The translations under genes were made by a program, and so were the position numbers. 64,000 bases of DNA from Rhodanobacter denitrificans. GTDB taxonomy: Bacteria > Pseudomonadota > Gammaproteobacteria > Xanthomonadales > Rhodanobacteraceae. The notes under the pieces were generated by a model that was not told the origin of the DNA, ran no database searches, and saw only the letters and a list, made by a program, of their open reading frames with translations. Of the stretch, positions 1 through 64,000 are shown piece after piece (position 1 is the stretch's first letter; each line of letters starts with the position of its first letter). The stretch is from NCBI RefSeq assembly GCF_000230695.2, contig NC_020541.1:3472001-3536000 (forward strand). Reading direction: 5' to 3'.

Positions 1-627
1 ATCATCGGCTACCTGCAGGATTTCCTGTTCTCGCCCGAGCGCGCGCGTGCGCCGATCACCCGGCTGTCCGGCGGCGAGCGCAACCGCCTGCTGCTGGCCA
101 AGCTGTTCGCACAGCCGTCGAACCTGCTGGTGATGGACGAACCGACCAACGACCTCGACGTCGAGACGCTGGAGCTGCTGGAAGAACTGCTGACCGACTA
201 CCAGGGCACCCTGCTGCTGGTCTCGCACGACCGCGCCTTCCTCGACAATGTGGTCTCCAGCACCCTGGTGCTGGAAGGCGAAGGCCGCATCGGCGAATAC
301 GTGGGCGGCTACAGCGACTGGCTGCGCCAGCGGCCGGCTTCACGCAGCACGGCCACCGCCGGCAAGCCTGCCACGCCGTCACCGGCACCGGCCGCGGCGG
401 CCGCGCCGAAGCGCAAGCGCAGCTTCAAGGAGCAGCACGAACTGGAACAGCTGCCAAAACGCATCGAGCAACTCGAAGGCGACATCGTCGCACGCACCGC
501 GGCGATGAACGAACCCGCGTTCTTCCAGCAGGACAGCGCCGCCATCGTCAAGGCGAACGAGGCGCTGGTGGCACTGCAGGCGGAGCTGGATGCGGCGTAT
601 GCGCGCTGGTCGGAGCTGGACGGCTGA
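1..627 (+). CDS. uup: ABC-F ATPase Uup, C-terminal part (5' truncated by window)
   Basis: Frame 1 is open from the first base, so the gene starts upstream of the window. The visible 208 residues contain the second nucleotide-binding domain's signature (LSGGERNRLLLAKL), Walker B plus D-loop (LLVMDEPTNDLD) and the switch histidine (LLLVSHDRAFLDNVV). An Ala/Pro-rich linker and a charged C-terminal coiled coil follow (from about KRKRSFKEQHELEQL). That C-terminal coiled coil is the hallmark of Uup, an ABC-F protein implicated in ribosome function and suppression of precise transposon excision, and separates it from EttA. There are no membrane segments. A large inverted repeat follows the stop. Confidence 0.9.
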   Translation: MIGYLQDFLFSPERARAPITRLSGGERNRLLLAKLFAQPSNLLVMDEPTNDLDVETLELLEELLTDYQGTLLLVSHDRAFLDNVVSSTLVLEGEGRIGEYVGGYSDWLRQRPASRSTATAGKPATPSPAPAAAAAPKRKRSFKEQHELEQLPKRIEQLEGDIVARTAAMNEPAFFQQDSAAIVKANEALVALQAELDAAYARWSELDG

Positions 628-630
628 GAA

Positions 631-715
631 GAGGAGCGAGTGGAGGGAGTGGGAAGCGAGAGGGAGCCAAAGCAGGCGCACTCCTGCCCTCTCTCACTTC
701 CCACTCCGCTCCTCG
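631..715. repeat. Long imperfect inverted repeat between uup and the GST gene
   Basis: The left arm (631-665) contains GAGTGGGAAGCGAGAG. The right arm (688-715) contains its near complement, CTCTCACTTCCCACTC, and both outer ends carry GAGGAGCG/CGCTCCTC. The fold would be a long GC-rich hairpin with an eight-base bulge. It could act as the uup terminator or belong to the intergenic palindrome families seen elsewhere, but its sequence differs from repeats A and B. No T-run follows. Confidence 0.5.
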
Positions 716-774
716 CACTCCTGCTGCAACGCCCCGGCGTATCATTCGTGGATCATCCCCGCGGACAACCACCC

Positions 775-1404
775 ATGTACACGCTCTACTACGCTCCCGG
801 CTCGGCCAACCTGCTGGTGCACCTGGTCTTGCTGGAAATCGGCGCGCCGCACACGCTCAAGCGCATCGACATCGAGAAGGGCGAGCAGCGCAGCGCGGAG
901 TACCTGGCGATCAACCCGAACGGCGTGGTGCCGACCCTGGTGGTCGACGGCGTGCCACATGGCGAGGCCGCGGCGCTGGCGATGCTGCTGGCCGAACGCC
1001 ATCCCGAGGCGGCGCTGACGCCGGCCGCGGGGAGTGCCGGGCGCGCGGACTACCTGCAGTGGATGCTGTACCTGGCCAACAACCTGCAGCCGCTGTTCCG
1101 GCAGTGGTTCTACCCTGGCGACCACCTCCCCGAAGGCGCCGACACGATCAAGCAGGCCGCCCGCGCCGGCATCGAGAAGTGCTGGACGAAGGTCGATGCG
1201 CACCTCGCCGCCCACGGTCCGTACCTGCTCGGCGACCGCTTCAGCGTGGTCGACCTCTACGCGCTGATGCTGATGCGCTGGTCGCGCAACATGCCCAAGC
1301 CCGCCACCGAATGGCCGCAGCTGGCAGCGCTGGCCACGCGCCTGAAGGCGCGCCCATCGTGGAAGCAGGTGTGCGCGGCCGAAGGCCTGGTCGAGTGGGC
1401 CTGA
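775..1404 (+). CDS. Glutathione S-transferase family protein
   Basis: This 209-residue cytosolic protein has the two-domain GST layout. An N-terminal thioredoxin fold (about 1-80) starts MYTLYYAPGSANLLVHLVLLE and carries the cis-proline and glutathione-site region NPNGVVPTLVVDG, followed by an all-helical C-terminal domain with the N-capping motif LLGDRFSVVDLY. The reading frame is open further upstream to 640, but that stretch runs through an inverted repeat and looks non-coding, so the ATG at 775 is chosen. The GIY-YIG gene starts 4 bases after the stop, so the two may be co-transcribed. The substrate cannot be told from the sequence. Confidence 0.88.
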   Translation: MYTLYYAPGSANLLVHLVLLEIGAPHTLKRIDIEKGEQRSAEYLAINPNGVVPTLVVDGVPHGEAAALAMLLAERHPEAALTPAAGSAGRADYLQWMLYLANNLQPLFRQWFYPGDHLPEGADTIKQAARAGIEKCWTKVDAHLAAHGPYLLGDRFSVVDLYALMLMRWSRNMPKPATEWPQLAALATRLKARPSWKQVCAAEGLVEWA

Positions 1405-1408
1405 ACGC

Positions 1409-1678
1409 ATGAGCGACGGCGATGGCGCCTGGGCCGTCTACCTGCTCGAATGCGCCGACGGCCGCGTCTACACCGGCATCGCCCGCGACCCGGAGCAACG
1501 CTACGCCAAGCATCTCAGCGGCAAGGGCGCCCGCTTCACCCGCTCCAACCCGCCGAAGCAATTGCTGGGCTGGGTATGGGTCGCCGATCACGGCGACGCG
1601 CTGCGCCTGGAGATGGCGTGGAAGAAGCTGCCGCGCACCCAGCGCATCGCCGCCCTGCAAGCAAGCCTCAAACTGTAA
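1409..1678 (+). CDS. GIY-YIG nuclease superfamily protein (UPF0213/YhbQ type)
   Basis: This 89-residue protein is essentially a single GIY-YIG domain. It opens with VYLLECADGRVYTGIARD (the GIY and YIG strands are VYL and YTG), then has the conserved Arg/Tyr/His stretch RYAKHLSGKGARFTR and the Glu helix LRLEMAWKKLP. It lacks the UvrC and homing-endonuclease accessory domains, which fits the stand-alone YhbQ-like family. Members are thought to act on nucleic acids, but the role is poorly defined. It sits 4 bases after the GST stop. Confidence 0.85.
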   Translation: MSDGDGAWAVYLLECADGRVYTGIARDPEQRYAKHLSGKGARFTRSNPPKQLLGWVWVADHGDALRLEMAWKKLPRTQRIAALQASLKL

Positions 1679-1680
1679 CT

Positions 1681-1768
1681 GCAGGAGCCTGCTGGCGGGT
1701 GCTGCGCTGCCTGCTCCCTGTTCCCGATTCCCCGAAGGAAAAGCACCGCCCGCCGGCGGACTCCTGCA
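1681..1768. repeat. Intergenic inverted repeat, family B copy 1
   Basis: The left arm GCAGGAGCCTGCTGGCGGGT (1681-1700) pairs imperfectly with the right arm AGCACCGCCCGCCGGCGGAC plus TCCTGC (1742-1767). The loop contains a CCCGATTCCCCG segment. Arms, loop and order match the copies at 35299-35376 and 40179-40278. It lies between convergent genes (the GIY-YIG gene and ppc) and could terminate transcription from both sides. Confidence 0.6.
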
Positions 1769-1787
1769 ACGGTGACGCCGGCATGGA

Positions 1788-4490
1788 TCAGCCGGTGTTC
1801 TGCAGCCCTTGCGAAACGCCGTTGACGCAGGCGACCAGGGCCTGCAGCACGGCGTCGTCGGTGTGCTCGCCTGCGCGCCAGCGCTGCAGCAGGTCGACCT
1901 GCAGCAGGCTCATCGGATCGACGTAGGGATTGCGCAGGCGGATCGAGGCGGCCAGGCGCGGGTCGCCCTGCAGCAGCGCGTCGCTGCCCTTGAGCCGCAA
2001 CAGCCAGTGGCGGGTGCGCGCGAACTCGTCGCGGATCAGGCCGAAGAATTCCTCGTGCAGCGCGCCGGACAGCTTCGAGAACGCCTCGGCGATGTCCAGG
2101 TCACACTTGGCCAGCACCATTTCCACGTCGTCGAGCAGGTTGGCGAAGAACGGCCAGTCGCGCGCCATCTCCGCCAGCGCCGCTTCGCCGAACTGCTGCA
2201 CGCCCTGCTCCAGCGCGCTGCCCAGGCCGTACCAGCCGGGCAGAATCGAGCGGCACTGGGTCCACGCGAACACCCACGGGATCGCGCGCAGGTCCTGCAC
2301 GCCGCGCATGCTGCGGCGGCTGGCCGGGCGCGAGCCCAGGGTCATCCGCTCGATCACGTCGACCGGCGTGGCAGTGCGAAAGTAGTCGACGAAGCCATCG
2401 CGCTCGACGAACGCGCGGTACGTCTTCCGGCTGGCGGCCGCCAAGGCGTCCATCTGCTCGCGCCAGCGCGCTTCGCGTGGCTCGTCTACGCGCGGACGCA
2501 GGCTGGCGCGCAGCACCGCACCCACGGTCTGCTCCAGGTTGCGCAGCGCCAGCGCACGGATGCCGTACTTGCGATGGATCACCTCGCCCTGCTCGGTCAC
2601 CCGCAGCACGCCGGCCACCGCGCCGCGCGGCGAGGACATCAGTGCCGGCGTGATGCGCGCGCCGCCGCGGCTGGCCGAGCCGCCGCGGCCGTGGAAGAAC
2701 GCCAGCTGGATGCTGGCCGCATGCGCCACCTCGAGCAATTCCACCTGGGCGCGCTGCAGGCCCCAGCGCGAGGCCAGCGTGCCGCCGTCCTTGCCGCTGT
2801 CGGAATAGCCCAGCATCACCCACTGCTGGTCGCCGCGCGCCGCGAGGTGGCGGCGGTAGACCGGGTCGTCGAGCAGGGCGCGCAAGGTGGCCGGCGCATT
2901 CTTCAGGTCGTCGACGGTCTCGAACAGCGGCGCGATGTTGAGCGGCACGTTGTCGTCCTGCACCAACCCGCCGTAGCGCGCCAGCGCCAGCACCGCCAGC
3001 ACGTCGGCGGCGCTGCGCGCCATGCTGATGATATACAGCCCCACCGCCTCGCCGCCGTAACGCCGGCGGGTGTTGCCGAGGGTGGCGAACACGTCGTACA
3101 GCGCGACGACCACCTCGGCATGGCTGATCGCGAAGCGTGCGCCGCCGCTGGCGTAATCGCGCAATTGCCGCGCGCGCTCGTCAGCCTGGCGCGCGGCCCA
3201 GCCATCGTCGGCCAGCAGCGCGGCCAGCGCGTCGTCGTGCACGCGCGAATCCTGCCGCACGTCCAGCCGCGCCAGGTGGAAGCCGAAGCTGCGCACGCGG
3301 CACAGCAGGCGTTCCACCGCGTAGGCGCCGGCGTGCACGCCGCGGTGCTGGAACAGGCTGTCGGCGATCAGCTGCAGGTCGTCCAGCAGTTCGCCACTGG
3401 ACGGATAACCGTCCGAAGATTCGTCGCCGGTCAGCGCCAGCCGCGCGCCGACCAGCTGCAGCAGGCAGCGGTACGGCATGTCGGCGTGGCGCGGGCGGAT
3501 CTGCGCCGCGGCGGCCGGGAAGCGGGCGCGATAGTCCGCCAGCCGCGCGCGCAGCGCCGCGGACGCTGCCACGCGACCCTCGGTCTGGCTGAGCAGGCGC
3601 GCCAGCGTGGCGACGTCCTCGCGGTAGCGCTCCAGCACCAATGCGCGCTGCGAGTCGAGGCAGTCGGCGATGGTGTCGGCGCCCACGTTGGGGTTGCCGT
3701 CCATGTCGCCACCGACCCAGCTGGCGAAGCGCAGCAGCCGCGGCAGCTTGATCGCCACGCCGTAGGTCGTCTGCAGCGCCTGCGCCAGCGATTCGTACAG
3801 CGCCGGCACGATGCGGTACAGCGGATGGGCCAGGTAGAAGTCCACGTGCTCGCGCTCGTCCTGCACGCTGGGCCGCACCGGCGAGGCCTCGGCGGTCTGC
3901 CAGCCGGCGGACAGCGCCATGTAGATGCGGTCGTCGTCCTCCCGGCGCTCCTGCGGCGTGCGCTCACGGTCGAAGCCGTCGATCAGCGAGGCGACGATCG
4001 CCTGCTCCTTCTCCAGCAGCGAGCGGCGCACCGCCTCCGTCGGGTGCGCGGTGAACACCGGCTCGATCCACAGCCGATCAAGCCAGCCGACCAGCTCGTC
4101 GGCGCCCACGCCCGCAGCCTTCAGCCGGCCCAGCACGTCGAGCAGCGATTCCGGCTGCGGCGCGCTGCCCTCGCGCTGGTAGTCGCGACGACGACGGATG
4201 CGGTGCACCCGTTCGGCGGTGTTCACCGCCTGGAAGTAGGTGGCGAACGCGCGCGCCAGCGCTTCGGCGTCGTCGGCGTCGAGACCGGCCAGCGAGGCGG
4301 CCAGTTCCTCCACCGAGGCACCTTCGCGGCGACGGCGGATCGCCGCCGTGCGCACCTGTTCGACCCGCGCGAAGAATGTGTCGCCGCCCTGCTCGGCCAG
4401 CATTCGCCCGACCATCGCGCCCAGGCGGCTGACATCCTCGCGCAACGGGCCGTCGGGCGGCAGGAACTCGGGTTCGCGACTGGGTTCCAC
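1788..4490 (-). CDS. ppc: Phosphoenolpyruvate carboxylase
   Basis: The protein carboxylates PEP to oxaloacetate, the anaplerotic supply of the TCA cycle. From the GTG at 4490 it is 900 residues, a normal length. Catalytic signatures are present: VFTAHPTEA with the catalytic His near residue 149, the mid-protein [10 protein letters not shown], and [12 protein letters not shown], which binds PEP and bicarbonate. The C-terminus ends QNTG, typical of the family. The frame is open to an ATG at 4571, but that 27-residue extension (Arg/Trp-rich) looks non-coding, so the GTG is preferred; an internal ATG is also possible. It is divergent from ahcY. Confidence 0.95.
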
Positions 4491-4580
4491 GCAACTACTC
4501 CACGGCAGGCCTGATCCCCAGCGTAACCAATCCCGACGCGGGCGACACCCAACCATGCGGCATAAGCTCATGTCTGCCGT

Positions 4581-4586
4581 TACAAT
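4581..4586 (+). promoter_or_regulatory. Candidate -10 box for the ahcY transcript
   Basis: TACAAT stands 15 bases before the first base of the SAH aptamer, so transcription would begin just ahead of the riboswitch. No convincing -35 element is visible at 16-18 bases upstream. Assigned by position and resemblance to the sigma-70 -10 consensus only. Confidence 0.4.
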
Positions 4587-4601
4587 GCCCCCTCTGCACT
4601 G

Positions 4602-4690
4602 CCCGCCGAGGGGCGCTGCGACCGTTGCCGTGAATGAACTTCACGGGAACCGGCCAGGCTCGGCGCGGCACGTTCCACAACGGCGCTCAG
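4602..4690 (+). promoter_or_regulatory. SAH (S-adenosylhomocysteine) riboswitch upstream of ahcY
   Basis: The conserved aptamer core is readable. P1 is CGCCGAG (4604-4610) paired with CTCGGCG (4659-4665), the 5' core is GGGGCGCTGCGACC, and the joining strand GCCAGG lies just before the P1 3' strand. The 3' pseudoknot strand AACGGCGCTCA (4679-4689) can pair with GGGCGC (4611-4616). An extra hairpin, CCGTGAA/TTCACGG (4628-4646), sits between them. This matches the known SAH-element architecture. SAH riboswitches turn on SAH-recycling genes when the toxic product SAH accumulates. The start codon is about 80 bases downstream. Confidence 0.9.
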
Positions 4691-4768
4691 TACGCGAGTC
4701 CCTTCGCGGCAGACCGGCCATCCATGGCCGGACTCCTCGAAAAAGCCTCGCACCAACTGGAGATATCC

Positions 4769-6208
<1,440 letters not shown>

Positions 6209-6235
6209 GCCGCTAGCGGATCATCGGTCGGTTGC

Positions 6236-6268
6236 AGCAGAACGGGCGCGCAAGGCGCCCGTTCTGCT
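6236..6268 (+). terminator. Strong hairpin after ahcY
   Basis: A perfect 14-bp stem, AGCAGAACGGGCGC (6236-6249) with GCGCCCGTTCTGCT (6255-6268), closes a 5-base loop 27 bases after the ahcY stop. No T-run follows, so it may act as a stabilising 3' hairpin or a Rho-assisted terminator rather than a classical intrinsic terminator. Confidence 0.6.
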
Positions 6269-6372
6269 ATCGCCGGCTCACCACCGGGCAGCGTGCACCG
6301 TGCGGCCTGCGCTGCTCTGGATCATACTTTCGTACCGATCCAACACGGTCGAATCCACGGGAGACGGCGTCG

Positions 6373-7293
6373 ATGTCGCCAAAGCCAAGCAGCGCCGACC
6401 GGCGATTGTTCAGCCAGCTTCGCAGTGAAATGGACCGGATGACCGCGTCCGAACGGGTGATCGCGAACTTCCTGCTCACCAACCGGCAGGCGGTGCCGTT
6501 CGAGACCGCCAACTCGCTCGCCGCCAAGCTCGCCATCAGCGCCGCGACGGTGGGCCGGTTCTGCCGTCGCCTCGGCTACCGGAACTTCCGCGAGCTGAAG
6601 GCGGCTTTCAAGTTCGACGTGGCCGTCGCGCCATGGCCGATCGGCGAAGGCCTGCGCTCGATGCTGCAGACCGGCGGCGGTGAACCGGCGCTGCAACGCG
6701 ACCTGGACCTGACCATCGCCGGCATCATCGAGGTCTACCGCCGCGCGGAAACGCGCGAATGGCAGGATATCGTCGCGCTTCTGGCGCACTGCTCGACACT
6801 GCACATCGTGGGATTCCAGACCGAGCGCGGGCTTGCGGCCCACTTCGCCAGTTTCCTGCAGTACGTGCGCCCGCGGGTGCGGGTGGCCGATCTGGCTACC
6901 GGAAGCTTCTCGGAGGTGCTGCTCGACGGTACCGACAAGGATTGCGTCGTGATCGTGGAGACGCGCCGCTACTCGCGCCAGGCACAACTGCTCGCCCGTC
7001 ATTGCCGGCAACGCGGGCTGCCGCTGGTGATGATCACCGACAAGTATTGTCACTGGGCCGGCGAATACACGCCGCACATCCTGGCATTGCCGACGGAAAG
7101 CGGGATCTTCTGGGGCACCACCGTTCCGATCCACGCGGCGCTGGCGCTGCTGGTCAACGGCGTGGTTCTCGCACTCGGCGACCGCGTGGAGCAACGCCTC
7201 GCCCACGTCTCCGACCTCTACCAGGAATTCGTCGGCCACGTCGGGAAACCCGCGCGCGGGCAGCGCAAGAGGGGCGGCGACATCGAGCCTTGA
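6373..7293 (+). CDS. MurR/RpiR-family transcriptional regulator (candidate DgcR-like)
   Basis: This 306-residue regulator has the RpiR layout: an N-terminal helix-turn-helix (about 15-80, with LAISAATVGRFCRRLGY as recognition region) and a C-terminal SIS sugar/phosphosugar-isomerase-like domain (about 135-270, STLHIVGFQTERGLAAHFAS). RpiR SIS domains usually sense phosphosugars, but members beside amino-acid genes exist. It is convergent with the permease and lies next to the D-amino-acid island, so control of that island is the simplest inference. The ATG at 6373 is preferred because the open frame upstream runs back through the ahcY terminator hairpin. Confidence 0.85.
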   Translation: MSPKPSSADRRLFSQLRSEMDRMTASERVIANFLLTNRQAVPFETANSLAAKLAISAATVGRFCRRLGYRNFRELKAAFKFDVAVAPWPIGEGLRSMLQTGGGEPALQRDLDLTIAGIIEVYRRAETREWQDIVALLAHCSTLHIVGFQTERGLAAHFASFLQYVRPRVRVADLATGSFSEVLLDGTDKDCVVIVETRRYSRQAQLLARHCRQRGLPLVMITDKYCHWAGEYTPHILALPTESGIFWGTTVPIHAALALLVNGVVLALGDRVEQRLAHVSDLYQEFVGHVGKPARGQRKRGGDIEP

Positions 7294-7306
7294 GCACGCA
7301 GCGCAC

Positions 7307-7326
7307 CGTCGGGCCGAGGCCCGACG
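7307..7326. terminator. Bidirectional hairpin between convergent regulator and permease
   Basis: CGTCGGGC (7307-7314) pairs with GCCCGACG (7319-7326) around a CGAG loop, in the 63-base gap between two genes that end facing each other. No long T-run is visible on either side. Confidence 0.45.
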
Positions 7327-7356
7327 CTTCTGCGGAACCATGATCGCCGCTCCCGT

Positions 7357-8817
7357 TCAGCGCGACCGCACGTAAACCACGTAGATGACCAGGCCGGCCG
7401 CGAAATAGCCGCCGACGATCGCCAGCGGCAGCACGTCGCCGCGCGTTGCGCGCAGCACCATGTCGATCAGCAGCGGCAGGCCCATCAGCACGGCAAAAGC
7501 GATGCCGAGCGCCGGAATGATGCCGATCCACCAGCCACGCACGCGGATACCGCCCAGCGGCACCCGGAACGAACGCGGGCGATCGGGCTCGACCACGCGC
7601 AGGCGCATGACCGCCGCACAAACGATCGCGAACGCGACCGCCGTGCCGAGGCTGATCAGGTCGCCGAGCAGGCTGATCGGCAGGCACGCCGCGAGCAACG
7701 CCATGGCCACGCCGGTATAGATGGTACCGACCTGCGGCGTGCGCGTTCTGCCGTCGATCCGCGCGAACACCGGCGGCAGCATGCGATCGCGCGCCATCGC
7801 GTAGAAGATGCGGGTCTGTCCGTAGATCGACGTCAGCAGCACCGAAAGCAGGCCGATCACCGCGGCGGACTTGACTGCGATGCCGAACATCGGCAACTGC
7901 ATCGCGTCGACGGCGACGGCGATCGGGTCGGCGACGCCGAGCCGGGTGTAGGGCACGATGCCGGTCATCACCGCGGCGACGGCCATGTACAGCACCGTGC
8001 AGACCGCCAGCGTCATGAAGATGCCGATCGGCAGGTCGCGCTGGGGGTTGCGCGCCTCGGCTGCGCTCGTGGACACAGTCTCGAAGCCAACGTAGGCGAA
8101 GAAGATCGCCGAGGCGCCGCGCAGCACGCCGGGCCAGCCGAACTCGAAATCGCCCCGCGCCGGCGGCACGAACGGCGTGAGGTTGGCCGGGTCGATGAAG
8201 GCGATGCCGACCAGCACGAAGGCGACCAGCGCAGCAATCTTGAGCAGCACGATGGCCGTGTTGAACGCGAACGACTGCGTCACCCTGCGCAACAGGACAG
8301 CCGTCACCACCAGGATCGCGCCGGCGGCGACGAGGTTGATGCCGCCGCCGAACTGCAGGCGGTTGGTGCCCCCATCGGTGCGAAAGTCGAGCATCGGCGT
8401 GGTGATCGACGCCGGCAGGTGCAGACCGAACTGGTCGAGCAACGCCACCGCGTAGCCGGCGAAGCCGACCGCGACAGTCGCCGCGGCAATGCCGTACTCG
8501 AGCAGCAGCAGCCAGCCGGCGCACCACGCGGTGAAGCGGCCAAACGTGAGCAGAGCATATGAATAGCTCGAACCGGACAACGGCATCGTGCCGGCAAGCT
8601 CGGCATAGCAGAACGCGGTGAATCCGCAGGCGATCGCCGCCACCACGAACGACAGCACCACCGCCGGCCCGGCATGGGTCGCCGCCGCGGTGCCGGTCAT
8701 GACAAAGATGCCGGCGCCGATGACGCAGCCGACACCGATCATCGTCAACTGGAGCGGGCCGAGCGTGCGCGCCAGCCCGGGTTCGTCATCATTCACTGGT
8801 TGCAAGTTTTCTTTCAT
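7357..8817 (-). CDS. APC-family amino acid permease
   Basis: This inner-membrane protein of 486 residues has about 12 hydrophobic segments. The first carries the APC fingerprint GVGCVIGAGIFVMTG, where the unwound TM1 binds the amino-acid backbone; a second motif is GFTAFCYAELAGTMPLSGSS. The family resembles YfnA/cationic-amino-acid-type transporters. It is divergent from the racemase gene across about 50 bases of AT-rich DNA. The start is the ATG at 8817 (MKENLQPVNDDE); the frame continues upstream but would cross the divergent promoter. The likely role is importing the amino acid or dipeptide handled by the island. Confidence 0.85.
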   Translation of the reverse strand: MKENLQPVNDDEPGLARTLGPLQLTMIGVGCVIGAGIFVMTGTAAATHAGPAVVLSFVVAAIACGFTAFCYAELAGTMPLSGSSYSYALLTFGRFTAWCAGWLLLLEYGIAAATVAVGFAGYAVALLDQFGLHLPASITTPMLDFRTDGGTNRLQFGGGINLVAAGAILVVTAVLLRRVTQSFAFNTAIVLLKIAALVAFVLVGIAFIDPANLTPFVPPARGDFEFGWPGVLRGASAIFFAYVGFETVSTSAAEARNPQRDLPIGIFMTLAVCTVLYMAVAAVMTGIVPYTRLGVADPIAVAVDAMQLPMFGIAVKSAAVIGLLSVLLTSIYGQTRIFYAMARDRMLPPVFARIDGRTRTPQVGTIYTGVAMALLAACLPISLLGDLISLGTAVAFAIVCAAVMRLRVVEPDRPRSFRVPLGGIRVRGWWIGIIPALGIAFAVLMGLPLLIDMVLRATRGDVLPLAIVGGYFAAGLVIYVVYVRSR

Positions 8818-8840
8818 AGGAGTTACTATGATATAAATTG
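8815..8840. promoter_or_regulatory. AT-rich divergent control region with a palindrome
   Basis: CATAG-GAGTTA-CTATG (8815-8830) is a 5+5 inverted repeat that overlaps the permease start codon. It is followed by TATGATATAAAT (8827-8838), a markedly AT-rich stretch in GC-rich DNA and a plausible -10 region. The site serves both the permease (minus) and the racemase operon (plus). It is a natural candidate operator for the nearby RpiR regulator, but binding is an inference. Confidence 0.4.
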
Positions 8841-8867
8841 TGCATACACGTCCAGAGGCCGGCTTGC

Positions 8868-9857
8868 ATGCAGACCGAGGTTCGCCACGAACGCTGGGAG
8901 CTCGCCGCGCCATTCGTCATCGCGCACGAGACCTACCTGCATGCCGATGTCATCGTGGCAACGCTGTCGTGCGATGGCGCCGTCGGCCGCGGCGAATGCA
9001 CGCCCACGGCGTTCTACGGCGAGAGCGTGGACGGCGTGATGGAGACCGTGCGCGAACTGCTCGCCCGCCTCGCCCGCGGCGAGTCCTGGGACCGCATCCA
9101 CGATCGCGTGCCGGCCGGCGCCGCGCGCAACGCGGTCGACTGTGCGTTCTGGGATCTGCGCGCGAAACTGGCGAAGCGGCGTGTCTGGGAACTGGCCGGA
9201 GTCCCCGCCCCGGGCCAGGTGCGCACCGCGCAGACCATCAGCGTGGGCGAAGCGGCGCAGCAGGCGGACAAGGCGCGCGCGATCGTCGTCACCGACGGCG
9301 ATGGCGCCCTGATCAAGCTGAAGCTCGATGCGCACGACATCGTCGCCCGCGTCGCGGCCGTGCGCGACGCCGCTCCGGCGGCGACCCTGGTCATCGACGC
9401 GAATGAATCCTGGGACCCGGTGCTGCTCGATGGCGTCATGCCTGCGCTGCAGGCCGCGCATGTCGCGATGGTCGAGCAGCCGCTGCCCGTGGGCAAGGAC
9501 GACGCGCTGGCGCGGATCGAACGCCGCGTGCCGGTCTGCGCCGACGAATCGGCACACGTCGGCGCAGACCTCGACGCGCTGCGCGGCCGCTACGACCTGG
9601 TCAACGTGAAGCTGGACAAGACCGGTGGCCTGACCGAGGCGCTGCGCATGACTGCCCGCGCGCGCCAGCTCGGCTTCGGGTTGATGGTGGGCTGCATGGA
9701 GGGGACGTCGCTCGGCATGGCGCCGGCGACGCTCGTCGCCGGCGCTGCACGCTTTGTCGACCTCGATGGCCCGCTCCTCATCGGCCGCGACCGCGACCCG
9801 GGCCTGCACTACCAGCGTGGCCTCGTCTCGCCACCCAGCGCGGCGCTGTGGGGTTGA
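8868..9857 (+). CDS. dgcA: Enolase-superfamily racemase/epimerase (dipeptide epimerase, DgcA type)
   Basis: The 329-residue protein belongs to the muconate-lactonising-enzyme/dipeptide-epimerase group. Catalytic residues are in place: the KxK acid/base motif (K150-L-K152), three metal ligands D177 (VIDANES), E203 (MVEQPL) and D226 (CADES), and the opposite-face lysine K248 (VNVKLDKTGG). Family members epimerise L-Ala-D/L-Glu. In the D-glutamate pathway described for marine bacteria, the DgcA member racemises N-acetyl-D-glutamate. The DgcN homologue downstream favours the second role. The ATG at 8868 follows AGAGG; a TTG at 8838 is less likely. Confidence 0.82.
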   Translation: MQTEVRHERWELAAPFVIAHETYLHADVIVATLSCDGAVGRGECTPTAFYGESVDGVMETVRELLARLARGESWDRIHDRVPAGAARNAVDCAFWDLRAKLAKRRVWELAGVPAPGQVRTAQTISVGEAAQQADKARAIVVTDGDGALIKLKLDAHDIVARVAAVRDAAPAATLVIDANESWDPVLLDGVMPALQAAHVAMVEQPLPVGKDDALARIERRVPVCADESAHVGADLDALRGRYDLVNVKLDKTGGLTEALRMTARARQLGFGLMVGCMEGTSLGMAPATLVAGAARFVDLDGPLLIGRDRDPGLHYQRGLVSPPSAALWG

Positions 9858-9886
9858 GCCGCATGTTTTCCAGGAGAACCGATTCC

Positions 9887-11401
9887 ATGACGAGCCGAAC
9901 ACTGATCTTGCTGCTGCTGATCGCGCCGCTGGCCGTGTTGCCAGCCGGCCATGCGGCGGCAGCCGACTTCATCGTGCGCCATGCCGTCGTCGTCGACGGC
10001 ACCGGTGCCCCGGCGCGGCACGTCGACGTGCGCGTCGCCGACGGTCGCATCGCCGCCATCGGCGAACTCGCACCGCAGCGCGGCGAACAGGTGGTCGACG
10101 CCCGCGGGCTGGTGCTCGCGCCGGGGTTCATCGACACGCACAGCCACCACGACCGCGGCCTCGACAGCCAGCTCGACGCGCTGCCGCTGACCAGCCAGGG
10201 CGTCACCACGATCGTCATCGGCCAGGACGGCTTCTCGCAGGAGCCGATTGCCGACCTGTTCCGCCGCTACGGCGCCAGGCCGGCGGCGATCAACATCGCC
10301 TCGTACGCGGGCCACAACTCGCTGCGCGCGGAGGTGATGGGCGCCGACGCCAGCCACGCGGCGACGCCAGCGCAGGTGCAGGCGATGCGCCACCTGCTCG
10401 CCGCCGACATGAAGGCCGGCGCGCTCGGCCTGTCGACCGGCCTTGAATACGACTCGGGCCTCTACTCCACGCGCGCCGAGGTGCTCGCGCTCGCCGACGC
10501 CGTCGCGCCCTACGGTGGCCGCTACATCAGCCACATGCGCAGCGAGGACCGCAAGATCTGGGACGCGCTCGACGAACTGCTGACGATCGGCCGCGAGGCG
10601 AAGATCCCGGTGCAGGTCAGCCACGCCAAGCTGGCGATGACCGACTGGTGGGGCCAGGCCGACCGCTTCCTGGGCATGCTCGACAAGGCGCGCGCCGAAG
10701 GCGTCGACGCGACGCTCGACGTCTATCCCTACGACAGCTGGCACAGCGAGTTGATCGTGCTGTGGCCCGAGCGCGACTTCGGGAACCGCGCGACCGCCGA
10801 ATTCGTGCTCAAGCACCTCTCCCCGGCCGACGGCCTGCGCCTGTCGCAGTTCAAGCCCGAACCGGACCTGGTCGGCAAGAGCGTGGCCGATATCGCGCAC
10901 CTGCGGGGCACCGACGACGCGGATACGGTGATGGCCCTGATCCGCGAATCGGAAGCGGCCCACAGCACCGCGCAGGTCATCAGCCGCAGCATGGACGAGC
11001 GCGACATCGCGAAGTTCATCGCCTGGCCGCAGGCGAACATCAGTTCCGACGGCAGCCTCGACGGCCTGCACCCGCGCGGCTACGGCACGTTCCCGCGCGT
11101 GCTGCGCATCTACGTGCGCGAGAAGAAGATGCTGACGCTCGAGCAGGCCGTGCACAAGATGACCGGACTGGCCGCGCAGCACGTGGGCTTGCTCGACCGC
11201 GGCCAGATCCGTGTCGGCGCGACGGCCGACCTCGTCCTGTTCGATCCGCGTACGGTGGCCGACCGCGCCACCTACGAGAAGCCGCACGAGCTGTCGGTCG
11301 GCATCGCGCGGGTATGGGTCAACGGCACCCTGGTCCTCGCCGACGGCAAGGCGACCGGCGCCCATCCGGGCCAGATGCTGCGCCGCCAGGAGGCAGGTTG
11401 A
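9887..11401 (+). CDS. Periplasmic N-acyl-D-amino-acid deacylase-like amidohydrolase (paralogue 1)
   Basis: The 504-residue protein begins with a signal peptide (hydrophobic core about 5-20, likely cut near AHAAAA-D27). The composite beta-sandwich/TIM-barrel amidohydrolase fold follows. The metal HxH is intact (GFIDTHSHHD, H85/H87), as are later ligands SHMRSED, VSHAKL and SSDGSLDG. The usual NCG (the cysteine ligand of D-aminoacylase) reads QDG here (IGQDGFS, 113-115). A strong Shine-Dalgarno CAGGAGAA precedes the ATG. Predicted role: removing the acyl group from N-acyl-D-amino acids, or opening a D-residue amide, in the periplasm. It lies 29 bases after dgcA. Confidence 0.82.
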   Translation: MTSRTLILLLLIAPLAVLPAGHAAAADFIVRHAVVVDGTGAPARHVDVRVADGRIAAIGELAPQRGEQVVDARGLVLAPGFIDTHSHHDRGLDSQLDALPLTSQGVTTIVIGQDGFSQEPIADLFRRYGARPAAINIASYAGHNSLRAEVMGADASHAATPAQVQAMRHLLAADMKAGALGLSTGLEYDSGLYSTRAEVLALADAVAPYGGRYISHMRSEDRKIWDALDELLTIGREAKIPVQVSHAKLAMTDWWGQADRFLGMLDKARAEGVDATLDVYPYDSWHSELIVLWPERDFGNRATAEFVLKHLSPADGLRLSQFKPEPDLVGKSVADIAHLRGTDDADTVMALIRESEAAHSTAQVISRSMDERDIAKFIAWPQANISSDGSLDGLHPRGYGTFPRVLRIYVREKKMLTLEQAVHKMTGLAAQHVGLLDRGQIRVGATADLVLFDPRTVADRATYEKPHELSVGIARVWVNGTLVLADGKATGAHPGQMLRRQEAG

Positions 11402-11402
11402 C

Positions 11403-12455
11403 ATGCAGATCGCCGCCCCCTACCTGCTCTTCCTCGGCAACACCCCGCACCGCCTCGACGCCAAGACGGCCAGCGGCATTCTCGACTGGCGCCCGCAACT
11501 GTGCGCCGGGCAATGCCGGCTCGATGCCGGCACGGTCGACCTCGGCCTGCCTGACATGACGCCGGCCGCCGCCGCCGCCGCCGGCGTGCGCACGCTGGTG
11601 ATCGGCGTGGCCACCTTCGGCGGTGCGCTCGACGAGGCGTGGATCGACACTCTGCTGGCCGCGATCCACGCCGGCCTCGACATTGCCAGCGGCATGCATG
11701 CACGCCTCGGCGAGAATCCGCGGATCGCCGCGGCCGCGCGCCAGGCCGGCGTGCGCCTGTTCGACGTGCGCCACGCCAACGCGCATTTCGACGTCGGCTC
11801 CGGCCGCAAGCGCAGCGGCCGCCGGATGCTGATGGTCGGCGTCGATTGCGCGGTCGGCAAGAAGTACGCCGCGCTGGCCATTCACCGCGCCTTCGCGCGC
11901 CGCGGCATGGCCGCCGATTTTCGCGCGACCGGGCAGACCGGCATCCTCATCGCCGGCGCCGGCATCGCGATCGACGCGGTCGTCGCCGATTTCGCCGCCG
12001 GCGCGGCCGAAGCGCTGTCGCCCGACAACGAGCCCGGGCACTGGGACGTGATCGAAGGCCAGGGCTCGCTGTTCCACCCGGCCTATGCCGGCGTCAGCCT
12101 CGCCCTGCTGCACGGCTCGCAGCCGGACGCACTCGTGCTCTGCCACGACCCGCGGCGCACCCACATCGACGGTTATCCGGACTATCCGCTGCCGACGCTC
12201 GCCGCCTGCATCGCCGCCAACGAACAGGCCGCGCGCCTGACCAACCGCGCCGCACGCTGCATCGCCGTCGCGCTCAACACGCGCGACATGGGCGAAAGCC
12301 AACGCGCGGACGCGTTCGCCCGCGCGCACGGGGAAACCGGCCTCGTCGTCTTCGACCCAATCGCGACCGGTGCCGACGCGGTCGTCGACACGCTGCTCGC
12401 GGAAGCGCGCGAGCTTCCGCAAGCCAGTCCACACACCCCGGGGGATCACCCATGA
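11403..12455 (+). CDS. dgcN: DUF1611 / DgcN-family protein (candidate D-glutamate N-acetyltransferase)
   Basis: The 350-residue cytosolic protein opens with the family signature YLLFLGNTPHRLDAKTASGI. It has a P-loop-like segment in the C-terminal domain (MVGVDCAVGKKYAALA) and the conserved EGQGSLFHPAYAGVSL. DUF1611 proteins include DgcN, reported to N-acetylate D-glutamate before DgcA racemises the product. Its start is 2 bases after the deacylase stop, so the two are translationally close, and its own stop overlaps the next ATG (ATGA). It is the best single clue to the island's chemistry. Confidence 0.85.
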   Translation: MQIAAPYLLFLGNTPHRLDAKTASGILDWRPQLCAGQCRLDAGTVDLGLPDMTPAAAAAAGVRTLVIGVATFGGALDEAWIDTLLAAIHAGLDIASGMHARLGENPRIAAAARQAGVRLFDVRHANAHFDVGSGRKRSGRRMLMVGVDCAVGKKYAALAIHRAFARRGMAADFRATGQTGILIAGAGIAIDAVVADFAAGAAEALSPDNEPGHWDVIEGQGSLFHPAYAGVSLALLHGSQPDALVLCHDPRRTHIDGYPDYPLPTLAACIAANEQAARLTNRAARCIAVALNTRDMGESQRADAFARAHGETGLVVFDPIATGADAVVDTLLAEARELPQASPHTPGDHP

Positions 12456-12652
12456 AACGCAAGACTGTGGCCATGACCACCGTGCTGGCCTGTTCCCATG
12501 GCGACGCGCCTGCCGGGCTCACGGGTCATTTCATCGGGTTGAGGTGTTGCACGGCGGCGAAGGTGGCATGGATTCGGGGTGGGTCGGATGGACGTCCATA
12601 TCATGATGAACGGCCAGTATATCCCCGGACATCGTTGAGATGGCGACACTGA
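12452..12652 (+). pseudogene. Short ORF or truncated gene start coupled to dgcN
   Basis: An ATG overlaps the dgcN stop (ATGA) and opens a 66-codon frame. It begins MKRKTVAMTTVLA, which looks like the beginning of a signal peptide, but then loses the pattern of a secreted protein and ends Arg-rich. The coupling suggests a third operon gene once began here and was cut down, perhaps by a deletion joining it to the TonB-receptor leader. It may equally be a chance frame. Confidence 0.3.
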
Positions 12653-12761
12653 CAGCGTGTAAACGCAGCGTTGAAATCGGCTGGTTTCCGCTACGTGCTC
12701 CACGTGAAGAGGCTCGGCAGGTTTGGTTGCTCCGTTACGGTCTGTGGGGAGGTAGCAGGTC
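12456..12761 (+). promoter_or_regulatory. 306-base leader/promoter region before the TonB receptor
   Basis: Apart from the short ORF, this stretch shows no gene. It contains a perfect 12-bp palindrome, ATGGACGTCCAT (12588-12599), a candidate operator. It ends with a good Shine-Dalgarno, GGGGAGG, just before the receptor ATG. No clear sigma-70 promoter can be read. Confidence 0.4.
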
Positions 12762-15302
12762 ATGTCCAAAGGACATTTCAAGTGTGGTGGCAAGGCGCAA
12801 CGGGTGATTTTGGCGCGCTTGCCGCTCGCGGCGGCGATCAGTTTCGCCGTGGCCGCACCAGCGCTCGCTCAGGATGCTGCCGAGCAACCCGCATCGGCCG
12901 CGACGACCGCCGCGACCGCGCAAAAGGTCAAGACCCTGGGTACGGTCACGGTGACCGCGCAGCGGCGCACCGAGGATCTGCAGAAGGTGCCGATCAGCAT
13001 CAACGTGCTGGCACAGGATCAACTTGAGGCCCTGCACGTGCAGAACTTCAAGGACTATGTGAAGTATCTGCCCAGCGTGTCCTTCCAGGACAACGGTGGC
13101 GGCAATGGCGCGCAAGGCTTTGCCATCATCTACATGCGCGGTGTCAGCAGCGGCAGCGGCGGGGACTATACCGGGTCGCGGCCGAGCGTCGGCGTGTACC
13201 TCGACAACCAGCCGGTCACCACGATCCAGGGGCCGGTCGATATCCACATGTACGACATCGCCCGCATCGAGGTGCTGGCAGGACCCCAGGGCACGTTGTA
13301 TGGCGCCAGCGCCGAAGCCGGCGCGTTGCGCATCATCACCAACAAGCCCGACCCCGGCGCTTTCGCGGCAAACTACGCGCTTGGCGTCAACAAGGTTGCA
13401 CACGGTGGCATCGGCTCCACCGCCGAGGGCATGGTCAATATCCCGCTCAGCAAGAGTGCCGCCATTCGCCTCGTGGGTTGGCGCGAACACGACGCGGGCT
13501 ACATCGACAACAAGCCCGGCACGCGTACCTACCCGTCCTCCGGCATTACCATCAGCAACGCCGACGACTGCTCCCCCGGCGTGCTGCTGCAATGCCACGG
13601 ACACGCCCGCAAGCACCACAACGACGCCGACACCCAGGGCGCACGCGCCGCGCTGAAAGTGGACCTGAACGATAACTGGTCGATCAGCCCGACCCTGATG
13701 GGGCAACAGACGATCTCCCATGGTTCATCTTCCAGCGATCCGAGTGTGGGTGATCTCGCCGTCACGCACTTCTTTCCCGAGCGCAACAACGATCGCTGGT
13801 GGCAGGGCGCATTGACCGTGCAAGGCAAGGTCGGCAATTTCGATTTGACCTATGCCTATGCGCATCTCAAGCGCAACCAGGAGCAGCAGTCCGACTACAC
13901 GGACTACTCATTCTGGTACGACACGCTGAACGGCTCCGGTGTCTATTTTTATGATAACGGCGGAAGCCTGATCGATCCGTCGCAGCATCCATTTTTCCGC
14001 GATCACTACACCGACAACAGCCACGAACTGCGTCTTGTCTCACCCAGCGACGATCGCCTGCGTCTGGTCGCCGGCGCGTTCTGGCAGAAGCTGAAGCACG
14101 ACATCCAGTACCAGTACAAAATCAGCGATCTGGCCGATTCGCTGACGGTTACCGGCTGGCCGGACACGCTCTATCTGAGCCGGCAGATCCGCTACGACCG
14201 TGACCGGTCGGTGTACGGCGAACTGTCCTGGGACTTCATCCCCGACGTCCTCACCGGCACGATCGGTGAGCGCTATTACCGCGACAGCGGCAGCTTTTAC
14301 GGCTTTTTCGGTTTCAGCGAGGGCTATTTCCCCGGTTCCAGTTACGGCGAGGCCGGCTGCATCTCGCCCGAGCCATTCGAGGGCGCGCCCTGTCTGGACT
14401 TCAACAAGCGGGTGAAGCAAAGCGGGTCGCTCAACAAGGTCAACCTGACCTGGCATGTCACGCCCCAAGCCATGGTCTATTTCACCCGGTCTGAGGGCTA
14501 TCGCCCGGGTGGCATCAATCGCAACGCGTCGCTGCCGCCCTATCAGGCGGATTTCCTGACCAACGTCGAACTCGGCTGGAAAACCTCATGGTTCGACCAT
14601 CGGCTGACCTTCAACGGGGCCGTGTTTCGCGAGACCTGGAACAATTTCCAGTTCGACATCACGGGTCCGAACGGCATTTCCGAAATCCTCAATGCCAATT
14701 CGGCCCGCATCAACGGACTGGAGGCGCAGCTGAACTGGCAGGCGACCTACAACCTGCAGCTGAGCGCCGGCATCGCGTTGTATGACGCCAAGTTGACCGC
14801 CAACTACTGCGGCTTCACCGGCAACGACAACCGCCCCGTCACCGACTGTCCGGCCGGCTCGATCAATACACAAACCGGCGACACGGTGGACGGACCGCTG
14901 GCACCCACGGGCACCCGCCTGCCCATTACGCCACGGTTCAAGGGCAACCTCATCGCGCGTTACACCTTTGATGTCGGCAACAAGAGTGGCTTCGTCCAGG
15001 GCGCATTGACGCATGTGGGGAACCGCACGACGAGCCTGCTCCTGCTCGATCGCAGTCTTTACGGCGGGCTGCCAGCCTACAATTCGGTCGACCTCTCCGC
15101 CGGCCTCCAGGGGGGCAACTGGTCGGTGAGTGTCTACATCAACAATGCGTTCGACAAGCGCGCCGCACTGTACAAGTTCTCCGAGTGTGCGGTAACGGTT
15201 TGTGGTGCGCACGGCGTGGTGCCGGAATACCCGAATGGGCAGGTGTACACGGGTTTCAGCCAGCCGCGCACGTTCGGCATCACCTTCACGCAGGATATCT
15301 AG
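12762..15302 (+). CDS. TonB-dependent outer-membrane receptor
   Basis: The 846-residue outer-membrane protein has a signal peptide (hydrophobic stretch about 17-33, cut near ALAQDA), a plug domain (about 60-180: VPISINVLAQDQLE, GFAIIYMRGV, RIEVLAGPQGTLYGA) and a long beta-barrel ending TFGITFTQDI. Such receptors import substrates too large or scarce for porins, using TonB energy. Barrel motifs match the Caulobacter/xanthomonad class of general TonB receptors, not siderophore-specific ones. Its place between two D-aminoacylase-like genes suggests that peptides or N-acylated D-amino acids are the cargo. GGGGAGG precedes the ATG. Confidence 0.9.
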   Translation: MSKGHFKCGGKAQRVILARLPLAAAISFAVAAPALAQDAAEQPASAATTAATAQKVKTLGTVTVTAQRRTEDLQKVPISINVLAQDQLEALHVQNFKDYVKYLPSVSFQDNGGGNGAQGFAIIYMRGVSSGSGGDYTGSRPSVGVYLDNQPVTTIQGPVDIHMYDIARIEVLAGPQGTLYGASAEAGALRIITNKPDPGAFAANYALGVNKVAHGGIGSTAEGMVNIPLSKSAAIRLVGWREHDAGYIDNKPGTRTYPSSGITISNADDCSPGVLLQCHGHARKHHNDADTQGARAALKVDLNDNWSISPTLMGQQTISHGSSSSDPSVGDLAVTHFFPERNNDRWWQGALTVQGKVGNFDLTYAYAHLKRNQEQQSDYTDYSFWYDTLNGSGVYFYDNGGSLIDPSQHPFFRDHYTDNSHELRLVSPSDDRLRLVAGAFWQKLKHDIQYQYKISDLADSLTVTGWPDTLYLSRQIRYDRDRSVYGELSWDFIPDVLTGTIGERYYRDSGSFYGFFGFSEGYFPGSSYGEAGCISPEPFEGAPCLDFNKRVKQSGSLNKVNLTWHVTPQAMVYFTRSEGYRPGGINRNASLPPYQADFLTNVELGWKTSWFDHRLTFNGAVFRETWNNFQFDITGPNGISEILNANSARINGLEAQLNWQATYNLQLSAGIALYDAKLTANYCGFTGNDNRPVTDCPAGSINTQTGDTVDGPLAPTGTRLPITPRFKGNLIARYTFDVGNKSGFVQGALTHVGNRTTSLLLLDRSLYGGLPAYNSVDLSAGLQGGNWSVSVYINNAFDKRAALYKFSECAVTVCGAHGVVPEYPNGQVYTGFSQPRTFGITFTQDI

Positions 15303-15332
15303 TCGAGCGGTCGATTGCCGCACCGGATGAGC

Positions 15333-15358
15333 GCCCTGGCGTCAGCCAGGGCCTTTCG
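15333..15358 (+). terminator. Terminator after the TonB receptor
   Basis: GCCCTGGC (15333-15340) pairs with GCCAGGGC (15345-15352) around GTCA, followed by CTTTCG, 30 bases after the receptor stop. Weak T-run; reasonable intrinsic terminator. Confidence 0.6.
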
Positions 15359-15418
15359 CTACCCGCCTGATGGCGAGCAACGTCTCTCCGACAGATGATC
15401 ATTTGACGGGAGTGGTTC

Positions 15419-17119
15419 ATGCCCATCTTCATTCGCACCGCCTGCATGTGGATTGTCGCGGCCATCGGGCTGTTGACAGCGACGCCATCTTCGGCTGCCG
15501 GCGTCGAGTACGACACGATCATCCGCAACGGTCACATCATCGACGGCACGGGTTCGCCCTGGTACGCGGCCGATGTCGCCGTGAAGGACGGTCGCATCGC
15601 CGCGATCGGCAACCTCGCCGACGCGCATGCCAGGCAGGTGATCGACGCCCACGGTCTGGTTGTGGCGCCGGGATTCATTGACATGCTCGGTCAATCAGAA
15701 ATCACCCTGCTGGTCGATCCGCATGTGCCGTCGAAGATCTTCCAGGGCATCACCACCGAGATCACCGGAGAAGGTGAGTCGGTGGCGCCGCTCGACGCCG
15801 AGATGATCAGGCAACGCCAGGCGGCTTACGCGCATTATCAGGTAACGCCGGACTGGCGCACGTTCGAGCAATATTTCACGCGCCTGCAAAAGCAAGGCAT
15901 GGGCATCAACGTGGGCACGTACGTGGGCGCCACTTCAGTACGCGAGATGGTCATGGGTTACAAGAATCGCGCACCCACGCCGGACGAGTTGAAACAGATG
16001 CAGATGCTGGTCGCGGACGCGATGAAGCAGGGTGCGCTGGGGCTGTCCACTGCGCTGGAGTACACGCCGGCGCCTTATGCCGGAACCGACGAATTGATCG
16101 CCCTGGCGAAGGTTGCCGCACGCCATGGCGGCATTTACGCGACCCACATGCGCAACGAGGGCGACGCAGAGATGGCGGCGCTGGACGAAACCTTCCGGAT
16201 CGGCCGCGAGGCGGATATTCCGGTGGAGATTTTCCATCTCAAGGCCACCGGCAATCTCAAGGGCAAGATGGCACAGTTGATCGCGCGCATCGACGCGGCT
16301 CGTGCCAGCGGCGTCGACGTGGCGGCGGACACCTACGCCTATACCGCGTGGCAGAATGATCTGTCGGCCTTCATCCCGCCTTGGGCCCATGACGGCGGCA
16401 ACCTGAAACTGATCGAACGCCTGAAGAATCCAGCCACGCGTGCGCGCATCCGCAAGGACATGCTCACTCCCAGCGATGCCTGGGACAACGAGTGGCTCGC
16501 GGCCATCGAGCGGGCGCACGGCATCATGATCGGCAGTGTCGACAACAAGGCGTTGCAGAAGTACGTCGGCAAGCGGGTCAGTGAGATTGCGGCGGAGTGG
16601 CACGAGGATCCGATCGACACGATCTGCGACTTCCTGATCAAGGACAACGCCGCCACCAGTTCGGTGGTGTTCGGCATGCAGGAGTCTGATGTCGAGCTGG
16701 CGCTGAAGCAGTCGTGGGTTTCGATCGACACGGACTATGAGGGAACGTCGCCGGATGGCCTGCTCGGCAAGGATCGTCCGCACCCGCGCGCCTACGGCAC
16801 CTTTCCGCGCATTCTCGCCAAGTACGTGCGTGAGCAGAAGCTGCTCACGCTTCCGGACGCCATCCGCAAGTTCAGCGCATTGGCGGCCCAGCGTGAGCAT
16901 CTGACGGATCGTGGCGTGCTCAAGCAGGGCATGTGGGCAGACATCGTCGTGTTCGACCCGGAGACGATCCGCGATGTCGCCACCTTCACCGACCCGAACC
17001 AGCTGTCGGTCGGGATGCAATATGTGCTGGTCAACGGGGTACCGGTGATCGATGGCGGCAAGATGACGGACGCGCTGCCGGGGGCGGTATTGCGCGGCCC
17101 GGCTTACTCCGGCAAATAG
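15419..17119 (+). CDS. Periplasmic D-aminoacylase-like amidohydrolase lacking the HxH metal motif (paralogue 2)
   Basis: The 566-residue protein has a signal peptide (about 1-27, SSAAG) and the same amidohydrolase fold as the gene at 9887-11401. Shared blocks include THMRNEG, FHLKATG, RPHPRAYGTFPRILAKYVRE and the C-terminal DIVVFDPETI. Where family members have a metal-binding HxH (FIDxHxH), this one reads GFIDMLGQSE (residues 90-92 are L-G-Q). The next ligand region reads ITGEGES instead of GNCG, so a glutamate may take the cysteine's place. It is either a one-metal or rewired amidohydrolase or a binding protein. Shine-Dalgarno GGGAG precedes the ATG. Confidence 0.8.
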   Translation: MPIFIRTACMWIVAAIGLLTATPSSAAGVEYDTIIRNGHIIDGTGSPWYAADVAVKDGRIAAIGNLADAHARQVIDAHGLVVAPGFIDMLGQSEITLLVDPHVPSKIFQGITTEITGEGESVAPLDAEMIRQRQAAYAHYQVTPDWRTFEQYFTRLQKQGMGINVGTYVGATSVREMVMGYKNRAPTPDELKQMQMLVADAMKQGALGLSTALEYTPAPYAGTDELIALAKVAARHGGIYATHMRNEGDAEMAALDETFRIGREADIPVEIFHLKATGNLKGKMAQLIARIDAARASGVDVAADTYAYTAWQNDLSAFIPPWAHDGGNLKLIERLKNPATRARIRKDMLTPSDAWDNEWLAAIERAHGIMIGSVDNKALQKYVGKRVSEIAAEWHEDPIDTICDFLIKDNAATSSVVFGMQESDVELALKQSWVSIDTDYEGTSPDGLLGKDRPHPRAYGTFPRILAKYVREQKLLTLPDAIRKFSALAAQREHLTDRGVLKQGMWADIVVFDPETIRDVATFTDPNQLSVGMQYVLVNGVPVIDGGKMTDALPGAVLRGPAYSGK

Positions 17120-17214
17120 CTGAATTCCGACAGGAACTGGTGTAGCGCCTTGCGGGGTTCCCGAATGGGATCAGCCTGTTGATTTCCACCGAAAACCGAG
17201 CCGTGCGCGCCGCG

Positions 17215-17244
17215 CCCTCCCCTGCTTGCGGGGGAAGGCCGGGA
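17215..17244. repeat. Intergenic palindrome, family A copy A1 (partial)
   Basis: CCCTCCCCTGCTTGCGGGGG followed by AAGGCCGGGATG is a decayed copy of the A repeat, whose core is CCCTCCCCTGC, a short loop, then GCAGGGGAGGG and GGTGGGGT. It lies in the 204-base gap before metF. Confidence 0.55.
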
Positions 17245-17287
17245 TGCGGCTGTTCTTGATCTATCGCTTCATCGCGAAACGAAGATA

Positions 17288-17293
17288 TATACT
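17288..17293 (+). promoter_or_regulatory. Candidate -10 box for metF
   Basis: TATACT lies 30 bases before the metF ATG, in the AT-rich run GAAGATATATACT. It matches the sigma-70 -10 consensus in five of six positions. The -35 region is not obvious. Confidence 0.4.
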
Positions 17294-17322
17294 CGCCGGC
17301 ACCGCCACCAGGAACCCGTGCG

Positions 17323-18147
17323 ATGCCGTCGATCAGCTTCGAATTCTTCCCGCCCAAGACCGACGAGCAGCGCGCGCAGCTGGACCGTGCCGCGCAGGTG
17401 TTGAAGGCGCACCAGCCGGAATACGCCTCGGTCACCTTCGGTGCCGGCGGCTCCACGCTCAGCTACACCGGCGACACGGTGGCACGGCTGCACACGCAGC
17501 ATGGCCTGAACGTGGCGCCGCACCTGTCTTGCATGGGCGGCACGCGGGCGGAGATCGCCGCACTGCTGGACGGCTACCGCGCCTCCGGCTACCGGCGCAT
17601 CGTGGCGCTGCGCGGCGACATGCCCTCGGGCATGGCCAGCGCAGGCGACTTCCGCTACGCCGCCGAGCTGGTGGGCTTCATCCGCGAGCACTGCGGCGAC
17701 CACTTCCACATCGAGGTGGCGGCGTACCCGGAGACCCATCCGCAGGCCGACGATGCGCTGCGCGACCTCCAGCATTTCAAGGCGAAGATCGACGCCGGCG
17801 CGAACGGCGCGATCACCCAGTACTTCTTCAACCCGGACGCCTATTTCCGCTTCGTCGACGACGTGCGCCGGCTCGGCGTCGAGGTGCCGATCGTCCCCGG
17901 CATCATGCCGATCGCGAACTTCAGCCAGTTGAAGCGCTTCTCCGACCTCTGCGGCGCCGAGATCCCGCGCTGGATCGCCAAGCGCATGCAGGCGCACGGC
18001 GACGACGCCGACTCGATCCGCGCGCTCGGCGCCGAGGTGGTGGCGCAGCTGTGCCGGCGCCTGCTCGATGGCGGCGCGCCCGGCCTGCACTTCTACACGC
18101 TGAACCGGGCCAGGGCGACGCAGGCGGTACTGCAGCAACTTTCCTGA
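17323..18147 (+). CDS. metF: 5,10-methylenetetrahydrofolate reductase
   Basis: This cytosolic flavoprotein reduces methylene-THF to 5-methyl-THF for methionine synthesis. It has 274 residues, a full-length bacterial MetF without the eukaryotic regulatory domain. Signatures: the opening FEFFPPKTDEQRAQL with the catalytic Glu, YASVTFGAGGS, PHLSCMGGTRAEI, RIVALRGDMP (FAD contact), GANGAITQYFFNPDAYF, and the C-terminal LHFYTLNRA. With ahcY it serves the methyl cycle. The next gene starts 25 bases after the stop on the same strand. Confidence 0.96.
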   Translation: MPSISFEFFPPKTDEQRAQLDRAAQVLKAHQPEYASVTFGAGGSTLSYTGDTVARLHTQHGLNVAPHLSCMGGTRAEIAALLDGYRASGYRRIVALRGDMPSGMASAGDFRYAAELVGFIREHCGDHFHIEVAAYPETHPQADDALRDLQHFKAKIDAGANGAITQYFFNPDAYFRFVDDVRRLGVEVPIVPGIMPIANFSQLKRFSDLCGAEIPRWIAKRMQAHGDDADSIRALGAEVVAQLCRRLLDGGAPGLHFYTLNRARATQAVLQQLS

Positions 18148-18172
18148 TCGGAGCGGCGGGTATGCTGGCGCG

Positions 18173-18751
18173 ATGCACCGGTTGGCTGCCCCGCTGTGCC
18201 TGATCCTGCTGGCCTGTACCGCACCTGCCGCGGCGCAGTCGCCGATCCATCGCTGCATCGGCGCGAACGGCGGCGCGGTGTTCACCGACCAGCCCTGCAT
18301 GGCGCTGCAGGCGACGCCGCTCGGCCCGAGCACCACCCCGTCCGCGCCGGCCTCCCCGCAGGCCGCACCACCGCCGATCCTGTGTGCCGCCAATGCCGGT
18401 GAACTGCGCCAGAGCGTGATCGACGCCTTCGCCAGCCGCGACGCCAACCGCCTGGCCGGCCTGATGCTGTGGGACGGCTACGGCCGCGGCGCGGCCATCG
18501 CGGACATCCGCTCGCTGGCCGAGCTGATGAAACAGCCGCTGCTGGGCGTGGACGTGCCAGGCGACGACGCGCCGGCCGCGTCCGCCAGCGCCGCCGCCCC
18601 GCCCCCCATGGATGCCACGCCGGCGACACCGTCGCCCGGCCAACAGCTGGTGCTGCACACCAGCGGCAACGACGGCAGCGGCAGCCCGCGGGAACTGCGT
18701 TTCGACCTCGTGCGCCAGGCCGGTTGCCTGTGGCTGCGCAGCGCAAATTGA
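18173..18751 (+). CDS. Secreted DUF4124-like hypothetical protein
   Basis: The 192-residue protein has a signal peptide (about 1-21, TAPAAAQ) and one short recognisable block near the mature start, IHRCIGANGGAVFTDQPC. This resembles the DUF4124 pattern of a cysteine, a small hydrophobic strand and DQPC. The rest is Ala/Pro-rich with a C-terminal beta-like tail (ELRFDLVRQAGCLWLR). It probably resides in the periplasm. It sits between metF and ilvE on the same strand; no function can be assigned. Confidence 0.65.
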   Translation: MHRLAAPLCLILLACTAPAAAQSPIHRCIGANGGAVFTDQPCMALQATPLGPSTTPSAPASPQAAPPPILCAANAGELRQSVIDAFASRDANRLAGLMLWDGYGRGAAIADIRSLAELMKQPLLGVDVPGDDAPAASASAAAPPPMDATPATPSPGQQLVLHTSGNDGSGSPRELRFDLVRQAGCLWLRSAN

Positions 18752-18816
18752 CGCAGCCACTGACGCCGACCCGGCGGCCAGCAGTTATCATGGGCGGTCC
18801 CCAATGGAGAATCGAC

Positions 18817-19734
18817 ATGGCCCAGCAATACCCCGAGTGGATCTGGCAGAACGGCAGCATCAAGCCCTGGGCCGAGGCGACCACCCATGTGATGTCGCAC
18901 GCGCTGCACTACGGCTCGTCGGTGTTCGAGGGCATCCGCAGCTACGTCACGCCGGACGGCGCGGCGATCTTCCGCCTCACCGATCATCTGAACCGGCTGT
19001 ACATGTCCGCCAAGATCTACGACATGGCGCTGCCGTACACGGTCGATGAACTGGCCGCGGCCTGCCGCGAGGTGATCCGCCGCAACGGCCTGGGCGCTTC
19101 CTACCTGCGCCCGGTCGCCTGGCGCGGTCTGGGCGGCTTCGGCCTCTCTGCCGAAACCCCGATCGACATGGCCGTGGCCGCCTGGCCGATGGGCCCATAC
19201 CTCGGTGCCGAGGCACTGCAGAACGGCATCGACGCCTGCGTATCGAGCTGGCAGCGCTTCGCGCCGAACACCATCCCGGCCGGCGCCAAGGCCGGCGGCA
19301 ACTACCTCTCCGGTCAGCTGATCGCACGCGAGGCGCGCCGCCTGGGCTTCGGCGAAGGCATCGCGCTGGCCTCCACCGGCCTGCTCAGCGAAGGCGCCGG
19401 CGAGAACCTGTTCCTGGTCTTCGACGGCGTGCTGCACACCCCGCCGGCCAGCGCCTCGCTGCTCACCGGCATCACCCGCAACACGCTGATGACGCTGGCC
19501 CGCGAGGACGGTATCGAGGTGGTCGAGCGCGACATCCCGCGCGAATACCTGTACCTCGCCGAGGAGGTGCTGATGTGCGGCACCGCCGCCGAGATCACCC
19601 CGATCCGCTCGATCGACGGCAAGCAGGTCGGCACCGGCAAGGCGGGCCGCGTCACGCTGCGCCTGCAGGAACTGTTCTTCGGCCTGTTCGACGGCCGCAC
19701 CCACGACAAGTGGGGCTGGCTGGAGCAGGTGTGA
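18817..19734 (+). CDS. ilvE: Branched-chain amino acid aminotransferase
   Basis: This fold-IV PLP enzyme transaminates the keto acids of Val, Ile and Leu with glutamate. The 305 residues match family length. Seen: LHYGSSVFEGIRSY near the N-terminus, the catalytic-region motif AGAKAGGNYLSGQLIA, the class-IV signature ISEGAGENLF-type block (LLSEGAGENLFLV), and GTAAEITPIRSIDG near the C-terminus. The ATG at 18817 follows GGAG. An in-frame ATG nine codons upstream gives only a short extension. A strong terminator closes the unit. Confidence 0.95.
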   Translation: MAQQYPEWIWQNGSIKPWAEATTHVMSHALHYGSSVFEGIRSYVTPDGAAIFRLTDHLNRLYMSAKIYDMALPYTVDELAAACREVIRRNGLGASYLRPVAWRGLGGFGLSAETPIDMAVAAWPMGPYLGAEALQNGIDACVSSWQRFAPNTIPAGAKAGGNYLSGQLIAREARRLGFGEGIALASTGLLSEGAGENLFLVFDGVLHTPPASASLLTGITRNTLMTLAREDGIEVVERDIPREYLYLAEEVLMCGTAAEITPIRSIDGKQVGTGKAGRVTLRLQELFFGLFDGRTHDKWGWLEQV

Positions 19735-19758
19735 GCAGGGAGCAACTGCGCTGATTGG

Positions 19759-19792
19759 CGAAAACGCCCCGCGATGCGGGGCGTTTTCGTTT
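19759..19792 (+). terminator. Intrinsic terminator after ilvE
   Basis: A perfect 14-bp stem, CGAAAACGCCCCGC (19759-19772) with GCGGGGCGTTTTCG (19776-19789), has a 3-base loop and is followed by TTT. The A-run and T-run at the stem base make it usable on both strands. Confidence 0.85.
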
Positions 19793-19844
19793 GTGCCCCG
19801 CCTTGATTTGCTCTCTCTCCCTTGCGCAGCAGGAAGGAGAGGTG

Positions 19845-21128
19845 TCAGCTGAACCTGATGCTGGCGATCGCGCCGTTGGCGTCGGTGCGCGGGCGCATCG
19901 AGACGTCCCAGCCGTAGAGTTCGCACAGGCGGCGCACGATCGCCAGGCCGAGGCCGGCGCCGCTGCCGCCGGCGCCTTCGCCGCGCACACCGCGCTGGAA
20001 CAGCCGCTCGGCGTCCTCCGGCTTGATCCCGGGGCCGGTGTCGATCACCTCGATGCGGCCATCGCCCACTTCGACGCGCACGCTGCCTTCGAGGGTGTAC
20101 TTGATCGCGTTGCCGATCAGGTTGGTCAGCGCCACCGACAGCACCGAGGCCGGCGCGTTGACGCTGACCGGTGCGTTGACGGCAAGCTCGATGCTCAGCG
20201 GCTTGCCGCGCATCTGCGGGCGCTGGCTCTCGATCACGTCGGCGGCGACCTTGCCCACCTCGGTGGTCTCGCCGCGGGTGGGACCGCGCCGCTCGGCGCG
20301 CGACAGCAGCAGCAGCGCCTCGATCAGCTCGGTGGCCTGGCGCGAGGCGCGCTCGATGCGCTTCAGCCGCTCGCTCAGTTTCTCGGTGAGGTCGGGCGAA
20401 CCCTGCAGCAATTCGGTGGTGGAGGCAATCACCGCCAGCGGCGTGCGCAGCTCGTGGCTGACGTCGGAATTGAACTCGCGGTCGCGCTCGACCATTGCGG
20501 TGAGCCGCGCCGAATACTCATCCAGCGCATGCGCCAGCTCGCCCACCTCGTCGTCGGCGAAATGCGGTGCCAGCGGCTCGGCCTTGCCGGCCTTGCGGAA
20601 ATCGCGCAGGCGGTTGGCCAGCTCGCTGACCGGCTTGAGCACCTTGCGCGACAGCCACAGGCCGATCGCCAGCGAGAGCAGGCCGAACAGGAATACTGCA
20701 CCGATGACGCTGAAGAGCAGTTGCTGCTTGCCGAGCTCTTCGCGCGACACGTCGTATTGCAGAAAGCTGATGATGCCGCCTTCGCGATAAACGGCCAGCT
20801 TGTAATGGTGTTCCTCGCCGTCCGGTCCCGGTTCGAAAATGTCGTGCACCCCGTTTTCGAGGCTCTGCCAGGTCAGCGGTGCCTTGTACAAGGTGCGATC
20901 ACTGAGCACCGTGCCGGTGAGCAAGCGGGAGCCGCTGGGGGCACCGGGATGCTCGCGCGCCTGCTGATTCGCCCATTTGGCGTCGTCCATCAGGCTGGCG
21001 TTGACCAGCTGATCCTCCACCCGCGTGCGGATGTTCAACGCCGCAAATGCGAACAGCGCACTGAGGCCGAAGCCGAACAGCGCGAACGAGACGATGAGGC
21101 GGAACCGCAGCTTACGCCTGGACTGCAT
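19845..21128 (-). CDS. Sensor histidine kinase
   Basis: This inner-membrane kinase has 427 residues. TM1 lies about 10-32, a periplasmic sensor region of about 105 residues follows, then TM2 (LFSVIGAVFLFGLLSLAIGLWL region) and HAMP. The HisKA box SDVSHELRTPLAV carries the phospho-His, and the ATPase domain has NLIGNAIKYT (N box), DTGPGIKPEDAERLF and GAGLGLAIVRRL (G boxes). The ATG at 21128 overlaps the regulator's stop by 17 bases; the frame opens to 21152 but the first eight residues look non-coding. It pairs with the upstream response regulator. The signal is unknown. Confidence 0.9.
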   Translation of the reverse strand: MQSRRKLRFRLIVSFALFGFGLSALFAFAALNIRTRVEDQLVNASLMDDAKWANQQAREHPGAPSGSRLLTGTVLSDRTLYKAPLTWQSLENGVHDIFEPGPDGEEHHYKLAVYREGGIISFLQYDVSREELGKQQLLFSVIGAVFLFGLLSLAIGLWLSRKVLKPVSELANRLRDFRKAGKAEPLAPHFADDEVGELAHALDEYSARLTAMVERDREFNSDVSHELRTPLAVIASTTELLQGSPDLTEKLSERLKRIERASRQATELIEALLLLSRAERRGPTRGETTEVGKVAADVIESQRPQMRGKPLSIELAVNAPVSVNAPASVLSVALTNLIGNAIKYTLEGSVRVEVGDGRIEVIDTGPGIKPEDAERLFQRGVRGEGAGGSGAGLGLAIVRRLCELYGWDVSMRPRTDANGAIASIRFS

Positions 21129-21798
21129 CCGGCTCGACCATCCGATAGCCAATGCCGTGCCGCGTGTGGATCAGCGGCTTGTCGAACGGCTTGTCGATCG
21201 CCGCGCGCAGGCCGTGGATGTGCACGCGCAGCGAATCGCTGTCCGGCAGCTCCTCGCCCCACACGCGCTGCTCCAGGTCCTGCCGGGTCACCACCGACGG
21301 GCTCGCTTCCATCAGCGCCTGCAGCAGCTTCAGGCCGATCGGGTTCAACTGGATCGACTTGCCCTCGCGGTTCACCGTCAGCGTGTCGAGGTTGAAGGTG
21401 AGGTCGGCCACCTTCAGCACGCGGCTCTGCGGGCCCTTGCCGCGGCGCGCCAGCACTTCCAGCCGCGCAGCCAGTTCCTGCAGCGCGAACGGCTTGGTCA
21501 TGTAGTCGTCGGCGCCGGACTCGAAGCCGGTCAGCTTCTGTTCCAGCGCGTCGCGCGCGGTCAGCATCAGGATCGGGGTCTGCTTGTGCGCCTCGTGGCG
21601 CAGCTTGCGCGCTACTTCCAGGCCGTCCATGCCGGGCAGCGTGAGGTCGAGCACGATCACGTCGAAATCGTGCACCACCGCCAGGTGCAGGCCGGTCACG
21701 CCGTCGCCCGCAAAATCGACCACGTTGCCGCGGTCCTCCAGATAATCGCCGATGTTGGTCGCGATATCGCTGTTGTCTTCGATCACCAGTACGCGCAT
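21112..21798 (-). CDS. OmpR/PhoP-family response regulator
   Basis: The 228-residue DNA-binding regulator has a receiver domain (about 1-115) with the acidic pair E7/D8, phospho-acceptor D51 (VLDLTLPGMDG), the Thr switch (MLTAR) and the Lys (MTKPF). Its winged-helix domain (about 125-222) is of OmpR type (VTRQDLEQRVWGEE, LRVHIHGLRAAI, HTRHGIGYRM). A strong Shine-Dalgarno, AGGAGT, precedes the ATG. It is cotranscribed with the kinase, with coding overlap. Confidence 0.93.
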   Translation of the reverse strand: MRVLVIEDNSDIATNIGDYLEDRGNVVDFAGDGVTGLHLAVVHDFDVIVLDLTLPGMDGLEVARKLRHEAHKQTPILMLTARDALEQKLTGFESGADDYMTKPFALQELAARLEVLARRGKGPQSRVLKVADLTFNLDTLTVNREGKSIQLNPIGLKLLQALMEASPSVVTRQDLEQRVWGEELPDSDSLRVHIHGLRAAIDKPFDKPLIHTRHGIGYRMVEPDAVQA

Positions 21799-22127
21799 GG
21801 GTTACTCCTGCGCAGCCGGCGCACGGGCCGGCTGGAGCTGCAAGCTTAACAATCTTGGGTGAAGCCGGTGCGCCGGCCGCGCCGTGAAACTGAATGGGGC
21901 GCCGCGCAGGCAAGAAAAAGGCCCAGATGCACGACTTGCCGTCGCCACCTGGGCCCAAGCTACTGCCCCGATACCATTGTCTGCCTCACCGGGCCGTGCC
22001 GGCCGCCGTGCCGCAAAAAACAGTGGCTGCTTTATAGGGGGTCCGGGGTTACGGTGCGGTTAACCCGGTCTCATCCCGCCGCGATGCCTCGCCATGGGAG
22101 AGCCGCTTCCGCGGCGCGCGGGTCCGC
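21799..22127 (-). other. 329-base gap downstream of rimK: 3' UTR or small RNA
   Basis: No open frame of note is present. Reading on the minus strand, the gap holds a TATAAA box (about 22034-22039), then about 80 bases with the purine-rich run GGTGAGGCAGACAATGG. A terminator ends at about 21914, and 115 bases later comes the response-regulator start. It is either the rimK 3' UTR or an independent RNA of about 110-120 nt. Confidence 0.35.
21914..21955 (-). terminator. Intrinsic terminator on the minus strand downstream of rimK
   Basis: Read on the minus strand, GGCCCAG (from 21955) pairs with CTGGGCC (to 21920), with an inner CGAC/GTCG hairpin. A run of five T residues follows. The opposite strand has no T-run. 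It would end the rimB-rimK transcript, or a small RNA starting near 22030. Confidence 0.65.
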
Positions 22128-23048
22128 TCAGGCCCTGACCGGCCTGCGATGCGGACGGGTTTCCGCAGACCCCTCGCGCGCCTGCGCCTCCAGCAGGCCC
22201 ATGATCGCGCCGGCCACGTCCACACCGGTGGCGGCCTCGATCCCTTCCAGCCCGGGCGAGGCATTCACTTCCAGCAGCAGCGGGCCGCGCTTCGAGCGCA
22301 ACAGGTCGACGCCGGCGATGCCCAGCCCCAGCGCGCCGGCGGCACGTACCGCGATGCGCTTCTCCTCGGCACTCAACACGGCCGCCAGCGCGGTACCGCC
22401 GCGGTGCAGGTTTGCGCGGAAATCGCCCGGTATGGCGTCGCGCTGCATCGCCGCCACCACCTTCTTGCCGACCACGAAGCAGCGCAGGTCGCTGCCCTTC
22501 GCCTCGGCCACGAACTCCTGCACCAGGAAGTTCGCGTACAGCCCGCGGAACGCCTCGATCACGCTCTGCGAGGCGGCGCGCTTCTCGGCCAGCACCACGC
22601 CGGTGCCCTGGCTGCCCTCGTTGAGCTTGATCACGTGCGGCGGGTCGCCGAGCAGGGCCAGCACGTCGTCGGCGTCGTCCGGGTTGTCGCCGAACACCGT
22701 CACCGGCATGTCGATGCCCTGCGCGGCGAGGATCTGCAGGCAGCGCAGCTTGTCGCGCGCACGCAGCACCGCGTCGGACGGATTCGGCGTGTACACGCCC
22801 ATCATCTCCAGCTGGCGCAGCACCGCGGTGCCGTAGAACGTGCTGGTGGTGCCGATGCGCGGGATCACCGCGTCGATGTCGCGCACCTCCTTGCCCTTGT
22901 AGCGGATCGACGAGGCGCCCGGCGCGATGCGCACGTAGCAGCGCAGCGGATCGAACACGCGCACCACGTGCCCGCGCACGCGCGCGGCCTCGACCAGGCG
23001 CTTGGTCGAATAGAGTCGGGTATTGCGCGACAGGATCGCGATCTTCAT
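22128..23048 (-). CDS. rimK: RimK-family alpha-L-glutamate ligase
   Basis: This ATP-grasp ligase has 306 residues. In E. coli, RimK adds glutamates to the C-terminus of ribosomal protein S6. Motifs: N-terminal [45 protein letters not shown], the Gly-rich ATP loop [14 protein letters not shown], and the metal site [21 protein letters not shown] with the usual Glu/Asn. The upstream partner is a RimB-like retropepsin separated by 10 bases, matching the RimB-RimK pairing described in pseudomonads. Confidence 0.92.
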
Positions 23049-23058
23049 GGAGTGGCCG

Positions 23059-23511
23059 TCATCGAAGGTCCGTGGCCGCGGTCACTGGCCGCGGCTGGGT
23101 GTAGGAACGCGCCGGGTCCACCGCAAAGCGCCCGCTCAGCGCGCTGCGGCCCAGCAACAGCGGAAACAGCATATGCCGGCGATCGGTCAGGTTGATGTCG
23201 ACGCTGAACTGCTGCCCGGCCAGTTGTACTTCACTGCGGATGAACCAGCGCTCGGTGCGCCGGCCGCCGGTGTCGGTGACCGTGCGGCGATCCCATGCCG
23301 GCGCCTCGCAACGGGTTTCCACCGGCTGGCGCCGCCCGACATGCAGGGTGAAACGCAGCCAGGTGGCGCCGTCGCGCTGGAACTCCTCGAGGGTGTCCAC
23401 ATGCAGCGAACTGCTGCGCGCGCCGGTATCGAGCTTGGCCTTGAGCAGGCCGATACCCAGCTGCGGCAACGCCAGCCGCTCCCGCCAACCGAGGGTGATC
23501 AGGTCCGCCAT
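23059..23511 (-). CDS. rimB: Retropepsin-like aspartic protease, RimB/DUF785 type
   Basis: The 150-residue protein carries one aspartic-protease triad near the N-terminus ([14 protein letters not shown]) and the second hydrophobic-Gly motif [19 protein letters not shown], the classic single-domain retropepsin layout (a dimer forms the active site). Databases often call this family 'ATP-dependent zinc protease'. The pseudomonad homologue RimB is reported to modulate RimK activity. It starts 30 bases after the split tRNA-Gly on the same strand, so its transcript may read through from the tRNA promoter. Confidence 0.85.
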
Positions 23512-23541
23512 GAGGATTCGGGATGACTCGGGGGCCGGAAG

Positions 23542-23576
23542 TGGAGCGGGTGAAGGGAATCGAACCCTCGTCAGTA
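23542..23576 (-). tRNA. tRNA-Gly(CCC), 3' exon (35 nt) of an intron-split gene
   Basis: Read on the minus strand, this is TAC (end of the anticodon stem), TGAC (variable loop), T-arm GAGGG-TTCGATT-CCCTT, acceptor CACCCGC, discriminator T and an encoded CCA. It completes the 5' exon at 26233-26271 exactly. Joined, the two give a 74-nt cloverleaf with anticodon stem GTAGC/GCTAC and loop TTCCCAA. The interruption lies after the second base of the 3' anticodon strand. Confidence 0.85.
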
Positions 23577-23577
23577 G

Positions 23578-23615
23578 TCGGGTGGGAAGGTGGCCTCACG
23601 GCCACCCTCCCCCCT
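23578..23615 (-). ncRNA. Group II intron domain VI
   Basis: Read on the minus strand, GGGTGGCC pairs with GGCCACC around GTGA, with further pairing GGGGGGAGGGTGG/CCACCTTCCCACCC and an A-containing bulge near the 3' side as expected for the branch point. The intron 3' end CGAC follows directly. The branch A cannot be fixed by eye. Confidence 0.6.
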
Positions 23616-23617
23616 AA

Positions 23618-23651
23618 GAACCGTACGTGAGACTTTCGCCTCATACGGCTC
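23618..23651 (-). ncRNA. Group II intron domain V (catalytic hairpin)
   Basis: The 34-nt hairpin on the minus strand reads GAGCCGTATGAG, GCGAAAGT, CTCACGTACGGTTC. It contains the AGC-type catalytic triad side, a GAAA tetraloop and the conserved bulge. This is the near-invariant signature of an active group II intron. It lies 45 bases after the RT stop. Confidence 0.95.
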
Positions 23652-23695
23652 AAGCAGCCAAGAACTCGATCCGCACCCGCGGGACGAGCGGCAGC

Positions 23696-25321
23696 CTATC
23701 CTTTCGCGCCACGTGCGTGCAACTGCTTGTGACACGTCGGGTGGAGCAACTGCAGGTTGGACAGTTTGTCTGACCCTCCATAAACCCTCCACACCACGTG
23801 GTGAACATTCCACCCCGTGGCCTTGGTGATCTTGGCGGAGCAGATTGGGCAGATGCCCTCCTGTCGGTTCCACAGCCAGTACAACCTCCTGCGTCCTTGC
23901 AGAGTGGACCGCATCCGCCGAGTCAGTCGCTCGTCGAAGTAGGCCTCGTCCTTTGGGTCGTATGGGTTGGTATCGGACCTAACCTTGACGTGCCTGACCA
24001 CAGGAACCTTGGCCAGGTGAATCAGGCTGGACACATCCGTCCGAAAGAGCCAGTCGCGGGAATCGTCCCGGCGGAAGTACCGCCGCTTGATCCAACGCTT
24101 GCCCTTCATGGGATGCCGACGCGTTGCCCATCGCCATAGCGCGCGCGTGACCTGGTAATCCAGCTTTGCGAACGTCCGTGACGCATGCACGATTTGGTGG
24201 TAGTTGGCCCATCCCCTGAGAATCGGGTTGAGGGCGAACACCACGTCATCCTGCCTTGCGCCTCGCAGCTCACGCAGCCGGTCCCTGACCTTTGCGTAGA
24301 ACGCTGTGGCGTTTCGTTTCGACGGGACAATGTTCAGGAATTGCTTGTGCTTCTGAACATGCCAGCCAAGGAAATCGAACCCTTCCGTCACGTGGGTGAT
24401 TTTCGTTTTCTTCTCCGAGAGCGTGAGACCGCGCTCGGATAGGAAACCCACGATCAGCGGCTTGACCTTGGCTTCCAGGACCTCCTTCGAGATCGCAGTC
24501 ACCACAAAGTCGTCCGCATACCGGATGAAATTCACCTTGTCCCGGCGTGGGAGGCTGTCTTTCAACAGCCGGTCCATGCCGTCCAACGCCAGGTTTGCCA
24601 AGCACGGGGAGATGATCCCGCCCTGTGGCGTACCTGCATCCGTCGGGAACAGTTTCCGACCCTCCACAAACCCGGCTTTGAGCCACTTCTCCAGCAAGCG
24701 CCGATCCATCGGCACGTTGCGCACCAGCCAGTCGTGGCTGATGTTGTCGAAGCACGCCTTGATATCGCCCTCCAGTACCCATTGCGGCGAATGTTCTCGG
24801 CTCAGTGCGTTGTGGCACTGGGCGATGGCATCTGCCGTTGAGCGTCCGGAGCGAAAGCCGTACGAGTTGAGGTCACCTCGGGTTTCCGCGACAGGATCGA
24901 GTGCAAGCCAGTGCAGCGCCTGCATGGTTCGGTCCTTCATCGTGGGTATGCCTAAGGGCCGCTTCCCGCCACTGGCCTTCGGGATGTGGATCCTGCGAAG
25001 CGGTTTGGGACGGTACCCGCGCGAATCCAGCGCTGATATCGCCTTCCACTTCTCCTTGGGCGTGGACCAAGTGAGACCATCCACACCGGGGGTCTTCCGG
25101 CCTTGGTTCTCCGTAACTCGACGTACCGCGACTGCTCGTGCGGTAGTCGAGCGGACTAGCAACTTTTGCAACCGTTTCACGGTGCGCCAGTTTTCGTCCT
25201 TTGCTGCCTTCGCTATGCGTGCCTGCAACCTCCTGACGTGTTGGAACGCTTCGGCCCACGGGATCGTGTGCCACTGGTTCCAGCGCGCGGAGGCGACATC
25301 GCCAAGGGTATTGGCGTCCAT
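23696..25321 (-). CDS. ltrA: Group II intron-encoded protein: reverse transcriptase/maturase with HNH endonuclease
   Basis: The 541-residue protein is intact, with all parts for splicing and retrohoming. The RT domain (about 60-340) has RKTPGVDGLTW, IPKASGGKRPLGIPTMKDR, TPQGGIISP (231-239) and the catalytic YADD at 268-271. Domain X/maturase (about 370-450) has LRGWANYHQI. The C-terminal HNH endonuclease has a CPIC (491-494)/HPTCHKQLH zinc pair with HH at 507-508. A strong Shine-Dalgarno, GGAGGA, sits in the 16 bases between the intronic tRNA's CCA end and this ATG, so tRNA 3' processing would directly release an mRNA with a ready leader. Confidence 0.95.
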   Translation of the reverse strand: MDANTLGDVASARWNQWHTIPWAEAFQHVRRLQARIAKAAKDENWRTVKRLQKLLVRSTTARAVAVRRVTENQGRKTPGVDGLTWSTPKEKWKAISALDSRGYRPKPLRRIHIPKASGGKRPLGIPTMKDRTMQALHWLALDPVAETRGDLNSYGFRSGRSTADAIAQCHNALSREHSPQWVLEGDIKACFDNISHDWLVRNVPMDRRLLEKWLKAGFVEGRKLFPTDAGTPQGGIISPCLANLALDGMDRLLKDSLPRRDKVNFIRYADDFVVTAISKEVLEAKVKPLIVGFLSERGLTLSEKKTKITHVTEGFDFLGWHVQKHKQFLNIVPSKRNATAFYAKVRDRLRELRGARQDDVVFALNPILRGWANYHQIVHASRTFAKLDYQVTRALWRWATRRHPMKGKRWIKRRYFRRDDSRDWLFRTDVSSLIHLAKVPVVRHVKVRSDTNPYDPKDEAYFDERLTRRMRSTLQGRRRLYWLWNRQEGICPICSAKITKATGWNVHHVVWRVYGGSDKLSNLQLLHPTCHKQLHARGAKG

Positions 25322-25337
25322 ATCAGTCCTCCAAAGT

Positions 25338-25411
25338 TGGAGCGGGTGAAGGGAATCGAACCCTCGTCAGTTGCTTGGGAAGCAACAGCTCTACCATTGA
25401 GCTACACCCGC
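25338..25411 (-). tRNA. Complete tRNA-Gly(CCC) lying inside the group II intron
   Basis: The 74-nt cloverleaf has an encoded CCA: acceptor GCGGGTG/CACCCGC, D-arm GCTC-AATGGTA-GAGC, anticodon stem GTTGC/GCAAC, loop TTCCCAA with anticodon CCC (reads GGG), variable TGAC, T-arm GAGGG-TTCGATT-CCCTT, discriminator T. It is identical to the split tRNA-Gly except for one anticodon-stem base pair (A-T changed to T-A). It is on the same strand as the intron, between the 5' domains and the RT gene, where domain IV should be. Confidence 0.93.
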
Positions 25412-26232
25412 CCATGACCCTTTGGGGATGGACGCCCCCTGATGGGGATCGTCACCCCATCGGGAGTCGGTTGTCAGACCTGTCTAGCGACAGGCCACCA
25501 CGCGGAAGTCTGCACCCTTTCGGGTCGGGGCGATCGTTTCATCCCCTATCCCAGCCATTACAGCCGGGCCTTCGCTTCTTCCGCGATCCTGTGCCCGCTA
25601 AGCCTTCAACAATCCTTGCGGTTTGTCTAGTCGGCACCAAGGTGCCGACAGCCTATCGGGGTTTCCACGTTCCGTACAAGTAACAGTGTAGCTAGGGTTC
25701 CACCTTTTCGCCGGAGGTACTTCATCAGCGCATTCCCACCAAGCAGGGGAATGACCGACCTCGTCCCTTTTGGGTTGGGCCCAGATGCGTTTGGCCCATC
25801 TAGCTTGACGACGTTTAGATGGTGGTTCGCTTGCGCTAACCCTTGCTGCACAGCCTAGCGCCTATTCGGATGCATCTTCCGAGGTCACGCTGGCCCCTCG
25901 CGGGACTGGCGTACCCGTGAGGGTGGCTACATTGTCAGAGCGCTTGGCACGGAACCGTTTCCAGTTCCGCACTGCTCCTAGGCTACCGGTGGCTGAACAC
26001 CGGGTCAGTTCGGCCTAAGGCCGACTGACAATTACTCGCACGGCGTTCGCCGTGTACTGCGTCGATACCGGGATGACCAGCAAAGTGCTGACCACTTGCC
26101 CAGAGACCGGCGCAACGTGTCACGGATTCGGGCCGTGTCCCGCCTTGCGCACCGTGGGTGCATGGGGCTTCGGTTACCAGGCTATGAGGCCCTGGCTGCC
26201 TTTAACGCGCACGTACACGGCTCGTGTCGCAC
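25412..26232 (-). ncRNA. Group II intron 5' domains (I to III)
   Basis: About 820 non-coding bases start with GTGCGAC. Readable landmarks on the minus strand include the EBS1 loop in the stem CATTCCC/GGGAATG, an EBS2-type loop in the stem CCATCTA/TAGATGG (around 25795-25821), and many GNRA-like caps. The 3' part contains the purine-rich AACCGCAAGGATTGTTGAAGG and GCGGAAGAAGCGAAGG, typical of the domain II/III region. Open frames predicted here are chance frames over structured RNA. Confidence 0.75.
25739..25744 (-). other. EBS1 guide of the intron, matching its tRNA target
   Basis: On the minus strand the hairpin loop contains GCTTGG, a perfect six-base complement of CCAAGC, the last six bases of the 5' tRNA exon (26233-26238). 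The loop is closed by CATTCCC/GGGAATG. This is how group II introns recognise their site, and it confirms the exon boundary. Confidence 0.85.
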
Positions 26233-26271
26233 GCTTGGGAAGCTACAGCTCTACCATTGAGCTACACCCGC
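26233..26271 (-). tRNA. tRNA-Gly(CCC), 5' exon (39 nt) of an intron-split gene
   Basis: Read on the minus strand: acceptor GCGGGTG, TA, D-arm GCTC-AATGGTA-GAGC, T, anticodon stem GTAGC, loop TTCCCAA (anticodon CCC), then GC, after which the intron starts (GTGCGAC). It pairs with the 3' exon at 23542-23576. Upstream on the minus strand, TTCAACC and GTTACCAT are possible -35/-10 elements (26272-26310). Confidence 0.85.
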
Positions 26272-26512
26272 CTTGGCCGGCGGATGGTAACCCGGGATTC
26301 GCGTGGTTGAAAAGCTCGCGGGAACGAAGAGCACCCCTCACCGGCCATGCCGGGGCGGGCGCAGAACTGCGGCGCGGCGCCCAACGCGTGCTGAACAGCC
26401 CTCTGCGCATACTCTGGCGATGGTCATCGCCGGCCCGACAATGCACGTTGACCGCACCATGACGAACACCCGCCCCGCTCCAGTCTCATACGCACGCCCG
26501 AAGGAGAGCCGC

Positions 26513-28759
26513 ATGCCCAGGTTTGCCGAGTCCCCTGTTTCGTGGCGCCGCCGCTGGCGAGCACTGGCGCTCGTGCTGCTGTGCATGGCGGCGGGACTGG
26601 CCCACGCTCAATCCGGCGCCGATGACCGCGCCGCCCCGCCGAGCCGGGTGGCGCGGCTGTCGTACATCGCCGGCGACCTCGGTTTCCTGCCTGCCGGCGC
26701 GAAAGACTGGAGCGACGCCAACATCAACCGGCCGCTGACCCGCGGCGACAAGCTGTCGACCGCCCGCGGCGCGCGCGCCGAACTGGAGTTCGGCGGCGGC
26801 ACGTTGCGCATCGACGGGCGGACCGACCTCGGCCTGCTCGACCTCGACGACAACCTGGCCCAGATCGAGTTGACCCAGGGCACGCTCAGCCTCACCGTAC
26901 GCCGCCTCGACGACGGCCAGAGCTACGAGATCGACACCCCGACGGTGGCGCTGGTGGCCGACCAGCCCGGCACCTTCCGCGTCGACGTCGACGACCGCGA
27001 CGGCAGCACCCGGGTCACCGCGCTCGACGGCAGCGCCACCGTGTTCGGCGAGAACAATGCGCAGCGCCCGATCAACCCCGGCCGCAGCTACCGCTTCGCC
27101 GACGCCAGCCTGGCGATGGTGACGATCACCGACGTCGATGGCGGCGACGCGTTCGACGACTGGGCCAGCCAGCGCGATCGCCGCTACACGCGCTCATCCA
27201 GCCGCCGCTACGTGTCCGAGGACGTGGTGGGCTACCAGGACCTCGACCGCTATGGCAGCTGGCGGGAAACCCGCGAGTACGGCGCGGTGTGGTATCCCTC
27301 CGACATCGGCGTCGACTGGGCGCCGTACCGCAGCGGCCACTGGGCGTACATCGCGCCCTGGGGCTGGACCTGGGTGGACGACGCGCCGTGGGGCTTCGCG
27401 CCCTACCACTACGGCCGCTGGGCCTGGGTCGGCGGCGGCTGGGGCTGGATCCCGGGCCCGCTCGAGGTACGCCCGGTCTACGCGCCGGCGCTGGTGGCCT
27501 TCGTCGGTGGCGGCGGCTGGTCGATCGGCATCGGCAGCGCGCCGGTGGGCTGGTTCCCGCTCGGCCCGGGCGAGGTCTACAACCCGTGGTACCGCTGCGA
27601 CCGCAGCTACTACACGCGCGTCAACGTCACCAACATCTACGTGCACAACACGATCAACCGCACCACGGTGATCAACAACATCAACCACCAGTACAACTAC
27701 TACCGCACGGGCCGACCGCTCCGCGACGTCAGCTATGCCAACCGCATGGCGCCGCGCGGCTTCACCGCCGTGCCCGGCAGGAGCTTCGCCGAAGGGCGCC
27801 GCGTGCAACGCGACCGGCTCGATGTCGATCCGCGCAAGCTCGCCAGCGCACCGGTGCCGGTGCGCGGCATCGACCGCCTGCGTCCGCAGGACAACCCCAA
27901 CCGGCCGCCGCGCAGCGCGCACGCGCGCGACCTGCCCGCCGGCGGCTTCGACCGCGAGGTAGTGGCGCGACGCGCACCACCCGCGCCGGCCCGCGAGGCA
28001 GCCTTCACCGGCCGCGGCGACAATCGCTACGCCGCGCCGCGCAGCAACGTGCGCGTGCTCGACGGCGCGGACCGGCCCGAGCGCAGCCAGCGGCTGGAGG
28101 TGACCGATCGCAACGGCGCCGGCCCGCGCCGGCCGGCGACCATGCCCGGTCAGCTTCCGGTGGCTCCGCGCATCACCGCAGCCGGCCCCGGGGACCGACC
28201 GCAGCCGCCGCGCGACGCTGCCGAATTGCGCTCGGCCCGTTTCGCGCATCCGCGTGGCCGCGACGACACGACCCGCCCCGAGGCGATGCCGCGCCCGGGC
28301 GTCAGCTACATCGCGCCCGCCGCCGAAGGGCGGCCGCGTGCGATCCCGGACAACCGCCCGCTGCCATCGGAGCCGGCGCCGATCCGTCGCGCCGAATCCC
28401 GCCGCCTGCCGACGCCAGCGGACGATGGCCGCTTCCAGCGCTACCCGTCCGAACGCGCCATGCAGCAGCAACGACCGCAGCCGATGGAGCCAACGGTGCG
28501 CGAACCGGCCGCGTCGCGTTTCCAGCGGCCCGAACCCGCGCCGCGCGAATCCATGCGCGAATCACCGCGCCCGCTGCCCGCCCCGGACCGCGGCGAACCG
28601 ATGCCGCGCTACCAGCCGCCGCAACAAGTGATGCCGCAGCCGCGCGCCATGCCGGAGCCGCGCGCGATGCCGGAGCCGCGCGCCGAGGCGCGGCAGCCGC
28701 AGCGCAGCGATGCGCCCAACCGCAAGCGGCAGGTGGACGAAAACCAGGGAGAGCACTGA
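26513..28759 (+). CDS. Secreted FecR-domain / DUF6600 protein with low-complexity tail
   Basis: The 748-residue protein has a signal peptide (about 1-35, cut near LAHAQS). A FecR-like beta domain follows (about 45-200: [32 protein letters not shown]). A very Trp/Tyr-rich block (about 245-380) repeats W-x-PY/W-G-W elements such as [19 protein letters not shown], the DUF6600 signature. An Asn-rich stretch ([20 protein letters not shown]) follows, and the last ~330 residues are Pro/Arg-rich and disordered, with short MPEPRA repeats near the end. It is likely periplasmic or surface-associated. GAAGGAGAGCC precedes the chosen ATG. Function unknown. Confidence 0.8.
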
Positions 28760-28811
28760 GCCTGGCCGCCGCTCCCTTGCGTGCGCGGAAGAAGCAGCGC
28801 ATGAAGCGGTT

Positions 28812-28836
28812 GCCCGCCCCTGCTGCAGGGGCGGGC
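28812..28836. repeat. GC-rich palindrome before trmB (family A-like)
   Basis: GCCCGCCCCTGC (28812-28823) and GCAGGGGCGGGC (28825-28836) form a perfect 12-bp palindrome followed by TGGAGTGGGG, like the A repeat (CCCTCCCCTGC...GGTGGGG) but with substitutions. It lies in the 107-base gap between the DUF6600 gene and trmB and could end the former's transcript. Confidence 0.5.
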
Positions 28837-28866
28837 TGGAGTGGGGCAAGGCTCTACAATGCACGG

Positions 28867-29568
28867 ATGCCGACGACCGACGACACCACCCCCGAATACA
28901 TGCGCCGCATCCGCAGCTTCGTACTGCGCGAAGGACGCATGACGCCGGCGCAGCAGCGCGCCTTCGACACGCTGTGGTCGCGCTTCGGCATCGACTACCG
29001 CGGTGCCCCGCACGACTTCGCGGCAAGCTTCGGTCGCGCCGCGCCGCGGGTGCTGGAAATCGGCTTCGGCAACGGCGAGGCGCTGGCCTGGGCCAGCGAG
29101 CACGATCAGGCACGCGACTTCATCGGCGTGGAAGTGCACGGCCCCGGCGTGGGCCGGCTGATGAACGCGCTGGCCGCGCGCGACGCGACCAACGTGCGGC
29201 TGTACAAGCATGATGCGGTGGAAGTGCTGCAGCACGAGATCGCTCCGGGCACGCTGACCGAGGCGCGCATCTGGTTTCCCGACCCGTGGCACAAGAAGCG
29301 CCACAACAAGCGCCGCCTGATCCAGCCCGAGTTCGTCGCCCTGCTCGCCTCGCGCATGGTTCCGAACGGCCTGCTGCACCTGGCCACCGATTGGCTGCCT
29401 TACGCCGAGCACATGCTCGAGGTGATGGAAGCCGCCCCGGGCTGGCGCAACGCCACCGGCCCCAGCCAGTACGCCGAAAAGCCGGAATGGCGCATCGAAA
29501 CCCACTTCGAGCGGCGCGGACTGAAGCTGGGGCATGGGGTGTGGGATCTGCTGTATCGGAAGGTTTGA
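28867..29568 (+). CDS. trmB: tRNA (guanine-N7-)-methyltransferase
   Basis: TrmB makes m7G46 in the tRNA variable loop using SAM. It has 233 residues and a Rossmann methyltransferase core: [12 protein letters not shown] (motif I), the [15 protein letters not shown] strand, the [14 protein letters not shown] block, the catalytic/tRNA-binding [18 protein letters not shown] (family hallmark), and the C-terminal [12 protein letters not shown]. The ATG at 28867 gives the normal length; the frame upstream overlaps the DUF6600 gene and is a shadow. Confidence 0.96.
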
Positions 29569-29573
29569 ATCAA

Positions 29574-29617
29574 GAGCGACCCCACCCCGGCCCTCCCCTG
29601 CGATGCAGGGGAGGGAG
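29574..29617. repeat. Family A repeat, copy A2
   Basis: GAGCGACCCCACCCCGGCCC then TCCCCTGC-GATGCAGGGGAGGG. The hairpin core is preceded by the ACCCCACCCC tail. It is inverted relative to A3 (29669-29712); together they form a REPIN-like pair after trmB. Confidence 0.75.
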
Positions 29618-29668
29618 AACATCCGGCTCCGCTTTTCCTCCCGTGAAGCATGAGAGGCGACATGCGCC

Positions 29669-29712
29669 CTGCTCCCTCCCCTGCTTGCAGGGGAGGGTTG
29701 GGGTGGGGTCAA
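29669..29712. repeat. Family A repeat, copy A3
   Basis: CTCCCTCCCCTGCTTGCAGG then GGAGGGTTGGGGTGGGGTC. It is inverted with respect to A2, and its GGGGTGGGGTC tail runs into the last codon of the DUF559 gene. Confidence 0.75.
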
Positions 29713-30056
29713 GCTTTTGATCTTTCCTCCAGCACCCGAAAAATCTCCGCCACCACATCATCGGTGCGCAGCAGCACGTCGTCATTCCAGAAGCGCAGCA
29801 CGCGATAACCTTCGCGCTGCAAGGCCGCGGTGCGGCGCTGGTCGTACGCCAGCGCATCGAGATGCTGCCCGCCATCCAGCTCGACCACCAGCCTCGCCGG
29901 CACGCAGACGAAGTCCGCGATGTAGCCAGCCAGCGGATACTGGCGGCGGAACTTGTGCCCGCCCAGCTGCTGCCGGCGCAGGAAGTACCACAGGCGACGC
30001 TCGGCATCGGTGCTTCCGTTGCGGAGCTGGCGGGCGCGGATCCACTTGAGGTGCAT
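29709..30056 (-). CDS. DUF559 domain protein (Vsr-like nuclease fold)
   Basis: The 115-residue protein is one DUF559 domain: AERRLWYFLRRQQLGGHKFR, then the nuclease core RRQYPLAGYIADFVC, RLVVELDGGQHLD (the ExDGGQH pattern of restriction-endonuclease-like folds), DQRRTAALQREGYRVLRFW and a C-terminal helix. The Vsr-like fold predicts DNA nicking or binding, but the cellular role is not known. It is boxed in on both sides by paired A repeats (A2/A3 at its 3' side, A4/A5 at its 5' side), and its stop codon touches A3. This suggests that gene and repeats travel or function together. Confidence 0.8.
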   Translation of the reverse strand: MHLKWIRARQLRNGSTDAERRLWYFLRRQQLGGHKFRRQYPLAGYIADFVCVPARLVVELDGGQHLDALAYDQRRTAALQREGYRVLRFWNDDVLLRTDDVVAEIFRVLEERSKA

Positions 30057-30090
30057 GGCGAGTCCTTCGCTGGGGTTGAGGGAAGAGCTT

Positions 30091-30132
30091 TACCCCCTCC
30101 CAACCTCCCCCTGCGAGCAGGGGGAGGAGCAA
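30091..30132. repeat. Family A repeat, copy A4
   Basis: TACCCCCTCCCAACCTCCCC then CTGCGAGCAGGGGGAGGAGC: the hairpin core CCTCCCCCTGC/GCAGGGGGAGG preceded by the CCCCTCCCAA variant of the tail. It lies 34 bases upstream of the DUF559 start. The variant tail is shared with A7. Confidence 0.75.
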
Positions 30133-30387
30133 AGCGTCGTACTCCATCCACTACGTTCAAGGTGAGGGCCGAGCGCCGTGCTCCCTCCCCTGCTTGTCCC
30201 AAAGGGACTTCCTTCCGTCGCAGGGGAGGGCCGGGGTGGGGTCGCTCTTGGCTCTTGATTCACCAGCAACCGCGCCGCGCCGCTTATACTCGCGCTCATC
30301 CGCCCAGGGACGAATCGACAGCAGCGTGAAGCTTCCACTGCCCCTCCGCATCCAACGCAAGCCGCTGCGCCGCAGGGACGTCGGCTG
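30133..30387 (+). promoter_or_regulatory. Gap before the SLC13 gene: repeat A5 plus a candidate promoter
   Basis: After repeat A5 the DNA carries TATACT at 30285-30290, a good -10 match, in the only AT-leaning part of the gap. No clear -35 stands at the right distance. A small frame ending at the SLC13 ATG looks like chance. The SLC13 ATG follows CAGGGACG. Confidence 0.35.
30179..30249. repeat. Family A repeat, copy A5 (with long loop)
   Basis: CTCCCTCCCCTGC and GCAGGGGAGGGCCGGGGTGG flank an enlarged loop that has its own small hairpin, GTCCCAAAGGGAC. The tail GGGTGGGGTCGCTC is the same as in A6. It forms an inverted pair with A4. Confidence 0.7.
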
Positions 30388-32229
30388 ATGGCACTCTCGC
30401 TCACCCCCGAAATGATCCTGGTGCTCGGGCTGGTGGGCTTCACCATGCTGATGCTGGTGCTGGAGTGGATCCGCGCCGACATGGTGGCGCTGCTGGTGGT
30501 GGTGGTGATCGGGCTGACCGGGCTGATCCCGTCCGATCGCGTGTTCAACGGCTTCGCCGGCAACGCGGTGATCGCGATCATCGCGATCATGATCATGGGC
30601 GAGGGGCTGGACCGCGCCGGCGTGCTCAACCTCACCGCGAACTTCGTGATGCGCATGGCGCGCGGCATGGAATCGCGCCTGGGCGTGGTGATCAACCTGG
30701 TCGCCAGCCTGTTCAGCGCGGTGATCCCCAGCCAGGCGCTGGCGGCGCTGATGATCCCGGTGTCGAGCCGGCTGGCCGCGCGCACCGGCGTGCCGCTGTC
30801 GCGGCTGCTGCTGCCGATGGCGTTCTGCATCCTCACCGCCACCAACACCACGCTGATCGCGAACTCGCCGCTGATCGTGCTGAACGACCTGATCGCCAGC
30901 GCCAACGTGAACCTGCCGCCGGGCGCGCACACGATCCCGAAGTTCGGCCTGTTCAGCGTCACCCCGATCGGCCTGACCCTGGCGCTGCTGGGCGTCGGCT
31001 ACTTCTACTTCTTCGGCCGCAAGCTGCTGCCCGGGCACGAGGACGAGCGGCTGAAGGTGACGCCGGGGCGCACCGAGAGCTACTTCGCCGAGACCTACGG
31101 CATCGTCGGCGAGACCGCCGAGCTCACCGTCACCGCGGAAAGCCCGCTGGTCGGCATGAGCATCGGCGAGGTCGAGCAATTGCACGGCGCGCCGCTGATC
31201 CTGGCGATCAGGAGCGGCAACGACGCACGCATGGCGCCGCCGGCCGACCACGTGATCTGGGTCGGCTCGGTGCTCGGCGTGCTCGGCCCGCGCGAGCAGC
31301 TGAACCAGTTCGCCAACAACCAGCTGTGCCGGCTGTCCACCCGCATGCGCCAGCTCGGCGAGCTGTTCAACCCGACCCGCGCCGGCATTTCCGAGGTGGT
31401 GATCCCGCCGGTGTCGCGCTTCATCAGGCACACCGTGGGCGAGCTGCGCCTGCGCAAGCGCTTCGGCATCTCGGTGCTGGCGGTGAACCGCGGCGACCAG
31501 GTATTCCGCGACGATGTGCGCGCGGTCAGCCTGCGCGCCGGCGACACCGTGGTGCTGCACAGCAACTGGCGCGACCTGTCGCTCGCCGCGGAGGACCGCG
31601 ACCTGGTCGTCGTCACCGACATCCCGAAGGAGCAGCAGCGCCCCGGCAAGATCTGGCAGGCGGTGGGTTTCTTCGTGCTGGCCAAGTGCCTGGCGCTGTT
31701 CACCAACCTCGACCTGTCGGTGGCGATGATGACCGGCGCGATCGGCATGCTGCTGTCCGGCGTGCTGAACATGGACGAGGCCTACAAGGCGATCAACTGG
31801 AAGACGATCTTCGTCACCGCCTGCCTGATCCCGCTGGGCTGGTCGATGGACGCCACCGGTACCGCCGCGTGGATCGCCCAGGTGGTGCTGGACCACCTGG
31901 GCAGCGCGTCGCCGTGGCTTCTGCAGCTGTGCCTGGCCGTGCTCACGCTGCTGTTCTCGCAGGTGATGTCCAACGTGGGCGCCACCGTGATGATGGTCCC
32001 GATCGCGATCAGCGTGGCGGTGGCCACCGGCGGCAACCCTTCGGCGTACGCACTGATCGTGGCGGTGTCCTCCTCCAACACCTTCCTGCTCAGCTCCGGC
32101 CACCCCGCGCTGATGATGGTCACCGGCCCCGGCGGCTACAAGGGCAAGGATTTCCTGCGCGTGGGCCTGCCGCTGACCTTGCTGGTCCTGATCGCCACCC
32201 TGGTGGCGATCAACCTGCTGTTCCATTGA
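30388..32229 (+). CDS. SLC13/DASS-type anion permease with two RCK_C domains
   Basis: This 613-residue inner-membrane transporter has two hydrophobic halves (about 10-215 and 430-613, roughly 11 segments). They are separated by a cytosolic insert of about 200 residues with two TrkA-C/RCK_C modules (TAESPLVGMSIGEVEQL and VRAVSLRAGDTVVLHSNW). The halves carry the family's paired motifs with small and polar residues (AFCILTATNTTLIANSP and SNVGATVMMVPIAISVAVATGG). It belongs to the sodium:sulfate/dicarboxylate symporter superfamily. The substrate is not deducible; sulfate or a carboxylate are candidates. Confidence 0.88.
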   Translation: MALSLTPEMILVLGLVGFTMLMLVLEWIRADMVALLVVVVIGLTGLIPSDRVFNGFAGNAVIAIIAIMIMGEGLDRAGVLNLTANFVMRMARGMESRLGVVINLVASLFSAVIPSQALAALMIPVSSRLAARTGVPLSRLLLPMAFCILTATNTTLIANSPLIVLNDLIASANVNLPPGAHTIPKFGLFSVTPIGLTLALLGVGYFYFFGRKLLPGHEDERLKVTPGRTESYFAETYGIVGETAELTVTAESPLVGMSIGEVEQLHGAPLILAIRSGNDARMAPPADHVIWVGSVLGVLGPREQLNQFANNQLCRLSTRMRQLGELFNPTRAGISEVVIPPVSRFIRHTVGELRLRKRFGISVLAVNRGDQVFRDDVRAVSLRAGDTVVLHSNWRDLSLAAEDRDLVVVTDIPKEQQRPGKIWQAVGFFVLAKCLALFTNLDLSVAMMTGAIGMLLSGVLNMDEAYKAINWKTIFVTACLIPLGWSMDATGTAAWIAQVVLDHLGSASPWLLQLCLAVLTLLFSQVMSNVGATVMMVPIAISVAVATGGNPSAYALIVAVSSSNTFLLSSGHPALMMVTGPGGYKGKDFLRVGLPLTLLVLIATLVAINLLFH

Positions 32230-32326
32230 ACGCACGCCAGGCGCGGCGACAGCAACCCGCATCGCTGGTATTTTCTCCGCCGGATCGCGCATCGCTCGCC
32301 GCGCCGCCAGCCATAGGGATACACAC

Positions 32327-33595
32327 TTGAACGAACCCAGAATTGCCATCATCGGGCTCGGCTACGTCGGGCTGCCGCTTGCCGTGGCGTTCGGCCGACT
32401 GCTCGACACCGTCGGCTTCGACACCAGCGTCGGCCGGGTCGACGAGCTGTGCCGGGGCCGCGATCACACGCTCGAAACCTCGGCCGAAGAGCTCGCCGCC
32501 GCGGACCGGCTCCGCTTCACCACCGACGTGCAGGACATCGCGCCGTGCAACGTCTTCATCGTCACCGTGCCGACTCCGGTCGACGAGGCAAACCGGCCGG
32601 ACATGCGCCCGCTGGAAAGCGCCAGCGCCAGCATCGGCAGCGTGCTCAAGCGTGGCGACGTGGTGATCTACGAATCCACCGTCTACCCCGGTACCACCGA
32701 GGAGATCTGCGTGCCGGTGCTGGAGCGGGCTTCCGGGCTGCGCTTCAACCACGATTTCACCTGCGGCTACAGCCCGGAGCGGATCAACCCCGGCGACAAG
32801 CTGCACCGGCTGCCCACGATCATGAAGATCACCTCCGGCTCCACCGCGGAGACCGCCGACTTCGTCGACGCGCTGTACCGGCGCATCATCACCGCCGGCA
32901 CGCACCAGGCGTCCAGCATCAAGGTGGCCGAGGCGGCCAAGGTGATCGAGAACACCCAGCGCGACGTCAACATCGCGCTGGTGAACGAGCTGGCGATGAT
33001 CTTCAACACCATGGGCATCGACACCCAGGACGTGCTGGACGCCGCCGGCACCAAATGGAACTTCCTGCCGTTCAAGCCCGGCCTGGTCGGCGGCCACTGC
33101 ATCGGGGTGGACCCGTACTACCTCACCCACAAGGCCACCATCCTCGGCTACAACGCCGAACTGATCCTCACCGCGCGCCGCATCAACAGCCGCATGGGCC
33201 TGCACGTGGCGCACCGGGTGATGCGGCTGATGGCGAACAAGCGCATCCACGTGGTCGACTCGCGCATCCTGGTGCTGGGCCTGACCTTCAAGGAGAACTG
33301 CCCGGACCTGCGCAATACCCGCGTGGTGGAAATCGTGCGCGAACTCGAAACCGCGCATGCCCGGGTGGACGTGTACGACCCCTGGGCCGATCCCGCCGAG
33401 GCGGAGGAAAAGCTCGGCATCCGCCCGATCGATGCCCCCGCTGCCGGCAGTTACGACGCCATCGTGCTGGCCGTGGCGCACCAGGCCTTCCTCGACCTGG
33501 GCAGCGAGGGCATCCGCCGCTTCGGCCGCGAGCACTGCGCACTGTTCGACATCAAGAGCCTGTTGCCGGCCACCACGGTCGACGGCCGGCTCTAG
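32327..33595 (+). CDS. tviB: UDP-N-acetylhexosamine C6 dehydrogenase (TviB/WbpO type)
   Basis: The 422-residue nucleotide-sugar dehydrogenase oxidises a UDP-HexNAc to the uronic acid with NAD, feeding polysaccharide synthesis. N-terminal Rossmann IAIIGLGYVGLPLAVAF, YESTVYPGTTEE, CGYSPERINPGD, the substrate lysine region KVAEAAKVIENTQRDVNIA, the catalytic-Cys motif GLVGGHCIGVDPYYL, and the C-terminal Rossmann VLGLTFKENCPDLRNTR are all present. The best start is TTG at 32327 after AGGGAT; no ATG fits the conserved N-terminus. No other polysaccharide genes are next to it, so it is an isolated capsule or exopolysaccharide function. Confidence 0.9.
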   Translation: MNEPRIAIIGLGYVGLPLAVAFGRLLDTVGFDTSVGRVDELCRGRDHTLETSAEELAAADRLRFTTDVQDIAPCNVFIVTVPTPVDEANRPDMRPLESASASIGSVLKRGDVVIYESTVYPGTTEEICVPVLERASGLRFNHDFTCGYSPERINPGDKLHRLPTIMKITSGSTAETADFVDALYRRIITAGTHQASSIKVAEAAKVIENTQRDVNIALVNELAMIFNTMGIDTQDVLDAAGTKWNFLPFKPGLVGGHCIGVDPYYLTHKATILGYNAELILTARRINSRMGLHVAHRVMRLMANKRIHVVDSRILVLGLTFKENCPDLRNTRVVEIVRELETAHARVDVYDPWADPAEAEEKLGIRPIDAPAAGSYDAIVLAVAHQAFLDLGSEGIRRFGREHCALFDIKSLLPATTVDGRL

Positions 33596-33615
33596 ACGCT
33601 CTCCGCTCGCGCCGA

Positions 33616-33984
33616 TCAGGCCTTGTCCTGCAGCAACCTCACCTCGCCCGCCTCCACGCTTAGCGCCACTGCGCGCAGGTGTTCGCCGCGGCACGGTCCG
33701 CCGATGCACAGGCCGTCGCCCTGGCTGAAGGTGGCGCCGTGCACGGCGCAGGTCAGGGTGTCGTTCTTCAGCAGGAACTTGCCGGGGGCGTAGTCGAGGC
33801 GGCGACCGGCGTGCGGGCAGACGTTGAGATAGCCACGTACCTGCGTGCCCTGCCGCAACAGGATCAGGCTGCCCTCGCCGTCGGGCAGGCGCGCATCGAC
33901 CGCGGTGGCGCCGCCGTCGGGGATCTCGTCCAGCCGGCACAGCGCCTGCCGATCCGGCAATTGAACGGGACTGAATGTATCCAT
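33616..33984 (-). CDS. Rieske [2Fe-2S] ferredoxin-like protein
   Basis: The 122-residue cytosolic protein has both Rieske ligand pairs: CPHAG (CxH) and, 17 residues on, CAVHG (CxxH), with the usual strands between (RLDYAPGKFLLKNDTL) and the GLCIGGPC segment after the second pair. It resembles stand-alone Rieske proteins used as electron carriers for oxygenases, but no oxygenase gene is near. The frame continues far upstream, yet the ATG at 33984 gives the compact domain. It is convergent with tviB. Confidence 0.85.
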   Translation of the reverse strand: MDTFSPVQLPDRQALCRLDEIPDGGATAVDARLPDGEGSLILLRQGTQVRGYLNVCPHAGRRLDYAPGKFLLKNDTLTCAVHGATFSQGDGLCIGGPCRGEHLRAVALSVEAGEVRLLQDKA

Positions 33985-34062
33985 CGGCACTTGCCTCGCA
34001 GGCCGGATGGCCCCATGGTTGCTCGCGCAAGTCGTTGATTTTACCACACGGATTTTTAACAC

Positions 34063-34332
34063 ATGTACTTTGCCTTGCCTTCCCTTCGTCGTCCCCGCCA
34101 CCCGTTGGCGCGCGCCCTGTCGTTGCTGCTGGGCGCGGCGGTGCTGGGCGTGCTGCTGGTGTTCGGGCTGGTGGTGGCCGGCGTGCTGCTGGTCGGCGGC
34201 CTCGTGCTGCTGGCCGTGCGCCAGTGGAAGCCGACTCGCGCACCGGCGAGGCCGACGGCATCCGGCGCCCAGCCGGCCGTGCTGGAAGGCGAGTTCGTGG
34301 TGATCCGTCAGGGCCGGCCCGTCGCGCACTGA
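34063..34332 (+). CDS. Small membrane protein of unknown function
   Basis: This 89-residue protein has a basic N-terminus (LPSLRRPRHPLARA), a long hydrophobic stretch (about 18-53) able to form one or two membrane helices, and a short polar tail with VLEGEFVVIRQGRPV. An AT-rich promoter-like stretch (GTTGATTTTACCACACGG) precedes it, in the divergent gap with the Rieske gene. It is probably a real xanthomonad membrane protein, but no family is recognised. Confidence 0.6.
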   Translation: MYFALPSLRRPRHPLARALSLLLGAAVLGVLLVFGLVVAGVLLVGGLVLLAVRQWKPTRAPARPTASGAQPAVLEGEFVVIRQGRPVAH

Positions 34333-34374
34333 GCCATCCGGCGGATAATGCGCCGCCCCCACGCGATTCCCCTC

Positions 34375-35301
34375 ATGTCCGATACCCCTGCCCCCGTCGC
34401 GGCCGCAACGCCGCGCAGCCTGAGCGATCCCCGCTTCCTGATCCCGCTGGCGCTGCTCGCGCTGTACGTGATCTGGGGCTCGACCTACCTGGGCATCCGT
34501 TTCGCGCTGGAAAGCTGGCCACCGTTCCTGCTCGCCGGCGTTCGCTTCCTCGCCGCCGGCGTGGCGCTGTACGGCTTCCTGCGCTGGCGCGGGATGGCCC
34601 CGCCGACACGACTGCAGTGGCGCAACGCGGCGATCACCGGCCTGCTGCTGCTCGGCCTGGGCAACGGCTTGGTGTGCTTCGCGGAGCAGCGGGTGAGCTC
34701 GGGCATCGCCGCGGTGGCGGTGGCCAGCATGCCGTTGTTTGCGGCGTTGTTTTCCGGCATGTATGGCGAGTGGCCGCACCGGCGCGAATCGATCGGCCTG
34801 GCCATCGGCTTCGCCGGCGTGATCGTGCTGAACCTGGGCAGCAGCCTGGCTGGCTCGTCGACCGGTGCGGTCGCCCTGCTGGTGGCCGCGGCGGCATGGG
34901 CGTTCGGCTCGGTGTGGAGCCGGCGCCAGGTGATGCCGCCCGGTCCGATGAACACCGCCGCGCAGATGATCTGCGGCAGCATCGCCCTGCTTGGTTTCGC
35001 CCTGCTCAGCGGCGAACGGCTGCCGCTGCACCCCAGCCTGCGTTCGACGCTGGCGATCCTCTACCTGGCGGTGTTCGGTTCGATCATCGCGTTCAGCGCC
35101 TACCTGTACGTGCTCAGGCACGCGCGCCCGGCGCTGGCCACCAGCTACGCCTATGTGAACCCGCCGGTGGCAGTGCTGTTCGGCGTGTTGCTGGCCGGCG
35201 AGCACGTGGGGCCGTTCGACCTGGCCGGCATGGCGATCATCCTGGCCGGCGTGGCGGTGATCACGCTGGCAAAGAGCAAGGGAAACACGGCAAAGCCATA
35301 G
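34375..35301 (+). CDS. EamA/DMT-family transporter
   Basis: This 308-residue inner-membrane protein has ten hydrophobic helices from two EamA repeats (about 20-150 and 165-300). Motifs: LYVIWGSTYLGIRFALESWPP at the start of repeat one, and the C-terminal repeat's SYAYVNPPVAVLFGVLLAGE followed by GMAIILAGVAVITLAKSK. This resembles RhaT/YedA-type exporters of metabolites or amino acids. The ATG at 34375 is chosen because it gives a normal N-terminus. The substrate is unknown. Confidence 0.87.
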   Translation: MSDTPAPVAAATPRSLSDPRFLIPLALLALYVIWGSTYLGIRFALESWPPFLLAGVRFLAAGVALYGFLRWRGMAPPTRLQWRNAAITGLLLLGLGNGLVCFAEQRVSSGIAAVAVASMPLFAALFSGMYGEWPHRRESIGLAIGFAGVIVLNLGSSLAGSSTGAVALLVAAAAWAFGSVWSRRQVMPPGPMNTAAQMICGSIALLGFALLSGERLPLHPSLRSTLAILYLAVFGSIIAFSAYLYVLRHARPALATSYAYVNPPVAVLFGVLLAGEHVGPFDLAGMAIILAGVAVITLAKSKGNTAKP

Positions 35302-35376
35302 GAGCCCTCTCGCGGGCGATGCTCTTGCTTTCGCGAATCCCGGCCTTCAAAGCATCGCCCGCGAGCGGGCTCCTGC
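35299..35376. repeat. Intergenic inverted repeat, family B copy 2
   Basis: The left arm GGAGCCCTCTCGCGGGCGAT plus GCT (35301-35323) pairs with the right arm AGCATCGCCCGCGAGCGGGC plus TCC (35351-35373), around a loop with GCGAATCCCGGCC. It starts at the EamA stop codon. Confidence 0.7.
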
Positions 35377-35456
35377 CTGGTGTTCTCGACCATGGTCGGC
35401 TTGCCCCTGCGGCCGCCGCAGCGCGACGATGGCGCAATTCACCGGCGGAGAGCAGC

Positions 35457-36869
35457 ATGAACGCATCGCAGGACGGCTGGATGGCGCGCGCGGCGTTGCG
35501 CAGCGCGGCATGGGCGGAGCGCTGGTTTCCCGATGCCTGGGTGTTTGCCGCACTGGGTGTGGTCGTGGTGGCGCTGGCCGCCTTCAGTTTCGGTGCCACG
35601 CCGACGGCGACGGTCACCGCCTTCGGCGACGGCTTCTGGAGCCTGATCCCGTTCACCATGCAGATGGCGTTCGTGGTGATCGGCGGCTACGTGCTGGCCA
35701 CCGCGCCGGTGGTGGCGCGCTTCATCGACGTGCTGGCGCGCGCGCCACGCACGGGACGCGGGGCGATCGTGTACATTGCGCTGGTCAGCATGCTGGCCTC
35801 GCTGCTCTCGTGGGGTTTCTCGCTGGTGTTCGGCGGCCTCTTGGTGCGCGCACTGGCGCGGCGCGGCGATCTGCACATGGACTACCGCGCGGCCGGCGCC
35901 GCGGCCTACCTCGGTCTTGGCGCGATCTGGGCGATGGGCCTGTCCTCGTCGGCGGCGCAGCTGCAGGCGAACCCGGCCAGCATGCCGCCGGGACTGCTGG
36001 CGATCACCGGCGTGCTGCCCTTCAGCCAGACGATTTTCCTGTGGCAGTCGATCGTGCTGACCGCGGTGCTGATCGTGGTGTCGCTGCTGGTGTGCTGGTT
36101 TACCGCGCCGTCGGACGCGAACGCGCGCACTTCAAGGGATTTCGACGTGGGCGAAACCTCGACGCCGGCGCTGCCGCCGCGCACGCGCCCGGGCGAGTGG
36201 CTGGAATACAGCCCGGCGCTGTCGATGGCGATCGGCCTGCTGGGCCTGGGCTGGCTCGGCCACGAGTTCGCCAGCAAGAGCGCGGTCACCGCGATCGCCA
36301 ACCTCAATACCTACAACTTCCTGTTCCTGACCCTCGGCATCCTGCTGCACTGGCGCCCACGCAGCTTCCTCGACGCAGTGAGCCGCGCGGTGCCGAGCAC
36401 GTCCGGCGTGCTGATCCAGTTTCCGCTGTACGGCGGCATCGCCGCGCTGCTCACCCACGTGCCAGGCGCCGACGGCGCCACCCTGGCGCACCGGCTGTCG
36501 AACCTGTTCGTGCACGTCGCCGGCACCGAGAGCTTTCCGGCGGTGATGGGCGCGTACTCGGCGATCCTGGGCTTCTTCGTGCCCTCCGGCGGCGGCAAGT
36601 GGCTGGTCGAGGCGCCGTACGTGATGCAGGCGGCGAACGACCTGCACGTGCACCTGGGCTGGGCGGTGCAGGTCTACAACGCGGCCGAGGCGCTGCCGAA
36701 CCTGATCAACCCGTTCTGGATGCTGCCGCTGCTCGGCGTGCTGGGGCTGAAGGCGCGCGACGTGGTCGGCTACACCTTCATCCAGCTGGTGGTGCATGTG
36801 CCGCTGGTGCTGGGCATGCTGTGGCTGCTGGGGCTGACGCTGAGCTACGTGCCGCCGGTGATGCCGTAG
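35457..36869 (+). CDS. Short-chain fatty acid transporter, AtoE type
   Basis: This 470-residue inner-membrane protein has about 12 hydrophobic segments. Family blocks: FPDAWVFAALGVVVVALAAF, the cytosolic SWGFSLVFGGLLVRALARRG, GLGAIWAMGLSSSAAQLQAN, the long loop before SPALSMAIGLLGLGWLG, FPAVMGAYSAILGFFVPSGGGKW, and AEALPNLINPFWMLPLLG. AtoE proteins import short-chain fatty acids such as butyrate/acetoacetate in E. coli. The ATG follows GGAGAGC. No ato catabolic genes are adjacent. Confidence 0.88.
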   Translation: MNASQDGWMARAALRSAAWAERWFPDAWVFAALGVVVVALAAFSFGATPTATVTAFGDGFWSLIPFTMQMAFVVIGGYVLATAPVVARFIDVLARAPRTGRGAIVYIALVSMLASLLSWGFSLVFGGLLVRALARRGDLHMDYRAAGAAAYLGLGAIWAMGLSSSAAQLQANPASMPPGLLAITGVLPFSQTIFLWQSIVLTAVLIVVSLLVCWFTAPSDANARTSRDFDVGETSTPALPPRTRPGEWLEYSPALSMAIGLLGLGWLGHEFASKSAVTAIANLNTYNFLFLTLGILLHWRPRSFLDAVSRAVPSTSGVLIQFPLYGGIAALLTHVPGADGATLAHRLSNLFVHVAGTESFPAVMGAYSAILGFFVPSGGGKWLVEAPYVMQAANDLHVHLGWAVQVYNAAEALPNLINPFWMLPLLGVLGLKARDVVGYTFIQLVVHVPLVLGMLWLLGLTLSYVPPVMP

Positions 36870-36891
36870 AAGCGCACCCTGTGCGCGAACG

Positions 36892-36912
36892 GCGGGCGGG
36901 CCTCGCCCGCCC
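36892..36912. terminator. Hairpin between convergent AtoE-like and ABC permease genes
   Basis: GGCGGGCG (36892-36899) pairs with CGCCCGCC (36905-36912) over a 5-base loop. It is flanked by fragments of the GAGCGCAC...GTGCGC motif (36870-36889 and 36940-36957) that resembles family B ends. A bidirectional terminator is likely. Confidence 0.45.
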
Positions 36913-36957
36913 CATCGCCGACGGGCACGAGAAGAGCATCGCGCACCGAATGCGCTC

Positions 36958-38277
36958 CTACGACTCGCGCAGCGCCGTGGTCACCGGCAGCCGCGCCGCG
37001 CGCACGGCCGGAAACAGGCCGCCGACGAAACCGATCGCCAGCGCCCACTTGAGCCCGGTCCCCAGCAGCGCGGGGGTGACCGCCAGCTCGAAGCTGAGCT
37101 TGCCCACCGTGCCGGCGGCCAACGTCGAGGCGCCGTAGCCATTGAACACCAGCCATGCCAGCGCCCCGCCGATGACGCCGCCGAGCAGCGCCAGCAGCAT
37201 GGTCTCCAGCATCACCGCCACCACCACCGGCAGGCCGCGGAAGCCGATCGCGCGCAACGTGGCGATCTCGCGGGCACGTGCCGCCACCGCGGCGAACATG
37301 GTGTTGAGTGCGCCGAACATCGCGCCGATCGCCATGATCAGGCCCACCGTGATGCCCATGACGCGGATCACCTTGCTCATGCCCTCGGACTGATTGGCGT
37401 AGTAATCGCGCGTGGTGTCCGCATCGATCTTGAGTTGCGGGTTCGCTTCCAGCGCAGCCTTGAACGCGCCGAACGCCTGCGGGTCGGCGAGCTTCGCCAC
37501 CACCGAGGCGCGGCTGCTGCCGCGGCGGTAGGTGTCGGCGACCACGTTGGCGTCGCCCCACACTTCCGAGTCCAGCGCGTCGCCGGAGGCGAACACGCCG
37601 ACCACCGTCCACAGCTGGCTGCCCAGGCGCACCTCGCGGCCCGGCGCCAGTCCGGCGAACTGCCTGGCCGCGCCCACGCCCACGTTCAGTTCGCGCATGC
37701 CCGGGTTGAACCTGCGCCCGGAGACGATCTTCACCTGCGGCCGCACCGCCCAGGCCTGCTCGCCCACGCCGCGCAATTGCACGCTGCCTTCGTCGTCCGC
37801 ACCGCCGCCGATTATCGGCAGGTTGGCGGCGACCACCAGCTCCGGCGATGCCAGCGGCTGGCCCTTGGCATCGCGCACGATGCCCGGCGTCTGCACGACC
37901 TGGGTCACGCTGTCGTGGTCGAGCACCGACATCACCTCGGACGCCGAAGCGCCGCGCATCACGATGGCGGTGTCGGCGCTGCCGGTCTTGCGCAGGGTCT
38001 GGCTGTAGCCCTCACCCATCGCCAGCAGCGCCACCAGCACGGCAACCACGCCGGCGATGCCGATCACGATCACCGCCGCGGAACCGAGCCGCTGGCGCAG
38101 CGTGCTCAGGCCCACGGCGGCGACCGAGGCGGCCTGCCGGCCGCGGCGGCTGGCCAGCATCCACAGCGCGAACAGCACCGCCAGCGCCAGCACGCCCGGC
38201 CACGGCAGTTTCACCCAGATCGCCAGCGCCACGGCCAGCACGAGCAACAGCAGCAGGTTGGTCAGGAATCGCTTCAT
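36958..38277 (-). CDS. ABC transporter permease (MacB/FtsX-like), second permease
   Basis: The 439-residue membrane protein has two N-terminal hydrophobic segments (about 5-45), a third (about 68-88), a large periplasmic domain (about 95-300), then three C-terminal helices. The FtsX core includes IRVMGITVGLIMAIGAMFGALNT, ARAREIATLRAIGFRG and the C-terminal GGLFPAVRAARLPVTTALRES. Unlike MacB, no ATPase is fused; the ATPase is a separate gene upstream. GAGGAGAA precedes the ATG. It is likely a tripartite exporter component with the adaptor at 40297-41556. Confidence 0.88.
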   Translation of the reverse strand: MKRFLTNLLLLLVLAVALAIWVKLPWPGVLALAVLFALWMLASRRGRQAASVAAVGLSTLRQRLGSAAVIVIGIAGVVAVLVALLAMGEGYSQTLRKTGSADTAIVMRGASASEVMSVLDHDSVTQVVQTPGIVRDAKGQPLASPELVVAANLPIIGGGADDEGSVQLRGVGEQAWAVRPQVKIVSGRRFNPGMRELNVGVGAARQFAGLAPGREVRLGSQLWTVVGVFASGDALDSEVWGDANVVADTYRRGSSRASVVAKLADPQAFGAFKAALEANPQLKIDADTTRDYYANQSEGMSKVIRVMGITVGLIMAIGAMFGALNTMFAAVAARAREIATLRAIGFRGLPVVVAVMLETMLLALLGGVIGGALAWLVFNGYGASTLAAGTVGKLSFELAVTPALLGTGLKWALAIGFVGGLFPAVRAARLPVTTALRES

Positions 38278-38287
38278 GGTTTTCTCC

Positions 38288-39454
38288 TCAGCGCCCGGCC
38301 AGCGCGTCGACGATATTCAGGCGCATCGCGCGCAACGCCGGCAGCGCACCCACCAGCAGGCCGATCAGCACCATCAGCACCAGGCCCAGGGCCCAGCTTC
38401 CGGCGCCTACCGTGGGCAGATTGAGCATGCCGCCGCTGCCGGCGCTGACCACCGGAATCAGCATCGCAGCCAACCCCAGCCCGAGCACGCCGCCGATCAG
38501 CAGCAACAGCACCGACTCGGCCAGCACCAGCGCCAGCACGCTGCGGCTGGTGAAGCCGATGGTCTTGAGCACCGCCAGTTCGCCGGTGCGTTCGCGTACC
38601 GCCTGCATCATGGTGTTGCCCGACAGCAGCAGCAGGGTGAAGAACACCGCGCCCATGATCGAACCCACGATCAGGCCGATGTCGGCCAGTTGCTTCATCC
38701 AGTTCGCGGTAGCCGCCGCCTCGGTCTGCGTGCGCGTCTCGTGGTCGGAGTTGGCCGAGAGCGCGTCGATGGCCTTGGCTACGCGGTCAGCCTGGTTCAC
38801 GTCGGCCACGCGGGTGACGTACCAGCCTACGGTGCCGCGGTTGTATGGCGTGGTCTCGTCGAAGTATTTCCAGTGCAGCAGCAGCATCTGGTCGGCAAAG
38901 CCGTTCGACTTCTTGTCCTTCGATTGCATGATGCCGACGATGTCGAAGGTCCAGGTCTTGTTGCCGTTCTTGTCCGGAAAGATGGTGGACTGCAGCGGGA
39001 TCCTGTCGCCCACCTTCCAGTGGAAGCGCTGCGCCAGCGTCTCGCCCACCAGCACGCCGGTGCGGGTGTCGTCGAAGGCCTTGCGCTGGGCCGGATCCAC
39101 CGCGATCTCCGGATAGAGGTCGAGATAGTTCGGCTCCACCGCGAAGCTGAACACCTGGTTGTGCGGGTCCTGGTAGGCGCCGCCGAACCAGTTCGCCGAG
39201 GTGACCGCCTGCACGCCCGGTACCTGAGCGATCCGCGCACCGAGCGACGACGGCAGGGTCTGGATGAAGGACAGCCGCGAGCCGGTCTGCAGGCGTTCGG
39301 CGCCGTTCGCGCTCTGCCCGGCCTGGTCGAACGAGGTGCGCACTGCATCGAGCATGCCGAACAGCAGGAACGCGGCGACGATCGAGACCAGGGTGAGGAA
39401 GGTGCGGGTCTTGCGCCGGAACAACGCGGCCCAGATCAGATGAAGATATTTCAT
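38288..39454 (-). CDS. ABC transporter permease (MacB/FtsX-like), first permease
   Basis: The 388-residue permease has TM1 at about 17-37, a MacB-type periplasmic domain (about 50-265), and three C-terminal helices with TGELAVLKTIGFTSRSVLAL, ESVLLLLIGGVLGLGLAAML and ALPALRAMRLNIVDALAGR. It pairs with the following permease to form a heterodimeric transmembrane unit, in contrast to homodimeric MacB. The next gene starts 10 bases after its stop. Confidence 0.88.
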   Translation of the reverse strand: MKYLHLIWAALFRRKTRTFLTLVSIVAAFLLFGMLDAVRTSFDQAGQSANGAERLQTGSRLSFIQTLPSSLGARIAQVPGVQAVTSANWFGGAYQDPHNQVFSFAVEPNYLDLYPEIAVDPAQRKAFDDTRTGVLVGETLAQRFHWKVGDRIPLQSTIFPDKNGNKTWTFDIVGIMQSKDKKSNGFADQMLLLHWKYFDETTPYNRGTVGWYVTRVADVNQADRVAKAIDALSANSDHETRTQTEAAATANWMKQLADIGLIVGSIMGAVFFTLLLLSGNTMMQAVRERTGELAVLKTIGFTSRSVLALVLAESVLLLLIGGVLGLGLAAMLIPVVSAGSGGMLNLPTVGAGSWALGLVLMVLIGLLVGALPALRAMRLNIVDALAGR

Positions 39455-39464
39455 GGCGCCGTCC

Positions 39465-40151
<687 letters not shown>

Positions 40152-40178
40152 GGGTGGTTCTCCGATGATGGCGATGCC

Positions 40179-40278
40179 GCAGGAACCCGCTCGTGGGCGA
40201 TGCTGTCGCCTTTGCGAATCCCGAATCCAGAGTCCCGAATCCCGGCTCCAAAAGCATCGCCGGCGAGCGGGCTCCTAC
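40179..40278. repeat. Intergenic inverted repeat, family B copy 3
   Basis: The left arm GCAGGAACCCGCTCGTGGGC plus GATGCT (40179-40204) pairs with the right arm AGCATCGCCGGCGAGCGGGC plus TCCT (40253-40276). The loop has three ATTCCCGA-type GAATCCC/TCCCGAATCCC motifs. It sits between the adaptor and ATPase genes of one transport cluster, so it may affect their relative expression. Confidence 0.75.
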
Positions 40279-40296
40279 ATGAATGGAGTGAAGCAG

Positions 40297-41556
40297 TTAC
40301 GGTTTCTTGGTCTGGACGTCCGAACCATCTTTCAACTCGGCCGGCGGCGACACCACCACGCTGTCACCCGGCTTCACCGCGGTCGGCAGCAGGCGCAAGT
40401 CGCCATAGGTCTGCGTGGCGGGAGCCACCGTGCGCTGGCGCACCCGGCTGCCATCGAGCACGAACACCACGCTGTGGCCGTTGCGCTGCACGATCGCCGC
40501 GGCCGGCACCAGCACGCCCTGCGGCACGCTGACGGCGGCCTTCGGCTGCTGTTCCAGGAACGACACCCGCGCGCCCATGTCCGGCACCACGCGGGCGTCC
40601 TTCTTTTCCAGCGCCACGCGCACCTTGATGGTGGCCTTGCCGCGGTCGGCGGTAGGCACGATGGCGACCACGTGGGCGGGAATCTTCCAGTCCGGGTAGG
40701 CGTCCAGCACCGCCTCGGCCGGCATGTCGGGCTTGATCCGGCCGATGTAGGCCTCGTTGACGTCGACGTCGATCTCCAGCGAGTCCATGTCGACGATGGT
40801 GCCCACGCCGGTGCGGGTGAAGCCGCCGCCGGCGGACAGCGGCGAGAGGATCTCGCCGACCTGCGCGTCCTTGGTGGTGACCACGCCGCTGAACGGCGCG
40901 CGCACCACGCAATAGTCGAAGTTGACCTGCGCCACCGCGGCCTGCGCGTCGGCGGCGGCCACCTGCTTCTGCTGCGCGGCGAGCTGGGCGCGCGTGCCGT
41001 CGAGCAGGGTGCGCGCCTGTTCGGCCGCCTGTTTCGGCACCAGTCCGCGCACTGCCAGTTCCTGCTGGCGCGCGGCGTCGCGCTCGTTCTGTGCCAGCTG
41101 CGCCTGGTACTGCGCCACCAGCGCGTGGGCGGCGGCGGCCTGCGCCCTGGCGGCATCCAGCGCGGCGCGCCAGGCGTGGTCGTCCAGCCGCGCCAGCACC
41201 TGGCCCTGCTGCACATGGTCGCCTTCCTCGATCAGCACCGCGGTGAGCGTGCCGGTGATCTGCGCCGACACCGTGGCCCTGCGCCGCGCGGTAACGTAGC
41301 CGGTGGCCTGCAGCACCGCGCCGGCCTCGCCGCCGGCGCTGGGCGCCACCGCGGTGGCGGTCTGCACGGTGACCGCATGCTGGCCGAAAAACAGCTGCGC
41401 AAGGCCGCCGAGCAGCAACAGCAACACCACCGCGGCGCCGCCGATCCACAGCCAGCGACCCGGATTGCGCCCATGGTCCTCGCGCTGATGGCGCTCGATG
41501 CGCAGTTCCTTCAACAGTTCCGCGTTGTCCACATCCACTCCCGCTTCAACGGCCAT
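40297..41556 (-). CDS. Periplasmic adaptor (HlyD/MacA-like membrane-fusion protein)
   Basis: The 419-residue protein is anchored by one N-terminal helix (about 34-57). The periplasmic part has a biotinyl-lipoyl half-motif (ATVSAQITGTLTAVLIEEGD), a long alpha hairpin (about 125-195, Ala/Gln-rich), the second lipoyl half (VRAPFSGVVTTKDAQVGE), and beta-barrel and proximal domains ending PGDSVVVSPPAEL. The N-terminal 33 residues are cytosolic and acidic/basic, longer than in MacA. It should link the ABC permeases to an outer-membrane channel, which is not in this window. Confidence 0.9.
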   Translation of the reverse strand: MAVEAGVDVDNAELLKELRIERHQREDHGRNPGRWLWIGGAAVVLLLLLGGLAQLFFGQHAVTVQTATAVAPSAGGEAGAVLQATGYVTARRRATVSAQITGTLTAVLIEEGDHVQQGQVLARLDDHAWRAALDAARAQAAAAHALVAQYQAQLAQNERDAARQQELAVRGLVPKQAAEQARTLLDGTRAQLAAQQKQVAAADAQAAVAQVNFDYCVVRAPFSGVVTTKDAQVGEILSPLSAGGGFTRTGVGTIVDMDSLEIDVDVNEAYIGRIKPDMPAEAVLDAYPDWKIPAHVVAIVPTADRGKATIKVRVALEKKDARVVPDMGARVSFLEQQPKAAVSVPQGVLVPAAAIVQRNGHSVVFVLDGSRVRQRTVAPATQTYGDLRLLPTAVKPGDSVVVSPPAELKDGSDVQTKKP

Positions 41557-41749
41557 GTTCGAGGCATGGGTACATCATGGACGCCCTGCCGGCGCGCTGC
41601 CAGAGCATGGCATCAACCATCGCCGATGACAGCTGTCACCCGCAGCCGGGCGTCCCCTGCCCACGACGAACGGGAGCGCCGCGGATCGACACGCCGCGGC
41701 GGACGGCATCCGGCGCCGCACCCAGCCCGGCTTTGCTACGCTTGCGGCC

Positions 41750-42436
41750 ATGAACTACGCCTTCGTCCCGCCCGCCGTCCCCAGCCTGCCGATCACCGGC
41801 TCCGACCAGCGCTTCCCGATCCGCCGGGTATTTTGCATCGGCCGCAACTACGCCGAACACGCGCGGGAGATGGGCGCCAGCGTGGACCCGGCCGCGCCGA
41901 TGTTCTTCTGCAAGCCGGCCGACGCGGTGGTCGCCGACGGCGCCGACGTGCCCTACCCGCAGGCCACCGCCGACCTGCATCACGAGGTGGAGATGGTGGT
42001 GGCGCTGGGTGCCGGCGGCCGCGATCTCAGCCCCGACCAGGCCGCGGCGCTGGTGTGGGGCTATGGCGTGGGACTGGACCTGACCCGTCGCGACCTGCAG
42101 GCGCAGGCCAAGGCGAAGGGCCACCCGTGGGACGTGGCCAAGGGCTTCGACCACTCCGCGCCGGTCTCCGCGCTGCGCCCGGTCGGCGCGGCGACGGTAG
42201 GCGCACAGACCGTGTTGCGGCTCCACGTGAACGGCGAGCTGCGCCAGCGGGCCATGCTGGGCGAAATGGTGCACGACGTGCCGCACATCCTCGCGGCGCT
42301 GTCCACGCTGTTCGAGCTGAAGGCCGGCGACCTGGTCTTCACCGGCACCCCCGCCGGCGTGGCAGCGCTGCAGCGCGGCGACCGCTTCCACGCCGAGCTG
42401 GTCGGCGTGGCGGCACTGGACGGGCGCATCGACTGA
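41750..42436 (+). CDS. Fumarylacetoacetate hydrolase family protein
   Basis: The 228-residue cytosolic metalloenzyme of the FAH superfamily resembles FAHD1/YcgM. CIGRNYAEHAREMGA opens the domain. The metal ligands fit HHEVEMVVALG (two glutamates) and GYGVGLDLTRRD (aspartate), followed by KGFDHSAPV and the terminal TGTPAGVAALQRGD. The family includes acylpyruvases and oxaloacetate decarboxylases; a specific substrate cannot be named. It is divergent from the adaptor gene across a 193-base gap with no other recognisable element. Confidence 0.88.
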   Translation: MNYAFVPPAVPSLPITGSDQRFPIRRVFCIGRNYAEHAREMGASVDPAAPMFFCKPADAVVADGADVPYPQATADLHHEVEMVVALGAGGRDLSPDQAAALVWGYGVGLDLTRRDLQAQAKAKGHPWDVAKGFDHSAPVSALRPVGAATVGAQTVLRLHVNGELRQRAMLGEMVHDVPHILAALSTLFELKAGDLVFTGTPAGVAALQRGDRFHAELVGVAALDGRID

Positions 42437-42525
42437 CGCTTCCACGCCACCTTCATCTGTGCGCGTCTACGTTGGCGCGCTAAAGTCGCCCCGCCATCCG
42501 GCCCATCAGAGGGAGTACCCGCAGC

Positions 42526-42936
42526 ATGAGCATGATCAGCGAGTTCAAGGCCTTCGCCATGCGTGGCAACGTCATCGACCTGGCGGTCGGCGTGGTCATC
42601 GGCGGCGCGTTCGGCAAGATCGTCACCTCCCTGGTCGACCAGATCATCATGCCGCCGATCGGCTGGCTCACCGGCGGCATCGACTTCTCCGCCATGAAGT
42701 GGGTGCTCAAGCCCGGCGACGACAGCGATCCGAAGCACAAGATCGCCGAAGTGGCGATCCAGTACGGCGCCTTCATCAACACGCTGATCCAGTTCATCAT
42801 CATCGCGTTCGCGATCTTCATGGTGGTCAAGGCGATCAACAAACTCAGCCGCAAGCAGGAAGAAGCACCCGCCGCGCCGCCGGCCGACGTGGCCCTGCTC
42901 ACCGAAATCCGCGACCTGCTGAAGAACCGGCCGTAG
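42526..42936 (+). CDS. mscL: Large-conductance mechanosensitive channel
   Basis: The 136-residue inner-membrane channel opens under hypo-osmotic stress. The N-terminus [20 protein letters not shown] with TM1 ([20 protein letters not shown]), a periplasmic loop, TM2 ([20 protein letters not shown]) and the cytosolic helix ([11 protein letters not shown]) are complete. The Shine-Dalgarno is AGGGAG. Confidence 0.97.
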
Positions 42937-42942
42937 TCCGTG

Positions 42943-42967
42943 CAGGAGCGCACCTTGTGCGCTCCTG
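42943..42967. terminator. Hairpin after mscL (repeat-like, GAGCGCAC family)
   Basis: CAGGAGCGCAC (42943-42953) pairs perfectly with GTGCGCTCCTG (42957-42967) over CTT, seven bases after the stop. A second small hairpin, GGCCTTCGGCC, follows. The GGAGCGCAC core also occurs near 36870-36957, so this is both a repeat and a likely terminator. Confidence 0.6.
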
Positions 42968-43055
42968 TGCCGGCCTTCGGCCATCCGTGACTTCTGGCCT
43001 AAGCGGCCAACGGCAGGCACGCCATAATCGGGGTTCCCCCACGCGGAGTTCCCCG

Positions 43056-44489
43056 ATGCGCCGTCTACCCCTCACCCTGCTTGCCGCCGGCCTGCTGGCC
43101 AGCGGCATCGCCAGTGCCGTCACCACCACGATTCCCACCACGGCCGTAAAGACGGCCGAACAGCTGCGTGACCGTGCGCTGCACGACGACACCGCGTACC
43201 AGGTCACCGCCTCGCTGACCACCGAGGTCGGCGCGCGCCTGGCCGGCAGCGAAGCCGACCGCCGCGCGGTCGACTGGGCCGTGGCGAAGTTCAAGGAGCT
43301 GGGCTACGACAAGGTCTACACCGAGCCGGTCACGTACCCGCTGTGGGTGCGCCGCAGCGAGCGCGCCGCGATCGTGGCGCCGTTCCCGCAGCCGCTGGCG
43401 CTGACCGCGCTGGGCTATTCGCCCGCCACGCCCAAGGGCGGGCTGCGCGCCGAGGTGGTGAGGTTCGACAGCCTCGACGCGCTGAAGGCAGCCGATCCGG
43501 CCGCCATCAAGGGCAAGATCGTCTACGTCGACTACCACATGGAACGCGCGAAGGACGGCCACGGCTACGGCATGGGCTCGGCGGTGCGCGTGGCCGGTCC
43601 GGTGCTCGCCGCGGAGAAGGGCGCGGCCGGCTATCTCTTGCGCTCGGCCGGCACCGACGCGCACGAGCGCGCGCCGCACACCGGCGTCACCGGCTTCCGC
43701 GATCCGGCCAAGGCGATCCCCGCCGCCGCGCTGTCCAACCCCGACGCCGACCAGCTCACCCGCGTGCTGGCCTACGGCAAGCCGGTCACGCTGAAGCTCG
43801 ACCTCGACTGCGGCATCGTCGGCGAATACACCGGCGCCAACGTGATCGGCGAGATCACCGGGCGCAGGCACCCGGAACAGGTGGTCGCCATCGGCGGCCA
43901 CCTCGACTCGTGGGACTTGGGCACCGGTGCGATCGACGACGGTGCCGGCGTGGCCATCGCGATGGCCGCCGGCAAGCTGATCCACGACCTGCCGCAGCGC
44001 CCCGACCGCACCATTCGGGTGATCGCGTTCGCCAACGAGGAGATGGGCCTGTGGGGCGGCCGCGCCTACGCCGAGAAGCACGCGGGCGAAGTGGCGAAGT
44101 TCCAGCTCGGCACCGAGTCCGATTTCGGCGCCGGCCCGATCTGGCGCATGAGCGCCAGCGTGAAGCCCGAGGCGCGCGATGCGATCGGCCAGATCGCCAA
44201 GGTGCTGCAGCCGCTCGGCGTGGCCTATGACGCCGGCCGCCCCGGCGGCGGCGGCTCGGACCTGTCCCAGATGCACGCCAAGGGCATGGCCGCGCTGTCG
44301 CTGACCCAGGACGGCACGAAATACTTCGACTGGCACCACACGCCGAACGACACGCTGGACAAGATCGATCCCGCCGAGCTGGCGCAGAACGTGGCGGTGT
44401 ACGCCGCGTTCTCGTACATGGCCGCGCAGGCGAATGGCGACTTCGGCTCCGCGCCGGGTGCGTTCGCGAAGGATGGCGCCGGCGAGTAG
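43056..44489 (+). CDS. Secreted M28-family zinc metallopeptidase
   Basis: The 477-residue protein has a signal peptide (about 1-22, GIASA-V), an inserted PA-like domain (about 120-240) and an M28 catalytic domain. The binuclear zinc ligands are readable: GGHLDSWDLGTGAIDDGAG (His, bridging Asp), FANEEMGLWG (catalytic Glu, Glu ligand), GTESDFGAG (Asp) and WHHTPNDTLDK (His). It resembles aminopeptidase/carboxypeptidase Q-type enzymes and acts in the periplasm or medium, probably on peptides. Followed by the A6/A7 repeat pair. Confidence 0.92.
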   Translation: MRRLPLTLLAAGLLASGIASAVTTTIPTTAVKTAEQLRDRALHDDTAYQVTASLTTEVGARLAGSEADRRAVDWAVAKFKELGYDKVYTEPVTYPLWVRRSERAAIVAPFPQPLALTALGYSPATPKGGLRAEVVRFDSLDALKAADPAAIKGKIVYVDYHMERAKDGHGYGMGSAVRVAGPVLAAEKGAAGYLLRSAGTDAHERAPHTGVTGFRDPAKAIPAAALSNPDADQLTRVLAYGKPVTLKLDLDCGIVGEYTGANVIGEITGRRHPEQVVAIGGHLDSWDLGTGAIDDGAGVAIAMAAGKLIHDLPQRPDRTIRVIAFANEEMGLWGGRAYAEKHAGEVAKFQLGTESDFGAGPIWRMSASVKPEARDAIGQIAKVLQPLGVAYDAGRPGGGGSDLSQMHAKGMAALSLTQDGTKYFDWHHTPNDTLDKIDPAELAQNVAVYAAFSYMAAQANGDFGSAPGAFAKDGAGE

Positions 44490-44499
44490 CTCCTGCTTT

Positions 44500-44547
44500 G
44501 CTCCCTCCCCTGCAAGTAGGGGAGGGTTGGGGTGGGGTCGCTCTTCA
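44500..44547. repeat. Family A repeat, copy A6
   Basis: CTCCCTCCCCTGCAAGTAGG then GGAGGGTTGGGGTGGGGTC and GCTCTTC. It has the same tail as A3 and A5 and an inverted partner (A7) 20 bases away. It lies between convergent genes. Confidence 0.75.
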
Positions 44548-44564
44548 CCACAAAGTCAAAAGCC

Positions 44565-44608
44565 TTACCCCCTCCCAACCTCCCCCTGCTTTGCAGGGGG
44601 AGGAGCAC
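44565..44608. repeat. Family A repeat, copy A7
   Basis: TTACCCCCTCCCAACCTCCC then CCTGCTTTGCAGGGGGAGGAGC, the same variant as A4. A6 and A7 form an inverted REPIN-like pair at the end of the M28 gene. Confidence 0.75.
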
Positions 44609-44616
44609 AGCGACGC

Positions 44617-45009
44617 TCACTTCGCGTAGTACGCACCCGACGCCACCAGCGGTTCGGGGATGCAGAACGTCTTCGGCATCACGGCGATCGCGACCGGCAC
44701 CAGCACTTCCTTCTCGACGCCGCCCACGCTGGCGCACGAGGCTTCCGGCGGCAGCTGGTAGTGGATGATGCGCACGGTGTATTGCGGGCAGACGTCCGAA
44801 CAGGGGAATTCGGCGACCACCGGCACGTTGCGGTAGCGGCCCAATTCCACCGTGGTGTTCATCAGCGTGGCCTTGTCCCACGGCTTGCCGGCCCAGGCCT
44901 GCAGGGTGGCGGCGTCCATCTGCGCGGGGGTGCCGGCGCAGGCGGTGGCGCCGATGGCCATGCCGGCGACGGCGGCGAATACGGTGACGACCGATGTCAG
45001 GCTGCGCAT
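44617..45009 (-). CDS. Secreted Cys-containing hypothetical protein
   Basis: The 130-residue protein has a signal peptide (about 1-25, GATACAGTPA). The mature part has six Cys, several spaced for disulphides (FPCSDVCPQYTVR, SCASVGG, TFCIPEP), and otherwise looks like a small periplasmic beta protein. No family recognised. It is probably monocistronic, between a repeat pair and the RND operon end. Confidence 0.65.
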   Translation of the reverse strand: MRSLTSVVTVFAAVAGMAIGATACAGTPAQMDAATLQAWAGKPWDKATLMNTTVELGRYRNVPVVAEFPCSDVCPQYTVRIIHYQLPPEASCASVGGVEKEVLVPVAIAVMPKTFCIPEPLVASGAYYAK

Positions 45010-45067
45010 GTCCGCTCCCTCGATGACGGAGCGGCCAGCCTAGTCGCGGACGGCTGAACGCTGCAAG

Positions 45068-48000
45068 CTACCGCGCCGGCAATGCCCGGCCCGATCGCGC
45101 GAAGCGTTGCTGCAGCTGGTCCATGTAGATGTAGATCACCGGCGTCAGGTACAGCGTGAGGATCTGCGAGAACACCAGACCGCCGACCACGGCCAGGCCC
45201 AGCGAGCGGCGCACCTCGGCGCCGGCGCCGATGCCCAGCGCGATCGGCAGGGTACCGGCCATCGCCGCCATGCTGGTCATCATGATCGGGCGGAAGCGCA
45301 CGCGGCAGGCCTCGGCGATCGCCTGCGCCGGCGCCATGCCTTCCTCGCGCTGACGTTCCAGCGCGAAGTCGATCAGCATGATCGCGTTCTTCTTGACGAT
45401 GCCGATCAGCATCACGATGCCGACGAAGGCGAACAGGTCCAGCGAGGCGTGGAAGATCGCCAGGGTCAGCAGCGCGCCGACCGCCGCCGCCGGCAGGCCG
45501 GACAGGATGGTCAGCGGGTGGATGAAGCTCTCGTACAGGATGCCCAGCACCAGGTAGATCACGAACACCGCCAGCAGCAACAGCATGCCCATGCCCTGCA
45601 TGGACTGCTGGAACGCCTGCGCGGTGCCCTGCACGCTGCCGCTGATGGTCGCCGGCAGGCCCAGCTTGCCCATCGCGCCGTCGATGCTGGCCACCGCGTC
45701 GCTGAGCGGCACGCCGGGCGCCAGGTTGAACGATACCGTCACCGCCGGCAGCTGGCCCTGGTGGTTCACGGTCAGTGCCTGCGGCTCGCGGGCGAAACTG
45801 GCCACCGCGCTGAGCGGCACCAGGCTGCCGCGGTTCGAGGTGACGTACAGCCGCGACAGCACCGCCGGGTCGTCCTGCAGCTTGCGCTCGACCTGCAGGA
45901 TCACCCAGTACTGGGTGGCCGAACCGTAGATGGTGGAAACCTGGTTCTGGCCAAAGCCGATGCCCAGTGCGGTCTGCACCTGCGCCATGGTCAAGCCCAG
46001 CGGCGCCAGCTTGGCGCGATCGACCTTGACCGTGATCGACGGGCTGTTGAGGTCGAGGTCGTTGGTGACGTCCTCGAAGCCCGGCAGCGCGGCGAACGCG
46101 CGGGTCACCTTGCCGCTCCACTCGTACAACTGGTCGAGGTTCACCGACTGCAGCGTGTACTGGTACTGCGCCTTGGACTGCCGCCCGCCGATCTGGATCG
46201 CCGGCGCGTTCTGGATGTAGCTGCGGATGCCCGCCACCGTCGCCAGCTTCGGCCGCAGCTCCTGGATGATGCCGTCCGGGCCAAGCTTGCGCCGATGCGC
46301 CGGCTTCAGCAGCAGCAGGATCGAACCGTTGTTGATCGTGCTGCGCGGGCCGCCCGCGCCCACGGTGGACATGTAGCCGGCGATGTTCGGGTCCTGCGCC
46401 ACGATCTCGACCAGCCGCTGCTGGCGCGCCAGCATGCCGTCGAACGACACGTCCTCCGGTCCTTCCGTGTTGATGCGCAACTGGCCACTGTCGCCGGCCG
46501 GGATGAAATCCTTCGGCGTCACGTAGAACAGCAGCGCGGTGGCCAGCAGGCTCACACCGAAACCGGCCAGCACCAGGCGCGGGCGCTCCATGCACCAGCG
46601 CAGGCTGCCCGCGTAGCCGCGCTGCACGGCGCCGAAGCCGCGGTCGAAGCCGGCGATCAGCCAGTTCCTGCTCTTGTGAGACCCGTCCTCATGGTCGTGC
46701 GCCTTGACGAAGCGGCTGCACAGCATCGGCGTCAGCGTGATCGCGACGATGCCGGAGATCAGGATCGCCACGCTGATCACCACCGCGAACTCGTGGAACA
46801 GCCGGCCCACGATGCCGCCCATGAACATCACCGGGATGAACACCGCGATCAGCGACAGCGTCATCGAGAAGATGGTGAAGCCGACCTCGGCGGCGCCCTG
46901 CAGCGCCGCCTCGTAGGGCGGCACGCCCGCTTCCATGTGGCGCACGATGTTCTCCAGCATCACGATCGCGTCGTCCACCACGAAGCCGACCGCGAGAGTC
47001 AGCGCCAGCAGCGAGAGATTGTCCAGGCTGTAGCCCAGCGCGTACATCACGCCGAACGTGCCCAGCACCGAGATCGGCAACGCCACCGCCGGGATCAGCG
47101 TGGCGGACAGGTTGCCGAGGAACAGGTAGATCACGAACACCACCAGCGCGCCGGCCAGCAGCAGGGTGAACTGCACGTCGTCGACCGAGTCGCGGATCGA
47201 CTGCGAGCGGTCGTACAGCGTGTCCAGCGTGATCGACGGCGGCAACCCGGCACGGAAGCTGGGCAGCACGGCTTTGATCCGGTCCACCGTGGCCACCGTG
47301 TTCGCACCCGGCTGGCGCTGGATCGCCAGCACGATCGCCTGCTTGCCGTTGTACGAGCTGACGCGCTGGTCGTCCTGCACGCTGTCGCGCGCCTGGCCGA
47401 TATCGCCCACATGCACCGGCGCGCCGTTGCGGTACGCCACCACCACGTCGTTGTAGGCGGCCGCGCGCAGCAGCTGGCCGTCGCTGCGGATCGGCAGCTG
47501 CTGGCGCTTGCCGTACAGCGAGCCGGTGGACTGGTTGACGTTGGCGTCGGCGATCGCGTTCTGCACCTGGTCGATGCCGATGCCGCTGGCGGCCAGCCGG
47601 TCCGGGTCCACGCTGATCCGCACCGCGTATTTCTGCGAGCCGTACACGTTCACCTGGGCCACGCCGTCGATCATCGACAGTTGCTGCGCCAGCTCGGTCT
47701 CGGCGTATTCGTCGACCTGGGTCAGCGGCATCGTCGACGAGCTCATCGCCAGGTACAGGATCGCCGCGTCGGCCGGGTTGACCTTGCGGAACGTGGGCGG
47801 CGTGGTCATCTCCTTCGGCAACTGGCGCAGCGCCGAGGAAATCGCCGCCTGCACGTCCTGCGCCGCCGCGTCGATGTTGCGATCCAGCTCGAAGCTCAGC
47901 GTGATCGAGGTGGAGCCGAGCGCGCTGGTCGAGCTCATCGAGCTGATCCCGGCGATGGTCGACAGCCGGCCTTCCAGCGGCGTGGCCACCGCCGATGCCA

Positions 48001-48175
48001 TCGTCTCCGGCGAGGCGCCGGGCAGGCTGGCGCTGATGCTGATGGTGGGGAAATCGACGTTCGGCAGCTCGTTCACCGGCAGCTGCGGATAGGCGACGAT
48101 GCCGAACACCAGCAGCGCCGTCATCAGCAGCGTGGTCATCACCGGGCGGCGGATGCAGAGCTCGGGGATATTCAT
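45068..48175 (-). CDS. RND efflux pump inner-membrane permease (MdtB/MdtC type)
   Basis: The 1035-residue proton-driven RND transporter carries N-terminal MNIPELCIRRPVMTTLLMTA, the porter motifs (PEVDFPTI-type NVDFPTISISASLPG), the proton-relay TM4 GFVVDDAIVMLENI with two Asp, and the second-repeat GIVKKNAIMLIDFALE. Twelve TM segments and two large periplasmic loops are evident. It is closest in style to MdtBC/MuxBC-like pumps, which export drugs, detergents or metal complexes. It is encoded 4 bases after the adaptor; the outer-membrane factor is not in the window. Confidence 0.93.
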   Translation of the reverse strand: MNIPELCIRRPVMTTLLMTALLVFGIVAYPQLPVNELPNVDFPTISISASLPGASPETMASAVATPLEGRLSTIAGISSMSSTSALGSTSITLSFELDRNIDAAAQDVQAAISSALRQLPKEMTTPPTFRKVNPADAAILYLAMSSSTMPLTQVDEYAETELAQQLSMIDGVAQVNVYGSQKYAVRISVDPDRLAASGIGIDQVQNAIADANVNQSTGSLYGKRQQLPIRSDGQLLRAAAYNDVVVAYRNGAPVHVGDIGQARDSVQDDQRVSSYNGKQAIVLAIQRQPGANTVATVDRIKAVLPSFRAGLPPSITLDTLYDRSQSIRDSVDDVQFTLLLAGALVVFVIYLFLGNLSATLIPAVALPISVLGTFGVMYALGYSLDNLSLLALTLAVGFVVDDAIVMLENIVRHMEAGVPPYEAALQGAAEVGFTIFSMTLSLIAVFIPVMFMGGIVGRLFHEFAVVISVAILISGIVAITLTPMLCSRFVKAHDHEDGSHKSRNWLIAGFDRGFGAVQRGYAGSLRWCMERPRLVLAGFGVSLLATALLFYVTPKDFIPAGDSGQLRINTEGPEDVSFDGMLARQQRLVEIVAQDPNIAGYMSTVGAGGPRSTINNGSILLLLKPAHRRKLGPDGIIQELRPKLATVAGIRSYIQNAPAIQIGGRQSKAQYQYTLQSVNLDQLYEWSGKVTRAFAALPGFEDVTNDLDLNSPSITVKVDRAKLAPLGLTMAQVQTALGIGFGQNQVSTIYGSATQYWVILQVERKLQDDPAVLSRLYVTSNRGSLVPLSAVASFAREPQALTVNHQGQLPAVTVSFNLAPGVPLSDAVASIDGAMGKLGLPATISGSVQGTAQAFQQSMQGMGMLLLLAVFVIYLVLGILYESFIHPLTILSGLPAAAVGALLTLAIFHASLDLFAFVGIVMLIGIVKKNAIMLIDFALERQREEGMAPAQAIAEACRVRFRPIMMTSMAAMAGTLPIALGIGAGAEVRRSLGLAVVGGLVFSQILTLYLTPVIYIYMDQLQQRFARSGRALPAR

Positions 48176-48179
48176 CGGC

Positions 48180-49292
48180 TCAACCCGGCCGGACGACGGC
48201 GGCGCTGCCGTCGACCAGCAGCATCTGGCCTTCGGTGACCACCTGCTCGCCGCCTTTCAGGCCCTTGTCGATGACGGTACGCCCGGCGCTGGTCGGGCCG
48301 GGGGTGACGTAGCGCTGCTGCACCTTGCCGTCGGCACCGAGCACGAACACGAAACTGCCGCTGCTGGAACTTTGCAGCGCATGCACCGGCACGCTGACCA
48401 CGTTGGCCAGGCGCGTGGTGGGCAGGCTCACCTGCACGAACTGGCCGGGGGTGAGCCGATGCCCGGCGTTGTCGAAGCGCGCCTTCAGCACGATCGTGCC
48501 GGTGGTGGCGTCGACCGCGTTGTCGATGAATTCCAGCGTGCCGGCCAGCGGCGTGCCCTTGTCGCCGGAAACGGTCACCTGCACAGCGACCGCGCCGCTG
48601 GCCAGCGCGGCGCGCACGGCGGGCAGGCTGTCCTCGGGAATGTTGAACGCCACGCGCACCGGCTCGACCTGGTTGAGCACCACGATGTCGGTGCTGTCGG
48701 CACTGATCTGCGCGCCCGGCCAGACCAGCGGCGCCCCGGCGATGCCGTCGAACGGGGCGACGATGCGCGCGTAGTCGAGTTGAGTCTGCGCCAGCTCCTG
48801 CGCGGCCCGGTCGCTTTGCAGGGTGGCGCGGGCCACCGCCAGGTTGGCTTGGTACAGGTCGTAGTCCGCCTTCGAGACGAAGCCCTTGCCCAGCATGTCG
48901 GCGTAGCGCCGCTGGTCGGCCTGCGCCTTCTGCAGCAGTGCCAGGTCGCGCGCCACGCTGCCGCGTGCCTGGTCCAGCTGCGCTCGCAGCAACCGCGGGT
49001 CGATCTGCGCCAGCATGCTGCCCTTGCGCACCAGCGCGCCGGGCGTGAACGACAGCGACTGGAGCTGGCCGGAGACCCGCGCGCGCAGGCTCACCGTCGA
49101 CCAGGCCTCGACCCGGCCGACCAGCTTCAGCGACAGCTCGACGTCGCCCCGGGTGGCGCTGGCCACCTCGACCGGCACCGCGGCCGGTGCCCTGGCGGCC
49201 TTGCTGCTGTCGCCGCGGCCGCGGCTGAAGTGCATGGCCAGGGCGACCGCCAGCAAGGCGGCCACGACGAGGGCGATTTTTTTCCAGGACAT
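48180..49292 (-). CDS. RND efflux periplasmic adaptor (MdtA/AcrA-like)
   Basis: The 370-residue membrane-fusion protein has an N-terminal anchor (MSWKKIALVVAALLAVALAM), lipoyl halves (VGRVEAWSTVSLRARVSGQL and ARIVAPFDGIAGAPLVWPG), an alpha hairpin (about 100-165, with VARDLALLQKAQADQRRYAD), and a C-terminal domain ending GQMLLVDGSAAVVRPG. The ATG at 49292 is chosen since upstream residues in frame look random. It partners the RND permease 4 bases downstream. The MarR gene upstream on the same strand is the likely regulator. Confidence 0.9.
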   Translation of the reverse strand: MSWKKIALVVAALLAVALAMHFSRGRGDSSKAARAPAAVPVEVASATRGDVELSLKLVGRVEAWSTVSLRARVSGQLQSLSFTPGALVRKGSMLAQIDPRLLRAQLDQARGSVARDLALLQKAQADQRRYADMLGKGFVSKADYDLYQANLAVARATLQSDRAAQELAQTQLDYARIVAPFDGIAGAPLVWPGAQISADSTDIVVLNQVEPVRVAFNIPEDSLPAVRAALASGAVAVQVTVSGDKGTPLAGTLEFIDNAVDATTGTIVLKARFDNAGHRLTPGQFVQVSLPTTRLANVVSVPVHALQSSSSGSFVFVLGADGKVQQRYVTPGPTSAGRTVIDKGLKGGEQVVTEGQMLLVDGSAAVVRPG

Positions 49293-49510
49293 GCGCGAGA
49301 GCTTCTCGATCTTCGCGCCACGCGCGGTGGCGATGCGGGTTGGTGCGGTCGGGGAACCGCCAGGCGGATGAGCACGCACCAAGCCCGTGACAACGCGCCC
49401 AGCGGCTTCGGGTTGACCCGGCGCGAGACGCACCAAGCGCCACTATGCCGCGATTTCCGCTGCGCAGGCCCCCGACCGATGGCACTGGCCAGCACCGCCG
49501 CAGGCGCGCC

Positions 49511-49963
49511 TCAGGACGTGCCGTCGCCCTGCTCCAGCGCCAGCAGGTTGTCCTTGATCCGGCCGATCACCGCCAGCGCCTGCTGCAGCTCGTCGTGGTC
49601 GATGCCGCGGGTGGCATCCTTGCGCAGCTCGCGCGCGATGATCTCCATGTCGCCCACGATCACGCGCGCCTGCTCGGTGACGTACAGCCGCCAGGCGCGC
49701 CGGTCTTTCGGATCCGGCCGGCGCTCGACGAAGCCGGCCGCCTGCAGGCGGTCGATCACCCGGCCCACCGCAATGGGCTCCATTTCCAGAAACTCGGCCA
49801 GCTCGGTTTGCCGCAGGCCTTCGCGGTGGTACAACACCTTGGTCGCACGCCACTGCGCGCGGGTCAGGCCGAATTTCACCGCGCGCCGGTCGAAGTGCTT
49901 GCGGAACAGCAAGGTCACGTCGCTGAGCAGGTAGCCGAAGGAAAGGTCTTCCGTTTTCGCCAT
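49511..49963 (-). CDS. MarR-family transcriptional regulator
   Basis: The 150-residue winged-helix dimer is built as long helices ([15 protein letters not shown]), helix-turn-helix ([25 protein letters not shown]), wing with the conserved DRR ([16 protein letters not shown]), and C-terminal dimer helices. It stands upstream of the RND adaptor-permease genes, on the same strand, with a 218-base gap, so it probably represses that pump and itself. It is divergent from the macrodomain gene (60-base gap). Confidence 0.9.
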
Positions 49964-50023
49964 GATCCGTTGCCGCTCCGCCGCGCCAATGCCTGCCCGA
50001 AGCATAAGGTAAGCCGTCGATCC

Positions 50024-50545
50024 ATGCCCATCAAAGTCGTTCATGCCGACATCACCCGCCTGGCGCCGGACGCCATCGTCAACGCGGCCAACCCCGGCCT
50101 GCTCGGCGGCGGCGGCGTGGACGGCGCGATCCACCGCGCCGCCGGCCCGGCCCTGCTGCAGGCTTGCCGCGCGCTGCCCGAATCCGCCACCGGCGTGCGC
50201 TGCCCCATCGGCGAGGCGCGCATCACGCCCGGCTTCGCGCTGCCCGCGCGCTGGGTGATCCACACGGTGGGTCCGGTCTGGCACGGCGGCGACGAGGGCG
50301 AAGCCGAATTGCTGGCGCGTTGCCACCGCAACGCGCTGCGCCTGCTGCGCGAACGGGCGCTGCGCACGATCGCGTTTCCGGCGATCAGCTGCGGCGTCTA
50401 CGGCTACCCCGCCGCGCAGGCCGCCGCGGTGGCGGTGGCCACCTTGCGCGACGCGCTGGCTGCTGCGGACGACGACATCGAGGTGACGCTGTGCTGCTTC
50501 AGCGACGCCATGCGCGCGGTGTTTCAGCAGGCGCTGGCGCCGTAG
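50024..50545 (+). CDS. Macrodomain protein, YmdB-like O-acetyl-ADP-ribose deacetylase
   Basis: The 173-residue single macrodomain protein binds ADP-ribose. Signature [21 protein letters not shown] then [18 protein letters not shown] matches the family's catalytic/ligand loop ([12 protein letters not shown]). The diphosphate-binding [12 protein letters not shown] follows. YmdB family members hydrolyse O-acetyl-ADP-ribose and can modulate RNase III in E. coli. It is divergent from marR. Confidence 0.92.
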
Positions 50546-50595
50546 GCGGACACCGCCCCGACCAGGCGAGGCAGCGCCCCCGCAGCGCAAGCCGC

Positions 50596-52287
50596 TCAGT
50601 GCAGCTTGAACGGATACAGCGGCGGCAACCCGGAGTCCTCGCTGGCCACCGCCGTGGCACGCCAGGCGAAGCCGCGCTTGAACGCCTCGGCCAGGTTCGC
50701 CCCGGCGTCCGGCGGCGCTGTGTCGGCGTAGCGGCGCTGCTGCAAGGCGTCGATGACGGCGCGCTGCGCCGCGTCGTCCAGTACCGTGGCCAGTTCGCCC
50801 AGGTGCTGGATCGCCGGCCGCTCCGCCCGCGCCCATGCCAGCAGGCTGCGCGCCTGCGCGGCCGGATCGCTGCCGCGCGCCGCGGCGAGGAAGGCCAGCT
50901 GGCCACTGCGCACCGAGGTGCGCGCCGCCGCCGGCGTCACCGACGACGCGCGCCGGCGACGCCGCCACAGCCACCAGGCCAGCGCGCTGAGCAGCCACAG
51001 GCCGAGGCTGGCCAGCGCGATCCAGCGCCATGGCGTGGAGGCTGGCGCGGCGGCGGTGCCGGCTGGCGCGGCCGCGGCGCCGTGCACCGCCGCCGGTGCG
51101 GCGGGCGGCGGCGTGGCCGCCGCACCGATCGCTGGCAGCACGCTGACGCTGTGCGCCGGAATCTGTGCCACTTCCATCTTGTCGGTCAGCACGTTCCACC
51201 ACTTCAGCGTGGTGGCGGGGATGGTCAGCGTGCCGGCGCGTTCGGGCACGATCGCGAACGACTGCTGGCGCCGGCCGATGATCCACTCGCCGTCCTGGCG
51301 GTTGCCGGTGACCGGCTTGTCCGGGTACACCGTGGCGCCGTCCAGCGGCGGCAGGCTCAGCGCCGGCAGCGACTCGTACGACAGGCCGCTGGCCTGCAGG
51401 TTCATGGTGAGGTTGAGCGGCTGGCCGACCCGCGGCGGCGCATCCTGCGCGGTGGGCCAGCCGTCCAGGCTCAGGCTCAGCTGGCGCGCCGGCAGCCACG
51501 CGCTGCCGCCCCAGTCGGCCGGCGCCGGTTTCACCGTGATCGTCTGCGCCGGTGCGCTGGCGCTGACCGGCACGGTGGCGCCGAAGAAGCTGTTGGGATC
51601 GCGCGGGTCGGCGGCCTCGCCCTGGAAATCCACCGGCGGAATCTCGACCTGTCCGGCGTGCTGCGGAATCAGCGCGTAGCGTTGTTCCAGCACGTGATAC
51701 GTACGCCCGCCGCGCTCGGCGTCGTAGTTCAGGCCCTTGCCGAGCGCGCTGACTTCCACGCCGTCGACCTGCGGCGGCGGCGGCGCGTCGCCACCGATGC
51801 GGTTGGCGTAGTACAGCCGCACCACATAGGTCAGCTGCTGGCCGACGTAGCCATGCGCCGGCTCAACCTGCGACTCCATGAAGACGTCGCGCTGCGTGGC
51901 GGCGGCCGCGGCCGGATCCGGCGCCGTCACGGTGAGCTGCAGCGGCGCCGTGCGCTGGCCGGCCACGCTCAGCGCGGGGATCTGCAGCACGCCGACGTGG
52001 CGCGGACGCAGTGCCACGCCGAAGGTCAGTTCGGAGCTGGCCTGGCCGTTGATCACGCTGAGGCTGTTGTTCTGCGACGTGCCGAGCAACTGGAAATCCT
52101 GGTTCAGCGCGCGCAGGTCGGGCGCGCTGGCGCCAGCGTCGCCTTGCACGCGCAGGTTGAGCGTCACCGTCTCGCCCAGTTGCACGTGGTCGCGATCCAG
52201 CGTGGCGGTCACCTCGGCGGCAGCGGCCAGCGCCGGTAGCGACGCCAGCATCAGCAGGCAGCTGCACACGACATGTCGGAACTTCAC
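50596..52287 (-). CDS. BatD-like periplasmic/membrane protein
   Basis: The 563-residue protein has a signal peptide (about 1-25, LAAAAE), immunoglobulin-like repeats (LDRDHVQLGETVTLNLRVQGD, MESQVEPAHGYVGQQLTYVV), a Trp-containing stretch (DWGGSAWLPARQLSLSLDG), an Ala/Pro-rich linker, one TM (about 425-443), and a cytosolic tail of about 120 residues. The start is GTG at 52287, overlapping the preceding stop by four bases (GTGA). The frame extends much further upstream, but that is a shadow of batB. Bat proteins are linked to aerotolerance and envelope stress in Bacteroides and Leptospira. Confidence 0.87.
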   Translation of the reverse strand: MKFRHVVCSCLLMLASLPALAAAAEVTATLDRDHVQLGETVTLNLRVQGDAGASAPDLRALNQDFQLLGTSQNNSLSVINGQASSELTFGVALRPRHVGVLQIPALSVAGQRTAPLQLTVTAPDPAAAAATQRDVFMESQVEPAHGYVGQQLTYVVRLYYANRIGGDAPPPPQVDGVEVSALGKGLNYDAERGGRTYHVLEQRYALIPQHAGQVEIPPVDFQGEAADPRDPNSFFGATVPVSASAPAQTITVKPAPADWGGSAWLPARQLSLSLDGWPTAQDAPPRVGQPLNLTMNLQASGLSYESLPALSLPPLDGATVYPDKPVTGNRQDGEWIIGRRQQSFAIVPERAGTLTIPATTLKWWNVLTDKMEVAQIPAHSVSVLPAIGAAATPPPAAPAAVHGAAAAPAGTAAAPASTPWRWIALASLGLWLLSALAWWLWRRRRRASSVTPAAARTSVRSGQLAFLAAARGSDPAAQARSLLAWARAERPAIQHLGELATVLDDAAQRAVIDALQQRRYADTAPPDAGANLAEAFKRGFAWRATAVASEDSGLPPLYPFKLH

Positions 52288-54166
52288 GGCTGTCCATCCT
52301 CGCTCGGCGCGCCGCCGTGGCGCTGCTGGTATTCCAGTTCGAACTTGCGCCGCAGCAGGGCCCCGGGATCGTCCGGCACGCGCTGCAGGGCATGGCGCAG
52401 GTCGGCCGGCAGTTTCGCCTGCGGATCGTCCTTGGCCAGCGCGCCGAGCTGGTGCCCCGCGTTGCCGTCGCCCGGCTTCGCCAGCGCGGCGTCCATCTGC
52501 TGCTTCAACGCCTGCCGCGCCTGTTCCACCTGCGCCTGCTGCTCGGCCTGCTGCTGCGCGGTCTGCGGTTTGGGCTGATCGGCACCGCCCTGCGCGGACT
52601 TGCCCTGCTGCGATGCATTCTTGCCGGACGGATCCTGCGCCTGCGACTTGCCATCCTGGCCCGACTGGCTGGATGGCTCGGCATCGTCCGCTGCGGACGA
52701 CTGATCCTTCGCACCCTGCTTGCCGCTCTTGCCCTGCTCGCCCTGCGACGACTGATTCTGCTTGCCGCCGTGACCCTCGTGTTCCTTCTGGTCCGACGGC
52801 TGCTGTTGCTGCTGGCGCAGCCAGTCCTCGACCGCCTGGCGGTTCGCCTTCGCGTCGGCGTTGGCCGGGTCGAGCTGCAGCGCATGGTCGTAGGCCGCGA
52901 GCGCCTGCTGGTATGCGCCCTGTTTCGCCAGCGTGTTGCCGAGGTTGTACGCCGCGCCGCCGCCGGGCGCCTGCCGCAAGGCCTGCGCCGCGGCCGCATA
53001 GTCGCCGGCGCGATACGCCGCGGCGCCACGCCAGGCCGGGTCGCGCGCGAGCTGTTGCGCCTGCTTCGCATCGCCCGCGTGCAAGGCCTGCACAGCCTGC
53101 TGGTCGCGACGCAGCCACAAGTCCTGCCACGTCGTCGCCGCAGCCGTTCCCGGCCACAACGGCAGCACGACCAGTGGCAGCACCAGCAGCCAGCCGCGGC
53201 GGAACGCCAGCGCCACCAGCGGCAGCAGCGGCAGCAGCAGCCACGCGCCGCGATCCTGCCAGGCGTCGCCGACCTGCCCGTCGGCCAAGGTCGCCTTCGC
53301 GCTGCGCAGTTGCGCATGCAGCGCGTCGACGTCGCGCTGGTCCGCGCTCATCGCCACATAGCGGCCGCCGCCGGCCGCGGCCAGCGCTGCAAGCGCGGCA
53401 TCGTCGCGGCGGGCCAGCAGCATGCCGCCCTGCGCATCGCGCAGGAAGCCGCCATCGGGCAACGGCACCGGGCCGCCCTGCGGCGTACCTACGCCAAGCA
53501 CCGAGACCCGCACACCGGCGGCGTTCGCCTTGCGCGCCGCAGCCTCGGCCGCGGCATCGGCCTGGTCGGTGATCAGCACCAGCGAACCGCCGCTGACCTT
53601 GCCGCCTTGGATCAGCGCCACGCCGCGCTCGATCGCCGCCGCCGCGTTGTCGCCGTCCACCGGCATGGTGTCCGGCGCCATCGCCTCGAGCAGGTCGTCG
53701 AGGCTGTGCGCATCGGAGGTCAGCGGCGCCACCACGAAGGCCTCGCCGGCGTAGCCGACCAGCGCGTTGAGCCCATCCTGGTTGGCGTGCAGCAGGTCGC
53801 GCGCCTTGTAGCGCGCGCGGTCGAGTCGGCTCGGCGCCACGTCGCGCGCCAGCATGCGCTGCGACAGCGAGATCGCCACCACCTGCGCCGCACGGCTCGC
53901 GTACAGCGGCTGCTCGACGCGGCTCCAGGTCGGCCCGGCCAGCGCCAGCGCGCACAGCGTCCAGCCCAGCGCGAACAGCCACAGCGGCAGGCTGCGGTTG
54001 CCAGCACGCCCGCGCAACAGATGCGGCAGCAACTCGGCGTCGACCAGCCGCGACAGCTCCACCTGCGCCACGTTGCGGCGCACGCCGAGCCAACCCAGCA
54101 GCGGCAACAACAGCAGCGCAGCCAGCCACCACGGCCGCAGGAAATGGAATTGCTGCAGCAGCTCGC

Positions 54167-54170
<4 letters not shown>
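52284..54170 (-). CDS. BatB/BatC fusion: VWA domain plus TPR and low-complexity tail
   Basis: The 628-residue inner-membrane protein has TM helices at about 12-30 and 60-80, a VWA domain (about 90-290), two more TM segments (about 305-345), and a C-terminal TPR part (about 355-465: RAGDYAAAAQALRQAPGGGA, GAYQQALAAYDHALQLDPAN). A Gln/Lys/Ser/Gly-rich disordered stretch (about 470-560) follows. The MIDAS motif expected as DxSxS is SLSQR (about 101-105), so the metal site is damaged, unlike BatA next door. It overlaps batA by four bases (ATGA). The fusion of B and C roles in one chain is common in proteobacteria. Confidence 0.88.
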
Positions 54171-55145
<975 letters not shown>

Positions 55146-55153
<8 letters not shown>

Positions 55154-55673
55154 CGGCGTGCTCCATCGCGGCCGGCTTCCAGCTCGCCGGCTTCAACGCC
55201 AGCCGCAGCCACGCCCGCACGGCCGCCACGCTGGCTGCATGGTCGAACGATGCGGGGGGTCGATAGATCTGCTGGTCCAGCGCCAGCAGTTGCTGCAGCG
55301 TGGCGGCATCGACCGGCACCCGCATCAGCGTCTGCCGCCAGGCGTCGCCGCGTTGTCGCGTGGCCTGCGCATCATGTTGGCGCGCCACCCGGCGCAGCAA
55401 CTGGTGCAGCGCACTCGCCAACGCAAGCCCATCGCCGTCGTGCCGATGCTGCTGTGCGAGTCGATCGAGTTCGCCGAGCACCTGTCGGCGTTGACGAAGC
55501 GTGCGGCGCTGCCGTCGCCACCACCAGACGCCGGCCAGCAGCAGCGCCAACAGTAGCACGGCCAGCGTCCACCAGCCCGGCGCCGGCGGCCACCAGAACG
55601 GCTCGGGCGGCAGGTGGATATCGCGCAATGGCGGACCGGGCAACGACGCGGGCTGGGCGGACGACGGCATCAT
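55146..55673 (-). CDS. DUF4381 family membrane protein
   Basis: The 175-residue protein starts with a Pro-rich N-terminus (LRDIHLPPEPFWWPPAPGWW, the DUF4381 hallmark), one TM (about 36-52) followed by a basic segment, and a helical cytosolic domain (LHQLLRRVARQHDAQATRQRG, LLALDQQIYRPPAS). It overlaps the DUF58 stop by four bases and batA by eight. Found in MoxR-Bat operons; role unknown. Confidence 0.87.
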
Positions 55674-56605
55674 CGCGCCGGCCTCCGCGCGCCAAGCAGG
55701 CCGCTGACCGCGTCGAACGCATCGGCGGTGGTGTCGATGCTGTTCCAGCGCAAGCCCAGCGATTGCGCCAGCTCACCAAGCCGGGCCGGACCGGCACCCA
55801 GCGCACGCTGGAAATCGCTGCGCTGACGCTCGGACTGCAGCAGCACTTCGCAGCGCTCGCCGGCATGCTCCAGCGGGTAGCGCCCCGGTGGGGCCGGCGC
55901 CAGTTCCAGCGCATCGGCCACCACCAGCACGCTGACCCCGGCATGCCGGCCCAGGTCGAGCAAGCGCTGCCGTGCCGATGCGTCGCAGCTGAATCCGTCG
56001 CTGACCAGCAGCACGCGGCTGGCACCATGCAGCACGCGACTGGCACGGGCCAGCGCATCGGACAACGGCTCGAGGCGATCGGACGCGGCCTGTGCATCCC
56101 ACTCGGCCAGCGCGCCGCACACCGCCAGGGCACCGCGCGACCCGGCCTGCGGCCGCAGCAACTGATCGGCGTGGCCAAACGCCATCACCCCGACCCGCTC
56201 GCCGGCGCGCACCGCGTACCACGCGGCGGCGGCGGCGGCGCGCGCCGCCTGCACCGACTTGAAGCGCGCCCGCGTGCCGAAACGCATGCTGGCATGGGTA
56301 TCGAGCAGGATCAGCAGGCAGCCTTCGCGATCTTCCTGGAACAGTTTGGTGTGCAGCTTGCCGCTGCGCGCGGTGAGCCGCCAGTCGAGCCGACGCACGT
56401 CGTCGCCGGCCTGGTAGACGCGCGACTCGGCGTAGTCCATGCCGCGGCCGTATAGACGGCTGGACTGCTGACCGCTGCGCGCGGCACGGCTGAGCAGCGG
56501 CGCCATGCGCACGCGGCCGACCCGCGCACGCAGCGCGATCAGTTCGGCCAGCGCAACCCGGCTGCGGCCGTCGCCGTCCGCGTGATGTGAAGCGACGGCG
56601 TTCAC
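55670..56605 (-). CDS. DUF58 domain protein
   Basis: The 311-residue cytosolic protein has the DUF58 signature YQAGDDVRRLDWRLTARSGKL and LHTKLFQEDREGCLLILLD in its middle, then a VWA-like fold (LLILLDTHASMRFGTR). It is likely a scaffold or substrate recruiter for MoxR. The start is GTG at 56605, overlapping the moxR stop (GTGA). The frame goes on upstream, but that extension is a shadow of moxR. Confidence 0.88.
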   Translation of the reverse strand: MNAVASHHADGDGRSRVALAELIALRARVGRVRMAPLLSRAARSGQQSSRLYGRGMDYAESRVYQAGDDVRRLDWRLTARSGKLHTKLFQEDREGCLLILLDTHASMRFGTRARFKSVQAARAAAAAAWYAVRAGERVGVMAFGHADQLLRPQAGSRGALAVCGALAEWDAQAASDRLEPLSDALARASRVLHGASRVLLVSDGFSCDASARQRLLDLGRHAGVSVLVVADALELAPAPPGRYPLEHAGERCEVLLQSERQRSDFQRALGAGPARLGELAQSLGLRWNSIDTTADAFDAVSGLLGARRPAR

Positions 56606-57597
56606 GGCAGCGGCACGAGATCCAGCAGGCGATCGATCACCTGGTCCGGCCGCACGCCCTCGGCCTCCGCCTCGTAGCTGAGCAGCACGCGATGCCGCAG
56701 CACTTCGTGGGCGATCGCGTGCACGTCTTCCGGCAGCACGTAATCGCGACCGGCCAGCCACGCGTGCGCACGCGAACAGCGGTCCAGCGCGATGGTGGCG
56801 CGCGGGCTGCCACCCCAGGCGATCCAGCGCTTCAGTTCCGGCCCGTAGCGGCCGGCATCGCGGGTGGCCAGCACCAGCTGGGTCAGGTACTCCTCCAGCG
56901 CCGGCGCCATGTGCACCGCCATCGCCGCATCGCGCGCGGCGAACACGTCGGTCTGGCTGAGCAACGCCGGTGGCGCGGCAACCGGATGCGCGCGACGACT
57001 GGCCTGCTCACGCGCCAACTTGAGTATCGCCAGTTCGGCGACCGCATCCGGATAGCCGATCGTCACATGCATCAGAAAGCGGTCGAGCTGGGCCTCCGGC
57101 AGGGCGAACGTGCCTTCCTGCTCGATCGGGTTCTGCGTCGCCATCACCATGAACAGTTCGGGCAACTGCCAAGTGCGGCGGCCGACGGTGATCTGCTGCT
57201 CGGCCATCGCCTCCAGCAACGCGGACTGCACCTTGGCCGGCGCACGGTTGATCTCGTCGGCCAGGACGATGTTGTGGAACAGCGGGCCATGCTCGAACTC
57301 GAAGCTGCCCGACTGCGGGCGGAACACGTCGGTGCCGGTGAGGTCGGCCGGCAGCAGGTCGGGGGTGAACTGCACGCGGTGGAAATCCGCCTCGATCCGC
57401 GCCGCCAGCGCCTTCACCGCGGTGGTCTTGGCCAGGCCGGGGGCGCCCTCGACCAGCAGGTGGCCGTCGGCCAGCAAGGCCACCAGCAGGCAGTCGATCA
57501 GGTGCGGCTGGCCGATGATGCATTGCTGCAGGTCGTCGCGCAGCTGCGCGAACGACTGTTGCAGGCGGCTTGGTGCTGGAGTTTCGGGCATATCCAT
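56602..57597 (-). CDS. MoxR-family AAA+ ATPase
   Basis: The 331-residue chaperone-like ATPase has Walker A EGAPGLAKTT, Walker B FHNIVLADEINRAPAKVQSA, sensor-1 FMVMATQNPIEQEGT, arginine finger region LPEAQLDRF, and sensor-2/lid GGSPRATIALDRCSRAHA. It opens a six-gene operon with DUF58, DUF4381, BatA, BatB/C and BatD. Known MoxR proteins help insert metals or fold and remodel partner proteins. Start codon M at 57597. Confidence 0.93.
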   Translation of the reverse strand: MDMPETPAPSRLQQSFAQLRDDLQQCIIGQPHLIDCLLVALLADGHLLVEGAPGLAKTTAVKALAARIEADFHRVQFTPDLLPADLTGTDVFRPQSGSFEFEHGPLFHNIVLADEINRAPAKVQSALLEAMAEQQITVGRRTWQLPELFMVMATQNPIEQEGTFALPEAQLDRFLMHVTIGYPDAVAELAILKLAREQASRRAHPVAAPPALLSQTDVFAARDAAMAVHMAPALEEYLTQLVLATRDAGRYGPELKRWIAWGGSPRATIALDRCSRAHAWLAGRDYVLPEDVHAIAHEVLRHRVLLSYEAEAEGVRPDQVIDRLLDLVPLP

Positions 57598-57732
57598 GAG
57601 CGGGTTCCGTTCTTGACGTGACAGCGGCGCGACCCGACACGCGGCGGGGCGCAGGCCGGACCGGATGGCGTGCTACAGACCATCGGCAACGCCGGAAGTT
57701 TAATCGGCCTCCGGCAGCCTGGCCGGCGCGCA

Positions 57733-57765
57733 CAAAAAAAGAGGCGGCCGAAGCCGCCTCTTTCA
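57733..57765 (-). terminator. Intrinsic terminator after pilQ
   Basis: On the minus strand, GAGGCGGC pairs with GCCGCCTC over a 4-base loop (57741-57760), followed by TTTTTTT, 17 bases past the pilQ stop. An A/T-rich flank on the other side makes it partly bidirectional. Confidence 0.85.
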
Positions 57766-57781
57766 CTGCACGCTTGCGCGC

Positions 57782-59962
57782 TTACTGCAGCGTGTCGCTG
57801 AGGATGCGCGGCGTCACGAAGATCAGCAGCTCGGCCTTGGTGTTGGTCCGCGAGGTCTTGCGGAACAGCACGCCGACGCCTGGGATGTCGCCCAGGCCGG
57901 GCACCTTGGTCATGGTGTTGGCCTTGTTGATCTCGTAGATGCCGCCCAGCACCACGGTCTGCCCGTTGTCGACCAGCACCGAGGTGTTGATCTCGCGGGT
58001 GTCGATGGTCGGGATCTTGCCACTACCCGGGGCGTCCACGTAGCCGGCCAGCGCATCCTTCTTGACGTTGATCATCAGGTAGACGCGGTTGTCGGCGGTG
58101 ATCGTCGGGGTCACCTTCAGCTCCAGCACGGCGTCCTTGAACTGCACCGTGGCGGTGCCGCTGCCGGCGCCGCTGCCGGCGCTGTTCTGGAACGTGACGT
58201 AGCCGATTTCCTGGCCCTGGCGGATCACCGCTTCCTGCTGGTTGGCGGTGATCACGCGCGGACTGGAGATCACTTCGCCACGACCCTCGGTCTGCGCCGC
58301 GGAGAGTTCCAGGTCGATCGCGTAGTTCGCGCCGAGGATGGCCAGGCCGAAGCTGCCGGCCGCCGGGGTGACCGGCAGGTTCACGTTGAGGCCGCCCGAA
58401 GTCACGTTGCCGCCGCCGAGGCCGGCGGTCAGCGCCGGCGTGGCGGCGGCGGCGTTCTGGAACTCGGTGTTATTGATGCGGCCGTTGACGCCGAACTTCG
58501 CGCCCAGCTCGCGGGTGAAGTCGTCGCTGGCGACCACGATGCGCGACTCGATCAGCACCTGTTGCACCGGCTTGTCCAGCACCGCGATCAGCTCACGCAA
58601 TTGCCTGATCTTCTCCGGCGTGTCGTTGAGCAGCAGCGTGTTGGTGCGCTCGTCGAACGAGACGCTGCCGCGCGGCGACAGGAAGCCGCGCTGGGTGTTG
58701 CCGCCGCTGCTGCCGCCGCCGCCCTGCATGCTGCCGCTGGTCAGCAGCTTGGCGATGTCGGACGCCTTGCCGTAGCTGATCGGCACGTAGTCGGTGATCA
58801 GTTCGGCGGTGTCCTGCGCCTTCAGCTTGGCGTCGGCGAGGTCCTGCTCGTACTTGGCCAGCTCGGCCTGCGGCGCGACCCACACCACGTTGCCGTTGCG
58901 GCGCTTGTCCAGGCTCTTGGCGCGCAGGATCACGTCCAGCGCCTGATCCCACGGTACGTTGACCAGGCGCAGGGTGACGCTGCCGCCGACGCTGTCGGAG
59001 GCGACCAGGTTGAGCCCGGAGATGTCGGCGATCAGCTGCAGCGCCGAGCGCACCGGGATGTCCTGGAAGTTGAAGGTGACGCGCTTGCCGTTGTAGCTCG
59101 GCTCCTGGCCCAGCCGGGCCAGCTTGGCGTCCTTGCTGGCGTCGGCCTTCTTCGGCGCCACTTCGACCACATACTGGTCGGCGGTCTGGTAGGCTGAGGT
59201 CTCGACGTTGCCCTTGACCGCGATCTCCATGCGCGCGCCGCCGCCCATGCCGGCGCGGGTGACGATGGATTGCACCGGGGTGGCGAAGTCCAGCGTATCC
59301 AGACGCTGGGCGAGGTTGGCCGGCAGGTTGGCATGGTCGATGGTGACCAGCACCTTGTCGCCCTTGCGGGTCATTTCGGCATTCGCGCCGCTGCCGCTGA
59401 AGTCGATCAGCACGCGGCCTTCCCCGTTCGGGCCGCGACGAAAGTCGATGTTGGAGATGGTCGGACCGGCCGACGACGATGGCAAGGCCTTGGTCGGGTC
59501 GATCGTGGAGGCGGTGGTCACCGACTGGTCCGTGCTGCCGTTGTTGACCGTCAGCACCAGGCTGTTGCCCTCGACGCGCGAGCGGTAACTCGACTCGCGC
59601 ATCAGCTCGACCACCACGCGGGTGCGGCCGCCGGCGGCCACGGCGGATACGCCGGAGGTCGAGCCCTTGCCGATGTCCAGGTGACGCGGAGCCGCATTAT
59701 CGGTGTCGGCAAAGTCGACCGCGATGCGCGGCGGATTGCCGGTGGTGAAGATCTTCGGCTGCGGCACCGGGCCATCGCCGAAGTCCATGTGCAGCTCGAC
59801 GCTGCCGCCGGGCAGTGCGTCGTAGCTGATGTTCTTCAGCGTGGTGGTGGCTGCCATCGCAGCGCTGGCCCAGGTGGCGCCGGCGATCAGCAGGCCCATC
59901 AACATGTAACGGCTCGCATGGCGCATGACACGGCCCCGGACGGATTGGATTTGGTTGGTCAT
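57782..59962 (-). CDS. pilQ: Type IV pilus secretin PilQ
   Basis: The 726-residue outer-membrane secretin forms the pilus exit channel. It has a signal peptide (TM-like stretch about 20-37, ending AMAATTT), two AMIN domains (about 45-140 and 165-260), an STN/secretin short domain (about 295-350, GKRVTFNFQDIPVRSALQLI), N-domains (about 380-500) and the secretin core with VPGLGDIPGVGVLFR and AELLIFVTPRIL near the end. It is 19 bases after pilP. The second ATG (MRHASRYMLMG, 12 codons in) is a possible alternative start. Confidence 0.97.
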   Translation of the reverse strand: MTNQIQSVRGRVMRHASRYMLMGLLIAGATWASAAMAATTTLKNISYDALPGGSVELHMDFGDGPVPQPKIFTTGNPPRIAVDFADTDNAAPRHLDIGKGSTSGVSAVAAGGRTRVVVELMRESSYRSRVEGNSLVLTVNNGSTDQSVTTASTIDPTKALPSSSAGPTISNIDFRRGPNGEGRVLIDFSGSGANAEMTRKGDKVLVTIDHANLPANLAQRLDTLDFATPVQSIVTRAGMGGGARMEIAVKGNVETSAYQTADQYVVEVAPKKADASKDAKLARLGQEPSYNGKRVTFNFQDIPVRSALQLIADISGLNLVASDSVGGSVTLRLVNVPWDQALDVILRAKSLDKRRNGNVVWVAPQAELAKYEQDLADAKLKAQDTAELITDYVPISYGKASDIAKLLTSGSMQGGGGSSGGNTQRGFLSPRGSVSFDERTNTLLLNDTPEKIRQLRELIAVLDKPVQQVLIESRIVVASDDFTRELGAKFGVNGRINNTEFQNAAAATPALTAGLGGGNVTSGGLNVNLPVTPAAGSFGLAILGANYAIDLELSAAQTEGRGEVISSPRVITANQQEAVIRQGQEIGYVTFQNSAGSGAGSGTATVQFKDAVLELKVTPTITADNRVYLMINVKKDALAGYVDAPGSGKIPTIDTREINTSVLVDNGQTVVLGGIYEINKANTMTKVPGLGDIPGVGVLFRKTSRTNTKAELLIFVTPRILSDTLQ

Positions 59963-59981
59963 TGCATCAGCCCCTGTCTAC

Positions 59982-60527
59982 CTATTTCGCGTCGAGCGCG
60001 ATGCTGGCCGGACGTTCCATCCAGCCACCATTACCGTTGGATACCAGCTCGACCAGGTCGATATGGTCTTCGCTGATCGCCGTGATGTGCCCGTAGTTCT
60101 GGCCCATGTATTCGTTGACATGGACACGATGGATCACACCACCCGGGTCCTTGACCAGTACCTCCATGCCCGCACCGGTACCGACCGTGCCGACCATTTT
60201 CAGGCTGTCCAGCGCGAACAGCTCCAGCGGCTGCTTGGCGCGATTGGCGTCCGGCCGCGGGCCGCTGGTGGCGACGCTGTTGTCCAGCTCGGCCGTGCTC
60301 GGGCTGAACGGGTCACGCCGGTCCTGGTCGCTGTAGGTAAAGGTCTCGAAGGTCTTGATCACAGGCAACGGCTGGATCGGTGCGCCCTTCTTGGCTTTTT
60401 CCTGGGCAACCCAGGTGCGCAGATCCGACATGCCGCGGGTGCAACCGGCCAGCACCAGCGCGGCGCCAAGCATCAGCACCAGCCGTGCGACGTTGGCGGG
60501 TTTGACGACAGCAAGGTTCTTCATCAC
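59982..60527 (-). CDS. pilP: Type IV pilus lipoprotein PilP
   Basis: The 181-residue inner-membrane lipoprotein has a signal with lipobox LVLAGC. A disordered linker follows, then a C-terminal beta domain (PLELFALDSLKMVGTVG, VNEYMGQNYGHITAISED) that binds the PilQ N0 domain. It overlaps pilO by four bases (ATGA); a second ATG follows the first directly. Confidence 0.95.
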   Translation of the reverse strand: MMKNLAVVKPANVARLVLMLGAALVLAGCTRGMSDLRTWVAQEKAKKGAPIQPLPVIKTFETFTYSDQDRRDPFSPSTAELDNSVATSGPRPDANRAKQPLELFALDSLKMVGTVGTGAGMEVLVKDPGGVIHRVHVNEYMGQNYGHITAISEDHIDLVELVSNGNGGWMERPASIALDAK

Positions 60528-61177
60528 TTCGCCCCCCCGGCCGGCTTGCCCTTGTTCGCGGCGGCGCTTTCCTCGTCATCCAGGTAGCGGTAGGTCTTCA
60601 CCGTACCTTGCAGGACCAGCTGGCCGCCCGAGGTGCCGTCCTTGCCCGCTGCTTTCGGCGTCAGCGAGACGTCGTGCAGGGTCAGGATCACCACCCGCGG
60701 CAGCGAGGCCACGCCGCTGATGAAGGTGCCGAACTGGTGGTAGGTGCCGGTGAAGCGCAGCGCAATGGGTTTCTCGGCGTAGAAGTCCTTCGGCGTCTCC
60801 GGGCCGGGCTGGAACAGGTCGCTCTCCAGGCCGGCGGCCTGCGCGGTCTGCGAGATGTCGATCAGCAGCTCGGGCATCTCGGTCTTGCTGGGCAGCTGGC
60901 GCAGCAGCTGGCGCAGCATGTCCTGCATCTCGTCGAGTTGCTGCTGCAGCGCCTCCAGGTTGACCGACTTGGCCTGCTTGGCGGAGAACTCCTGCTTGAG
61001 CTGGTTTTCCTTGCCGGCCAACGAATTCAGGCTGTCCTGCTGGTCGCTGACGAAGAAGTACCAGCCGACCAGCAGTACGAAGCCGAACAGCAGCGCGGTG
61101 AAGAAAATCTTGACCGTTTGCGGCCAACCACCGACGTTGTTGCGGTCGAGGTTCTGGATATCGTGGAGGAAACTCAT
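60524..61177 (-). CDS. pilO: Type IV pilus inner-membrane protein PilO
   Basis: The 217-residue bitopic protein has TM about 25-45 (KIFFTALLFGFVLLVGWYFF), a coiled coil (about 45-95, NSLAGKENQLKQEFSAKQAK) and a periplasmic ferredoxin-like domain with EMPELLIDISQTAQAAGLE and IALRFTGTYHQFGTFISGVA. It forms a heterodimer with PilN and binds PilP. It overlaps pilN by four bases. Confidence 0.95.
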   Translation of the reverse strand: MSFLHDIQNLDRNNVGGWPQTVKIFFTALLFGFVLLVGWYFFVSDQQDSLNSLAGKENQLKQEFSAKQAKSVNLEALQQQLDEMQDMLRQLLRQLPSKTEMPELLIDISQTAQAAGLESDLFQPGPETPKDFYAEKPIALRFTGTYHQFGTFISGVASLPRVVILTLHDVSLTPKAAGKDGTSGGQLVLQGTVKTYRYLDDEESAAANKGKPAGGAK

Positions 61178-61898
61178 GACCGGGCACCTCCCGTGGCGGC
61201 TGGCGCACTCACCGGCTTGACTTCCGGGGCGGTCGTTGCCGCGGGCTTCGCCGGCGAAGCGGTCGCCGCCTTGGCTGCCGCAGCGGGCGCCGTCGAAGCC
61301 GCAGCGGTGCCGGCAGCGTTCGGCAACACCGGGGTCTTGCCGTCGGCCTCGTCGGCCTTCGGCTTGCTCAGCGTCACGTTCAGGCCGAACACGTACGGCA
61401 TGCGGCTGCCGTTATGGGTATTTTCGGTCTTGCGCAGGTCGGCGTGCCCCATCCACGGCGAGCCCTCGATGTTGCGCATGTATTCGGCAACGCTGGCGTT
61501 GGATTGCGCCACGCCATCGAGCGACATCGACTGGCCGTTCTGCTTCAGCCCGCTCAGCCGGGCACTGGCGGGGATCGTCTTCACCAGCTCGTCGAACAGG
61601 TGCACCATCTGCGAGCGATCGGCCTGCAGCTGCTCGATGATCTGCTTGCGCGCCAAGAGGTGTTCGCGCACCTTCTCCAGATCCTTGATCTTCGCGATGC
61701 GCACGTCGAGCTGCTTGATCTCGGTCTGCAGGTAGGTGTTGCGATCGTTCTGGTTGTCGATGCGCTGATCCATCCAGAACACCCACAGCAACAGCACACC
61801 CAGCCCCGCCACGAAGGCGGCGGCGAGCTGCATGTAGAACTCGCGTTCACGTTGCTTGCGCCGTGCGACGCGCCACGGAAGTAGGTTGACGTGTGCCA

Positions 61899-61899
<1 letters not shown>
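61174..61899 (-). CDS. pilN: Type IV pilus inner-membrane protein PilN
   Basis: The 241-residue protein carries the PilM-binding motif at the N-terminus (MAHVNLLPWRVARRK, the INLLPWR consensus). A TM follows (about 24-43), then a coiled coil (about 50-95) and a periplasmic ferredoxin-like domain (about 100-185). The C-terminal 50 residues are Ala/Pro-rich and look disordered. The ATG at 61899 overlaps the pilM stop by one base; the frame runs upstream but only as a shadow. Confidence 0.95.
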
Positions 61900-63229
<1,330 letters not shown>

Positions 63230-64000
63230 ATGCAAATTTTCAAACGCTTGCTGCGCTGGGCTCTGGTCCTGGCCTTTTCCGGTTTGCTCCTGGCAGTTGT
63301 CGCGGTAGGTGTGGCGTATTGGCTGATCGCCCCGAGGCTCCCCTCGGTGGCCGAACTGAAGAACTACCCGATGCAGGTGCCGCTGCGCGTGCTGAGCGCC
63401 GACGGCAAGCTGATCGCCAGCTTCGGCGAGACCCGGCGCATCCCGGTGGATATCGGGAACGTGCCGGACCGGCTCAAGCACGCCGTGCTGTCGGCCGAGG
63501 ACGCGGACTTCTACCACCACCCCGGCGTGGACTGGCACGGCATCGCGCGCGCCGGCTGGCATGTGCTGGTAACCGGCGGCGACAAGGGCCCCGGCGGCTC
63601 CACCATCACCCAGCAGGTGGCCCGCAACTTCTTCCTGAGCCCCGAAAAACTGTATTCGCGCAAGCTCACCGAGATCTTCATCGCGCTGCGCATCGAGCAT
63701 GAGCTGAGCAAGGACCAGATCCTCGAGCTGTATCTCAACAAGATGTTCCTCGGCCACCGCTCCTACGGCGTGGCCGCGGCGGCCGAGTATTACTACGGCA
63801 AGACGCTGGACCAGCTGACCGTGGCCGAATGCGCACTGATCGCCTCGACCTTCCAGCTGCCCTCGGCGGTCAATCCGATCAACAGCCCGAAGCGGGCGAT
63901 GGCCCGGCGCAACTGGGTACTGGGCGAAATGCTGCGCCACGACTACATCACCCGGGCCGTGTACGAACAGGCGATCGCCGAGCCGAACCATGCCTACCCG
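63230..64000 (+). CDS. mrcA: Class A penicillin-binding protein PBP1A, N-terminal part (truncated by window)
   Basis: The frame is open from ATG 63230 to the window end (257 residues seen). It has a cytosolic start, one TM (about 9-33), and the glycosyltransferase GT51 domain: SAEDADFYHHPGVDWHGIARA (catalytic Glu), GGSTITQQVARNFFLS, RKLTEIFIALRIEHELSKDQ, ILELYLNKMFLGHRSYGVAAA and YYGKTLDQLTVAECALIA. The transpeptidase domain lies beyond the edge. In many gammaproteobacteria ponA is divergent from pilM, as here. Confidence 0.95.
   Translation, partial: MQIFKRLLRWALVLAFSGLLLAVVAVGVAYWLIAPRLPSVAELKNYPMQVPLRVLSADGKLIASFGETRRIPVDIGNVPDRLKHAVLSAEDADFYHHPGVDWHGIARAGWHVLVTGGDKGPGGSTITQQVARNFFLSPEKLYSRKLTEIFIALRIEHELSKDQILELYLNKMFLGHRSYGVAAAAEYYYGKTLDQLTVAECALIASTFQLPSAVNPINSPKRAMARRNWVLGEMLRHDYITRAVYEQAIAEPNHAYP

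Follow-up and report, generated by a model that had tools for sequence, protein, structure and literature searches.

A group II intron in a tRNA-Gly(CCC) gene of Rhodanobacter denitrificans carries a complete tRNA-Gly(CCC)

How does a cell obtain tRNA-Gly(CCC) when the gene for it is split by a group II intron? The question is raised by a 64,000-nucleotide stretch of the Rhodanobacter denitrificans contig NC_020541.1 (positions 3,472,001 to 3,536,000), referred to here as the window. Features are numbered from its first letter, and all of those described lie on the reverse strand.

The split tRNA gene and its intron

The tRNA-Gly(CCC) gene is interrupted in its anticodon stem. The 5' exon (26233-26271) supplies the first 39 nt, up to tRNA nucleotide 40, and the 3' exon (23542-23576) supplies the last 35 nt, from nucleotide 41 and including CCA. 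Upon exon joining, the two pieces form exactly the 74-nt tRNA-Gly(CCC) with CCA that the initial annotation described. The stems of the joined tRNA are all paired (acceptor 7/7, D 4/4, anticodon GUAGC/GCUAC 5/5 and T 5/5).

The intervening element (23577-26232) is a group II intron of 2656 nt, delimited by its end motifs and by Rfam matches. It begins with GTGCG and ends with AC, in agreement with the GTGYG/AY ends attributed to it. The 5' ribozyme part (group-II-D1D4-7; 25858-26004; 107.3 bits, E = 1.4e-21) and domains V and VI (Intron_gpII; 23577-23653; 70.0 bits, E = 9.9e-12) are both matched by Rfam covariance models above the gathering score, which confirms the group II identity. The maturase ORF (23696-25321, 541 amino acids) contains RVT_N, RVT_1, GIIM and HNH domains and passes the NCBIfam cut-off for group II RT/maturases, consistent with the intact RT-maturase-HNH protein that had been claimed. 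The placement of a group II intron inside the tRNA gene is supported by these features. Among related introns, GTGCG is replaced by GCGCG at the 5' end of L091, and the Mizugakiibacter copy has a maturase frame broken by a stop.

The predicted EBS1 (GCUUGG, 25739-25744) forms 6/6 pairs with exon positions -6 to -1, as initially noticed, and pairs also with the internal tRNA described below. The predicted EBS2 (AAGCUA, 25801-25806) forms 6/6 pairs with exon positions -13 to -8 and 5/6 pairs with the internal tRNA. Across the lineage, the EBS1-exon pairing is 6/6 in 34/34 introns, and EBS2 makes six exon pairs in 11 of the 34, five in 21 and four in two. A convincing EBS3 was not found in the aligned 5' regions of 35 tRNA-lineage and 29 groEL-lineage introns; a single alignment column, located beyond the domain I match, set the two exons with +1 A apart from most rows with +1 T, though not cleanly. 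To judge from the sequence, splicing of the split tRNA-Gly(CCC) probably still works.

The intron-borne tRNA and the helix beneath it

The intron contains a complete tRNA-Gly(CCC) gene (25338-25411), detected by ARAGORN and Rfam (72.2 bits, E = 7.9e-14), with the anticodon stem GUUGC/GCAAC, an encoded CCA and pairing in every stem. It differs from the split tRNA in one base pair (29:41), which corresponds to exon positions -12 and +1. The internal copy is the only intact tRNA-Gly(CCC) among 49 tRNA genes detected genome-wide, and the CCC anticodon therefore need not depend on splicing. The initial proposal of such a dependence is thus unsupported. There is also a single tRNA-Gly(TCC) gene, whose product presumably could read GGG by wobble. 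A tRNA finder can call an intact gene at this locus even though the intron divides the chromosomal gene. No sigma-70 consensus promoter was found on either strand of 23400-26600, which is weak evidence either way on expression of the internal tRNA.

The internal tRNA tops a predicted helix that holds the ribosome-binding site (RBS) of the maturase gene. The 5' arm (25419-25437) is predicted to pair with the RBS and start region of that gene, and the 3' arm (25312-25337) comprises the GGAGG RBS (25332-25328) and the maturase start. The helix is predicted in 35/35 introns, and the region of the helix and internal tRNA in the window folds with a z-score of -4.1. Over the 35 introns, the mean arm pairing is -21.0 kcal/mol for own arms, -19.8 kcal/mol for swapped arms and -13.4 kcal/mol for shuffled arms. 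In these folding models, the helix is conserved as such. Arm-by-arm covariation is not evident, as own arms beat their own swap mean in just 18/35 introns. Nor is it evident that the tRNA clearly lengthens the segment preceding the ORF, as the ranges overlap (229-269 in 21 tRNA-lineage rows vs 166-273 in 19 others, rows lacking the anchor motif being left out).

Conservation and guide fit across the intron lineage

The case does not stand alone: the intron belongs to a lineage with tRNA cargo. In genome contigs, 37/37 relatives whose protein identity is 60% or more have a tRNA-Gly half at the insertion site, and ARAGORN detects an intact internal tRNA-Gly(CCC) in 33 of them; the other four comprise one with Ns at the tRNA and three in which just the 3' end of the tRNA remains, next to the maturase gene. 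Of the family members whose proteins are 77% or more identical, 9/9 have the internal tRNA-Gly(CCC), and in a pattern search each of the other eight carrier genomes has one CCC copy, which is the internal one. Rhodanobacter thiooxydans LCS2 harbours an almost identical intron (L066). More distant relatives have an internal tRNA in 0/43 cases. As read from the sequences, the anatomy of the element, its conservation in the lineage and the single intact copy in each genome checked are established. Among the titles and abstracts returned by the literature searches, none deals with a bacterial tRNA-Gly gene interrupted by a group II intron or with a group II intron that contains a tRNA gene.

The internal tRNA is whole in 35/35 analysed introns, with proteins down to about 60% identity with that of the window, and its anticodon loop is UUCCCAA in all 35. 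Across the 33 internal tRNAs that are 74 nt long, 685/693 stem cells are paired, and double changes occur at 7/21 pairs. The D-arm type differs between the internal tRNA and the CGTAT-type split gene in 10/34 introns, and therefore the cargo came with the intron. Internal tRNAs that were swapped, in L087 and L117, are again tRNA-Gly(CCC), and the internal tRNA of Thauera is broken by an integrase-bearing element that carries a tRNA-Gly(CCC) of its own. The joined tRNA is also whole, in 34/34 readable introns. In a trio of Rhodanobacter introns, the maturase genes differ at 24/273, 24/267 and 26/264 fourfold sites (9-10%), and 0/74 changes are observed in the internal tRNA and 0/74 in the exon halves, where approximately 6.5 would be expected at the silent-site rate.

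The intron occurs patchily, and uninterrupted sites are present among relatives. The initial annotation had suggested a search for uninterrupted genes; they exist within the genus, and 40 of 41 of them have the joined allele across the 53 bases that the search pattern spans. Former carriage was considered for uninterrupted hosts whose alleles are of the intron type, at 12 loci including L142; the matches to intron DNA consist of the tRNA and at most five flanking bases, so that cured and naturally resistant hosts are indistinguishable. Plasmids and phages were considered but not retained as carriers: at least 5000 plasmid records match, and of the 5000 counted, 4988 match at <60% and 12 at 60-80%, as do 56/56 phage records at <60%.

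The anticodon stems of the joined and internal tRNAs differ in 34/34 comparable introns. This count (0/34 identical) is not significant in a shuffling test, as exchanging the internal stems among introns gives a mean of 0.66 matches and zero matches in 49% of shuffles. Counted as Watson-Crick pairs with EBS1 and EBS2, the internal copy makes fewer pairs than the exon in 31/34 introns, an equal number in one (L083) and more in two (L064 and L086). In many introns the internal copy is just slightly worse (11 vs 12 or 10 vs 11 pairs), and EBS1 still forms 6/6 pairs with it in 29/35. The exons that flank L065 and L089 are of the type presumed to be resistant. In the introns compared, the cargo is the poorer fit to the guides in most members, and both tRNAs are conserved.

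Interpretation and relation to known systems

We consider it probable that this tRNA-targeting group II intron carries a self-resistant rescue copy of its own target. The lineage would have specialised on the tRNA-Gly(CCC) gene, with a complete copy of the tRNA placed atop a domain-IVa-like hairpin. Upon insertion, the cargo would replace the interrupted gene and make the host independent of efficient splicing. The anticodon-stem change, which is compensated and lies where the guides read, would keep the cargo a good tRNA while making it a poorer intron target. Splicing probably continues and would yield a second tRNA-Gly(CCC). On this reading the cargo would be expressed, splicing would occur in the cell and the poorer fit would protect the cargo; if the exon tRNA were spliced well, the rescue copy would hardly be needed, which would count against this reading.

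A rather doubtful proposal is that the intron-borne tRNA acts as a fail-safe and a switch, through which the expression and mobility of the intron would be tied to tRNA processing by the host. The precursor would either splice, giving the joined tRNA and an intron RNP, or be cleaved at the internal tRNA by RNase P, giving the spare tRNA and an intron split in domain IV, and every transcript would yield tRNA-Gly(CCC). Excision of the tRNA would part the helix arms that hide the maturase RBS and turn the maturase on.

That the tRNA-Gly(CCC) of the cell matures solely via splicing of the interrupted gene is highly improbable; the exact exon rejoining, the EBS1 and EBS2 fits and the unchanged exon halves of the trio suit such a role, but the intact internal tRNA is present across the lineage and unchanged at 0/74 positions in the trio. 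It is unlikely that useful splicing has been lost, with the exon halves as leftovers, the internal tRNA alone at work and the element replacing its target site-specifically. The Mizugakiibacter copy, where the internal tRNA is whole beside the broken maturase frame, and the altered 5' end of L091 point in this direction, whereas the whole joined tRNAs, the retained domains V-VI and EBS/IBS fits and the missing exon changes in the trio argue for splicing. The argument from the exons would be weaker if the trio introns stemmed from recent separate insertions.

The internal tRNA might instead be an RNA module (a domain IVa cap, a maturase-binding site or a processing signal for maturase translation) rather than a tRNA for translation, as its seat on the RBS helix in all 35 introns and the low z-score would allow. 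We regard this as quite unlikely, since a module needs no anticodon and the UUCCCAA loop is invariant, the swaps in L087 and L117 restored the same isoacceptor, and the element that breaks the Thauera copy brings its own. Scarcely credible is a passive hitchhiker, captured once in domain IV and retained by chance; the same stem alleles occur in hosts whose gene is uninterrupted, which provide an easy source, but the tRNA has stayed whole across the lineage and unchanged in the trio. The lineage offers a natural test bed for three questions: how a retroelement can persist inside an RNA gene with a housekeeping role, how compensated base pairs may serve to avoid a target, and whether group II splicing and processing by RNase P come into conflict.

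Some integrative elements insert into tRNA genes and restore or replace them, so that the invader supplies what its insertion removes. Those elements are integrase-based DNA, whereas in the present case the whole gene travels with an RNA-based retroelement. In the Lactococcus intron Ll.LtrB, the maturase RBS and start codon lie in a domain IV hairpin (domain IVa); the tRNA lineage differs in having a tRNA atop the hairpin. The matK maturase of chloroplasts has lost its RT part, and we know of no tRNA cargo in the chloroplast trnK intron. Passages of PMC4424553 describe that intron as group II, located in a tRNA gene and containing the maturase (matK), but it is organellar, unlike the present lineage. 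Self-splicing group I introns are reported in bacterial tRNA genes, e.g. for tRNA-Leu and tRNA-Arg; they belong to another ribozyme class, and the relevant passages of these reports describe no spare tRNA (PMC3984707, PMC4853749).

The sister group in the protein tree consists of the groEL stop-codon introns (Avi.groEL type) of Azotobacter and other gammaproteobacteria, of which the Azotobacter intron is covered in passages of PMC4465626. Like the tRNA lineage, they encode an RT-maturase-HNH protein, are specialised on one housekeeping gene and have EBS1 and EBS2 at homologous places, and the family-level relatives checked have the same Rfam 5' class. The groEL junction is found in 29/43 sister loci and a tRNA in 0/43. 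Since its insertion is in tRNA-Gly(CCC) and not in the groEL stop codon, the present intron belongs to a sister lineage rather than to the groEL group. According to passages of PMC4424553, bacterial group II introns mostly lie outside housekeeping genes and elsewhere must splice well; the tRNA lineage suggests a third way, in which the intron brings a replacement of its target, altered where its guides read.

The split tRNA-Gly(CCC) gene and a second tRNA inside its intron

The tRNA-Gly(CCC) gene on the minus strand is divided into a 5′ half (26271-26233) and a 3′ half (23576-23542) by a 2656-nt intron with a GTGCG 5′ end and an AC 3′ end. The insertion point lies between tRNA nucleotides 40 and 41, within the 3′ strand of the anticodon stem. 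The Rfam models group-II-D1D4-7 and Intron_gpII both match the intron above their gathering scores, and a 541-aa intron-encoded protein contains RT, maturase and HNH domains. The intron guide EBS1 (25744-25739, minus strand) forms six of six pairs with exon positions -6 to -1, and the predicted EBS2 (25806-25801, minus strand) pairs at all six bases with exon positions -13 to -8. The tested features of group II introns are present. The initial annotation had described a group II intron splitting this gene in the anticodon stem, with GUGYG/AY ends, domains V and VI, an intact RT-maturase-HNH protein and an EBS1 matching the last six exon bases; all of this was confirmed. The split gene is followed by rimB-like and rimK genes and preceded by a divergent ORF with DUF6600 and FecR domains. 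Elsewhere in the window, 4602-4695 on the plus strand scores 54.2 bits against the SAH riboswitch model, whose gathering score is 37.

The initial annotation did not report that the intron contains another tRNA-Gly(CCC), complete and with an encoded CCA (25411-25338, minus strand). The internal tRNA is identical to the joined tRNA at 72 of 74 bases, and the two differing bases compose a single pair, 29:41 (split gene, A-U; internal copy, U-A). The 4.2-Mb, one-contig genome contains 49 tRNA genes according to Rfam and 49, in the same stretches, according to ARAGORN. Its glycine tRNA genes are two GCC, one TCC and one CCC, and the internal copy is the sole CCC gene found.

Exactly one intact-gene pattern match is observed in 44 of 45 genomes of the host's genus, Rhodanobacter. 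In 40 of these it is an uninterrupted gene with the split gene's allele (GTAGC/GCTAC), in one (G149) an uninterrupted gene with another allele, and in the three intron carriers the copy inside the intron. Locus-level inspection covered five of the uninterrupted loci in the genus. In genome G149 (locus L142, 1488-1561), an uninterrupted tRNA-Gly(CCC) with the internal-type stem GTTGC/GCAAC occupies the rimBK place, and no intron remnant was found at this tRNA locus; G149 may be a resistant host or may have lost an intron. Beyond Rhodanobacter, the comparison took in 11 family members with an uninterrupted gene and other stems (GTTGC in six, GCGGC in two and three others, one of which is the odd internal stem of the relative L067). 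Similarity between intron DNA and these 11 loci is confined to the tRNA and a few adjoining bases. Uninterrupted hosts with such stems may be the source of the cargo allele, or may be former intron carriers.

Distribution and phylogeny of the lineage

A protein match of some degree occurs in 41 of the family's 233 genomes, and in nine it reaches at least 77% identity. All nine, including the window, share the tRNA position and possess an internal tRNA-Gly(CCC). A wider protein search (genome_contigs) provided the best 80 of 243 confirmed candidates, 37 at 60% identity or more and 43 at 56% or less. Within these best 80, at least one tRNA-Gly half flanks the insertion site in 37 of the 37 closer loci, and 33 of these closer loci have an internal tRNA-Gly(CCC) according to ARAGORN, which reports no tRNA in the 43 more distant loci. 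The four closer loci lacking an ARAGORN hit consist of L090, with Ns at that place, and L072, L085 and L096, with only the tRNA 3′ end beside the maturase gene. Among the hosts are Rhodanobacteraceae, Solimonas, Gallionellaceae, Rhodocyclales and Burkholderiales. The intron of L091 begins with GCGCG, in contrast to GTGCG in the others, and the distance from domain V to the ORF start is greater than in other members by ∼200 bases in L069 and L085 and by 600-650 bases in L072 and L075.

A quick protein tree built from 82 rows (L091 is absent because its reading frame was missed) places 35 of 37 tRNA-lineage rows in two groups with SH-aLRT values of 99 each and the 44 close outgroup rows in one group with a value of 100. 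A single origin of the tRNA lineage is possible rather than established, since the two Solimonas rows attach to an unresolved node and rooting depends on one very long branch, L049. The groEL junction ATGATGTA|GTGCGAC is present in 29 of the 43 sister loci, consistent with the Azotobacter groEL intron (PMC4465626). EBS1 and EBS2 of the sister loci, read by eye, occupy homologous places with different sequences suited to groEL, which supports the EBS assignment. On a Lysobacterales contig (L127, ∼60-100), a groEL-lineage relative directly follows the apparent 3′ end of another group II intron.

Conservation of both tRNAs and fit to the intron guides

Thirty-five introns were analyzed (L031, L033, L034 and 32 named loci), leaving aside L061 (a near-copy of L065), L090 (Ns), L072, L085 and L096 (split internal tRNA) and six G-handle loci representing the same places as named loci. 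An internal tRNA of 74-75 nt with a UUCCCAA loop is present in all 35, and all 34 introns with both exons readable (L117 excluded) yield an intact joined tRNA that has no more than a single stem mismatch. In the 74-nt tRNAs, standard pairs occupy 685 of 693 stem cells in the internal and 684 of 693 in the joined tRNA, and double changes occur at 7 and 9 of 21 pairs, respectively. In every pairwise comparison of the three Rhodanobacter introns (L031, L066 and L033), the exon halves and the internal tRNA each show 0 of 74 changes. Fourfold-site differences in their maturase genes are 24/273, 24/267 and 26/264; over the 150 upstream bases, 43/139, 32/139 and 44/149 positions differ. At 8.8%, 6.5 changes would be expected per 74 bases, and the probability of zero is 0.001 per pair. 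This pattern points to selection on both tRNAs, and thereby to a joined tRNA in use and to splicing. The exon half of this argument would be weaker if the three introns were separate recent insertions. The rimK fourfold-site differences from the window (24/184 and 22/172) are close to those of the maturase gene, so in these three hosts the intron may well have descended together with the rest of the genome. Both tRNAs are whole in Mizugakiibacter sediminis (L039 and L068), although its maturase reading frame is disrupted near residue 105.

The joined and internal anticodon stems differ in 34 of 34 introns, which is little proof alone because shuffling internal stems among introns gives zero matches in 49% of cases. 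Fit to the guides of the same intron is more informative. Relative to the exon, the internal copy forms fewer EBS1 and EBS2 pairs in 31 of 34 introns scored without L089, an equal number in L083 and more in L064 and L086, in rows that are related and counts that are not independent. When T at +1 is counted as a match (n = 33), the internal copy is lower in 31, equal in one and higher in one. Position -12 is A in 33/34 exons versus 4/35 internal copies, and position +1 is T in 32/33 exons versus 4/34 internal copies. The L089 exon, read by eye, has T at -12 and A at +1, like L065, so two introns occupy exons of the alternative type. The internal copy often loses just one guide pair, and EBS1 still pairs at six of six bases with it in 29 of 35 introns. 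Judged from these pairings, the internal copy would be a poorer target for its own intron in most members. In the close relatives L064 (EBS2 AAGCAG, exon TAGCTT) and L065 (EBS2 AAGCTA, exon TTGCTT), each EBS2 suits the other's exon type better than its own.

Cargo history and relation to known introns

A CGTAT-type D-arm in the split gene is combined with a TAGCT or TAGTT type in the internal tRNA in 10 of 34 introns; the two differ in another way in L074, and L087, like L117 (outside the 34), has an internal tRNA of the CGTAT type. By these D-arm types, the cargo moves with the intron: in some introns its type is not that of the host gene, and in others it has been exchanged, each time for a tRNA-Gly(CCC). 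In Thauera propionica (L096, ∼3930-4000; L200, 1135-3501), an element of ∼22 kb with a Phage_integrase-family ORF is inserted in the internal tRNA, the two sides of which are ∼22 kb apart on the contig. The element's own tRNA-Gly(CCC) ends in CTCA and adjoins the junction. The arrangement is nested, from the split tRNA gene through the intron and the intron-borne tRNA to the element. In L072 and L085, unrelated sequence precedes the remaining tRNA 3′ end, as though a further element had inserted into that tRNA. On the best reading, this group II intron targets tRNA-Gly(CCC) for homing, brings along a replacement tRNA-Gly(CCC) that its guides would read less well, and probably splices as well.

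The predicted fold of 25470-25300 places a cloverleaf, with an anticodon stem extended by two pairs beyond that of a tRNA, atop a helix whose 3′ arm comprises GGAGG and the maturase gene start (z -4.1). A comparable helix, with energies of -17.8 to -27.2 kcal/mol, is predicted in each of the 35 introns; the mean after shuffling is -13.4. Domain IVa of Ll.LtrB contains both the ribosome-binding site and the start codon, and the protein represses its own translation by binding there; group II introns interrupted within domain IV are capable of trans-splicing. By analogy, the internal tRNA seems to occupy the loop of a domain-IVa-like hairpin, from which its excision, seemingly, need not abolish splicing and might, as a proposal, free the maturase ribosome-binding site. 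A literature search, with a 2007 paper on specialized lineages outside its reach, found no report of such a tRNA-carrying group II intron. The intron type is otherwise known, and the tRNA cargo is what is new here and sets this intron apart as a variant.
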